Shown one piece after another: positions 1-44,459 of a DNA stretch of 44,459 nt. Below the pieces are notes generated by a model. The model worked only from the letters and a program-made list of their open reading frames with translations, was not told the origin of the DNA and made no database searches. A program made the translations under genes and the position numbers. How positions within the stretch are numbered: position 1 is the first letter of the stretch; the number at the start of each line of letters is the position of its first letter. The stretch comes from Tepidimonas ignava (GTDB lineage Bacteria; Pseudomonadota; Gammaproteobacteria; Burkholderiales; Burkholderiaceae_C), in assembly GCF_004342625.1 (NCBI RefSeq), contig NZ_SMAH01000006.1, forward strand, positions 122,501 through 166,959, read 5' to 3'.

Positions 1-2876
<2,876 letters not shown>

Positions 2877-2988
2877 TAGCTTTGCTAGCCAAGGTGCGGC
2901 GCGACCGCACCAACCACGACGCCGTCTTGGGCAGCTCCAAGCGACGACGTCATGACTTCGCCCCAAACGTGCTCGACTCTATGCAGCG

Positions 2989-3016
2989 CCTGGCCGCGCA
3001 ACACCCAGCGGCCAGG
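2989..3016 (+). other. Stem-loop in the 23S-5S spacer (likely rRNA processing stem)
   Basis: A 9-bp perfect stem, CCTGGCCGC (2989-2997) with GCGGCCAGG (3008-3016), lies about 12 bases before the 5S gene. A shorter stem GGTGCGG/CCGCACC is at 2893-2911. They are the only structures I see in the 151-base spacer between the two rRNAs. A role in rRNA maturation is inferred from position. Confidence 0.5.
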
Positions 3017-3027
3017 CCAACCGGTTA

Positions 3028-3145
3028 TGCCTGACGACCATAGCAAGGTGGTCCCACCCCTTCCCATCCCGAACAGGGCCGTGAAACACCTTCGCGCCGA
3101 TGATAGTGCGCCCCTTGAGCGCGTGAAAGTAGGTCATCGTCAGGG
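3028..3145 (+). rRNA. rrf: 5S ribosomal RNA
   Basis: The gene starts TGCCTGACGACCATAGC, followed by the conserved GGTGGTCCCACCCCTTCCC and CCGAACAGGGCCGTGAAAC. It closes with AAAGTAGGTCATCGTCAGG, which pairs with the 5' end (CCTGACGACC with GGTCATCGTCAGG) to form helix I. Length (about 118 nt) and position downstream of 23S are standard. The exact 3' end is uncertain by 1-3 bases. Confidence 0.95.
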
Positions 3146-3161
3146 TGTTATTACCAAGGCG

Positions 3162-3199
3162 ACCCCGGAGTTCTGCAAGAATTCCGGGGTTTTCCTTTT
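3162..3199 (+). terminator. Rho-independent terminator of the rRNA operon
   Basis: ACCCCGGAGTTCT (3162-3174) pairs with AGAATTCCGGGGT (3178-3190). This gives a 13-bp stem with one G-U pair and a GCA loop, followed by the T-rich tract TTTTCCTTTT. It is the strongest intrinsic terminator in the window. Confidence 0.92.
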
Positions 3200-3248
3200 G
3201 GGGCAAGCGAACGGCGCCGCGGCCACGGGCGCCATGGCAGGAGCAACC

Positions 3249-4310
3249 ATGCAGCGAACGTACACGCGGGGCCACGGCTTGGTGGAGGCGTTGCGGCAAC
3301 GCATCGTCATCATCGACGGCGCGATGGGCACGATGATCCAGCGTTTCAAGCTGGACGAACAGCAGTACCGCGGCGCGGGCGGCCCGCGCGGCGTCGATCC
3401 CCGCTGGGCGCAACACCCCGGTGACCTCAAGGGTAACAACGAGTTGCTGAGCCTGACGCGTCCGGACGTGATCGCCCAGATCCACGAGGGCTACCTGGCG
3501 GCAGGGGCGGACATCATCGAGACCAACACGTTCGGCGCGACCTCGATCGCGCAAGCGGACTACGGGTTGCAGGCCTGGGCGCGTGAGATGAACCTGGCGT
3601 CGGCGGCGCTGGCGCGCGCGGCGGTGGACCGCTACAGCACCCCGCAACGGCCGCGTTGGGTGGCCGGGGCGCTGGGGCCGACGCCGCGCACGGCCAGCAT
3701 CAGCCCGGACGTCAACGACCCCGGCGCACGCAACGTGACGTTCGATGAACTGGACGCGGCCTACCATGAGCAGGCGCTGGCGTTGATCGAGGGTGGGGTC
3801 GATGTGCTGCTGGTGGAGACGGTGTTCGACACGCTCAACGCCAAGGCGGCCTTGTTTGCGATCGAGCGGGCGTTCGACGCCACCGGCGAGTGTTTGCCAA
3901 TCATCGTCAGTGGCACCGTCACCGACGCTTCCGGGCGGCTGCTGAGTGGGCAGACGGTGGCGGCGTTTTGGGCCAGCGTGCGCCACGCGCAGCCGTTGGC
4001 GGTGGGGTTGAATTGTGCGCTGGGGGCGGCGCTGATGAAGCCCTACATCCAGGAATTGGCGCGGGTGGCCCCCGACACGTACATCAGTTGCTACCCCAAC
4101 GCGGGCTTGCCCAACCCGATGAGTGAAACCGGCTTTGACGAAGCGCCGCAGGACACGGCGCGGCTGTTGCACACGTTTGCGGCGGAGGGCTTGGTCAACA
4201 TCGTCGGCGGATGCTGTGGCACGACACCGGAACATATCGCGGCGATTGGGCAGGCGGCGAAGGCGTGTGCCCCCCGCCGGCTGTTCAGCGGCCTGCTGGC
4301 CGCCGGCTGA
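3249..4310 (+). CDS. Homocysteine S-methyltransferase (stand-alone N-terminal module of MetH)
   Basis: 353 aa, equal to the first module of cobalamin-dependent methionine synthase, which binds zinc and homocysteine and takes a methyl group from methylcobalamin. DGAMGTMIQ is at about residues 23-31. The three expected zinc-binding cysteines are Cys256 (GLNC) and Cys322-Cys323 ([10 protein letters not shown]). I chose the ATG at 3249 because AGGAG lies 6 bases upstream; an in-frame ATG at 3234 is the alternative. The frame also runs open upstream through the 5S gene, which is not coding. The protein stops after this module: the folate-binding, B12-binding and reactivation modules are absent and are not the next gene. 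A split MetH with two polypeptides is known in Burkholderiales, so the partner is expected elsewhere. A betaine- or SMM-type homocysteine methyltransferase is less likely because of the MetH-like sequence. Confidence 0.88.
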
Positions 4311-4386
4311 AGCAGTCGGCGGTGGTGCTGCGGCGTGCGCACAACACCGCATGACGCGGCGTGCATGCGTGGGCGAGGGGGCCGAA

Positions 4387-4392
4387 TACAAT
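4387..4392 (+). promoter_or_regulatory. Candidate -10 element for the GGDEF gene
   Basis: TACAAT, one mismatch from TATAAT, lies 40 bases before the chosen start of the diguanylate cyclase gene. I see no clear -35 element 16-18 bases upstream, so the call rests on the -10 alone. Confidence 0.4.
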
Positions 4393-4432
4393 GGCCACGC
4401 AGGCCCGGCTGCACCCGGGTCAGGATGCCGCG

Positions 4433-5167
4433 ATGGATTGGAGCTCACTCCGTTTGGACCATGCCCGGGCGTTGCTGCGCCAGGCGGGGGTGGTGCTGCC
4501 GCCGCCCCAGCAGCCGCCCACGGCGCACGACGTGCAAGCGGTGCTGGACGCTTTGTGCGAGCTCAGCGAGCACGATGCGCTGACCGGGCTGCCCAACCGG
4601 CGTGCCTTCGAGGCACGGGCGGCGCAAGAGCTCGACCGTGCCAGCCGCGCGGGGGAGACGCCGCTGTTGCTGATGGTCGATTTGGACCACTTCAAGCGTA
4701 TCAACGACGAGCATGGGCATCCGGCCGGTGATGCGGTGTTGCGGGCGGCGGCCGACACGTTGCGCAGCACGGTGCGCCCGATGGACACCGTGGCCCGCTT
4801 GGGGGGCGAGGAGTTCGTCGTCCTGTTGCCCAACGTCACCCCGGCGCGCGCGCAGGCGTTGGCCGAGCGGTTGCGCGCCGCGCTACAGCGCACGGTGACG
4901 GTGCCCGATGGGCGCTCGGTGGCGGTCAGCGCCAGTGTCGGGGGGGCGTTTGCCCCTCCGTGGGTGCGCACGACGTTGGCCCACTGGCTGGAGCGGGCCG
5001 ACCGGCAGCTCTACGAGGCCAAGCGCGCCGGGCGCAACCGGGTGATGATCGAACCGCTGCGCCATGACGAAGTCAGCGCCGAAGAAAAGGATATGCTCTA
5101 CGGATTGCTGGGCGGCCCAGCGCCTATCATCGCAGGGGCCGAACAGGCCGAGCCCGACGTGACATGA
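4433..5167 (+). CDS. GGDEF-domain diguanylate cyclase
   Basis: 244 aa and predicted cytoplasmic, as there is no signal or membrane segment. The short N-terminal part (1-45) matches no sensor domain I know. The GGDEF domain follows: DALTGLPNR near 49-57, DLDHFKRINDEHGH (metal and substrate site), GGEEF at 124-128 and ASVGGA. The active-site sequence is intact, so it should make cyclic di-GMP from two GTP. RPMD at 115-118, five residues before GGEEF, is a complete RxxD product-inhibition site. Start: ATG 4433 has CAGGA 7 bases upstream; an in-frame ATG at 4391 would overlap the candidate -10. The stop overlaps the next ATG (ATGA), so it is probably translationally coupled to the MinD-like gene. 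Confidence 0.85.
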   Translation: MDWSSLRLDHARALLRQAGVVLPPPQQPPTAHDVQAVLDALCELSEHDALTGLPNRRAFEARAAQELDRASRAGETPLLLMVDLDHFKRINDEHGHPAGDAVLRAAADTLRSTVRPMDTVARLGGEEFVVLLPNVTPARAQALAERLRAALQRTVTVPDGRSVAVSASVGGAFAPPWVRTTLAHWLERADRQLYEAKRAGRNRVMIEPLRHDEVSAEEKDMLYGLLGGPAPIIAGAEQAEPDVT

Positions 5168-6018
5168 CCACCAACGCGACCTCCCATTCCGAGCCGACGC
5201 CCGCCACCGCGGTGGGTGGCGTCGTGCTGCATCCGTCCAAGGGCAAGGTGATCGCCATCACCAGCGGCAAGGGCGGCGTGGGCAAGACATTTTTGTCGGC
5301 CAACCTGGCTGCGGCCCTGACGCGGCGCGGGTTGCGCGTGCTGGTGCTGGACGCCGACCTGGGCTTGGCCAACCTCGACGTCGTGCTCAACCTGTACCCC
5401 AAGTTGACACTGCACGACGTGTTCACGGGCCGCTGCACGCTGGACGAGGCCATCGTCAAAGCGCCGGGGGGCTTCAACGTGTTGCTGGCCGGCTCGGGCA
5501 TGGTCGAGTATTCGCGCCTGACGCCGGAGGTGCGGGAGGATTTCCTGCGCCTGATGGGCGAGGTGGTGCCGCGCTACGACGTGTTGCTGCTGGACACCGG
5601 CGCGGGGATTTCGGACGTGGTGCTGTTCGCGCTGTCGCTGGCCACTGAAGTGCTGCTCGTGGCCACGCCCGAGCCGACCTCGCTGACCGACGCCTACGCG
5701 ACGATCAAGGTGTTGGCCACGCAGCAGCGGCGTCAGCTGATTCGGCTGGTGGTCAACCAGGCGGCGCGTCCCGGTGATGGACGCGCGATCACGCAGCAGC
5801 TGCAAACGGTGCTCAACCGTTTTGTCGGCGGTGGCCAGGGGGGCGCGGTGCGTTTGGTGCACGTCGGCGACATCCCCGTGGACCCGGCGGTCAAGGAGGC
5901 GGTGATGCGACGCCAGTTGCTGTTGGTGCACACGCCGGGCTGCCCCGCGGCGCTGGCGGTGGGTCAGATCGCCGGGCGGCTGGTCGATACGGTGCTGCGT
6001 ACCCATGACACCGCGTGA
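5164..6018 (+). CDS. MinD/ParA-family ATPase, FlhG (FleN)-like
   Basis: 284 aa. It has a deviant Walker A GKGGVGKT at residues 35-42, DADLGLANLD (switch I) and LLLDTGAGISD (Walker B region), all close to FlhG/FleN, the ATPase that limits flagellar number and position. The N-terminal extension (1-28) lacks the DQAxxLR motif with which FlhG stimulates the FlhF GTPase. No flagellar gene is nearby, so a role in polarity or placement other than flagellar numbering is possible. It overlaps the cyclase upstream by 4 bases and the HDOD gene downstream by 14 bases, making a tight three-gene unit. The family is certain; the cargo is not. Confidence 0.85.
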   Translation: MTTNATSHSEPTPATAVGGVVLHPSKGKVIAITSGKGGVGKTFLSANLAAALTRRGLRVLVLDADLGLANLDVVLNLYPKLTLHDVFTGRCTLDEAIVKAPGGFNVLLAGSGMVEYSRLTPEVREDFLRLMGEVVPRYDVLLLDTGAGISDVVLFALSLATEVLLVATPEPTSLTDAYATIKVLATQQRRQLIRLVVNQAARPGDGRAITQQLQTVLNRFVGGGQGGAVRLVHVGDIPVDPAVKEAVMRRQLLLVHTPGCPAALAVGQIAGRLVDTVLRTHDTA

Positions 6019-7618
6019 GGCGACGCGGTCCGGCGCGGCGGGCCTGCCTGATGCGGCGGTGGCGACGGAGCGCTCGCAGCGCCTGGCCGCGTTGCTGCAG
6101 CGCATTGGCACGGATGCCGATTTCCCCGCGCTGTCGCAGCAGGTGCGGCGGGTGCAGATGCTGTCGGAGCGCGAAGAGGAAAACCTGCACCGCTTGGCCG
6201 ATGAAATCCTGCAGGATGTGGCGTTGACGCAAAAACTGCTGCGCTGGGTCAACGCCGCGCCGTACGTCGCCCATCGCGGCGGCGTGGCGACCGTGTCGCG
6301 GGCCATCAGTTTGCTGGGGATGGGCACCGTCAAGGGGATCGCGGCCAGCCTGATGATGCTTGAGCACTGGGGCGACCGCGAACAGGCCGGGCGCATGCAA
6401 GACGTGTTTGCGCGGTCGTTGCTGGCCGCGCACATGGCCGCTGAGCTGCTGGGCACAGGTGTCGAGCGGGAAAGTGTTTTTCTCGCGGCCCTGTTCCAGG
6501 GGCTGGGACGGATGCTGACCGTGCGCTTCCTGCCCGAGTTGGCGCAGCGCATTGAGGCCGAAGCGCAAGGGGATGGGGCACGTGAAGCTGCCGCGGCGCT
6601 GCGGCACCTTGGGGTCAGCTACGACGAGCTTGCGTTGGCGGTGGCGCGCATGTGGGGCTTTCCGGCCGAGCTGCAACGGACGATGGAGCGCCCGCGCGGC
6701 CCGGTGCCGGCGCGGCCTCCCACCGATCGGGTGGAGTGGCAACGTTGGGTGGCCGCGGCGGGGTCCGATCTCGCGGACGCTTGGTTGCTGGGCGCACGGG
6801 ACGGCCACGCTTCGGCCCTTGAGCGGCTGGCCAACCGGTACGCCCACTTGGTGGACAAGACGCCGGAGCAGGTCGTGCAGGCGGCCCAGCAGGCGCACGA
6901 GCGCATGGGCACCTTGGCCAAGGCGGTCGGGCTGCGGTGGAAGGGGGCCGCATGGCGCGCCGAACCCGCTGCCGCGTCAGGGGCACCCGTGGCCCTGCCA
7001 CCTGCCGCGGGGGGTGACCGATCGGGTGCGGCGCAATCACCGTCGACGGTGCCCGCGGACGTGCCCCCTGACGCTGCGCCGGCGCTGGTGTTGGCCCAGG
7101 GGCTGTTTGACGCCACGGCGGCGTGCTTGGACGGGTTGCCGACGCACGCCCGGCTGGAGCTGACGCTGGAGATCATGCTGCGGGCGTTGCGGGCGCGGCG
7201 TGCCTGGGTGGTGGCGCCGCAGCCTGGCGTCGAGCAGGCTGCGCCCTTGGCGTGCCTGGGGCCCCAGGCGGAGACGCTGGCCGCCCAGTACCGGCTGGCC
7301 AGCCGGCCTGCGGCTGGCGCTGAGGCGGTGGACTTGTTGGTGACGCTCGGGCGAATGACGCGCGACAGCTGGTTGCAGGACGTGACCGCGCCCAAAATCG
7401 CCGCGCGGCTGCCCGCGTGGTACCGTGCCGCGTGCACCCCCGGCACCTCGATGATCGTGCTGCCACTGTGGCGTGGCGAGCGTTGGCTGGGCTGGTTGCA
7501 CCTGGACGGTTCAGGCATCGTGTTGCCCGAGCTGGGCGGTGTGGAGCACCATTTGGTGCGTGCGCTGCGCAACTTGGCTGGGCTGGCGCTGGTGAGCGAG
7601 CGGACGGCGGGCAACTGA
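6005..7618 (+). CDS. HDOD-domain protein with C-terminal GAF-like region
   Basis: 537 aa. Residues about 30-230 are an HDOD domain, the HD-related output/scaffold domain of signalling proteins. Visible features are an N-terminal helical core, LLRWVNAAPYV, VSRAISLLGMGTVKGIAASLMM and a second half resembling LAALFQGLGRML where HD enzymes carry catalytic His-Asp. That HD pair is not present, so I expect no hydrolase activity. A Pro/Ala-rich linker (about 315-355) leads to a C-terminal region (about 360-537) whose layout resembles a GAF sensor (LPLWRGERWLGWLHLDGSG); this second call is tentative. The start overlaps the MinD-like gene by 14 bases, so the product probably acts with the cyclase and ATPase. 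Confidence 0.75.
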   Translation: MTPREATRSGAAGLPDAAVATERSQRLAALLQRIGTDADFPALSQQVRRVQMLSEREEENLHRLADEILQDVALTQKLLRWVNAAPYVAHRGGVATVSRAISLLGMGTVKGIAASLMMLEHWGDREQAGRMQDVFARSLLAAHMAAELLGTGVERESVFLAALFQGLGRMLTVRFLPELAQRIEAEAQGDGAREAAAALRHLGVSYDELALAVARMWGFPAELQRTMERPRGPVPARPPTDRVEWQRWVAAAGSDLADAWLLGARDGHASALERLANRYAHLVDKTPEQVVQAAQQAHERMGTLAKAVGLRWKGAAWRAEPAAASGAPVALPPAAGGDRSGAAQSPSTVPADVPPDAAPALVLAQGLFDATAACLDGLPTHARLELTLEIMLRALRARRAWVVAPQPGVEQAAPLACLGPQAETLAAQYRLASRPAAGAEAVDLLVTLGRMTRDSWLQDVTAPKIAARLPAWYRAACTPGTSMIVLPLWRGERWLGWLHLDGSGIVLPELGGVEHHLVRALRNLAGLALVSERTAGN

Positions 7619-7665
7619 TTCTGCCCGGCCGCCCAGCGCGGGCATGGGTTGCCGGCGGCAGCCCC

Positions 7666-7694
7666 TTGTCAGGCTGACAGCCCGCCCTTACCAT
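7666..7694 (+). promoter_or_regulatory. Sigma70-type promoter of the DUF1840 gene
   Basis: TTGTCA (7666-7671), a 17-base spacer and TACCAT (7689-7694). The next gene starts 41 bases after the -10. Spacing and both hexamers (5/6 and 4/6) fit a housekeeping promoter. Confidence 0.65.
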
Positions 7695-7735
7695 GGGTTC
7701 CGATGCTCAACCGCTCAACACGAGGTCACCAAGCG

Positions 7736-8065
7736 ATGCTGTACCGCTTCAAATCCAAAGCCACCGGTGATGTGGTCATGCTGGAGCCCAATGGACGCCA
7801 GGTGCTGCACATCCTGGGCAAAGACCCCGACGGGCCGGGCATCATCCTGCCTGAGCAGATGGCGGCGGCGATCGAGGCGCTGCGCGCCGCCGTGGCGGCC
7901 GAGGAGGCTGAACAGGCGCGTCGCCGAGAGGAGGCTCAGGCGCGAGGCGACGAGCCGACCGAGCCGCTGGAGGAGCGCGTGCCGTTGCGGGTGCGCGTCG
8001 CGCCCTTCATCGAGATGCTGCAGCACTGCCAGCGCGAAGGCTGCGAGGTGGTGTGGGGCGTGTGA
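7736..8065 (+). CDS. DUF1840-family small protein
   Basis: 109 aa, beginning MLYRFKSKATGDVVML, typical of the DUF1840 family found widely in beta- and gammaproteobacteria. The family's function is not known to me. The middle (about 45-75) is an Ala/Glu/Arg-rich helix likely to be a coiled coil, and the C-terminus LRVRVAPFIEMLQHCQREGCEVVWGV is the most conserved-looking part. No signal peptide or membrane segment is visible. The frame is open further upstream, but the family start and the promoter at 7666-7694 support ATG 7736. Confidence 0.85.
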   Translation: MLYRFKSKATGDVVMLEPNGRQVLHILGKDPDGPGIILPEQMAAAIEALRAAVAAEEAEQARRREEAQARGDEPTEPLEERVPLRVRVAPFIEMLQHCQREGCEVVWGV

Positions 8066-8067
8066 GA

Positions 8068-8093
8068 ACGCCCCACCCAGTGCCCCGGGGCGT
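8068..8093. terminator. Bidirectional terminator-like hairpin between convergent genes
   Basis: ACGCCCC (8068-8074) pairs with GGGGCGT (8087-8093) across a 12-base loop. It fills the 27-base gap between the DUF1840 gene and the convergent Bug gene. There is no T-run on either side, so intrinsic termination would be weak. Confidence 0.45.
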
Positions 8094-9079
8094 CAGTCGG
8101 CGTACTGGCCGGCGGCGTCGATGACGGTTTTGAGCTTGCTGATTTCGGCGGCCACAAACGCCTTGTGGCCCTCGGGCGTGACGCGCGGGTCACGCGGGCC
8201 GGCCACGATGGCCCCCAAGTCAGCCTGCTTTTTCTTGAAGTCTGGATCCTGCAGCGCGGCGCGCAGCGCCTGGTTGAGTTTTTGCAGCACCGGCGCGGGG
8301 GTGCCCTTGGGCGCGTACAGCCCGTGCCAGATGGTGAGATTGAAATCCTTCAGCCCCATCTCCTGCAGCGTCGGGTAGTGCTTGAGCAAGGGGTGGTCCG
8401 CCAGCGGTTTGGCGGTGGTGACGGCAAACGCCTTGATGCGGCCAGCTTCGATTTGCTGCGTGGTGTTGGTGGTCTGGTCACACATCACGTCGATGGTGCC
8501 GGCGATGAGGTCGTTCATCGCCGGCGCGGTGCCGCGGTAGGCGATGGTGGCCATCGACTTGTCCAGCTTGACCGCGTACTGCCACATGACGCCGCAGATG
8601 TGCGACGCTGACCCCAGGCCCGCATGCCCCAGGTTGAGCTTGCCCTGGTTGGCGCGGATGTAGTTTTCGAAATCGCGGTAGGTGTTGGCCGGCAGCTGCG
8701 GTTTGCCCACCAGCGTCATCGGCACGTCGTTGATGATGCCCAGGTATTCGAAGTCCTCCAGTGGCTTGTAGGGCAACTTGCGGTACAGCGCCGGCGTGGC
8801 GGCCATGCCGATGTGCCACACCAGCAAGGTGTGGCCGTCGGGGGCGGCGCGGGCCACCTTGTTGGCGCCGATGGTGCCGCCAGCGCCGGCCGCGTTGTCC
8901 ACGACGATGGTGGCGTTGTCGAGGTGCTTGCGCATGGCCTCGGCGAGCTGGCGCGCCACCGTATCGGTGGGGCCGCCGGCGGCAAACGGCACGACGAACG
9001 TGATGGGCTTGGTGGGAAACGCCTGGGCGGCCGCACTGACCGACACGGCCAAGGCAAACGACAACAACGTCTTGTTCAT
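8093..9079 (-). CDS. Tripartite tricarboxylate transporter receptor (Bug/TctC family)
   Basis: 328 aa, the usual family length. An N-terminal signal peptide (about 1-20, ending AAAQA) is followed by PTKPITFVVPFAAGGPTD, the first ligand loop of Bug periplasmic receptors. GAGGTIGANKVARAAPDGHT, YRGTAPAMNDLIAG and IWHGLYAPKGTP are further family signatures. The protein should sit in the periplasm and bind a small organic acid or amide. No TctA or TctB membrane gene is adjacent, which is common for the expanded Bug family in Burkholderiales. It is downstream of the PaaK-like gene on the same strand, 78 bases after that gene's stop, so read-through from that operon is possible. The ligand cannot be told from sequence. 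Confidence 0.92.
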   Translation of the reverse strand: MNKTLLSFALAVSVSAAAQAFPTKPITFVVPFAAGGPTDTVARQLAEAMRKHLDNATIVVDNAAGAGGTIGANKVARAAPDGHTLLVWHIGMAATPALYRKLPYKPLEDFEYLGIINDVPMTLVGKPQLPANTYRDFENYIRANQGKLNLGHAGLGSASHICGVMWQYAVKLDKSMATIAYRGTAPAMNDLIAGTIDVMCDQTTNTTQQIEAGRIKAFAVTTAKPLADHPLLKHYPTLQEMGLKDFNLTIWHGLYAPKGTPAPVLQKLNQALRAALQDPDFKKKQADLGAIVAGPRDPRVTPEGHKAFVAAEISKLKTVIDAAGQYAD

Positions 9080-9157
9080 CGATGGTCTCCAGCAAAGGTA
9101 AGCGTAGGCCCGATGATAGGCCCACCCCCACGGCGCGCAACCCGCGCAAACCCCAAC

Positions 9158-10426
9158 TCAGTCGTAGCTGCGCGCGTCTTCGATCACCTTGCCGTCGTTG
9201 GGCAGGCTGCCCGGCGCGACCAGCTCGACGTCGCCCCGCAGTTTGGTCACCTCGCGCAGGGTGTGGGCCAGGGTTTGGCGCAGCGCGTGGTCATCGGTGA
9301 GGGTTGTTTCCACGCGCAGGGTCATGCGGTCGTCGGCCATGCGTCCGCTGACCACCAGGCGCGCGCGCAGCGCTTGCGGGTGGCGCCGCAGCACCTCGGC
9401 CACCTGCGACGGGTGCACGAACATTCCCTTGATCTTGGTGGTTTGGTCGGCGCGCCCGAGCCAGCCGCGGATGCGGGTGTTGGTGCGGCCGGTGGGGCAC
9501 GTCCCCGGCAGCACGGCCGACAGGTCGCCGGTGCCAAAGCGGATCAACGGGTAGGCCGGGTTGAACACGGTCACCACGACCTCGCCGACCTCGCCGTCGG
9601 GCACCGGATCGCCGGTGCCGGGCCGCACGATTTCGAGCAGCACGCCCTCATCCAGCACCAGGCCCTCGCGGGCCTGGGTTTCGTAGGCGATGAGGCCGGC
9701 GTCGGCGGTGGCGTACGCCTGGTAGGCGGTGATGCCCCGCTGCGCCAACCAGTCGCGCAGGCTGGGCGGGAAGGCCTCGCCGGAGACCAGGGCTTTGTGT
9801 ATCGGCAGCGCGACACCGGCCGCCTCGGCCTTGTCCACCAGGATGCGCAAAAAACTGGGCGTGCCGCAGTACCCCACCGGGCGCAAGTCCAGGATGGCGG
9901 CCAGCTGCTGCTCGGTGTTGCCCACACCCCCGGGGAAGACGGTGCAGCCGATGGCGTGCGCGCCCGCTTCCATGATCCAAGCGCCCGGCGTGAGGTGGTA
10001 GCTGAACGCGTTGTGGATGAGGTCACCGGCTTCGAAGCCGGCCGCGGTGAGCGCGCGGGCGCTGCGCCAATAGTCCGGCGCTTCACCTTCGGGTTCGTAG
10101 ATGGGGCCGGGCGACTGGTAAACGCGGCGCGCGCCGCGCGCGTGCAGCAGCCCGCGCCAGCCGATCGTGGCCAACCCACCGAACGGGTCGCCCCCCGACG
10201 CACGGCTGGCCTGCTGGCGCTGCAGCAGCTCGTGCTTGCGCAACACGGGCAGCCGAGCCAGCGCGGCGCGGCTGGTGACCTGGGCCGGGTCGACGCCCAC
10301 CAGGTGCTCAGCCCAAAAACCGCCCGCGCGTTGCGCGTGCGCAACCAGTGCGGGCAGGCGGCTCATCAGGTCGGCCTCGCGCGCGTCGGCGGGCCGGGTT
10401 TCGAGGTCGTCGTGGTGCGTGGGCAT
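9158..10426 (-). CDS. PaaK-like phenylacetate-CoA ligase family protein
   Basis: 422 aa, adenylate-forming fold of the PaaK branch. Family features seen: YCGTPSFLRILVDKAE, a Y-A-T-A-D-A-G-L motif in place of the usual E-xx-G region, PLIRFGTGDLSAVLPG (adenylate-binding Asp), and GWLGRADQTTKIKGMFVHPSQV with the hinge and C-terminal domain. It should activate a carboxylic acid to its CoA thioester. It is the last gene of the operon that starts with the acyl-CoA synthetase at 17653, 50 bases after livF. ATG 10426 was chosen because MPTHHDDLETR fits the family start; the frame continues upstream as antisense to livF. No good ribosome site is seen. The substrate is unknown. Confidence 0.85.
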   Translation of the reverse strand: MPTHHDDLETRPADAREADLMSRLPALVAHAQRAGGFWAEHLVGVDPAQVTSRAALARLPVLRKHELLQRQQASRASGGDPFGGLATIGWRGLLHARGARRVYQSPGPIYEPEGEAPDYWRSARALTAAGFEAGDLIHNAFSYHLTPGAWIMEAGAHAIGCTVFPGGVGNTEQQLAAILDLRPVGYCGTPSFLRILVDKAEAAGVALPIHKALVSGEAFPPSLRDWLAQRGITAYQAYATADAGLIAYETQAREGLVLDEGVLLEIVRPGTGDPVPDGEVGEVVVTVFNPAYPLIRFGTGDLSAVLPGTCPTGRTNTRIRGWLGRADQTTKIKGMFVHPSQVAEVLRRHPQALRARLVVSGRMADDRMTLRVETTLTDDHALRQTLAHTLREVTKLRGDVELVAPGSLPNDGKVIEDARSYD

Positions 10427-10476
10427 GGGCGCGGCGCCAGGGGATGGTGGGGAAGGAGGGGAAAGCGTCGAGACGG

Positions 10477-11286
10477 TCAAGCCAGCCAGCGCTTGCGGCG
10501 CTTGTAGCTCTTGACGTCGCGGAAACTCTTGCGCTGGCCGCCACCCATGCCAAGGTAAAACTCCTTGACATCCTCGTTGTTGCGCAGGTCGTCGGCCGCG
10601 CCGTCCATGACGATGCGGCCAGACTCCATGATGTAGCCGTAGTTGGCGTAGCGCAGCGCCATGTTGGTGTTTTGCTCGGCGATGAGGAAGCTGACTTTTT
10701 CTTTTTGGTTGAGGTCTTTGACGATCTCGAACACCTCTTCGACGATCTGCGGGGCCAGGCCCATCGAAGGTTCGTCCAGCAGCACCACGCTGGGGTTGGC
10801 CATCAGCGCGCGGCCGATGGCGCACATCTGCTGTTCACCGCCGGAGGTGTAGGCGGCCTGGCTGGTGCGGCGGGTTTTGAGGCGTGGGAAGTAGGTGTAA
10901 ACCTTGTCGAGGTTGGCGGCGATTTCGCCCTTGTCCTTGCGCGTGTAGGCCCCGGTGAGCAGGTTTTCTTCGATGGTCAGGTGGGCAAAGCAGTGCCGAC
11001 CTTCCATGACTTGGACGACGCCGCGCTTGACCAGGTCGGCCGGGGTGAGGTTTTCGATGCGCTCGCCGCGCAGCTCGATCGAGCCTTTGGTGACTTCGCC
11101 GCGTTCGCCCTTGAGCAGGTTGGAAATCGCGCGCAGCGTGGTGGTCTTGCCGGCGCCGTTGCCGCCCAGGATGGCGGCGATTTGCCCTTCGCCCAACTGC
11201 AGCGAAACGCCTTTGAGCACCAGGATGACGTGGTTGTAGATGACCTCGATGCCGTTGACGGTGAGGACGGGGGCGGGAGTCGTCAT
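10477..11286 (-). CDS. livF: Branched-chain-type ABC transporter ATPase (LivF family)
   Basis: 269 aa. Walker A GGNGAGKT is at residues 41-48, and Walker B VVLLDEPSMGLAP is followed by the H-loop region. The signature segment reads TSGGEQQM where LSGGQ is usual, which is common in LivF. The protein would work as a heterodimer with LivG under the LivH/LivM membrane pair. The C-terminus is extended and basic (KSFRDVKSYKRRKRWLA). ATG 11286 is preceded by CGAGG at a reasonable distance. A GC-rich run of competing hairpins (11328-11422) separates it from the substrate-binding gene, which may lower livF expression relative to the binding protein. Confidence 0.93.
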   Translation of the reverse strand: MTTPAPVLTVNGIEVIYNHVILVLKGVSLQLGEGQIAAILGGNGAGKTTTLRAISNLLKGERGEVTKGSIELRGERIENLTPADLVKRGVVQVMEGRHCFAHLTIEENLLTGAYTRKDKGEIAANLDKVYTYFPRLKTRRTSQAAYTSGGEQQMCAIGRALMANPSVVLLDEPSMGLAPQIVEEVFEIVKDLNQKEKVSFLIAEQNTNMALRYANYGYIMESGRIVMDGAADDLRNNEDVKEFYLGMGGGQRKSFRDVKSYKRRKRWLA

Positions 11287-11327
11287 GGAAGCAACCTCGG
11301 CTGTGTCGTGGGTGAAACACCCCACTC

Positions 11328-11422
11328 GGCAGCCCCCGTGTGGGGTGGGGGCTGCCGGCTGGGGCGCTGCGCCCCGATTCCACGGGGGCAGCGCCCGTGC
11401 GCCGCAGGCACGGCGCACGGGC
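11328..11422 (-). promoter_or_regulatory. Array of mutually exclusive hairpins between the binding-protein gene and livF
   Basis: Four inverted repeats fall within 95 bases. They are 11328-11337/11347-11356 (10 bp), 11361-11366/11370-11375 (6 bp), 11362-11370/11388-11396 (9 bp) and 11393-11403/11412-11422 (11 bp). The third shares bases with both the second and the fourth, so they cannot all form. No T-run follows on the minus strand. Likely roles are transcript stabilisation or partial termination after the highly expressed binding-protein gene. Confidence 0.55.
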
Positions 11423-11431
11423 CGGCGCCCA

Positions 11432-12772
11432 TCAGGACTGGCAATCCTGCGGCGTGCGACGCTGGATCTTTTTCTCGGCCGCGTACTTGTCGGCCGCGGC
11501 GCGCACCATCGGCTTGATGATCTGCTCGTCACCCTGGTACCAGTCGCTGGTGAACACCCACTTGGTGCCGTCCCAGGTGTGGATGCGGGCCCAGGCCGCG
11601 CCCATGTGGTCCTGACAGCTGGTGGAGATGGGGCGCAAGACGCCCTTGAAGCCCAGCGCGTCGAGCTTGGCCTGGGTCAGGTCCAGGTTTTCCAAGCCCC
11701 AGCGCACCTGCTCGCCGGTCATGACCTTGCCCTTGCCAAAGCGCTCCTGCGCCCGGCGCACGCCCTCCACGGCCAGCATCGCGCTCATCGCGCCGCGCAC
11801 GTACAGCACGCTGCCCACCTCCTCGCGCGGGCCGGTGCCTTGGCCCTTGGCATGCACCTTGTCGAGGATTTCCTTGATGAACGGGGCGTTGGGCTCGGCC
11901 CCGTGCTGCATCGTGACGGCGTTGTAGCCCTTGGCGCCCATGCCGACGTCTTTGACGTCCGGCTCGGCGCCGGCCCACCACACGCCGTACATCTTCTCAC
12001 GCGGGTAGCCCACCGCCTGCGCCTCTTTGAGGGCGGTGGAGTTCATCACACCCCAACCCCACAGCAGGATGTAGTCGGGGCGCTGCTGGCGGATCTGCAG
12101 CCAAGTGGATTTTTGCTCGACACCCGGATGCGCCACGGGCAGCAGGCTGAGCTGGAAGCCGTGCATCGCGGCGCGCTCTTGCAGCAGCGGGATCGGCTCC
12201 TTGCCGAAGGGGCTGTCGTGGTAGACCAGCGCGATCTTCTTGCCCTTGAGGTTGGCCAGGCCGCCCTCTTTTTTACCGATGTGCTGGATCAGCACGTCGG
12301 CCGCGACCCAATAGGTGCCTGCCAGCGGGAAGTTCCACTTGAACACGCCACCGTCCTGCGATTCGCTGCGGCCGTAGCCGGCGGTGATCAGCGGGATCTT
12401 GTCCACCGGCGCTTTTTCGGTCAGCGCGAAGGTGATGCCGGTGGACAGCGGCTGGAACATCGTGGCGCCGCCGTTTTTGCCCTTGAGGCGTTCGTAGCAC
12501 TCGACGCCACGGTCGGTGGCGTAGCCGGTCTCGCACTCCTCGAAGCTGATCTTGACGCCGTTGATGCCACCGCGCGCGTTGGTCAGCTTGAGGTAGTCGA
12601 TAAAGCCGTTGGCCCACGGCACGCCGTTGGGCGCGTAGGCGCCGGTGCGGTACACCAGCACCGGGAAGAACTGCTCCTTGGCCTGCTGGGCCTGGGCCGG
12701 CGTGCCCACCAGCGCGGTGGCGACGGTGGCGGCCGCCGCGGCGGCGGCCAGGACGGTGGATCGCAGCTTCAT
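11432..12772 (-). CDS. Periplasmic substrate-binding protein of the liv-type ABC transporter
   Basis: 446 aa, longer than LivJ/LivK (about 370) but usual for the subfamily next to CoA ligases. A signal peptide (1-28, ending PAQAQ) precedes a type I periplasmic-binding fold: VLVYRTGAYAPNGVPWANGF, FEECETGYATDRGVECYERL, MFQPLSTGITFAL and LVYHDSPFGKEPIPLLQE. It should deliver ligand to LivH/LivM. ATG 12772 has AAGGAG a few bases upstream. It lies fifth in the operon, 45 bases after livM. The partner CoA ligases suggest an organic acid ligand rather than an amino acid; this is inference. Confidence 0.9.
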   Translation of the reverse strand: MKLRSTVLAAAAAAATVATALVGTPAQAQQAKEQFFPVLVYRTGAYAPNGVPWANGFIDYLKLTNARGGINGVKISFEECETGYATDRGVECYERLKGKNGGATMFQPLSTGITFALTEKAPVDKIPLITAGYGRSESQDGGVFKWNFPLAGTYWVAADVLIQHIGKKEGGLANLKGKKIALVYHDSPFGKEPIPLLQERAAMHGFQLSLLPVAHPGVEQKSTWLQIRQQRPDYILLWGWGVMNSTALKEAQAVGYPREKMYGVWWAGAEPDVKDVGMGAKGYNAVTMQHGAEPNAPFIKEILDKVHAKGQGTGPREEVGSVLYVRGAMSAMLAVEGVRRAQERFGKGKVMTGEQVRWGLENLDLTQAKLDALGFKGVLRPISTSCQDHMGAAWARIHTWDGTKWVFTSDWYQGDEQIIKPMVRAAADKYAAEKKIQRRTPQDCQS

Positions 12773-12817
12773 GGTGTGTCTCCTTCGGGTTGAAGCACGG
12801 GTGGGGAAAGGGTGTCG

Positions 12818-13894
12818 TCAGTGCGGGAACGGCCAGATGCGCAGCTTGTGTTTGGCCGTGGACCACAGTTTGGCCAGGCCGTGCGGCTCGACGATGAGGA
12901 ACCACACGATCAGCGCGCCAAAAATCATGTACTCGGTGTGGCTGACCGCGGCGGTGGAAATCTCCAGCCCGAACAAGCCGCCCAGCCAAGGCAGGAACTG
13001 GTTGAGGAAGATCGGCAGCACGACGATGAAGGCGGCGCCGAAAAAGCTGCCCATGATCGAGCCCAGGCCGCCGATGATGACCATGAACAGCAACTGGAAC
13101 GAGCGGTCGATCGAAAACGCCGCCGGCTCCCACGACCCGAGGTGCACAAAGCCCCACAGCGCGCCCGCCACACCGACGATGAACGAGCTCACCGCAAACG
13201 CCGACAGCTTGGCGTACACCGGGCGGATGCCGATGACGGCGGCGGCCACGTCCATGTCACGGATGGCCATCCACTCGCGCCCGATGGCCGAGCGCACCAG
13301 GTTTTTGGCCAGCAGCGCGAACACCACCACGAACCCCAGGCAAAACAAGTACTTTTCCACCGGGGTGTCGATGCGCCAGCCCAGCACGCTCAGGTTCGAC
13401 ACCGACACCGACCCCGACGGGTTGTGGTTGGTGAACCAGCCGATGCGCAAAAACGCCCAGTCGGCAAAAAACTGCGCCGCCAGCGTGGCCACGGCCAGGT
13501 ACAGCCCTTTGACGCGCAGGCTGGGGATGCCAAAGACGATGCCCATCAGCGTGGCGCACACACCGCCGATCAGCAGCGCCACGATCAGCGGCATGCCCTC
13601 GATGCGCACGAACGCGTTGTAGGCCATGTAGGCGCCCGCCGCCATGAACGCGCCCGAGCCCAGCGAGATCTGGCCGCAGTAGCCCACCAGGATGTTGACC
13701 CCGATGGCGGCCAGCGACAGGATCAAAAACGGGATCAGGATGGCGCGGAACAGGTACTCGTCGGCCAGCAGCGGCACGCCGACGAACGCGAACGCCACCA
13801 AGGCCAAGATGGCCCAACGGTCCTGGGCGATCGGAAAAATGGCCTGATCCGCCCGGTAGCTGGTTTTGAATTGGCCGTTTTCGCGGTAGAACAT
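12818..13894 (-). CDS. livM: Branched-chain-type ABC transporter permease (LivM family)
   Basis: 358 aa, with about 10 hydrophobic segments after a polar N-terminus (1-25). Family features include INILVGYCGQISLGSGAFMAAGAYMAYN and GIPSLRVKGLYLAVATLAAQFF. It forms the inner-membrane channel with LivH. The N-terminal extension MFYRENGQFKTSYRADQ is shorter than in E. coli LivM. It follows livH by 40 bases in the same operon. Confidence 0.93.
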   Translation of the reverse strand: MFYRENGQFKTSYRADQAIFPIAQDRWAILALVAFAFVGVPLLADEYLFRAILIPFLILSLAAIGVNILVGYCGQISLGSGAFMAAGAYMAYNAFVRIEGMPLIVALLIGGVCATLMGIVFGIPSLRVKGLYLAVATLAAQFFADWAFLRIGWFTNHNPSGSVSVSNLSVLGWRIDTPVEKYLFCLGFVVVFALLAKNLVRSAIGREWMAIRDMDVAAAVIGIRPVYAKLSAFAVSSFIVGVAGALWGFVHLGSWEPAAFSIDRSFQLLFMVIIGGLGSIMGSFFGAAFIVVLPIFLNQFLPWLGGLFGLEISTAAVSHTEYMIFGALIVWFLIVEPHGLAKLWSTAKHKLRIWPFPH

Positions 13895-13934
13895 GGGTCG
13901 TCCTCAGTGCGTGGGGGCAAGCGCGGCGTGGAGC

Positions 13935-14864
13935 TCAGACACGGTCGATGATCTTTTCGCCAAAGAGGCCCTGCGGGCGAAACAGCAGGAACACCAGCGC
14001 CAACACGTAGGCAAACCAGATTTCGATGCCGCCACCGACGTAGGGGCCCAGGTACACCTCGGACAGCTTTTCGCCCACGCCTATGATCAGCCCGCCGACG
14101 ATGGCGCCCGGCACCGACGTCAAGCCGCCCAGGATGATGACCGGCAGCGCGCGCAGCGCCACCGTGGTCAGCGAGAACTGCACGCCGAGCTTGGAGCCCC
14201 AGATCATGCCGGCCACCAGCGCCACGATGCCGGCCACGCACCACACGATGACCCAGATGCGGTTGAGCGGGATGCCGATCGATTGCGCGGCCTGGTGGTC
14301 GTCGGCCACCGCGCGCAGCGCGCGCCCGGTGCCGGTTTTCTGGAAAAACAGGCTCAGACCCGCCACCAGCGTGGCGGCGATGCCGGCGGCGATCAGGTCT
14401 TCCTGGTTGAGCAAAATGCCGCCTTCGAACACGTTGTCCAGCACAAAAATCGGGTCCTTGGGCATGCCGATGTTGATTTGGTAGATGTCGCTGCCGAAGA
14501 TCGTTTGCCCCAAGCCGTCCAGGAAGTAGGTGATGCCCAGCGTGGCCATCAACAGCGTGGCGCCCTCCTGGTTGACCAGGTGGCGCAGCACCAGCGCCTC
14601 GATCAGCCACGCGACGGCGAACATGATGGCCGCCGCCGTGATGAACGCCAGCACGTTGGCCAGCCACAGGCTGTCGATGCCCAGCCACTGGGGGTACCAC
14701 TCGGCAAAGCGGGCCATGGCCAACGCGGCGAACAGCACCATCGCGCCCTGCGCGAAATTGAACACGCCCGAGGCTTTGAAAATCAGCACAAAGCCCAGCG
14801 CCACCAGCGCGTACAGCATGCCGGCCATCAGGCCACCGAACACGGTTTCGAGGAAAAAAGCCAT
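13935..14864 (-). CDS. livH: Branched-chain-type ABC transporter permease (LivH family)
   Basis: 309 aa with about eight membrane segments. The start MAFFLETVFGGLMAGMLYALVALGFVLIFKASGVFNFAQGAMV is the LivH N-terminal signature; the EAA-like cytoplasmic loop is GIPLNRIWVIVWCVAGIVA. It pairs with LivM. The gap from livG is 23 bases. Confidence 0.93.
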   Translation of the reverse strand: MAFFLETVFGGLMAGMLYALVALGFVLIFKASGVFNFAQGAMVLFAALAMARFAEWYPQWLGIDSLWLANVLAFITAAAIMFAVAWLIEALVLRHLVNQEGATLLMATLGITYFLDGLGQTIFGSDIYQINIGMPKDPIFVLDNVFEGGILLNQEDLIAAGIAATLVAGLSLFFQKTGTGRALRAVADDHQAAQSIGIPLNRIWVIVWCVAGIVALVAGMIWGSKLGVQFSLTTVALRALPVIILGGLTSVPGAIVGGLIIGVGEKLSEVYLGPYVGGGIEIWFAYVLALVFLLFRPQGLFGEKIIDRV

Positions 14865-14887
14865 CGTTGCAGCTCCCCTGTCAGGCG

Positions 14888-15673
14888 TTAGTGGCTCGTG
14901 CCCAGGTAGGCCCGGATCACGTCTTCGTTGTTGCGCACCTCGTCGGGGGTGCCGTCACCGATCTTCTTGCCGTAGTCCAGCACCACCACGCGGTCCGAGA
15001 TGTCCATCACCACCCCCATGTCGTGCTCGATCAGCACGATCGTGGTGCCAAACTCGTCGTTGACGTCGAGGATGAAGCGGCACATGTCCTGCTTTTCCTC
15101 GACGTTCATGCCGGCCATCGGCTCGTCGAGCAGCAGCACCTGCGGCTCCATCGCCAGCGCACGGCCCAGGTCCACGCGCTTTTGCAAGCCGTAGGGCAAC
15201 TGGCCCACCGGGGTTTTGCGGTAGGCCTGGATTTCGAGGAAGTCGATGATGCGCTCGACCTTTTCGCGGTGCTCGATCTCCTCACGCTCGGCCGGCCCGA
15301 CGCGCAGCGCCTGCAAGAACAGGTTGCTCTTGATGCGCAGGTTGCGCCCGGTCATGATGTTGTCCAGCACACTCATGCCTTTGAACAGCGCCAGGTTCTG
15401 GAAGGTACGCGCGATGCCCATTTCGGCCACCTGGCGGCTGTTCATGTGCGCAAACGTCTGGCCGCGGAAGGTGATCGAGCCCTCCTGCGGGGTGTACACG
15501 CCGTTGATGCAGTTGAGCATCGACGACTTGCCCGCGCCGTTGGGGCCGATGATGGCGCGGATTTCGTGCTCGCGCACATCGAACGAGATGTCGGTCAGCG
15601 CCTTGACGCCGCCAAAGCGCAGGCTGATGTTGCGCACATCCAGGATGACGTCACCGATCTTGCGTTGGGCCAT
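14888..15673 (-). CDS. livG: Branched-chain-type ABC transporter ATPase (LivG family)
   Basis: 261 aa. Walker A GPNGAGKS is at residues 43-50, Walker B is VLLLDEPMAGMN and the switch region is IVLIEHDMGVVMDISDRVVVLDYG. The signature region reads LPYGLQKRVDLGRAL, the divergent form usual in LivG. Domain order and length match the family. The gene lies 33 bases after the acyl-CoA synthetase gene. Confidence 0.94.
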   Translation of the reverse strand: MAQRKIGDVILDVRNISLRFGGVKALTDISFDVREHEIRAIIGPNGAGKSSMLNCINGVYTPQEGSITFRGQTFAHMNSRQVAEMGIARTFQNLALFKGMSVLDNIMTGRNLRIKSNLFLQALRVGPAEREEIEHREKVERIIDFLEIQAYRKTPVGQLPYGLQKRVDLGRALAMEPQVLLLDEPMAGMNVEEKQDMCRFILDVNDEFGTTIVLIEHDMGVVMDISDRVVVLDYGKKIGDGTPDEVRNNEDVIRAYLGTSH

Positions 15674-15706
15674 GGGTTGGTTCCTCGGGACTGCGGTGCC
15701 GTGGCG

Positions 15707-17653
15707 TCAGGCCGCCTGCTGCAGCGGCGCGAAGGTCTTGGCGTCGGCGATGCGCAGCGTGGCGCTGATGGAGCCGGTGCGACCGTCTTCGAACTTGACC
15801 TGCGTTTCGATGAACTGCTCGGTCTTGCCGCCGTACAGCGCATCGACCAGCACGGCGTACTTTTCGCCGATGAAGCCGCGACGCACCTTGTTGGTGCGGG
15901 TGAGTTCGCCATCGTCGGCGTCGAGCTCTTTGTGCAGGATCAGGAAGCGGTGAATCTGGCTGCCCGACAGCATCTGGTCGCGGCTGAGGTCGGCGTTGAC
16001 CTTTTCGACGCACTCCTGGATCAGCGCGTACACCTCGGGCTTGCCGGCCAGGTCGGTGTAGCCGGCGTAGGGCAGGCCGCGCTTTTCGGCCCAGTTGCCC
16101 ACCGCCTCGAAGTCGATGTTGATCATCGCGCACACCTTGTCGCGCCCGTCGCCGAACGCCACCGCCTCCTTGATGTACGAGAAAAACTTGAGCTTGTTTT
16201 CGACGTACTTGGGCGCGAACATGGCGCCGTCGTGCGCGCCACCGCGCAGCCGGCCCACGTCCTTGACGCGGTCGATGATCTTGAGGTGGCCGCTGGCGTC
16301 GATGAAGCCGGCGTCGCTGGTGTGGTACCAGCCGTCGGCGTCCAGCACTTCGGCGGTGGCCTTGGGGTTTTTGTAGTACTCCTTGAGCAGCCCGGGCGAG
16401 CGCACCAGGATTTCGCCGCTGTCGGACAGCTTGATCTCGACCCCCTCGCACGGCACCCCCACGGTGTCGGCCTTGACCTCGTGGTCGGGCTGCAGGCACA
16501 CGAACACCGCGGTTTCGGTCGAGCCGTAGAGCTGCTTGAGGTTGATGCCGATTGAGCGGTAGAAGGTGAACAGGTCCGGGCCGATGGCCTCGCCGGCCGT
16601 GTACGCCACCCGCACGCGCGAAAAGCCCAGGTTGTTGCGCAGCGGCCCGTACACCAGCACGTTGCCCAGCGCGTACAGCAGCCGCTGGCCCAGCCCGACC
16701 GGTTGGCCGTCCATCAGCCGGGGGCCGATGCGCCGCGCCACGTCCATGAAGGTGTGGAACATCGCGCGCTTGAGCCGCCCAGCGTCCTCCATGCGGATCA
16801 TGACGTTGGTGAGCATGCCCTCGAAGATGCGCGGCGGGGCGAAGTAGTAGGTCGGCCCGATTTCCTTGAGGTCGATCATCACGGTCGACGACGACTCCGG
16901 GCAGTTGACCACGTAGCCGCAGGCCAGCCACTGCGCGTAACTGAAGATGTTTTGGCCGATCCACGCCAATGGCAGGTAGGCCAGCACCTCTTCGCGCTCG
17001 GTCAGGCGGTCGAATTGGGCGCCGACCTCCGCGCGGTTGAGCAGCGTGTGGTGGGTGTGCACCACGCCCTTGGGGTTGCCGGTGGTGCCGGAGGTGAAAA
17101 ACATCGCGGCCACATCGTCGGGTTGACCGAGCTCGACTTGCTCGTCGAAAAACTCGGGGTGCTCGCGGCAAAACACCGCGCCGGCCGCTTCGACCTCGGC
17201 CAACCCGGCCAGCCCCGGGTGGTCGTAGTGGCGCAGCCCGCGCGGGTCGTCAAACAGGATGTGTTCGAGCTGCGGACACTGCGGCCGTATTTCGAGCAGC
17301 TTGTCCACCTGCTCCTGATCTTCGACGACGGCGAAGCGCACCTCGGCGTTGTTGATGGGAAACACGCACTCGGCTGCCACGGCGTCTTGGTACAGCGGCA
17401 CAGGGATGCCGCCCAGCGCCTGCGTGGCCAGCATGGCGGCGTACAGGCTGGGGCGGTTGTTGCCGATCACGACCAGGTGTTCGCCGCGGCGCAAGCCCAA
17501 CTGGTGCAGGCCGGCGGCGATGTGCTGCACGCGCTGCAGCATCTGGCGCCAGGTGGTGACTTGCCAAATGCCGTACTCCTTTTCGCGCATCGCCGGCGCG
17601 TCGGGGCGCGCCTGGGCGTGGCGGATCAACAAGCGCGGAAACGTCGTGCGCAT
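15707..17653 (-). CDS. AMP-dependent acyl-CoA synthetase (long-chain type)
   Basis: 648 aa. The phosphate-binding P-loop FFTSGTTGNPKGVVHTH, the A5-type motif QLYGSTETAVFVC, and the hinge YHTSDAGFIDASGHLKIIDRVKD are all present, so it should be active in forming an acyl-AMP and then an acyl-CoA. Size and order fit the FadD/ACSBG-like group. It is the first gene of the minus-strand operon with livGHM, the binding protein, livF and the PaaK-like ligase. ATG 17653 has AAGGAG 5 bases upstream; the frame is open for 25 more codons upstream, which I exclude. The substrate is unknown; the transporter context suggests an imported organic acid. Confidence 0.92.
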   Translation of the reverse strand: MRTTFPRLLIRHAQARPDAPAMREKEYGIWQVTTWRQMLQRVQHIAAGLHQLGLRRGEHLVVIGNNRPSLYAAMLATQALGGIPVPLYQDAVAAECVFPINNAEVRFAVVEDQEQVDKLLEIRPQCPQLEHILFDDPRGLRHYDHPGLAGLAEVEAAGAVFCREHPEFFDEQVELGQPDDVAAMFFTSGTTGNPKGVVHTHHTLLNRAEVGAQFDRLTEREEVLAYLPLAWIGQNIFSYAQWLACGYVVNCPESSSTVMIDLKEIGPTYYFAPPRIFEGMLTNVMIRMEDAGRLKRAMFHTFMDVARRIGPRLMDGQPVGLGQRLLYALGNVLVYGPLRNNLGFSRVRVAYTAGEAIGPDLFTFYRSIGINLKQLYGSTETAVFVCLQPDHEVKADTVGVPCEGVEIKLSDSGEILVRSPGLLKEYYKNPKATAEVLDADGWYHTSDAGFIDASGHLKIIDRVKDVGRLRGGAHDGAMFAPKYVENKLKFFSYIKEAVAFGDGRDKVCAMINIDFEAVGNWAEKRGLPYAGYTDLAGKPEVYALIQECVEKVNADLSRDQMLSGSQIHRFLILHKELDADDGELTRTNKVRRGFIGEKYAVLVDALYGGKTEQFIETQVKFEDGRTGSISATLRIADAKTFAPLQQAA

Positions 17654-17713
17654 GGGGTCTCCTTGGGGCGCGGCTGGGCCCGCTGATGGGGCCGTGTGGC
17701 CGTCTTGCGATCC

Positions 17714-17757
17714 ACTGTACGCCGACATTTGACGTTTTTTTGTCCTTGTGTGGACAA
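17714..17757 (-). promoter_or_regulatory. Candidate class II Crp/Fnr-type promoter of the acs-liv operon
   Basis: On the minus strand the -10 is TACAGT (17719 down to 17714), which puts the transcription start near 17707. The palindrome TTGTCC-N6-GGACAA (17740-17757) is centred at 17748.5, which is -41.5 from that start, the position of class II Crp/Fnr sites. Half-site spacing (N6) equals that of CRP sites. No -35 hexamer is evident, as expected when an activator replaces it. Confidence 0.6.
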
Positions 17758-17758
17758 T

Positions 17759-17790
17759 CTAGGGTTCACCCTGATTGGGATTTACCCTAG
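17759..17790. repeat. Second palindrome in the divergent regulator-operon gap
   Basis: CTAGGGT (17759-17765) and ACCCTAG (17784-17790) form a 7-bp inverted repeat around 18 bases. The inner part also holds a direct repeat, TTCACCCT (17765-17772) and TTTACCCT (17781-17788). It lies directly beside the TTGTCC palindrome, on the regulator side, and may be a second operator. Confidence 0.45.
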
Positions 17791-17842
17791 GTCGCGGGCG
17801 CGGCGCTGGCGAGGGCGCGCCAAGATTGGTGGCCGGAGAACG

Positions 17843-18571
17843 ATGTCCGTGAGCCCCACCGCCAACCGTTTGCGCCAACGCGCGCGCCCGCTGACCGACG
17901 CCGAGCTGGCCTCGATTCCCTGGCTGCATGGGTTGGAAGCGGACGCCCGCAACCGCGCCCGTGAGGCCCTGATGGTCAGCGAGGCCGAGCCGGGCGACTA
18001 CATTTGCCGCGTCGGGCGGCCGGCGACGTACTGGCTGGGGTTGATCGACGGGCTGCTCAAGATGAGCAACGACGACAGCCGCGGCCCCATCATGACGTTC
18101 ACCGGGCTGGCGCCGGGCGGGTGGTTTGGCGAGGGCACTGCGCTCAAGCGCGAGGCGTACCGCTACAACGTGCAGGCGCTGCGGCGCAGCCGTGTGGCGG
18201 GCTTGCCGATCGACACATTCCACTGGCTGCTGGACAACTCGATCGCCTTCAACCGCTTTGTGATGCACCAGCTCAACGAGCGGCTGGGGCAATTCATCGC
18301 CGCGCGCGAGATCGACCGCATCAGCGACCCCGACGTGCGCGTGGCGCGCAGCCTGGCCAACCTGTTCCACCCGGGGCTGTTTCCCGGGGTGGGGCAGGTG
18401 CTGCGTATCACGCAGCAGGAACTGGCCTACCTGGTGGGGCTGTCGCGCCAGCGTGTCAACCAGGCGCTGGCGCATTGGGAGCGGCAGGGGGCCATCGCGG
18501 TCGAGTACGGGGGGTTGCGTGTGCTCGACCTGGCCGCGCTGCGCCGAGCCGGCAGCGACGGGCCGGCGTGA
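17843..18571 (+). CDS. Crp/Fnr-family transcriptional regulator
   Basis: 242 aa. The N-terminal part (about 30-145) is a cyclic-nucleotide-type effector domain (GDYICRVGRPATYWLGLIDG, PGGWFGEGTALKREAYRYNVQAL). The C-terminal part is a winged helix with ITQQELAYLVGLSRQRVNQALAHWERQGAI as the DNA-reading segment. There is no cysteine cluster for an Fe-S centre, so it is not an oxygen-sensing FNR; whether it binds a nucleotide or an acyl-CoA cannot be told. GGAG lies 4 bases before ATG 17843. It is read divergently from the acyl-CoA synthetase/liv operon and is the obvious candidate to bind the palindromes between them. Confidence 0.9.
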   Translation: MSVSPTANRLRQRARPLTDAELASIPWLHGLEADARNRAREALMVSEAEPGDYICRVGRPATYWLGLIDGLLKMSNDDSRGPIMTFTGLAPGGWFGEGTALKREAYRYNVQALRRSRVAGLPIDTFHWLLDNSIAFNRFVMHQLNERLGQFIAAREIDRISDPDVRVARSLANLFHPGLFPGVGQVLRITQQELAYLVGLSRQRVNQALAHWERQGAIAVEYGGLRVLDLAALRRAGSDGPA

Positions 18572-18590
18572 CCGGGGCGCATGCCCAACC

Positions 18591-18619
18591 TTGGCAGTGT
18601 GGTCGGGCTGCGGTACGAT
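18591..18619 (+). promoter_or_regulatory. Sigma70-type promoter of the GGDEF-EAL gene
   Basis: TTGGCA (18591-18596), a 17-base spacer and TACGAT (18614-18619). The predicted start at about 18626 leaves a 26-base leader before ATG 18652. Confidence 0.65.
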
Positions 18620-18651
18620 GGCCACGACCATTCAGCGACAAGCGTGCGACC

Positions 18652-20115
18652 ATGGAGACCATGCCCCGGCCTTCGATGCCGTCGCCGGCCCTGCAGGCAG
18701 CGTTGCGCGAGCTGTACGACCACGTGGCCCGCACCCAGCGCGAGCAAACGCGCCAGCTGCAGCGCACGGTGGAGCGGCTGCGCGAGGAGGTGTGGCGGCG
18801 TGAGCGTGCCGAGGCGGAGTTGCGCCGGCTGGCGTACCAGGATCCATTGACCGGCGGGCCGAACTGGACCCAGGCGCTGGAGCAAGGGCGCCGCCTGGTG
18901 GCGCAAGCCCGCGCGGAGGGCACGGCGTTGGCGGTGGTGTGCGCGGATCTGGACCTGTTTCGCAACATCAACGATGCGCTGGGCCACGCGGTGGGCGACG
19001 CGGTGTTGCAAACCGTGGCGCACATGGGCCAGCAGCGCATTGCCCCGCCCGGGGTGTGGGCGCGTATGAGCGGCGACCGCTTTGTGGCGGTGTTGCCCGA
19101 CTGCGACGCCGCGTGCGCGACGCAGTGGGCGCAGCGCTTGGTGCAGCGGGCCCAGGAGCCCATTGTGGTGCTCGGGCATGAGGTGGTCGTGCCGTTGTCC
19201 GCCGGTGTGGCGTGGTTGGGCGAGCATGGCCACGATTTCGAGGCGCTGGTGGCCGCCGCGGACATGGCGCTCAACGAGGCCAAGGCCGCTGGCCGCCGCA
19301 GCTGGCGCGTGTACAACCCGGCGTTGCAATCGCGCAGCGAGCGTGTGCACGCCTTGCACCGAGCGCTGAGCCAGGCGGTGCAGCGCGGCGAGCTGTCGCT
19401 GCACTACCAGCCGCAGGTGCGGTTGACCGACGGCGCCCCGCTGGGTGTCGAGGCGTTGCTGCGCTGGCACCACCCCAGGCTGGGTGTCGTGCCCCCGGCG
19501 GAATTCATTGGCGTGGCCGAAGACAGCGGGCTCATCATTCCGCTGGGCGATTGGGTGCTGGAGCAAGCCCTGCGCCAGTGGGTGCAGTGGCACGATCAGG
19601 GCGTGCCGTGCGCGCGTGTGGCGGTCAACGTGTCGGTGGCCCAGTTCCGGCAGGGCGACTTTCCCCACCGGGTGCAGGCGGCGCTGCGGCGAACCGGGGC
19701 GCCGGCCCACGCGCTGGAGCTGGAGCTGACCGAAAGTGTGCTGGCGCACGACGCCGAAGCGGCGCTGGCCACCACCGAGGCGCTGCGCGCGTTGGGCGTG
19801 CCGCTGGCGATCGACGACTTCGGTACCGGGTACTCGTCGCTGGCGTACCTGCGGCGCTTCGCGGTGCAGCGGCTCAAAATCGATCGCAGTTTCGTCGCGG
19901 ACGTGGGGCGCGACGGCGATGCCGAAGCCATCGTGGACCTGATCGCCGCGCTGGCGCAGCGGCTGGGCCTGCAAACGGTGGCCGAGGGGGTTGAGAACCC
20001 TACCCAGGGCGCGCTGTTGCTGGCGCGCGGTTGCCAACTCGCGCAAGGGTACGCCTATGCGCGTCCGATGCCGCCGGACGAGTGCGCGAGCTGGCTGCGC
20101 ACGGCGGGGCGCTGA
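18652..20115 (+). CDS. GGDEF-EAL protein with degenerate GGDEF; likely c-di-GMP phosphodiesterase
   Basis: 487 aa with no membrane segment or signal peptide. Residues 15-60 form a charged helix that is probably a coiled coil. In the GGDEF domain (about 65-235) the active motif reads SGDRF at 140-144, with Gly to Ser and Glu to Arg, so cyclase activity is unlikely. The EAL domain (about 250-487) keeps EAL at 267-269, the NVSVAQF segment, ELTESVL, IDDFGTGYSSL, KIDRSF and AQGYAYARP, so hydrolysis of cyclic di-GMP is likely. The degenerate GGDEF domain may bind GTP as an allosteric signal, as known for similar proteins. Start: ATG 18652 or 18661; neither has a well-spaced ribosome site, and I took the first. 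Confidence 0.85.
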   Translation: METMPRPSMPSPALQAALRELYDHVARTQREQTRQLQRTVERLREEVWRRERAEAELRRLAYQDPLTGGPNWTQALEQGRRLVAQARAEGTALAVVCADLDLFRNINDALGHAVGDAVLQTVAHMGQQRIAPPGVWARMSGDRFVAVLPDCDAACATQWAQRLVQRAQEPIVVLGHEVVVPLSAGVAWLGEHGHDFEALVAAADMALNEAKAAGRRSWRVYNPALQSRSERVHALHRALSQAVQRGELSLHYQPQVRLTDGAPLGVEALLRWHHPRLGVVPPAEFIGVAEDSGLIIPLGDWVLEQALRQWVQWHDQGVPCARVAVNVSVAQFRQGDFPHRVQAALRRTGAPAHALELELTESVLAHDAEAALATTEALRALGVPLAIDDFGTGYSSLAYLRRFAVQRLKIDRSFVADVGRDGDAEAIVDLIAALAQRLGLQTVAEGVENPTQGALLLARGCQLAQGYAYARPMPPDECASWLRTAGR

Positions 20116-20132
20116 ACCCCGCGTCGGGTGGC

Positions 20133-20160
20133 CTTGAAAAGAGCGGCGCCGTCCCCACCT
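20133..20160 (+). promoter_or_regulatory. Sigma32 (heat-shock) promoter of htpG
   Basis: CTTGAAA (20133-20139), a 13-base spacer and CCCCACCT (20153-20160). This matches the sigma32 consensus CTTGAAA-N13/14-CCCCATNT at all but one defined base. The predicted transcript has a leader of about 78 bases before ATG 20245. Confidence 0.8.
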
Positions 20161-20176
20161 GCGGCCCGGCGGGTGG

Positions 20177-20201
20177 CGCGGCGCGCGGGCAGCGCGCCGC
20201 G
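20177..20201 (+). promoter_or_regulatory. GC-rich stem-loop in the htpG leader
   Basis: CGCGGCGCGC (20177-20186) pairs with GCGCGCCGCG (20192-20201) across a 5-base loop. The outer arms CGGGT (20170-20174) and ACCCG (20205-20209) extend it. It is too stable to be an obvious thermosensor and does not cover the start codon. It could also end transcripts from the gene upstream. Confidence 0.5.
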
Positions 20202-20244
20202 GTGACCCGATGCGCAATCCGCCCAACGATCGTTGTCGACGACC

Positions 20245-22179
20245 ATGACCCAACACACCCATGCCTTCCAAGCCGAGGTGGCGCAGCTGCTGCACCTCGT
20301 GACGCACTCGCTGTACTCGAACAAGGACATCTTTTTGCGCGAGCTGGTCTCCAACGCGTCGGACGCGTGCGACAAGCTGCGCTTCGAGGCGCTGGCCGAC
20401 GCCTCGCTGTACGAGGATGTGCCCAACCTGGAGATCCGCGTCACCTTCGACAAAGCCGCCAAGACCATCACCATCACCGACAACGGCATCGGCATGAGCG
20501 AGGCCGAGGCCATTGAGCACCTGGGCACCATCGCCAAAAGCGGCACGCGCGAGTTTTTGCAGCGCCTCTCCGGCGACCAGAAAAAGGACGCGCAACTGAT
20601 CGGCCAGTTCGGGGTCGGCTTTTACTCCGGGTTCATCGTGGCCGACCGCATCACGGTGGAAAGCCGTCGCGCCGGCTTGCCGCCCGAGCAGGGCGTGCGC
20701 TGGACCAGCGACGGCACCGGCCAATTCACCACCGAAGCCATCACGCGCGCGGCGCGCGGCACCAGCGTCATCCTGCACCTGCGCGACGACGCCAGCGAGT
20801 ACCTGAGCCGCTGGAAGCTCAAGTCCATCATCAGCAAATACTCCGACCACATCAGCCTGCCGATTCTGATGCCCAAGGAGCAGTGGGACAAGGACAAGGG
20901 CGAGTACGTGCTGTTGGACGAGTGGGAGCAGGTCAACACCGCCAGCGCCCTGTGGACGCGCGCCAAGAAGGACATCACCGACGAGCAGTACATCGAGTTT
21001 TACAAAAACCTCGCTTACGACGACGAGCCCCCATTGGCGTGGGCGCACCACCGCGTCGAGGGCAGCACCGAGTACACGCAGCTGCTGTACATCCCGGCCA
21101 AGGCGCCGGTGGACCTGTGGAACCGCGACAAGCGCGGCGGCGTCAAGCTGTACGTGCGGCGCGTGTTCATCATGGACGACGCCGAGGCGCTGATGCCGGT
21201 GTACCTGCGTTGGGTCAAGGGGGTGGTGGATTCGGCCGACCTGCCGCTCAACGTCAGCCGCGAGCTGCTGCAAGAGAGCCGCGACGTGCGTGCCATCCGC
21301 GAGGGCAACACGCGCCGCGTGCTCAGCATGTTGGAAGACCTGGCCGCCAAGGACCGCCTGCCCACCGGCGAGGACTGGGAGCGCCTGAGCGACGACGAGA
21401 AAAAGCAGGCCGAAGCCGACGCCGGCAAGTACAGCCGCTTTTGGGCCGAGTTTGGCAGCGTGCTCAAGGAGGGGCTGGGCGAGGATTTCACCCACCGCGA
21501 GCGCTTGGCCAAGCTGCTGCGCTTTGCCTCCACCCACAGCGATACGCCCAGTGTCGGGCTGGCCGACTACAAGGCGCGCATGAAGGAGGGGCAGGAGGCC
21601 ATCTACTACCTGACGGCCGAGTCGCTGGCCGCGGCCAAGAACAGCCCGCAGCTGGAGGTGTTCCGCCAAAAGGGCATCGAAGTGCTGTTCATGACCGACC
21701 GCGTCGACGAGTGGATGCTGCAGTTCCTGCACGACTTCGACGGCACGCCGCTGCGCAGTGTGGCCAAAGGCGCGGTGGACCTGGGCAAGCTGCAAGACGA
21801 AGACGAGAAGAAAAAGACCGAGCACGCGGCCGAAGCGCTCAAACCGTTGCTGCAGCGCCTGCGCGACACGCTCAAGGACAAAGCCAAGGACGTGCGGGTG
21901 TCGGCGCGGCTGGTCGATTCGCCGGCGTGCCTGGTGGTTGAAGACGGCGAGTACTCGATGCAGCTGGCGCGGCTGCTGAAGGCTGCCGGCCAGAAGGTGC
22001 CGGACGTCAAGCCAATCCTAGAGATCAACCCCGAGCACCCGTTGGTGCGCAAGCTCGACGGCCACGCGCGCTTCGACGACCTGGCCCAGGTGCTGTTCGA
22101 CCAGGCGTTGCTCGCCGAAGGCGGCATGCCCGAGGACCCGGCCGGCTACGTCAAGCGCGTCAGTGCGCTGCTGGCCTGA
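20245..22179 (+). CDS. htpG: Hsp90-family chaperone HtpG
   Basis: 644 aa. The ATP-binding N-terminal domain has [26 protein letters not shown] and [12 protein letters not shown]. The middle domain has the catalytic-loop segment [12 protein letters not shown], and the C-terminal dimerisation domain is present, ending [13 protein letters not shown]. It is a cytosolic ATP-dependent chaperone. ATG 20245 was taken; a TTG four codons earlier is open but unlikely. No clear ribosome site is visible. A near-consensus sigma32 promoter at 20133-20160 indicates heat induction. Confidence 0.97.
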
Positions 22180-22225
22180 CGGCGTGGGCAGGTGGTGGTT
22201 CGTCGCCGCCCGCGCCGCGCGGGCG

Positions 22226-22231
22226 TAAGAT
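22226..22231 (+). promoter_or_regulatory. Candidate -10 of the MgtC-family gene
   Basis: TAAGAT (22226-22231) overlaps an in-frame ATG at 22230, so that ATG cannot be the start if this element is used. The next start, GTG 22272, has GAGGG 5 bases before it. No -35 is obvious. Confidence 0.45.
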
Positions 22232-22271
22232 GGCGCACGGACGCCATTGGATAACGCTTGCGAGGGCGCGC

Positions 22272-23021
22272 GTGGACACCACCTTGTCGTTGTGGGACCG
22301 CTATTGGTCCTTGCCGGTGCTGCAGGCCAACCTGCTGTTGTTCGCCAATCTGCTGGGGGCGCTGCTGCTGGGGTTGCTGGTCGGCTACGAGCGCGCGTAC
22401 CACAGCCGCGCGGCGGGCATGCGCACCTACGGCATCGTGTGCATGGCCTCGGCCGCGCTGACGGCGTTTGTGGCCTACCCGGACTACTGGTGGGGGCTGG
22501 CGCACACGGTGCCGATGGCGCCGGTGGACCCCACGCGCGTCGTGCAGGGCATCGTGACCGGCATCGGTTTCCTGGGCGCCGGCGTCATCATGCGCGACGG
22601 CTTCAACATCAGCGGCCTGTCGACCGCGGCGTCGATTTGGGCCACCGCGGGCATTGGGGTGCTGGTGGGCGTGGGGTTTTACGCCACCGCGATTTTGCTC
22701 GCGTTGCTGACCGCGGCGCTGATGATGTGGGGCGGTTGGATGGAGGCGCGCTTGCCGGCGCTGTCGGCGTTGGCGGTGACGCTGCGCTTCGCGCCGCGCG
22801 AGCACCCCTCGGGCGACGAGCTGCGCGCCGCGCTGGAGGAATGGGGTTTTCAGATGGCGGTTGGCACCTTGCGCGTGGAGGAAGGGCCCGACGCCAGCCA
22901 GTGGCACTTCGTGATGGTGGCGCGCCGCCTGGGCACCGAGGTGTCGATCCCCGACGTCGTGCGCCGACTGCGCGCGCTCGAAGGCGTGCAAGCCCTGACG
23001 GTGGCGCACGCGCGCAACTGA
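22272..23021 (+). CDS. MgtC/SapB-family inner-membrane protein
   Basis: 249 aa. About five membrane segments fill residues 15-165 and carry the family core: GLLVGYERAYHSRAAGMRTYGIVCM, QGIVTGIGFLGAGVIMRDG and ISGLSTAASIWATAGIGVLVG. A soluble C-terminal domain follows (about 170-249), as in the longer MgtC-type proteins. MgtC proteins modulate ATP synthase or ion balance in Salmonella under low magnesium; the role here is not known. I place the start at GTG 22272 (GAGGG upstream) rather than ATG 22230, which overlaps a TAAGAT -10 element. Confidence 0.85.
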   Translation: MDTTLSLWDRYWSLPVLQANLLLFANLLGALLLGLLVGYERAYHSRAAGMRTYGIVCMASAALTAFVAYPDYWWGLAHTVPMAPVDPTRVVQGIVTGIGFLGAGVIMRDGFNISGLSTAASIWATAGIGVLVGVGFYATAILLALLTAALMMWGGWMEARLPALSALAVTLRFAPREHPSGDELRAALEEWGFQMAVGTLRVEEGPDASQWHFVMVARRLGTEVSIPDVVRRLRALEGVQALTVAHARN

Positions 23022-23028
23022 CGCACGG

Positions 23029-23613
23029 TCAGGGCAGCGTGCCCGCCCACTCGATGATGGCGCGGTGGTCGGGCGCCAGCAGGGTGTAGTGCACACCGGC
23101 GGCGCTGTAAAAGTTGCGCATGTCGTTGTCCATCTCGCGCGCGCGCAGCTCGTCCTGCAGCCGGCCAGCCTGTATGTAGGGCTTGTCCGGGTCGCGCTGG
23201 GCAAAGACGTTGATGTGCTCGAAACGCTTCATCCAGGCCAGGATCTGGGCCTTGGTCTTGGCCACGTCGCAGATGTTGTCGGGGTATTTTTCGTTGTAGT
23301 ACAGCAGCTGCGGCAAGCCCCCTTCGGTCACCAGGTACTGCACCTGTCCGTCCAGCGCCAGCAGCATGCGGTACTGCTGTTGCGCCAGGCCATACTGGTT
23401 GCGCAGCGCTTCGACGTCGCCGGCCCACACGTGCATCTTGGCCACCTCGGGCACCAGCTCCACCGTCTTGTGGCGCAGGTGCATCTTGAGCACGACGGCG
23501 GAGGAGTACAGCGACTTGTCACAACCCGGCCCGCCCAGGATGTTGATCACCTTGGTGGGGTAGCGACGCATGCGCGTCTCGGTCGGGTCCACGTAAACGA
23601 CGCGGGTGCTCAT
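23029..23613 (-). CDS. Phage-type P-loop NTPase-like protein with altered Walker A
   Basis: 194 aa. The sequence resembles the small NadR/AAA_28-type ATPases known mainly from large phages: VINILGGPGCDKSLYSS, HKTVELVPEVAKMHVW, QQYRMLLALDGQVQYLVTEG, LLYYNEKYPDN and INVFAQRD. The P-loop (residues 27-34) reads GGPGCDKS, so the Gly before the catalytic Lys is Asp32. The codon is GAC, one base from GGC. This may weaken nucleotide binding or mark a specialised subfamily. It is convergent with the MgtC gene, 7 bases away. ATG 23613 gives a plausible start; the frame is open upstream. The function is unknown. Confidence 0.65.
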   Translation of the reverse strand: MSTRVVYVDPTETRMRRYPTKVINILGGPGCDKSLYSSAVVLKMHLRHKTVELVPEVAKMHVWAGDVEALRNQYGLAQQQYRMLLALDGQVQYLVTEGGLPQLLYYNEKYPDNICDVAKTKAQILAWMKRFEHINVFAQRDPDKPYIQAGRLQDELRAREMDNDMRNFYSAAGVHYTLLAPDHRAIIEWAGTLP

Positions 23614-23717
23614 GCTTGGGCTCCATCGGAGGCCCCCAGGGGGGGCTTGCGCACGATGATGCACCGGTCGCGCCCGGCCCGCAAGGGGGCGGTTGCAGCG
23701 TCGGCGACGCGATGGGC

Positions 23718-23723
23718 TACGAT
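23718..23723 (+). promoter_or_regulatory. -10 element placed for a leaderless methyltransferase transcript
   Basis: TACGAT (23718-23723) is followed by six bases and then ATG 23730, so transcription would begin at or next to the start codon. TTGCAG (23693-23698) is a possible -35 with a long 19-base spacer. Confidence 0.45.
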
Positions 23724-23729
23724 GCCGGC

Positions 23730-24608
23730 ATGAAACAAGCCCCACCCCCGGCCCTGCCGCCGGACGTGTTGGCCGAGCTGCGGCCAGGCCAATCGATCGA
23801 GCTGCTCAAGGCGCTGCACATCCTGACGCGCGACGGACGCCTCAACCAGGACACCCGGCGCAAGCTCAAACAGGTCAACCACCTGCTGCATTTCATTGAG
23901 CCGCTGCTGGAGGAGGCGCTGGCCGCGCGCGGCGACGTCACGGTGGTGGACCACGGTGCGGGCAAGTCTTACCTTGGCTTCATGCTGTACGACCGGCTGC
24001 TGGCCGCGCGTGGCGTGGGCGCCGTGTGGGGGGTGGAGGCGCGTGCCGAGCTGGTGCAGCGTGCGCAAGCGCTGGCGACGCAGCTGGGGTTTGCGCGCAT
24101 GCACTTCGTGGCGGCCACGGTGCGCCAAGCCATGCAGGCGTTGCCGGCGCAGGTGGACGTGGTGACCGCGTTGCACGCCTGCGACACCGCCACCGACGAC
24201 GCGCTGGACTTTGCGCTGCAGCGGCGTGCTCGCGCCATCGTCGTGGTGCCGTGCTGCCAGGCCGAGGTGGCCGCGACGCTGCGGCGCAGCAAGGCGCTGC
24301 AGCTGGCGCGCACGCCGCTGGCCGAGCTGTGGCGACATCCGCTGCACACGCGCGAGTTCGGCAGCCAAGTCACCAACGTGCTGCGTTGCCTGCGGCTGGA
24401 GGCGGCGGGCTACGACGTCACGGTGACGGAGTTGGTGGGTTGGGAGCACTCACTCAAAAACGAGCTGATCCTGGCGCGCCGCACGGGGCGTGGCAAGCGC
24501 AGCGCGGCGTTGCGGCTGCAACGCATCTTGGACGACTTGGGGTTGGCGGAACTCGGCGGGCGCTTTGCCATCCCACCAACCATGACCACCCCTGACGATG
24601 GAGGATGA
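23730..24608 (+). CDS. Class I SAM-dependent methyltransferase
   Basis: 292 aa. After a helical N-terminal part, VTVVDHGAGKSYLGFMLYDRLL (about 70-91) matches the SAM-binding motif I of the METTL25/GstCD-like group, with WGVEARAELVQRAQALA as motif II. DVVTALHACDTATDDAL and IVVVPCCQAEV (the PCC segment) are further marks of this group. The substrate is not known. No ribosome site is seen before ATG 23730, which fits the possible leaderless transcript. The stop is 6 bases before the antiporter GTG, so the two are likely cotranscribed. Confidence 0.8.
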   Translation: MKQAPPPALPPDVLAELRPGQSIELLKALHILTRDGRLNQDTRRKLKQVNHLLHFIEPLLEEALAARGDVTVVDHGAGKSYLGFMLYDRLLAARGVGAVWGVEARAELVQRAQALATQLGFARMHFVAATVRQAMQALPAQVDVVTALHACDTATDDALDFALQRRARAIVVVPCCQAEVAATLRRSKALQLARTPLAELWRHPLHTREFGSQVTNVLRCLRLEAAGYDVTVTELVGWEHSLKNELILARRTGRGKRSAALRLQRILDDLGLAELGGRFAIPPTMTTPDDGG

Positions 24609-24614
24609 CGCGCG

Positions 24615-25796
24615 GTGCAGGTGTTGTTGACATGGCCCGCTTTGCTGTGGCTGGCGTGGTGGCTGGGCGAGCGTGCGCAAGCCTGGGGGCTGCCGCGGGT
24701 GAGCGTGTACGTCGCCGTGGGCTTGCTGGCCAGCGTGGTGGCGCCGTCCCCGGCGTGGGTGGATGGCACGGTGCTGGCGTTGCTGGCGCAGTTGGCGCTG
24801 GCGTTGGTGCTGTTCGAGCTGGGGGGGCGTATTCGCCTGGCCTGGCTGCGTGCCAACCCGTGGGTGGCGGCGGCGGCCGTGGTGCAGGGGCTGGCCATGT
24901 GGGGGGCGGTAGCGGCGTTGGGCGCGTGGTTGGGCTGGCCGCCCGCGCAACGCTGGTTGCTGGCGGCGGTGGCGGTGGCCGCGGCGCCAGCCAGTTTGCT
25001 GCGCGTGGTCAGCGACGTGCGCGCCGGTGGGCAGGTGACCGAGCGCGCGCTGCACCAAGCGGCCATTCAGTCGGCGCTGGCCGTCGTGCTGGTCAAGGCC
25101 GTCACCGCCTATTGGTTCGTCAGCGCCGGCGACGGGCTGCAGGCGTTGTTGGCCAGTGGTTACGCGCTGGTGGCCTCGGTGGGGCTGGGCGTGGCGCTGG
25201 CGGTGTTGCTGGGGCCGCTGATGCGCGGTGTGCATGGCGTGGGCGCGGCCGCCAGCACGGCGGGGTACGCGCTGGCGCTGCTGTGGCTGACGGTGGTGGC
25301 CGACGCGCTCAAGCTGTCGCCGCTGCTGGCGGCGCTCAGCCTGGGGGTGGTGTTGCGCGCACGGCTGACGGTGATGCCGCCGGTGCAGCGCGACTTTGGC
25401 GTGCTGGGCTGGGTGCTGGGGGTGTTCGTGTTCGTCTACGTGGGGTCGCGCACCGCGTGGCCGGCGTTGGCGCAGGCCGAGGTGTGGTGGGTCGCGGCGC
25501 TGGTGCTGGGGGTGCGCCTGCTGGTGCCGGTGGCGTGCAACATGGCCGTGGCCTGGCCCAGCGGCACCACCGTGCGCAAGGGGGCCTTGGTGGGCGTGGC
25601 GTTGTGGCCGATGTCGGTGTTGACCCTGTTGTTGCTGGAGCGCAGCGTGGCGCTGGGCGTGGTGCCGGCCGCGGCCGTGCTGCAGCAGCTGGCGGCGGCG
25701 CTGCTGCTGGCCGAACTGCTGGGGCCGGTGCTGACGCAATGGGCCTTGCGCTGGGCGCGTGAGACGGCGCACAGCAGCCCCACCCGCCGGGAGTGA
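24615..25796 (+). CDS. Cation:proton antiporter (CPA2/KefB-like membrane protein)
   Basis: 393 aa, almost wholly hydrophobic with about 11-12 membrane segments. Features resembling the Na+/H+ exchanger fold are VSVYVAVGLLAS, ALALVLFELGGRI and the core AAAPASLLRVVSDVRAGGQVTERALHQAA. No cytoplasmic TrkA-N domain follows, so it is the membrane part alone. It starts with GTG at 24615. It sits between a methyltransferase and a YbdK-type gene, all with gaps under 7 bases, suggesting one operon. The transported ion is unknown. Confidence 0.8.
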   Translation: MQVLLTWPALLWLAWWLGERAQAWGLPRVSVYVAVGLLASVVAPSPAWVDGTVLALLAQLALALVLFELGGRIRLAWLRANPWVAAAAVVQGLAMWGAVAALGAWLGWPPAQRWLLAAVAVAAAPASLLRVVSDVRAGGQVTERALHQAAIQSALAVVLVKAVTAYWFVSAGDGLQALLASGYALVASVGLGVALAVLLGPLMRGVHGVGAAASTAGYALALLWLTVVADALKLSPLLAALSLGVVLRARLTVMPPVQRDFGVLGWVLGVFVFVYVGSRTAWPALAQAEVWWVAALVLGVRLLVPVACNMAVAWPSGTTVRKGALVGVALWPMSVLTLLLLERSVALGVVPAAAVLQQLAAALLLAELLGPVLTQWALRWARETAHSSPTRRE

Positions 25797-25799
25797 CCG

Positions 25800-26930
25800 A
25801 TGCCGTTGGAGCCGTTCAAGCACTCGGAGCCCCTCACGATGGGGGTGGAGTTGGAGTTGCAAATCGTCAACCCGTACGACCTGGACCTGACGCCGGGCGC
25901 GGACGATTTGCTGGCGTTGCTGCGGCGCGCCCCCTTCCCCGGCAGCGTCACGCCGGAGATGACGCAAAGCATGATCGAAATCGCCACCGGCGTGCACACC
26001 CGCCACGAGGAGCTGCTGGCGCAGTTGCGCGCCGTGCGCGACACGCTGGTGGCGGCGGCCGACCGCCTCAACGTCGAGCTGGCCGGCGGCGGCACCCATC
26101 CGTTTCAGCGCTGGTTCGAGCAACGCATTTTCGACAAGCCGCGCTTTCAGCAACTGTCGGGCCTGTACGGCTACCTGGCCAAGCAGTTCACGGTGTTTGG
26201 GCAGCACGTGCACATCGGCTGCCGCTCGGCCGACGAGGCGCTGTTTTTGCTGCACGCCCTCAACCGCTACGTGCCGCACTTCATCGCGTTGTCGGCATCG
26301 TCGCCGTTTTTCCAGGGCGTGGACACGCTGTTCGACTCGGCGCGCCTCAACGCCGTGTTTGCCTTTCCGCTGAGCGGGCGCGCGCCGTTTGTGTTGCGCT
26401 GGGACGACTTCGAGCAGGGTTACTTCCGCAAGATGGAGGCGACCGGCGTGGTCAAGTCGATGAAGGACTTTTACTGGGACATCCGCCCCAAGCCCGAGTA
26501 CGGCACGATTGAGCTGCGCGTGTGCGACACCCCGCTGACGGTGGAGCGCGCGGCGGCGCTGGCGGCCTACCTGCAGGCCCTGTGCCGCCACCTGCTGGAA
26601 GGCGGTGACCCGGCGCCCGAGGAGGATGACTACCTCGTCTACACCTACAACCGCTTTCAGGCCTGCCGGTTTGGGTTGGACGGCACGATGGTGCACCCCC
26701 GCACGCGCGAGGCGTTGTCGATCCGTGAGGACATTTTGACCACGGTACGCCGGCTGGCGCCGCATGCCCAGGCGCTGGGCAGCGAGGCGGCGTTGGCCGA
26801 CATCGAACAGGTTGCCGCAACGCTGGGCAACCACGCCAGCCACCTGCGCGCGGTGCATGCGCGCACCGGCAACATCCAGGGGGTGGTGCGGGCCGCGGCC
26901 GACGCCTGGCGTCATGGCGTGCTATGCTGA
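25800..26930 (+). CDS. YbdK-type carboxylate-amine ligase (GCS2 family)
   Basis: 376 aa, the family's usual length. [12 protein letters not shown] is the N-terminal glutamate-cysteine ligase-2 motif (Glu residues binding metal-ATP). [22 protein letters not shown] and the C-terminal [12 protein letters not shown] segment complete it. E. coli YbdK has weak glutamate-cysteine ligase activity; the real substrate is unclear. GGGAG lies 6 bases before ATG 25800, which is only 3 bases after the antiporter stop. Confidence 0.9.
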
Positions 26931-26967
26931 GTCACGCCACTTACAAGGTGCCGAGGAGACCCACCCC

Positions 26968-28128
26968 ATGCCTGGCTTGCTGCCCCACGTCGACCCCGAC
27001 GGATTGCTCGAGTTTTCGGTCGTTTACACCGACCGTGCGCTCAACCACATGTCGCGGCGCTTTCAGCGCGTCATGACCGACATCAGCGCCACGCTGCGCG
27101 AAGTCTACGGTGCGCACGCGGTGGCGCTGGTGCCCGGCAGCGGTACCTTTGGCATGGAGGCGGTGGCGCGGCAATTCGCCACCGGCCAGCGCGTGTTGGT
27201 GCTGCGCAACGGCTGGTTCAGCTACCGTTGGACCCAGATTTTCGACATGGGCGCCATCCCGTCCGAAGCCCATGTGCTGACCGCGCGCCGCGTGGCCGAG
27301 GCACCGCAGGCGCCGTGGGTGCCGGCGCCGCTGGGCGAGGTGGTGCGCACGATCCAGACCGTGCGCCCCGCGGTGGTGTTCGCCCCGCACGTGGAGACGG
27401 CCGCCGGCATGATGCTGCCCGACGACGACCTGCGCGCCGTGGCCGACGCTGTGCACGCCGTAGGGGGGCTGTTTGTGCTGGACTGCATCGCCTCGGGCGC
27501 GATGTGGGTGGACATGCGTGCGACCGGCGTCGATGTGTTGATTTCGGCGCCGCAAAAGGGTTGGAGCAGTTCGCCCGCGTGTGCGATGGTGATGCTGTCC
27601 GAGCGCGCGCGCGAAGTCCTCGATGGCACGACGAGCACCAGTTTTGCCTGCGACCTGAAAAAATGGCTGCAGGTCATGGAGACGTACGAGCAGGGCGGGC
27701 ACGTGTACCACACGACGATGCCCACCGACGCGCTGGTGCGCTTGCGCGACACGATGCACGAAACCCGCGCCCATGGCTGGGCCGCGCTGCAAGCGGCGCA
27801 GGTCGAGCTGGGGCGGCGGGTGCGCGCCTTGTTCGAGTCCCGGGGCCTGCGCAGCGTGGCGGCGCCGGGCTACCAGGCGCCGGGTGTGGTGGTCAGCTAC
27901 ACCGACGATCCCGACATCGCCAACGGCAAAAAGTTTGCGGCTGTGGGCTTGCAAACCGCGGCGGGCGTGCCGCTGATGTGCGGCGAGCCGGCCGACTTTC
28001 GCACCTTCCGCGTCGGCCTGTTTGGGCTCGAGAAGTTGTTGCACATCGAGCGCACCGTGGGGCACCTGGCGCAAGCGCTGGATGCGCTGGGTTTGCCGCA
28101 CGTGGCGGCGCAACCCGCCGTGGCCTGA
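26968..28128 (+). CDS. Class V aminotransferase (alanine-glyoxylate aminotransferase family)
   Basis: 386 aa, PLP-dependent fold type I. GSGTFGMEAVARQF (about 48-61) contacts PLP phosphate, LFVLDCIASGAMW holds the Asp that binds the pyridine nitrogen, and SAPQKGW carries the PLP lysine, Lys197. The C-terminus has FRVGLFGLEKL, as in AGXT-type enzymes. A probable reaction is amino transfer between alanine or serine and glyoxylate; the exact pair is not decided by sequence. ATG 26968 has GAGGAG 9 bases upstream. It follows ybdK by 37 bases. Confidence 0.88.
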   Translation: MPGLLPHVDPDGLLEFSVVYTDRALNHMSRRFQRVMTDISATLREVYGAHAVALVPGSGTFGMEAVARQFATGQRVLVLRNGWFSYRWTQIFDMGAIPSEAHVLTARRVAEAPQAPWVPAPLGEVVRTIQTVRPAVVFAPHVETAAGMMLPDDDLRAVADAVHAVGGLFVLDCIASGAMWVDMRATGVDVLISAPQKGWSSSPACAMVMLSERAREVLDGTTSTSFACDLKKWLQVMETYEQGGHVYHTTMPTDALVRLRDTMHETRAHGWAALQAAQVELGRRVRALFESRGLRSVAAPGYQAPGVVVSYTDDPDIANGKKFAAVGLQTAAGVPLMCGEPADFRTFRVGLFGLEKLLHIERTVGHLAQALDALGLPHVAAQPAVA

Positions 28129-28135
28129 AGCCGCC

Positions 28136-28178
28136 GCGGCCGCGTGCAGCGCCCCCGGCTGCGCGAGCCCACGGCCGC
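28136..28178. terminator. GC-rich hairpin between convergent genes
   Basis: GCGGCCG (28136-28142) pairs with CGGCCGC (28172-28178), and an inner stem GCAGC (28146-28150) pairs with GCTGC (28158-28162). It fills the gap between the aminotransferase and the ABC permease. No T-run follows. Confidence 0.4.
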
Positions 28179-28188
28179 CAGCGGCGCG

Positions 28189-29010
28189 TCAGCGCGCAAA
28201 ACGCCGCCGCGTCAGCGCCAGCGCCACCCAGAACCCGACCAGCGCGTAGCCGGCCAGCGCCGCCAGGTGCAACGCAGCCTGGTCAGGCCAGCGGTCCAGG
28301 AACAACGGGCGCACCAGGTGCACCGCATGCGTCAGCGGCAGCACCTCGCCGATGGTCTGCACCCAGCCGGGCAGTTGCTCGCGCGGGAAAAACACCCCCG
28401 ACACAAACATCATCGGCGTCAGCCACAGCGTGAAGTAGTAGGTGAAAAAGTCGTAACCCTTGGCCAGCGCGTTGAAGATCAGGGCCAGGCTGGCGAAGGT
28501 GACGCCGGTCAAGCCCAGCACCAGCCACGCCAGCGCCAACTTGGGGCTGTGGCTGATGCCCAGCGCCAGCATCATCCCCAGGATGGCGGTGGCGGTGAAC
28601 AGCGCCTTGAACGCCGCCCACAGCATCTCGGCCAGCACGATGTCGTCCAGCGTCACCGGCGCGTTGAGGATGCCGTCCCACGTCTTTTGCACATGCATGC
28701 GCGAAAAGGCCGAGTACAGCGCCTCGAAGGTGGCCGCGTTCATCGCGCTCATGCAAATGCTGCCGCTGGCCAAAAACACCAGGTACGGCACCGGTTGCGT
28801 GGCGCCGTCCGGCAGCGTCACCCCCACGCTGCCCACCAGCGCCCCCATGCCGTAGCCAAACGCCACCAGCCAGATGAGCGGCTCGGCGATGTTGCCCACG
28901 AGGCTGGGCACCGCCAACTTGCGCCACACCAGCAGGTTGCGCAACCACACGGCCACCCAGCGGCGCGTCGGCTGTGGGAGGGTCCAAGGTGAGCGGTGGT
29001 GCGCGGTCAT
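28189..29010 (-). CDS. ABC-2 type transporter permease (NodJ-like)
   Basis: 273 aa with about six membrane segments. PSLVGNIAEPLIWLVAFGYGMG, YLVFLASGSICMSAMNAATFEALYSAFSRM and MFVSGVFFPREQLPGW are close to NodJ, the inner-membrane partner of NodI in lipo-oligosaccharide export. It lies 9 bases after the PagL-type gene and shares its strand with the NodI-like ATPase at 30588, so the three probably form one operon. Substrates of non-symbiotic NodIJ homologues are unknown; a lipid-linked or lipopolysaccharide-related molecule is plausible from the neighbour. Confidence 0.85.
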   Translation of the reverse strand: MTAHHRSPWTLPQPTRRWVAVWLRNLLVWRKLAVPSLVGNIAEPLIWLVAFGYGMGALVGSVGVTLPDGATQPVPYLVFLASGSICMSAMNAATFEALYSAFSRMHVQKTWDGILNAPVTLDDIVLAEMLWAAFKALFTATAILGMMLALGISHSPKLALAWLVLGLTGVTFASLALIFNALAKGYDFFTYYFTLWLTPMMFVSGVFFPREQLPGWVQTIGEVLPLTHAVHLVRPLFLDRWPDQAALHLAALAGYALVGFWVALALTRRRFAR

Positions 29011-29019
29011 GGCGCCCGG

Positions 29020-29556
29020 TCAGTACGACCACTCGACGATCAGGTTGTGCTTGTCCACCCCGTCGTTGGGCATGGCCAGCCCGGCGTTGGAGTAGTGTGT
29101 GTAGCGCCAGCCCAGTCGCAAGCGCTCGCCCAGTGACACGCCCGCGCCCACCTGCTCGGTGAACTGCAGCGCCGACGCGATGTTGCGCCCCCCGATACGG
29201 GTGCGGTCGAACAGCGCCACGCCAAAGGCGCCCTCCACGTAGGGCCGCCACCCCATCCCGGACGGGGCCAGCCGAACGTGCCAGGCCGCGCCCACGTGCT
29301 GGGCCGTCGGCCCGTTGGCCGGCATCCAACGTCCCAGTTCCAGTTGCAGGCTGGAGCGCGCACGCCACGCGCCCCAGGCCATGTCGACGTCCATCGGACG
29401 GCGCCATTCCAGCGCGCCGTGGTCCGTGCTGCCACCGCTGCCCATGCGCAGGGCGGCCGACCACCGCGCGGGTTGCGGCTGTGCGAGCGCCGCCGTGGTG
29501 GCCACGCCCAGCAAGGCAGTCACGATCACGTTGCGCATCAAGGTTCGGTGGTTCAT
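29020..29556 (-). CDS. PagL-type lipid A 3-O-deacylase (outer membrane)
   Basis: 178 aa. A signal peptide (about 1-25, ending AALAQ) is followed by alternating beta-strand sequence of an eight-strand barrel. The C-terminal part carries RYTHYSNAGL, the PagL active-site segment: His154 and Ser156. Asp168 stands at the spacing where PagL of Pseudomonas has its acidic triad residue (Glu), an inference from remembered spacing. The enzyme would remove the 3-linked acyl chain of lipid A in the outer membrane. ATG 29556 is preferred over the TTG one codon upstream. It sits between the ATPase and permease genes of one ABC exporter. Confidence 0.82.
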   Translation of the reverse strand: MNHRTLMRNVIVTALLGVATTAALAQPQPARWSAALRMGSGGSTDHGALEWRRPMDVDMAWGAWRARSSLQLELGRWMPANGPTAQHVGAAWHVRLAPSGMGWRPYVEGAFGVALFDRTRIGGRNIASALQFTEQVGAGVSLGERLRLGWRYTHYSNAGLAMPNDGVDKHNLIVEWSY

Positions 29557-29655
29557 CAAGGCATTCCCCTGTATCCGACCTGCGTTGTTGTTGGCGATGC
29601 TGTCAACGGGTGCCGCATGACCTTAGCGCGAGGCTTACGGCAACCCACACCGAGT

Positions 29656-30588
29656 TTAGCCCTCGGCGCGGATTTGCCGTCCGGTGAGCTTGAGAAACAG
29701 ATCTTCCAGGTTGGCCGGGCGATGCAGCATGCGCAGCCGCGGCCGTTGCCCCAGGTGGGCCAGCAGCGGGCGGGCGTCGTGGGTGTACAAAAACACCGTC
29801 TCGCCGCTGGTTTCGACGCGGCTGGCCAGGGGCTGAGCATCGCCCAGCAGCGCGTGCACCTGCGGCACCCCCTGCTCGCCGTAGATTTCCACCACCTCCG
29901 GCTCCAGGTGCTGGGCGATCAGTTCGCGCGGGCGCCCCTCGGCGATTTTGCGGCCGTGGTCGACGATGACCAGCCGGTGGCACAACCGCTCGGCCTCGTC
30001 CATGAAGTGCGTCGTCAGCAGGATGCTCTTGCCTTGCTGCAGCAGCCGCTGCAGGCGCTCCCACATCAGGTGGCGTGCCTGCGGGTCCAGGCCCGTGGTG
30101 GGTTCGTCCAACAGCAGCAAAGCCGGGTCGTTGACCAGGGCGCGCGCCAGGCTCAGACGGCGGCGCATACCGCCGGAGAGTTCGCCCGGCCGTGCGTCGG
30201 CCTTGTGCGCCAGCGCGGCAAAGTCCAGCAACTGGGCGATGCGCGGCCGCAGCGCCGCGGCCCGCAGGCCAAAGTAGCGACCGTACACCAGCAGGTTTTC
30301 GGCGCAGGTGAAGTCGGGGTCCAACGTGTCGAACTGCGCCACCACCCCCAGCCGGGCCTTGATGGCGTGGGCCTGCTCGGGCATCGGCAAGCCAAAGATG
30401 CGCACCGAGCCGGCGTCCGGCTCGACCTGCCCCAGCGCCATGCGCAGCGTCGTCGTTTTGCCCGCCCCGTTGGGGCCGAGCAAGCCCACGCATTCACCGG
30501 GCGCGATGGTGAACGACAGGTTGTCCACCACCGGCCGACCCTGGTAACGCTTGACCAACCCCTCCACGTGAAACAGCGCGGCGTCCAT
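29656..30588 (-). CDS. ABC transporter ATPase (NodI-like)
   Basis: 310 aa. Walker A GPNGAGKT, signature [15 protein letters not shown] and Walker [14 protein letters not shown] are intact. [26 protein letters not shown] is the NodI-type Q-loop region. A C-terminal domain (about 225-310) resembles the NodI/CcmA extension. ATG 30588 has six bases between it and CACAAT, so the transcript may be leaderless; an in-frame ATG at 30615 is the alternative. Its permease is the gene at 29010, separated by the PagL-type gene. Confidence 0.9.
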
Positions 30589-30634
30589 GGTGGCATTGTG
30601 CCTGGGGCGCGCCATCGGCGTCTGCCATGGATAT

Positions 30635-30662
30635 GCTAAAAGCTAAAAGCCGGATGTATATC
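30635..30662 (+). promoter_or_regulatory. AT-rich repeat region before the antitoxin gene (possible autoregulatory site)
   Basis: GCTAAAA is repeated in tandem (30635-30641, 30642-30648), flanked by GATAT (30630-30634) and ATATC (30658-30662) as an inverted pair. The AT content stands out from the GC-rich surroundings. Antitoxins of this family usually bind their own promoter, so an operator is plausible. Confidence 0.4.
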
Positions 30663-30677
30663 TTTGTGGGTGATGCG

Positions 30678-30911
30678 ATGCAGGTGGCACGCTGGGGAAA
30701 CAGTTTGGCGGTACGGTTGCCTGCCGCGGTCGTGCGTGAGCTGCAGTTGCGGGAAGGCGATGAAATTGAAATCGTGGCGCTGGAGCGCCAGCGCTGGGCT
30801 GTGCGCCCTGCCAGCGCGCCGGTCGAGGCCTTGCGTGCGGTGCGCCGGTTGAGGGGGCGCTTGCCGGCCGACTTCCACTTTGAGCGCGAGCAAGCCCACG
30901 AGCGTGGCTGA
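30678..30911 (+). CDS. AbrB/MazE-family antitoxin
   Basis: 77 aa. The N-terminal swapped-hairpin DNA-binding domain is plain: MQVARWGNSLAVRLPAAVV then LQLREGDEIEIV (about 1-35). The C-terminal part (about 45-77) is basic then acidic and should bind the toxin. ATG 30678 gives the family's usual start; an in-frame ATG at 30654 lies in the AT-rich promoter region. Its stop overlaps the start of the PIN-domain reading frame by 8 bases, the usual order for a type II toxin-antitoxin pair. Confidence 0.85.
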   Translation: MQVARWGNSLAVRLPAAVVRELQLREGDEIEIVALERQRWAVRPASAPVEALRAVRRLRGRLPADFHFEREQAHERG

Positions 30912-31307
30912 CGTCTTTTTTTTGACACCCACGTTGTGCTGTACCTGCTGTCGGCCGACATCCGCAAGGCGGAGGTGGCCGAGGGGTGGGTGTCGGCCGG
31001 TGGCGTGGTGTCCGTGCAGGTGCTCAACGACGCCGCGGCCGTGGCCCGACGCAAGCTGGGTATGCCGCTGCATGAGATCCGCTGGTGGCTCGGCGCTGTG
31101 CGCGCCGCCTGCCGGGTGGTGCCGGTGACGTTGGCCGACCACGACGAGGCGCTGCGGTTGGGTGAGCGCTACGCGCTGTCGTTGTACGACGCGCTGATCA
31201 TCGCCGCAGCGTTGGGTGCTGGCGCGGCGTTGTTGTACACGGAAGGCTTGCAGCATGGGCTGGTGATCGACCGCAGGCTGTCCGTCATCCATCCTTTTGC
31301 GAGCTGA
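30904..31307 (+). pseudogene. PIN-domain toxin (VapC-like), frame broken at a T8 tract
   Basis: From GTG 30904 the frame reads V-A-D-V-F-F and then leaves the PIN frame in a run of eight T (30916-30923). In another frame the sequence continues D-T-H-V-V-L-Y-L-L-S-A-D, the PIN N-terminus, down to the stop at 31307 (SLYDALIIAAAL, TEGLQHGLVI, SVIHPFAS). Six or nine T would restore one frame. Two catalytic-type positions also differ from my memory of this family: QVLND where QVLNE is usual and TEGLQHG where (S/T)ED(M/L)QHG is usual. Either the toxin is decaying, expression depends on slippage at T8, or the tract is miscounted. The 3' part alone, from ATG 30936, would lack the first catalytic Asp. 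Confidence 0.7.
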
Positions 31308-31420
31308 AGCGGGGACTTGTTGGTGCCGACCGCTTGGCGGCGGCCCATCGGGTGTCGTGGTGGACAGGTTGGGCTTGCAGCCAGGTGCTAGGCTTGGTTG
31401 TGGTGCTAGCATCCTGCCGC

Positions 31421-32293
31421 ATGCTGCCATCCTTACCCGACCGCGCCGCCGTGGCGCTGCAATACCTGCTGCCCAAGCGGCTGCTGACCGAGCTGGCCGG
31501 CGCCTTGGCGCGCCGGCCCCTGGGGGCCGTGACGCAGGCGGCGATTCGCCGCTTCATCGACCGCTACCAGGTCGACATGGCCGAAGCGGCCGAGCCCAAC
31601 CCGTTGGCGTATGCCACGTTCAACGATTTTTTCACCCGTGCCCTCAGGCCCGGGGCGCGGCCGTTGGCCGAGGCGGCCTGGGTGTGCCCAGTGGACGGCG
31701 CGATCAGCCAGTGTGGTCCGATCGAGGGCGGGCGCATCGTGCAGGCCAAAGGGCATGGCTACACGGCGCAGGCGCTGCTGGGCGGCGATGCGGCGCTGGC
31801 CGCCGTCATGGCCGATGGCGTGTTTGCCACGCTGTACTTGAGCCCGCGCGACTACCACCGCATCCACATGCCGTGTGACGGGGTGCTGCAGCGCATGGTG
31901 CACGTGCCGGGCACGCTGTTTTCGGTCAATCCTGCCACCGCGCGGGGGGTGCCGGGGCTGTTTGCGCGCAACGAGCGCGTGGTGTGCGTGTTCGAGGGGC
32001 AACACCCCAGCGGGCGGGCATTCCCGTGGGCGCTGGTGCTGGTGGGGGCCACCATCGTGGGCAGCATGGCCACCGCATGGCACGGCGTGGTCAACCCGCC
32101 GCGGCCAGGCACGGTGCGCAGTTGGGACTACACCGGGCGTGACGTGCGGCTGGCGCGTGGCGCCGAGATGGGGCGCTTTTTGCTCGGCTCGACGGTGGTG
32201 CTGCTGCTGCCGCCAGGGGTGGTCAGGCTGCGGCCGGATTGGGCGCCGGGCCAGCCGGTGCGCATGGGCCAGGCGATGGCCGACTGGCTGTGA
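31421..32293 (+). CDS. psd: Phosphatidylserine decarboxylase proenzyme
   Basis: 290 aa. It converts phosphatidylserine to phosphatidylethanolamine at the inner membrane. The LGST motif at residues 255-258 is the self-cleavage site that turns Ser257 into the pyruvoyl group. The catalytic Asp and His segments are CPVDGAISQ and SPRDYHRIHMP, and FNDFFTRALRPGARP is a further family block. ATG 31421 was chosen. A possible -10, TAGCAT (31407-31412), lies only 8 bases before it. The frame is open upstream to 31334 without family sequence. Confidence 0.93.
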   Translation: MLPSLPDRAAVALQYLLPKRLLTELAGALARRPLGAVTQAAIRRFIDRYQVDMAEAAEPNPLAYATFNDFFTRALRPGARPLAEAAWVCPVDGAISQCGPIEGGRIVQAKGHGYTAQALLGGDAALAAVMADGVFATLYLSPRDYHRIHMPCDGVLQRMVHVPGTLFSVNPATARGVPGLFARNERVVCVFEGQHPSGRAFPWALVLVGATIVGSMATAWHGVVNPPRPGTVRSWDYTGRDVRLARGAEMGRFLLGSTVVLLLPPGVVRLRPDWAPGQPVRMGQAMADWL

Positions 32294-32317
32294 CGCGCGG
32301 CGCCGCACCAACGGCCG

Positions 32318-33838
32318 CTATTGGAACGCCACTTCATCAAAGCTGCGCAGCTTGCGGCTGTGCAGTTGGTCCACGCCGGCTTGGCGCAGCCGCTCGATGG
32401 CGCGCAGGCCGATGCGCAGGTGTTGGTCGACGCGCTCGCGGTAAAAGCGGTCGGCCATGCCGGGCAGTTTGATCGCCCCGTGCAGCGGCTTGTCGCTGAC
32501 GCACAGCAGCGTGCCGTAAGGCACCCGGAAGCGAAAGCCGTTGGCCGCGATGGTGGCCGATTCCATGTCCAGCGCGATGGCGCGCGACAGCGACAGCCGC
32601 CGTTGCGCCACGTGGCCGGGCAGCAGCTCCCAGTTGCGGTTGTCGGTGCTGGCCACGGTGCCGGTGCGCAGCACGCGCTTGAGCGCGGCGCCGCTCAGCC
32701 CCGTGATGTCGGCCACCGCGCCCTCGAGCGCTTGCTGCACCTCCGCCAGCGCGGGAATCGGCACCCACAGCGGCAGCTCCTCGTCCAGCACGTGGTCTTC
32801 GCGCACGTAGGCGTGCGCCAGCACGTAGTCACCCAGTTGCTGGCTGTGGCGCAGCCCCGCGCAATGCCCCAGCATCAGCCAGGCGTGCGGGCGCAGCACG
32901 GCGATGTGGTCGGTGGCCGTTTTGGCGTTGCTGGGGCCAACGCCAATGTTGACCAACGTGATACCGCTGCGGTCCGCACGCACCAGGTGGTACGCGGGCA
33001 TTTGCGGCATGCGCGGCGGGGCGGTGCCCGTAGGGCCCGCCAGCGCCGTGCGCTCGGCGTCGGTGAGGCCCGCCCGCCAGGTGACGACGTTGCCCGGCTC
33101 GACGAAGGCCACGTAAGGGCTGGCCGGGTCGGCCATTTCGGCCAGCCCCACGCGCACAAATTCGTCGACATAAAAACCGTAGTTGGTGAACAGCACGAAG
33201 TTTTGAAACCACGCCGGGGCGGTGCCGCTGTAGTGGCGCAGCCGCGCCAGCGAGTAGTCGATGCGTGCACCGCGAAACAGCGCCAGCGGCGCGGGCGCGT
33301 CGGCGCGCGGCACGTGCAGCCCGTTGGCGATGGCGTCGTCCATCGCCGTCAGGTCGGGCAGGTCGAACACCTCGCCCAGGCGCGCGCGGCGCAGCGGGTC
33401 GAGCTCGCCTTCGAAGTGGCTATCGTCCCCCAGCGCGAAGTGCAGCGGGATCGGCTCGTGGCTGATGGCCACCTCCAGAGGCTCACCGTGGTGGCGCAGC
33501 AGCAGCTCGAACTGCTCGCGCCAGTAGTCGGCGAACAGGTCGGGGCGGGTCAGGGTCGTCTCGTAGCGCCCGGCGTGGGTGACAAACCCGTAGCTGGACC
33601 GCACCCGCGGCCGCAACGGGTCCAGGCCACGGTGGACCTGCAAGCGCACGCAGGGGTAGCAGGCGCGCACGCGCGTCAGGGGCGTTTCCGGCGCCAGGGG
33701 GCTGTGCAGGTAGTCGTGCAACGCGCGGCGCAGGTGGGCCACGGCGTCGTCGTACAGGCGCTGCACGTGCGCCACGGCCGCTTGCGCGTCGTCGAAGCGC
33801 TGCGGGGCCACGAAAGGTGGGGTGTCGACCGGCGTCAT
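32318..33838 (-). CDS. amn: AMP nucleosidase
   Basis: 506 aa; it splits AMP into adenine and ribose 5-phosphate. The N-terminal regulatory domain (about 15-190) is followed by a nucleoside-phosphorylase-like catalytic domain: ITLVNIGVGPSNAKTATDHIAVLRPHAWLMLGHCAGLR and LDMESATIAANGFRFRVPYGTLLCVSDKPLHG with the purine-binding Asp. ATG 33838 starts 10 bases after the stop of the glutathione reductase gene on the same strand, so the two form a unit. It is convergent with psd; the gap is 24 bases. Confidence 0.93.
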   Translation of the reverse strand: MTPVDTPPFVAPQRFDDAQAAVAHVQRLYDDAVAHLRRALHDYLHSPLAPETPLTRVRACYPCVRLQVHRGLDPLRPRVRSSYGFVTHAGRYETTLTRPDLFADYWREQFELLLRHHGEPLEVAISHEPIPLHFALGDDSHFEGELDPLRRARLGEVFDLPDLTAMDDAIANGLHVPRADAPAPLALFRGARIDYSLARLRHYSGTAPAWFQNFVLFTNYGFYVDEFVRVGLAEMADPASPYVAFVEPGNVVTWRAGLTDAERTALAGPTGTAPPRMPQMPAYHLVRADRSGITLVNIGVGPSNAKTATDHIAVLRPHAWLMLGHCAGLRHSQQLGDYVLAHAYVREDHVLDEELPLWVPIPALAEVQQALEGAVADITGLSGAALKRVLRTGTVASTDNRNWELLPGHVAQRRLSLSRAIALDMESATIAANGFRFRVPYGTLLCVSDKPLHGAIKLPGMADRFYRERVDQHLRIGLRAIERLRQAGVDQLHSRKLRSFDEVAFQ

Positions 33839-33848
33839 GGGCAACGTC

Positions 33849-35243
33849 TCAGGTGCGCGCCACGGGTTCGCGCAGCGTCACGAACTCTTCGGCCAGCGTG
33901 GGGTGAATGCCCAGGGTGGCGTCGAACTGGGCTTTGGTGGCGCCGCAGCGCATGGCCACGGCAAAGCCCTGCACGATCTCGCCCGCTTCCGGGCCGACCA
34001 TGTGCAGGCCGACCACCTGGTCGCTCGAGTCGTCCACCACCAGCTTGACCAGCGCGCGCTCGGGGCTGCCGCTGAGGGTGTGACGCAGCGGCCTGAACGC
34101 ACTGCGGTAGATGCGCAGCCGACCCCGCTGCTGGCGCGCCTGCGCCTCGGTCAGGCCCACGGCGCCGACGCTGGGCAGGGTGAACACGGCGGTGGGGATG
34201 AGGTCGTAGCGGGCCTGGCGCGGCGCAGCACCTGCCGCGCCGTACAGGTGGTCCACCACGGCCATGGCCTCGGCCAGCGCCACCGGGGTCAACTGGGCGC
34301 GCGCCACCACATCGCCCACCGCGTAGATGCTGGGCACGTTGGTTTGGAAATGTTCATTGACGATGATGGCCCCCTGGGCCCCTTGCGCCACGCCCACCTC
34401 CTCCAGCCCCAGCCCGGCCACGTTGGGCACACGGCCGGTGGCGTACAGCACCGCATCGGCCACCACACGGTTGCCGTCCTCCAGCAGCACGTGCAGGCCG
34501 TCGTCCTCGCGCTGCACGGCCACCACGCCGGTTTGCAGGCGCAGGTCCAGCCCCTTGGCGCGCAGTTGGTCGGCCAAAAAGTGCCGCACTTCGTCGTCGA
34601 AGCCGCGCAGGATTTGCTCGCCGCGGTACAACTGGGTCACCTGCACGCCCAGACCGTGGAAAATGGAAGCGAACTCGCAGGCGATGTAGCCGCCGCCCAC
34701 CACCACCAGGCGTGCCGGCAGGGGGTCGAGGTCGAACACCTCGTTGGAGGTGATGACGTGCTCGCGGCCGCGAAAGTGCGGCACGTACGGTGTGCCGCCG
34801 GTGGCGATGAGGATGCGCTCGGCGCGCCAGGTCTGGTGGGTGGGGCTGCCGTCGGCGTTCAGGGTGGCCACCTGCACGGTGTGCGCATCCGTCAGGCGTG
34901 CCCAGCCGTGCAGCAGCGTCACGCCGGCGTTGCGCAACAGTTGTTCGTACACGCCGTTGAGGCGGTCGATTTCCGCCGCGCGCCGGCGCTTGAGTTCGCC
35001 CCAGTCCAGCGTGGCGTGGGCACCGTGCCAGCCGTAGCCACGCGCCTCGTCGGCGGCTTCGGCGTAGTGGGCCGCGTAATGGTAGAGCTTTTTGGGGATG
35101 CAGCCGACGTTGACGCAGGTGCCACCCAAGCCCTGGCGCCCCAGCGCTTCGACCAACCCCACGCGCACGCCGCGCTGCGCGGCCATGCGTGCCGCACGCA
35201 CGCCGCCGCTGCCCCCACCGATCACCAACAAGTCGAAGTCCAT
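33849..35243 (-). CDS. gor: Glutathione-disulfide reductase
   Basis: 464 aa flavoprotein of the pyridine nucleotide-disulfide oxidoreductase family. FAD-binding VIGGGSGGVRAAR is near residue 7, the redox disulfide is Cys43-Cys48 in GGTCVNVGC, the NADPH-binding fold carries VVVGGGYIACEFASIF, and the C-terminal catalytic segment is GIHPTLAEEF with the active-site His. The protein keeps glutathione reduced in the cytosol. ATG 35243 was preferred to an upstream in-frame GTG (35258). It is read divergently from the RcnB-like gene. Confidence 0.92.
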   Translation of the reverse strand: MDFDLLVIGGGSGGVRAARMAAQRGVRVGLVEALGRQGLGGTCVNVGCIPKKLYHYAAHYAEAADEARGYGWHGAHATLDWGELKRRRAAEIDRLNGVYEQLLRNAGVTLLHGWARLTDAHTVQVATLNADGSPTHQTWRAERILIATGGTPYVPHFRGREHVITSNEVFDLDPLPARLVVVGGGYIACEFASIFHGLGVQVTQLYRGEQILRGFDDEVRHFLADQLRAKGLDLRLQTGVVAVQREDDGLHVLLEDGNRVVADAVLYATGRVPNVAGLGLEEVGVAQGAQGAIIVNEHFQTNVPSIYAVGDVVARAQLTPVALAEAMAVVDHLYGAAGAAPRQARYDLIPTAVFTLPSVGAVGLTEAQARQQRGRLRIYRSAFRPLRHTLSGSPERALVKLVVDDSSDQVVGLHMVGPEAGEIVQGFAVAMRCGATKAQFDATLGIHPTLAEEFVTLREPVART

Positions 35244-35296
35244 GCCGTTTGTGCCCACGCTGTTACCGAAGGTTGCGCCGGTTGCAACCGCGGGCC

Positions 35297-35325
35297 TTGG
35301 CAGCCCTGCGGCGCGCCTCTATCAT
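35297..35325 (+). promoter_or_regulatory. Sigma70-type promoter of the RcnB-like gene
   Basis: TTGGCA (35297-35302), a 17-base spacer and TATCAT (35320-35325). AAAGGAG follows at 35332-35338, 8 bases before ATG 35347. Confidence 0.7.
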
Positions 35326-35346
35326 GCCAGCAAAGGAGCGCGAGCC

Positions 35347-35838
35347 ATGGCGGACAGGATCAACGCAAGCCGACGCATCGTCGGCGCCTCGGTGGTGGCG
35401 CTGACCACCCTGTCGCTGGCGCTGCCGGGGTGGGCCGGCAAGCCCGAGTGGGCAGGCCAGGGCAAGGGTCACGAGCGGGAGGCCGAGCGCCGCCCCGGGG
35501 TGGCCGTGGAGATCAAGATCGGCGGCTATTTTGGGACGCCTCAGCGCGACGCGGTGCGATCGGTTTACGCAACCGAGCTGCAAGGAGGACGCTGCCCGCC
35601 GGGGCTGGCCAAAAAGCACAACGGGTGCCGTCCGCCGGGGTTGACCAAAAGCTGGACATTGGGGCAGCCGCTGCCGCCCGGGGTCACGGTGTACCCGATT
35701 CCGCGCGAATTGCAGCGCCGCCTGGGTGAGCCTCCGCCCGGTTATCGCTTGGTGCGCGTGGGGGCGGACATTTTGTTGATCGCGGTCGGCACCGCGATGG
35801 TCGTGGACGCCATTGAGGACTTGGCCGGGTTGCTGTGA
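35347..35838 (+). CDS. RcnB-like secreted small protein
   Basis: 163 aa. A signal peptide (about 1-30, ending PGWAG) precedes a basic, Gly/Pro-rich mature part. The C-terminal block VYPIPRELQRRLGEPPPGYRLVRVGADILLIAVGTAMVVDAI matches the RcnB-type (periplasmic nickel/cobalt homeostasis) domain pattern. A duplicated CPPGLAKK / CRPPGLTKS segment with two cysteines (about 89-103) is notable and could form a disulfide or bind metal. The strong ribosome site and promoter suggest good expression. Periplasmic location is inferred; metal specificity is unknown. It runs into uvrA convergently with a gap of 4 bases. Confidence 0.75.
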   Translation: MADRINASRRIVGASVVALTTLSLALPGWAGKPEWAGQGKGHEREAERRPGVAVEIKIGGYFGTPQRDAVRSVYATELQGGRCPPGLAKKHNGCRPPGLTKSWTLGQPLPPGVTVYPIPRELQRRLGEPPPGYRLVRVGADILLIAVGTAMVVDAIEDLAGLL

Positions 35839-35842
35839 AGTC

Positions 35843-38698
35843 TCAGCCCGCGCCCAGCACCCGCGCCAGGTAGCGGCCGGTGTGGCTGTCGGGGTGCCGG
35901 GCCAGGTCCTCGGGGGTGCCGCAGGCCACCACGCGACCGCCGCCGTCCCCGCCCTCGGGGCCGAGGTCGATGACCCAATCGGCGCACTTGATCACGTCCA
36001 GGTTGTGCTCGATGACGACGATGGTGTTGCCCGCGTCGCGCAGCCGCAGCAGCACCTGCAGCAGCAGTTCCACATCAGCGAAGTGCAGCCCGGTGGTGGG
36101 CTCGTCCAGGATGTACAGCGTGCGGCCGGTGTCGCGCCGGGCCAGCTCTTGCGCCAGCTTGAGGCGCTGCGCTTCGCCGCCCGACAAGGTGGTGGCGCTT
36201 TGACCCAGGCGGATGTAGCCCAGCCCCACGTCCAGCAGCGTTTGCAGCCGCCGCTGCAGGGCGGGCACGTTGGCAAACAACCCGTGCGCCTGCTGCACGG
36301 TCAGTGCCAGCAGCTCGGCCACGTTGAGCCCTTTGTAGCGCACCTCCAGCGTTTCGCGGTGGTAGCGGGCCCCGCCGCAGACCTCGCACGGCACGTACAC
36401 GTCAGGCAGAAAGTGCATTTCCACCCGCACCACGCCGTCGCCCTGGCAGGCCTCGCAGCGGCCGCCGGGCACGTTGAAGCTGAAGCGACCTGGCCCCCAG
36501 CCGCGTTCGCGCGCGGCGGGGGTTTCGGCCAGCAGCTCGCGTATCAGCGCGAAGATGCCGGTGTAGGTGGCGGGGTTGGAGCGCGGGGTGCGGCCGATCG
36601 GGCTTTGGTCCACCGCGATCACCTTGTCGATGTGCTCCAGCCCCTCGATGGCCTCCAACGGCAGCGGCTCGGCCGCGCCCGCGTGCAGGTGCTGGGCGAC
36701 CGCGCGCAGCAGCGTGTCGTTGACGAGGGTGGACTTGCCCGAGCCGCTGACCCCCGTGACGCACGTCAACAGGCCCACGGGGATGTCCACATCGATGGCG
36801 CACAGGTTGTGACCGCGGGCGCCCCGCAGGCGCAGCGCGGCCCCGGGCTGCCAGCGGCGGCGTTGCGCCGGCACCGCGATGCGCCGCGCGCCGCTCAGGT
36901 ACTGGCCGGTGAGGGAGTCGGGCTGGCGCGCCACCTCGGTCCAATGCCCCTGCGCCATCACGCGCCCGCCGTGCTCGCCGGCGCCGGGGCCGAGGTCGAT
37001 CAGATGGTCCGCCGCGCGCATCGTGTCCTCGTCGTGCTCGACGACGATGACGGTGTTGCCCAGGTCGCGCAGCCGTTGCAGCGTGGCGATCAGGCGGTCG
37101 TTGTCGCGCTGGTGCAACCCGATGCTGGGCTCATCCAACACGTACATCACGCCGCTTAAGCCCGAGCCGATCTGGCTGGCCAGGCGGATGCGCTGCGCCT
37201 CGCCGCCGGACAGCGTTTCGGCGCTGCGCTGCAGCGTCAGGTAGGGCAGGCCCACGTCGTTGAGAAAGCGCAGCCGCGCCCGGATTTCGGCCAACAGCCG
37301 CTGGCCGATGTCGGCGCGCGCGCCGCGCAGTTGCAGCGCCTCGAACCAGGCCAGGGCGTCGGCCAGCGTCATACCTTCCAGCGCGGGCAGGTTGCGCCGC
37401 TGCGGCCCCTCGCCCACGTACACGGCGCAGGCTTCACGCCGCAAGCGCGCGCCGCCACAGTCCGGGCAGGGCTGGCGCGTGCGCAGGCGGGCCAACGCTT
37501 CGCGCACGGCGGGCGCGTCGCTGCGCTGCCAGCGCCGCTGCAGGTTGGGCACGATGCCTTCAAACGGGTGGTGCTGCGTCACCCGGCGCCCGCGGTCACC
37601 CAGGTACTCAAAGGCAATGGCCTCGTCGCCACTGCCGTGCAGCAGCACCTGGCGCACGCGCTCGGGCAGGTCGTGCCACGGCGTCTCGGGGTCAAAGCCG
37701 TAGTGCCGCGCCAACGACTGCACGATGGCGTAGGTTTGCGGGTTGCGCCGATCCCAGCCCTGGATGGCGCCGCCGGCCAAGCTCAGCTCGGGAAACGCCA
37801 CCACGCGCGCGGGGTCGAACACCTCCACGTGGCCCAGCCCGTTGCAGCTCGGGCAGGCGCCTTGCGGCGCGTTGAACGAAAACAACCGCGGCTCCAGCTC
37901 CGGGGCCGTGTAGCCACAGTGCGGGCAGGTGGCGCGCGCGTGCAGCGGCTCGGCGCGCTCGTCGTCAGGCCACAGCGCCACGGCGTGGCCCTCGCCCAGT
38001 TGCAGCGCCACCTCCAGGCTGTCGTGCAAGCGCTGGCGCGCGTCGGCCCGCACCCGCAGGCGGTCCACCACCACCTCCAGCCGCTGCGCCTGGGCGGCGC
38101 GCGCCAGCGCCTCGTCCACGTCCAGCACCGCGCCGTCGAGCCGAAAGCGCACAAACCCACGCCCTTGCAACGCTTGCACGGTGGCTTGTGGGTCACCGTC
38201 CGGGCGCAGCGGCGCCAGCAGCAGCAAACGCGCGTCGGCCGGCCGCGCCAGCAGCGCATCCACCATCTGCGGCACCGTCTGCGCCAGCAGCGGCACGTCA
38301 TGGTCCGGGCAGTGCGGCACGCCCACGCGCGCAAACAGCAGCCGCAGGTGGTCGTGGATTTCGGTCACCGTGCCCACCGTGGAGCGCGGGTTGTGGCTGG
38401 CGGCTTTTTGCTCGATGGCGATCGCGGGGCTCAAGCCCTCGATCAGGTCCACGTCGGGCTTGTCGAGCCGCTGCAAAAACTGCCTGGCGTAGGCCGACAG
38501 GCTCTCGACGTAGCGCCGCTGCCCCTCGGCGTAGAGCGTGTCGAACGCCAGGCTGGATTTGCCCGAGCCGCTCACCCCGGTGATGACCACCAGCGCGTCC
38601 TTGGGGATGTCCAGATCGACGGCGCGCAGGTTGTGCGTGCGCGCGCCACGCACGCGCAGCCAGCGGCCGCTGCTCGGTTCGGAGGGGGCGTGTTGCAT
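35843..38698 (-). CDS. uvrA: Excinuclease ABC subunit A
   Basis: 951 aa. It has two ABC ATPase halves: Walker A GVSGSGKS at residues 41-48 and again GVSGSGKST in the second half, with signatures [17 protein letters not shown] and [17 protein letters not shown]. Zinc-binding pairs CPHCGY/CPSCNG, CPDCGG and CEACQG/CEVCGG are intact. It scans DNA for bulky lesions with UvrB. No SOS (LexA) box was found in the 100 bases upstream. A minus-strand -10 TATCAT is present at 38727-38732. Confidence 0.97.
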
Positions 38699-38759
38699 GG
38701 GAGCGCGATGACGCTGAAAAACCTACGATGATAGACCGCACCCACGCCCCGGGCCGGCC

Positions 38760-38788
38760 GTGCCAATCCCCTGCACCTTTGTTACACT
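38760..38788 (+). promoter_or_regulatory. Promoter of the trp operon
   Basis: GTGCCA (38760-38765, 4/6 to TTGACA), a 17-base spacer and TACACT (38783-38788, 4/6 to TATAAT). Six bases separate the -10 from ATG 38795, so transcription is predicted to start at the leader-peptide start codon. Confidence 0.55.
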
Positions 38789-38794
38789 GCAGGC

Positions 38795-38899
38795 ATGCTA
38801 CCCGTGCGCCACCGCACCTTCGACGAACGCCTGGCGGCCGCGCTCAAGACCGGCCGCCGGGAGGCTTGGCCCTGGCGCAAGCCGACGACGCGCGCCTGA
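38795..38899 (+). CDS. trpL: Candidate trp leader peptide (34 aa, Trp-Pro-Trp)
   Basis: The ORF reads MLPVRHRTFDERLAAALKTG then RREAWPWRKPTTRA. Two Trp codons (38867-38869, 38873-38875) stand one codon apart, which is rare by chance in a 34-codon frame just before trpE. The ORF begins where the promoter at 38760-38788 would start transcription, so it is leaderless. The trp leader of Sinorhizobium is also leaderless, which is the best parallel I know. The function would be to sense Trp-tRNA and set the fold of the RNA downstream. Confidence 0.6.
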   Translation: MLPVRHRTFDERLAAALKTGRREAWPWRKPTTRA

Positions 38900-38968
38900 T
38901 TCCCATCGCCCGTAGGCGGGCGGGCGCAGGGACCCTCCAGCGGGGCCAAGCTCGCCCGACCCACCCCC
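38864..38968 (+). promoter_or_regulatory. Candidate trp attenuator with competing RNA stems
   Basis: Strand 1 with the Trp codons, GCTTGGCCC (38864-38872), is perfectly complementary to GGGCCAAGC (38943-38951). Strand A CGCCCG (38907-38912) and strand C CGCCCG (38953-38958) both pair with strand B CGGGCGGGCG (38917-38926). GGACCC/GGGGCC (38930-38935/38942-38947) competes with strand 1. A ribosome stalled on Trp would free 38943-38951. No T-run follows, so termination may be Rho-dependent or the effect may be on translation. Confidence 0.5.
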
Positions 38969-39022
38969 ATGTCGTCCGTTGCCGCCGCCTGCTGGCCGCG
39001 GCCCGCCAGGAGTTCCCAAGCC

Positions 39023-40543
39023 GTGATCACCGAATTGGAGTTTCGCAGCCTTGCCGCGCAGGGCTACCACCGCATCCCGTTGATCGCCGAGGCGTTTGCC
39101 GACCTCGAGACGCCGCTGTCGCTGTACCTCAAGCTGGCCCACGCCACCCAGGGCGGGCGCAATTCGTTCTTGCTGGAGTCGGTGGTGGGGGGCGAGCGCT
39201 TCGGCCGCTACAGCTTCATCGGCCTGCCCGCGCGCACCTGGTTGCGCGCCTACGGCTTTGGCGACGCCGCCCGCACCGAGGTGGTGCGCGACGGCCAGGT
39301 CGTTGAGACCATCCCCGGCAACCCGCTGGACGCCATCGCCGCGTACCAGCAGCGCCTGCGCGTGGCGCTGCCGCCCGGCTTGCCGCGCTTCTGTGGCGGG
39401 CTGGCGGGGTACTTCGGTTACGACACGGTGCGCCACATTGAGCGCAAGCTGCAGCACAGCTGTCCGCCAGACGATCTGCAACTGCCGGATATTTTGTTGC
39501 TGCAGACCGAGGAGCTGGCCGTCATCGACAACCTGTCGGGCAAGCTGTACCTGATCGTCTACGCCGATCCCGCGCAGCCCGAGGCGTACAGCGCCGCCAA
39601 GCGGCGGCTGCGCGAACTCAAGGAGCTGCTGCGCTACTCGGTCAGCGCGCCCAGCGTGCAGCCGGGGCAAGCGTACCCGGTGCAGCACGAGCGCACCCAG
39701 GCCGACTTCATGGCCGCCGTGGACGAGGCCAAACGCCTCATCCAGCAGGGCGATTTCATGCAAATCGTCATCGGCCAGCGGCTGCACAAAACCTACCCCC
39801 ACAGCCCGCTGGCGCTGTACCGGGCGCTGCGCTCGCTCAACCCCAGCCCCTACATGTACTACTACAACCTGGCGGGCGCCGACGCCGCGGGCAGCGATCT
39901 GCACGTCATCGGGGCGTCGCCCGAGATTCTGGTGCGGCAGGAGCGCTGCGCCGAAGGCGTCAAGGTGACGATCCGGCCGCTGGCCGGCACCCGCCCGCGT
40001 GGCAGCACGCCCGAGCAGGACGTCGCCGCTGAGCGCGAGCTGCTGGCTGACCCCAAAGAGCGCGCCGAGCATGTGATGCTGATCGACCTGGCGCGCAACG
40101 ACATTGGTCGCATCGCCCAGGTCGGCAGTGTCAAGGTGACCGAAGCGTTTGCCATCGAGCGCTACAGCCACGTCATGCACATTGTCAGCAACGTCGAAGG
40201 GCTGCTGCGCTCGGGCCTGACCAGCATGGACGTGCTGCGCGCCACCTTCCCCGCCGGCACCCTAACCGGTGCGCCCAAGGTGCACGCGATGGAGCTGATC
40301 GATCGGCTGGAGCCCACCAAGCGCGGCATCTACGGCGGGGCGGTGGGCTACCTGAGCTGGGCCGGCGACATGGACCTGGCCATTGCCATCCGCACCGGTG
40401 TCGTGCACAACGGCACGCTGTACGTGCAGGCCGCGGCCGGCGTGGTGGCCGATTCGGTGCCGGAGCTGGAGTGGCGCGAAACCGAACACAAGGCACGTGC
40501 GCTGTTGCGCGCCAGTGAGCTGGTAGAGGAGGGTTTGCAATGA
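39023..40543 (+). CDS. trpE: Anthranilate synthase component I
   Basis: 506 aa. It aminates chorismate to anthranilate with TrpG. Visible are the N-terminal LESVVGGERFGRYSFIGLPA (tryptophan feedback site LES-type), the chorismate-binding core HVIGASPEILVR, GTRPRG, ELLADPKERAEHVMLIDLARNDIGRI and FPAGTLTGAPKVHAMELID. GTG 39023 is preferred because the family starts (M/V)ITELEF and AGGAG lies 10 bases upstream; an ATG at 38969 in frame lacks a ribosome site. The stop overlaps the next ATG. Confidence 0.95.
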   Translation: MITELEFRSLAAQGYHRIPLIAEAFADLETPLSLYLKLAHATQGGRNSFLLESVVGGERFGRYSFIGLPARTWLRAYGFGDAARTEVVRDGQVVETIPGNPLDAIAAYQQRLRVALPPGLPRFCGGLAGYFGYDTVRHIERKLQHSCPPDDLQLPDILLLQTEELAVIDNLSGKLYLIVYADPAQPEAYSAAKRRLRELKELLRYSVSAPSVQPGQAYPVQHERTQADFMAAVDEAKRLIQQGDFMQIVIGQRLHKTYPHSPLALYRALRSLNPSPYMYYYNLAGADAAGSDLHVIGASPEILVRQERCAEGVKVTIRPLAGTRPRGSTPEQDVAAERELLADPKERAEHVMLIDLARNDIGRIAQVGSVKVTEAFAIERYSHVMHIVSNVEGLLRSGLTSMDVLRATFPAGTLTGAPKVHAMELIDRLEPTKRGIYGGAVGYLSWAGDMDLAIAIRTGVVHNGTLYVQAAAGVVADSVPELEWRETEHKARALLRASELVEEGLQ

Positions 40544-40881
40544 CAAGGCCGCAGGGCTTCAAGGCGGTGACGCTGCACACCATGACGGATGTGCGTCACC
40601 AAGTGGACACCCTGGATGCACAGCTGGTGCCGTTGCTGCTGCAGCGTCTGCAATGCATGCGTGCCGCCGCCCAGATCAAATCAAAACGCGACCAGGTCCG
40701 GGATGACCAACGGGTTGCGGCGGTGCTTGACCATGTCAAGCGGCGTGCCCGTCAGCTTGGCGCCGATGCCAGTGATGTCGATGCCATCGAGGCAATCTAC
40801 AGCCAGTTGATCGAGTTCTGCATCGGCTACGAATTGCGCCACTTTGACCAAAAAAGCGCGCAGCAGGAGGTTGGGCGATGA
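40540..40881 (+). CDS. Chorismate mutase (AroQ type)
   Basis: 113 aa, all-alpha AroQ fold: [36 protein letters not shown] holds the N-terminal Arg and Lys of the active site, and [20 protein letters not shown] is the third helix. It would turn chorismate into prephenate, the first step towards Phe and Tyr, and so compete with TrpE. Overlaps of 4 bases with trpE and trpG mean coupled translation. No dehydratase or dehydrogenase domain is fused to it. An isochorismate-pyruvate lyase of the PchB kind is a remote alternative. Confidence 0.8.
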
Positions 40882-41453
40882 ATGTGCTCGTGATCGATAA
40901 CTACGACTCGTTCACCTACAACCTGGTGCAGTACCTGGGGGAGCTGGGTGCCGACGTCGAGGTGGTGCGTAACGACGAAGTCACGCTGCACGACATCGAA
41001 GCGCGGGCGCCGGACCGGTTGGTCGTCTCCCCGGGGCCATGCTCGCCGGCGGAGGCAGGGATTTCGGTGCCGGCGATCCAGCATTTCGCGGGGCGCGTGC
41101 CGATTTTGGGCGTGTGCCTGGGGCACCAGAGCATCGGCGCGGCGTTCGGGGCGCGCATCGTGCGCGCGCGCGAGCTGATGCACGGCAAAACCAGCGTCAT
41201 CACCACCACGCAGCAGGGGGTGTTTCGCGGCCTGCCGCGGCAGTTCACGGTCAACCGCTACCACTCGCTGGCCATCGAGCGCGCCGGCCTGCCGCCCGAG
41301 CTGGAAGTAACCGCCTGGTGCGACGACGGCGAGATCATGGGCGTGCGTCACCGTACGCTGCCTATCGAGGGTGTGCAGTTCCACCCCGAAAGCATCCTGA
41401 GCGAGCACGGCCACACCTTGCTGAACAACTTTTTGCACCCCGAGCATGGTTGA
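40878..41453 (+). CDS. trpG: Anthranilate synthase glutamine amidotransferase component
   Basis: 191 aa, class I glutamine amidotransferase that supplies ammonia to TrpE. The nucleophile is Cys80 in GVCLGHQ; His169 and Glu171 in VQFHPES complete the triad. It may also serve 4-amino-4-deoxychorismate synthase (PabA role), since no pab genes are in view. It starts with an ATGA overlap to the chorismate mutase gene. Confidence 0.95.
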
Positions 41454-41477
41454 GCCACCGACGCGGAGACACCACCG

Positions 41478-42533
41478 ATGCCCCACACCCTGCACACCAT
41501 CACCCCGCAAGAAGCGCTGCAGCGCGTCATCGAACACCGGGAGATCTTCCACGACGAGATGCTGCACCTGATGCGCCTGATCATGCGCGGCGACATGTCC
41601 CCGTTGATGACGGCGGCCATCATCACGGGGCTGCGCGTCAAAAAGGAAACCATCGGCGAGATCACAGCCGCGGCGCAGGTCATGCGCGAGTTCGCCACGC
41701 GGGTGCCGGTGGACGACACCACCCACCTGGTGGACATCGTCGGCACCGGCGGCGACGGCGCGCACACGTTCAACATCTCCACCTGCGCGATGTTCGTGGC
41801 GGCCGCGGCGGGGGCCAAGGTCAGCAAGCACGGCGGGCGCAGCGTCAGCAGCAAATCCGGCAGCGCCGACGTGCTGGAGGCCCTGGGCGTCAACATCAAC
41901 CTGCCGCCGGCGGCCATTGCCCAGTGCATCCGCGAAGTGGGGTTGGGCTTCATGTTCGCGCCCAACCACCACCCGGCGATGAAAAACGTCGCCCCCATCC
42001 GGCGCGAGATGGGCGTCAAAACCATCTTCAACATCCTGGGGCCGCTGACCAACCCGGCGGGCGCGCCCAACATCCTGATGGGCGTGTTCCACCCCGATCT
42101 GGTCGGCATCCAGGTGCGTGTGCTGCAGCGGCTGGGCGCGCGCCACGCCCTGGTGGTGTGGGGCAAGGATGGGATGGACGAAGTCAGTCTGGGGGCGGCG
42201 ACGATGGTCGGCGAGCTCAAGGACGGCCAAATCCTGGAGTACGACATCCACCCGGAGGACTACGGACTGGCGATGGCCGGCCAGCGCACGCTGCAGGTGG
42301 CCACGCCCGAGGATTCGCGCGCCAAGCTGCTGGCCGTGCTGGACGGCGAGCCGGGGCCGGCGGCCGACATCGTGGTGTTCAACGCCGGTGTGGCGCTGTA
42401 CGCCGCCGACGTGGCGCCCAGCATCGAGGCTGGCATCGCGCGCGCCCGCCAGGCGCTGGCCAGCGGCGCGGCCAAGGCCAAGCTGGAGCAGTTCATCACC
42501 GCCACCCACCGGCTGGGCGCGGAGGCCGCATGA
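41478..42533 (+). CDS. trpD: Anthranilate phosphoribosyltransferase
   Basis: 351 aa. It joins anthranilate to PRPP. The PRPP loop [18 protein letters not shown] and [21 protein letters not shown] are intact, and [34 protein letters not shown] is diagnostic. The gap from trpG is 24 bases, and the stop overlaps trpC. Confidence 0.96.
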
Positions 42534-43333
42534 GCGACGTGTTGCAGCGCATTTGCGCCACCAAGCGTGATGAAGTGGCCGCGGCGCGGCGCGCCGAGCC
42601 GTTGGCGGCGCTGCGTGCGCGCGCCGAAGCCAGCGTGCGCACCGACCCGCCGCGCGACTTCGTCGGCGCGTTGCGCGCGGCCATCGCCGCCGGGCGCGCG
42701 GCTGTCATCGCCGAAATCAAAAAGGCCAGCCCCTCCAAAGGCGTGCTGCGCGCCGATTTCGACCCGGCCGCCATCGCGGCGAGCTACGCGCGCGCCGGCG
42801 CGGCGTGCCTGTCGGTGCTGACCGACGAGCCGTACTTCCAGGGGCATCCGACGTACCTGGGGCAGGCGCGTGCCGCCGCCGCGCTGCCCGCGCTGCGCAA
42901 GGATTTCATCGTCGAGGCGTACCAGGTGTGGCAGGCGCGCGCCTGGGGGGCGGACGCCATCTTGCTGATCGCGGCGTGCCTGGACGACGCGCAAATGGCC
43001 GACTTCGAGGCGATCGCGCACGAGTTGGGCATGGCCGTGCTGGTCGAGGTGCACGACAGCGCCGAGTTGGAGCGCGCGCTGCGCCTGCGCACGCCGCTGG
43101 TGGGCATCAACAACCGCAACCTGCGCACCTTCGAGGTGTCGTTGGACACGACGCTGGCGCTGCGCCCGCAGGTGCCGACCGACCGCCTGCTGGTGACGGA
43201 AAGCGGCATCCTGGCCCCGGCCGACGTGCAGCGCATGCGCGACGCCGGGGTGCACGCCTTTTTGGTGGGCGAGGCCTTCATGCGTGCGCCCGACCCCGGC
43301 GGGGCGCTGCAAGCCCTCTTTGGCGCGCCATGA
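42530..43333 (+). CDS. trpC: Indole-3-glycerol-phosphate synthase
   Basis: 267 aa, monofunctional (no fused TrpF). The TIM-barrel active-site segments are [60 protein letters not shown] and VTESGI. ATG 42530 overlaps the trpD stop by 4 bases. trpF, trpB and trpA are not here, the usual split in betaproteobacteria. Confidence 0.96.
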
Positions 43334-43911
43334 ACGCCTGGCTGCCAGGCCTGGGTGCAGCCGGCGGTCCGGCCGGGCCGAGCGTGCACCACCAGCCTTG
43401 TCCCGGCGCCTGCACCGGCTTTGTGTTCATCTGCCCGGGCCGCTTCGAAGCCCAGCGCGGCTACCCTTGCGCTGCCGGCACGGGCGCCAACCTGGCGCGC
43501 GCGCTGCAGCAACTGCACGCACGCGACCCCCGGCGGTTTCCGCAGCCGCAGCGGCACGGCTACGTTGTCACCAACGCCTGGCCGCAGGTCGAGTACCCGG
43601 CGCTGACCGGCCGCTCGGTGCCCACGGTCGAGGAGGTGTTGACCGAGGCCAACCTGCAACGCCTGGCGACCGAGCTGACCGGCTTGCGCTGGGTGGTGGC
43701 CTGCGGCGCGCAGGCGCACGAAGCGCTGCGTGCCCTGCTGGCGCGCGGCTGGCTGGCGGCAGAGGTGGCGTACGCGCGCCACCTCAGCCAGCGCGCCATC
43801 AACACCCTGCCTGGCGCGTCCGACACGCCCGGGCGCATCGCGCTGTGGTGCGACGCGGTGCTGCAACAATTTACGGCCCCGGCTGTAAAAGAGCACGAAA
43901 ACATGGCATAA
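43330..43911 (+). CDS. Uracil-DNA glycosylase-superfamily-like protein (tentative)
   Basis: 193 aa. [25 protein letters not shown] near residues 38-62 resembles the first motif of the UDG superfamily. [12 protein letters not shown] resembles the strand with the pyrimidine-sensing Asn, and [15 protein letters not shown] the final strand. I do not see the HPS/HPSP-type motif of active UDGs, so activity is doubtful. Cys23, Cys27, Cys38 and Cys50 lie in the first 50 residues. The 4-base overlap with trpC puts it in the trp operon. The tRNA promoter lies inside its 3' end. Confidence 0.5.
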
Positions 43912-43912
43912 T
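43884..43912 (+). promoter_or_regulatory. Promoter of the tRNA-tuf operon
   Basis: CATAAT (43907-43912) is five of six to the -10 consensus; TGTAAA (43884-43889) stands 17 bases upstream but is a weak -35 (3/6). The first tRNA starts 14 bases after the -10. It lies within and over the stop of the upstream gene. Confidence 0.5.
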
Positions 43913-43926
43913 GCAGAGCTCTCGCC

Positions 43927-44012
43927 GGAGGGGTGCCCGAGTGGCTAAAGGGGGCAGACTGTAAATCTGTTGGCTTACGCCTACGTTGGTTCGAATCCAA
44001 CCCCCTCCACCA
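43927..44012 (+). tRNA. tRNA-Tyr (anticodon GTA)
   Basis: 86 nt including the encoded CCA. The acceptor stem GGAGGGG pairs with CCCCTCC, the anticodon GTA is at 43961-43963 in CAGA-CTGTAAA-TCTG, a long variable arm is typical of class II tRNAs, and the T arm is GGTTCGAATCC. Confidence 0.97.
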
Positions 44013-44083
44013 GCGATACCGGTCGTGTCAGGCAAGAGAAGAAGGCTTGTGCTGGCCCGCGCTCGCGTCCGACGCGGTGTGTC

Positions 44084-44157
<74 letters not shown>

Positions 44158-44220
44158 GTGCTGCGCGCCGGGGGTTGGTTGTGCGGACCGTTTATTGTGG
44201 TCGCCGCAAGGCGGCCGCAG

Positions 44221-44459
<239 letters not shown>

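Follow-up and report, generated by a model that had tools for sequence, protein, structure and literature searches.

In the trp attenuator of Escherichia coli, a short open reading frame (ORF) with closely spaced Trp codons precedes trpE, and in translational attenuators of the ermC type a ribosome stalled on a leader ORF unmasks the ribosome-binding site (RBS) of the next gene. Predictions for betaproteobacteria may be contained in Vitreschak 2004 and in Merino 2008. Lopatovskaya 2010, which according to PMC4833913 outlined a mechanism overlapping the RBS, may hold betaproteobacterial predictions as well, and ermC is mentioned in PMC2965389. The nearest precedent that we have seen is the LEU element before leuA in Actinobacteria, whose authors were skeptical of classical attenuation and suggested a protein ligand (PMC1262725); it is compared here by description. 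In Sinorhizobium meliloti, the trp leader acts by transcription attenuation and yields an sRNA (PMC7298713). Leaderless starts form the context in which C. metallidurans, with 4.67% of primary start sites (PMC7563307), and B. cenocepacia (PMC4603805) are cited here; the main texts of both papers contain no word beginning with trp or tryptophan. Among the matches listed from the open-access literature there was no paper on a Burkholderiales trp leader, and the available portions of PMC2965389 and PMC1173090 describe none. The B. cenocepacia sRNA ncS35 was examined as a possible trp leader RNA and set aside, as it sits between BCAM2068 and BCAM2069.

Here we compare with these systems the trpE leader of Tepidimonas ignava, within a 44,459-nucleotide stretch of DNA that was analyzed whole and is called the window below. 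Our best explanation of positions 38780 to 39022, which we favor with a confidence somewhat short of even, is a leaderless trpL carrying a translational attenuator of trpE.

The trpE leader and its conserved reading frame

The + strand of the window encodes, in this order, TrpE, a chorismate mutase, TrpG, and TrpD, as assigned from Pfam matches and ORFs. The uvrA gene lies upstream of trpE and is divergent, with trpL and the leader between the two. Because the chorismate mutase gene sits between trpE and trpG, the chorismate-using enzymes of two pathways may share control. The window begins with a 23S rRNA gene, cut at its 5′ end, and a 5S rRNA gene (1–3145), and a cluster of tRNA-Tyr, tRNA-Gly, and tRNA-Thr lies at its end (43927–44295). 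The features discussed are as follows.

38780–38788, + strand: extended −10 element TGTTACACT, with the transcription start expected at or next to 38795
38795–38899, + strand: trpL, leader peptide ORF of 34 codons, MLPVRHRTFDERLAAALKTGRREAWPWRKPTTRA, a conserved Ala-Trp-x-Trp-Arg ORF
38831–38860, + strand: hairpin inside trpL, just 5′ of the Trp codons (38831–38840 with 38851–38860), in the predicted fold of the window leader
38863–38877, + strand: strand A, Trp codons 25 and 27 with their neighbors (GGCUUGG-C-CCUGGCG), paired with strand B in the predicted fold
38943–38951, + strand: GGGCCAAGC, the Trp-codon partner proposed by the initial annotation, an exact complement found in one of eight genus leaders and not considered functional
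39004–39022, + strand: strand B, the trpE RBS, with the Shine-Dalgarno (SD) sequence AGGAG at 39008–39012; its complementarity to the Trp strand is above shuffles in the genus
39023–40543, + strand: trpE, anthranilate synthase component I and the regulated gene, with a GTG start aligned with relatives (Pfam PF00425 and PF04715)
40540–40881, + strand: chorismate mutase type II gene (PF01817), between trpE and trpG

The initial annotation had proposed a trpL of 34 codons at 38795–38899, and the sequence bears out its description: Trp-Pro-Trp occupies codons 25 to 27, with the TGG codons at 38867–38869 and 38873–38875, and 123 bases separate the stop from the trpE GTG at 39023. Conservation of the Trp codons in relatives, a comparison that the annotation had suggested, was assessed in 217 trpE leaders, 80 from named loci and 137 from genomes of the window's family. 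The named loci take in Oxalobacteraceae and Burkholderia relatives, apparently other families of the order. Removal of 5 identical duplicates left 212 nonidentical leaders from the window's family and near relatives; 13 of these have no GCN-TGG-NNN-TGG-Arg motif, 3 have the motif and no ATG in range, and the other 196 carry trpL with its ATG, Ala-Trp-x-Trp-Arg/Lys, and the close Trp pair. On this comparative ground the ORF in the window is a real trpL; being conserved, it and its promoter are beyond chance. The leaders are related; the genus thins to 3 dissimilar leaders and the 141 Comamonadaceae-type leaders thin to 73. Clade labels are sequence-based proxies: three leaders (L110, L121, L162) are wrongly placed with Oxalobacteraceae/Burkholderia and one (L054) among the Comamonadaceae-type, and for a few leaders (L008, L055) the chosen trpL start is probably wrong.

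The leader peptide differs by clade. Typical forms are MFIHRTTITGCSDRGAWPWRKP... in the Comamonadaceae-type, MFITRKQIKGSNDRGAWPWRRP... in a group that we presume to be Sphaerotilaceae and label as such, MFLNKKRSLSSIDRGAWPWRRWSR in the Burkholderia-type, and ...EAWLWRRWQSW in the Oxalobacteraceae-type. Eight of the 11 genomes compared from the window's genus bear trpL leaders, with a version of their own, FDxRxAAALKTGRREAWPWR, that is conserved upstream of the Trp codons. This strongly conserved stretch coincides with the long, G+C-rich hairpin at 38831–38860, which by eye is also present in other genus leaders. Elsewhere in the genus, L119 keeps a promoter-like sequence, TTTGTTACACT, and lacks the trpL motif, a natural loss upstream of trpE; the leader region of L114 appears partly inverted near a contig end, by assembly error or rearrangement; and L120, in which the trpE 5′ end is absent and the match begins at residue 86, was not used. 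An ORF beginning in the conserved GAATGAAC motif was also considered and set aside because, by eye, its frame is not consistent.

The annotation also held that the ATG lies 6 bases after a −10 hexamer, and TACACT at 38783–38788 is indeed followed by 6 bases and then the trpL ATG. An extended −10 of the form TGnTAnnnT, ending 5 to 10 nt upstream of the trpL ATG, was found in 8/8 leaders of the genus and in 117/141 of the Comamonadaceae-type, 18/18 of the Sphaerotilaceae-type, and 3/29 of the Oxalobacteraceae/Burkholderia-type; none lies before the trpE starts of the same leaders. An SD-like sequence precedes trpL in 0/8, 2/141, 0/18, and 0/29 leaders of these four groups, respectively, and precedes trpE in 8/8, 106/141, 15/18, and 26/29. 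The conserved promoter spacing and the rarity of SD sequences support the proposal that trpL is leaderless, and its transcript probably begins at the AUG. A generic promoter scan, which requires a −35 element, found nothing in the window leader. Five relatives (L048, L051, L053, L055, L058) have TACAAT about 20 to 25 nt before trpE, resembling a trpE promoter of its own downstream of trpL.

Neither TrpR (PF01371) nor TRAP (PF02081) had a match in the window's own genome, which is 99.97% complete; control genomes known to encode them gave matches. Together with the conservation of trpL, this supports the suggestion that the Trp codons would control trpE. Rfam release 15, which presumably includes the Trp_leader family, gave no match to the leader at the gathering score, with two unrelated families appearing at chance level (E 1.3 and 5.8), and 20 relatives' leaders were likewise without a match. 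Given its composition, 38795–39022 has a predicted fold of unremarkable stability (z −1.19).

Candidate partners of the Trp codons

The initial annotation paired 38864–38872 (GCTTGGCCC) with 38943–38951 (GGGCCAAGC) as part of a candidate attenuator. The 9-base complementarity is exact; a Watson-Crick match of at least 9 arises in 3.9% of 2000 shuffles, so the match is weak by that standard. The partner sequence is confined to the window among the eight genus leaders and is missing even from L113, whose TrpE is 98% identical. We set this stem aside as real in sequence and not conserved, and do not consider it functional. The competing stems, CGCCCG at 38907–38912 and at 38953–38958 facing CGGGCGGGCG at 38917–38926, are present as described. 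Of a conserved, mutually exclusive antiterminator there was no sign in the one candidate examined, the annotation's stem, which occurs in one of the eight genus leaders.

Terminator scans agreed that the leader has no U-run, and no intrinsic terminator was found in the window. Hairpins with a U-rich tail between the Trp codons and trpE number 0/8 in the genus, where shuffles predict 0.2; the counts are 10/141 for the Comamonadaceae-type (7.4 expected), 5/18 for the Sphaerotilaceae-type (1.6 expected), and 16/29 for the Oxalobacteraceae/Burkholderia-type (2.8 expected). The genus count fits the annotation's expectation that the off-switch would differ from a classic intrinsic terminator. Classical ribosome-mediated transcription attenuation through a noncanonical terminator without a U-run, roughly what the annotation had in mind, could draw on the exact 9-bp match and competing stems of the window and on the hairpins with U-runs of the Oxalobacteraceae/Burkholderia-type relatives, but the terminator-like counts in the genus and the Comamonadaceae-type and the restriction of the stem to one genus leader speak against it, and we regard it as quite improbable here.

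Sequence comparison points to another partner. When the leader of the window is folded computationally, 38863–38869 pairs with 39016–39022 and 38871–38877 with 39004–39010, which covers the SD, and the same pairing between strands A and B is expected in six of the eight genus leaders (at least 9.9 pairs; 2.4 in L115 and 0.0 in L118). Complementarity of the Trp strand to positions −22 to −6 exceeds that of shuffles by −5.09 kcal/mol in the genus (p 0.008, n = 8, or 3 dissimilar leaders). In the Comamonadaceae-type (n = 141), the 5′ half of the strand shows an excess of −1.59 kcal/mol at −16 to 0 (p 2e-9) and the 3′ half one of −1.00 kcal/mol at −30 to −14 (p 4e-4), an arrangement that fits a single antiparallel helix; with 73 dissimilar leaders the values are p 3e-4 and 5e-3. 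The excess is weaker in the Sphaerotilaceae-type (−1.93, p 0.01, n = 18; thinned to n = 9, best p 0.04) and not significant in the Oxalobacteraceae/Burkholderia-type (n = 29; thinned to n = 17, p 0.07 and 0.09). All of these RBS-complementarity p-values are uncorrected for the number of windows.

The specificity of this pairing depends on the comparison made. Mean complementarity of the Trp strand is −19.8 kcal/mol for the trpE RBS versus −14.3, −13.7, and −12.9 for those of trpG, trpD, and trpC at the same loci, a difference owed in large part to G+C content; when the same 25 nt are shuffled for comparison, the trpE RBS has a mean z of only −0.42. Taken by itself, the pairing of the Trp strand in the window is not exceptional: 16 of the contig's 156 other RBSs reach its strength, as do 20.6% of G+C-matched windows. 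Covariation of A with B, assessed by species swaps, was not significant (z −1.5). The partner of the Trp codons that has comparative support is the trpE RBS at 39004–39022.

Predicted pairing by the first trpL codons

Relatives such as L005, L017, L066, L070, L074, L195, and L197 show a covarying helix between the opening codons of trpL and a site that lies downstream of trpL and before trpE. Helices of at least 8 bp occur in 61/141 Comamonadaceae-type leaders (8.3 expected from shuffles), 9/18 Sphaerotilaceae-type (0.4 expected), and 20/29 Oxalobacteraceae/Burkholderia-type (2.8 expected). Own partners were compared with partners swapped within the clade, as all-clade swaps are confounded by clade; the resulting p-values were 4e-13, 1e-3, and 2e-5 in the same clade order and, after thinning, 1e-7 (n = 73), 0.08 (n = 9), and 0.009 (n = 17). 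Four controls taken from other parts of trpL were null by swapping, with nt 16–27 slightly above shuffles (p 0.007). Covarying pairs include GUUCAUUC/GAAUGAAC, GUUUAUCC/GGAUAAAC, and GUUCAUCC/GGAUGAAC, and further CAAAAAACGU/ACGUUUUUUG, ACAACAAACG/CGUUUGUUGU, GCAAACGC/GCGUUUGC, GCAAGCAAACC/GGUUUGCUUGC, and CAAGCGUC/GACGCUUG. When each side of the helix was anchored on its own motif in 24 Oxalobacteraceae/Burkholderia-type leaders, 75% of cells paired, against 42–53% when slid by 1 to 3 positions, and 3 columns were changed on both sides, against 0 to 2 when slid. RNAalifold on 67 mixed leaders returned almost nothing, and smaller clades were used after that. In the Oxalobacteraceae/Burkholderia-type, the helix partner is the U-run of an apparent terminator (GUUUUUUG).

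The helix was not detected in the window's genus (p 0.93, 0.37, and 0.47). This result, the absence of the trpL motif from L119, and the conservation of the genus peptide upstream of the Trp codons would all suit a trpL that is translated with little or no cis control of trpE in the genus, either as a remnant or with its peptide or RNA acting in trans, as reported for peTrpL in alphaproteobacteria (PMC7298713). Such a trpL would not be expected to keep its Trp codons, promoter, and position in eight genus leaders, nor does it sit well with a genome lacking any TrpR or TRAP match, and we consider it improbable.

More compact leaders were collected in a set of 40, mostly from other families of the order, from which 18 were picked by eye; KKR-type leaders (L227, L229, L230), those with a distant trpL (L247, L258, L264), and those without a convincing trpL were left out. 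In these 18, trpL has 14 to 32 codons and, in 16 of them, stops 42 to 75 nt before trpE. Here, the first trpL codons are complementary to the trpE RBS itself (p 0.001 versus shuffles, 0.003 versus swaps), as in CCCGGAUCCUGAA/UUCAGGAUCCGGG (L242) and CUCCUGUA/UACAGGAG (L250), and four controls were null. Complementarity between the trpL start and the trpE SD reaches 13 bp (L241, L242, L248, L249, L250, L253, and others). In L246 the match is perfect over 26 bp and may represent a repeat. The same pairing was tested on a hold-out of 40 additional genomes, of which 18 qualified under a rule fixed before looking, with p 7e-5 and 2e-4; three controls were null, and the stretch just upstream of trpL was weakly positive (p 0.003 and 0.03), so that in some leaders the pairing strand may begin before the trpL ATG. 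Complementarity of the trpL start to the RBS is marginal in the Comamonadaceae-type (p 0.013, n = 73) and absent from the window's genus (p 0.73, n = 8).

A possible translational switch and its precedents

The cost of opening the trpE RBS was calculated with energies that take in neither pseudoknots nor kinetics, for 69 of 73 and 12 of 17 representatives, with 40 of 73 Comamonadaceae-type leaders serving for shuffle and mask controls. In the genus, opening is predicted to cost 13.3 kcal/mol when the leader is free, 7.9 with queued ribosomes, and 14.5 with a ribosome at the stop; the window values are 12.3, 6.4, and 15.2 kcal/mol. The genus gain of 5.4 from a queue compares with 0.6 when the 5′ part of trpL is shuffled (p 0.004, n = 8), and the queue eases opening in seven of the eight species, with no gain in L118. 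An equal or shorter mask placed between trpL and the RBS brings the genus cost to 9.8, with the queue lower (p 0.055). With a single stalled ribosome, the predicted cost in the window rises from 12.3 to 15.4, and the genus mean shifts only slightly, from 13.3 to 11.8 (p 0.16); the model for the window therefore depends on queued ribosomes. In the Comamonadaceae-type, the queue gain is not above that of shuffled sequences (0.27 versus 0.36).

Such a small predicted gain from RBS masking in the Comamonadaceae-type is one of the observations that would fit Rho-dependent attenuation, in which completion of trpL would leave a C-rich, ribosome-free stretch that recruits Rho and ends transcription, a stalled ribosome or active trpE translation would prevent termination, and RBS pairing would be secondary or absent. 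The genus has no intrinsic terminator (0/8), and from the trpL stop to the RBS the window has C at 0.46 versus G at 0.33, with C above G there in 8/8 genus and 131/141 Comamonadaceae-type leaders. The first 120 nt of trpE are equally C-biased, though (0.35 versus 0.24), so the bias is not special, and the focus of complementarity on the RBS would be left unexplained. We judge Rho-dependent attenuation to be unlikely, while giving it real weight.

The calculations were also run on the compact leaders, with the by-eye and hold-out sets pooled (n = 36). Opening their RBS is predicted to cost 11.3 kcal/mol when free; one ribosome at the first Trp codon lowers the cost to 8.9 and a queue lowers it to 6.0, and with a ribosome at the stop it is 10.9. 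The queue gain is 5.4, versus 0.4 with shuffled trpL (p 1e-8), and a mask between trpL and the RBS gives 7.1 (p 0.035). In the model, this response is what a translational attenuator should do. Our interpretation is that the first trpL codons of compact leaders would act as an anti-SD for trpE and that ribosomes at the Trp codons would prevent the pairing. The window's genus appears to mask the trpE RBS with the Trp-codon sequence instead.

Across much of the Burkholderiales, then, the first trpL codons may be the switch. Their partner would be the trpE SD in several families with compact leaders and a site upstream of trpE in leaders of the Comamonadaceae-, Sphaerotilaceae-, Oxalobacteraceae-, and Burkholderia-types, and the window's genus may have rebuilt the masking strand from its Trp codons; we offer this wider picture tentatively and would not put it at an even chance. 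Because the trpL-start helix also covers the start of trpL, a finished mRNA would translate neither ORF, and the decision would be made once per mRNA, by the first ribosome.

For the window, translational attenuation from a leaderless trpL would run as follows. Judging by the spacing, transcription from the extended −10 would start at the trpL AUG, and a ribosome would translate trpL during synthesis of the leader. With ample Trp-tRNA, it would reach the stop and leave, 38863–38877 would pair with 39004–39022 as computed, and TrpE would not be started. With scarce Trp-tRNA, the calculations suggest that ribosomes stalled at codons 25 or 27, and others queued behind, would hold trpL single-stranded, so that the trpE site opens and TrpE is made. 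Untranslated trpE mRNA may also be lost to Rho or to decay. If this is true, the textbook switch of transcription would have a counterpart acting on translation across a large bacterial order, and forms with and without a terminator would exist side by side. It would offer a clear system for studying how a once-per-mRNA decision arises from leaderless initiation, ribosome queues, and long-range RNA pairing, and how attenuators shift between transcription and translation in evolution.

Set against the E. coli attenuator, the present leader is without a terminator/antiterminator pair and without an Rfam match, and the RBS is the proposed controlled element. It differs from ermC in its signal, which would be a shortage of charged tRNA rather than an antibiotic, and in its masking strand, which would be formed by the sensor codons here and by the opening leader-ORF codons in other families. 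The S. meliloti rnTrpL RNA begins with the trpL AUG, as proposed here, and no transcription repression is stated for trpLE(G) in that species; its leader ends transcription by attenuation, whereas no terminator was seen here (PMC7298713). With the LEU element (PMC1262725), the leader shares sensor codons able to pair with the regulated gene's SD and the lack of an obvious terminator, and that element likewise has a further helix and a possible pseudoknot; what sets the present leader apart are its Trp codons, its place before trpE, its betaproteobacterial host, and its seemingly leaderless trpL.
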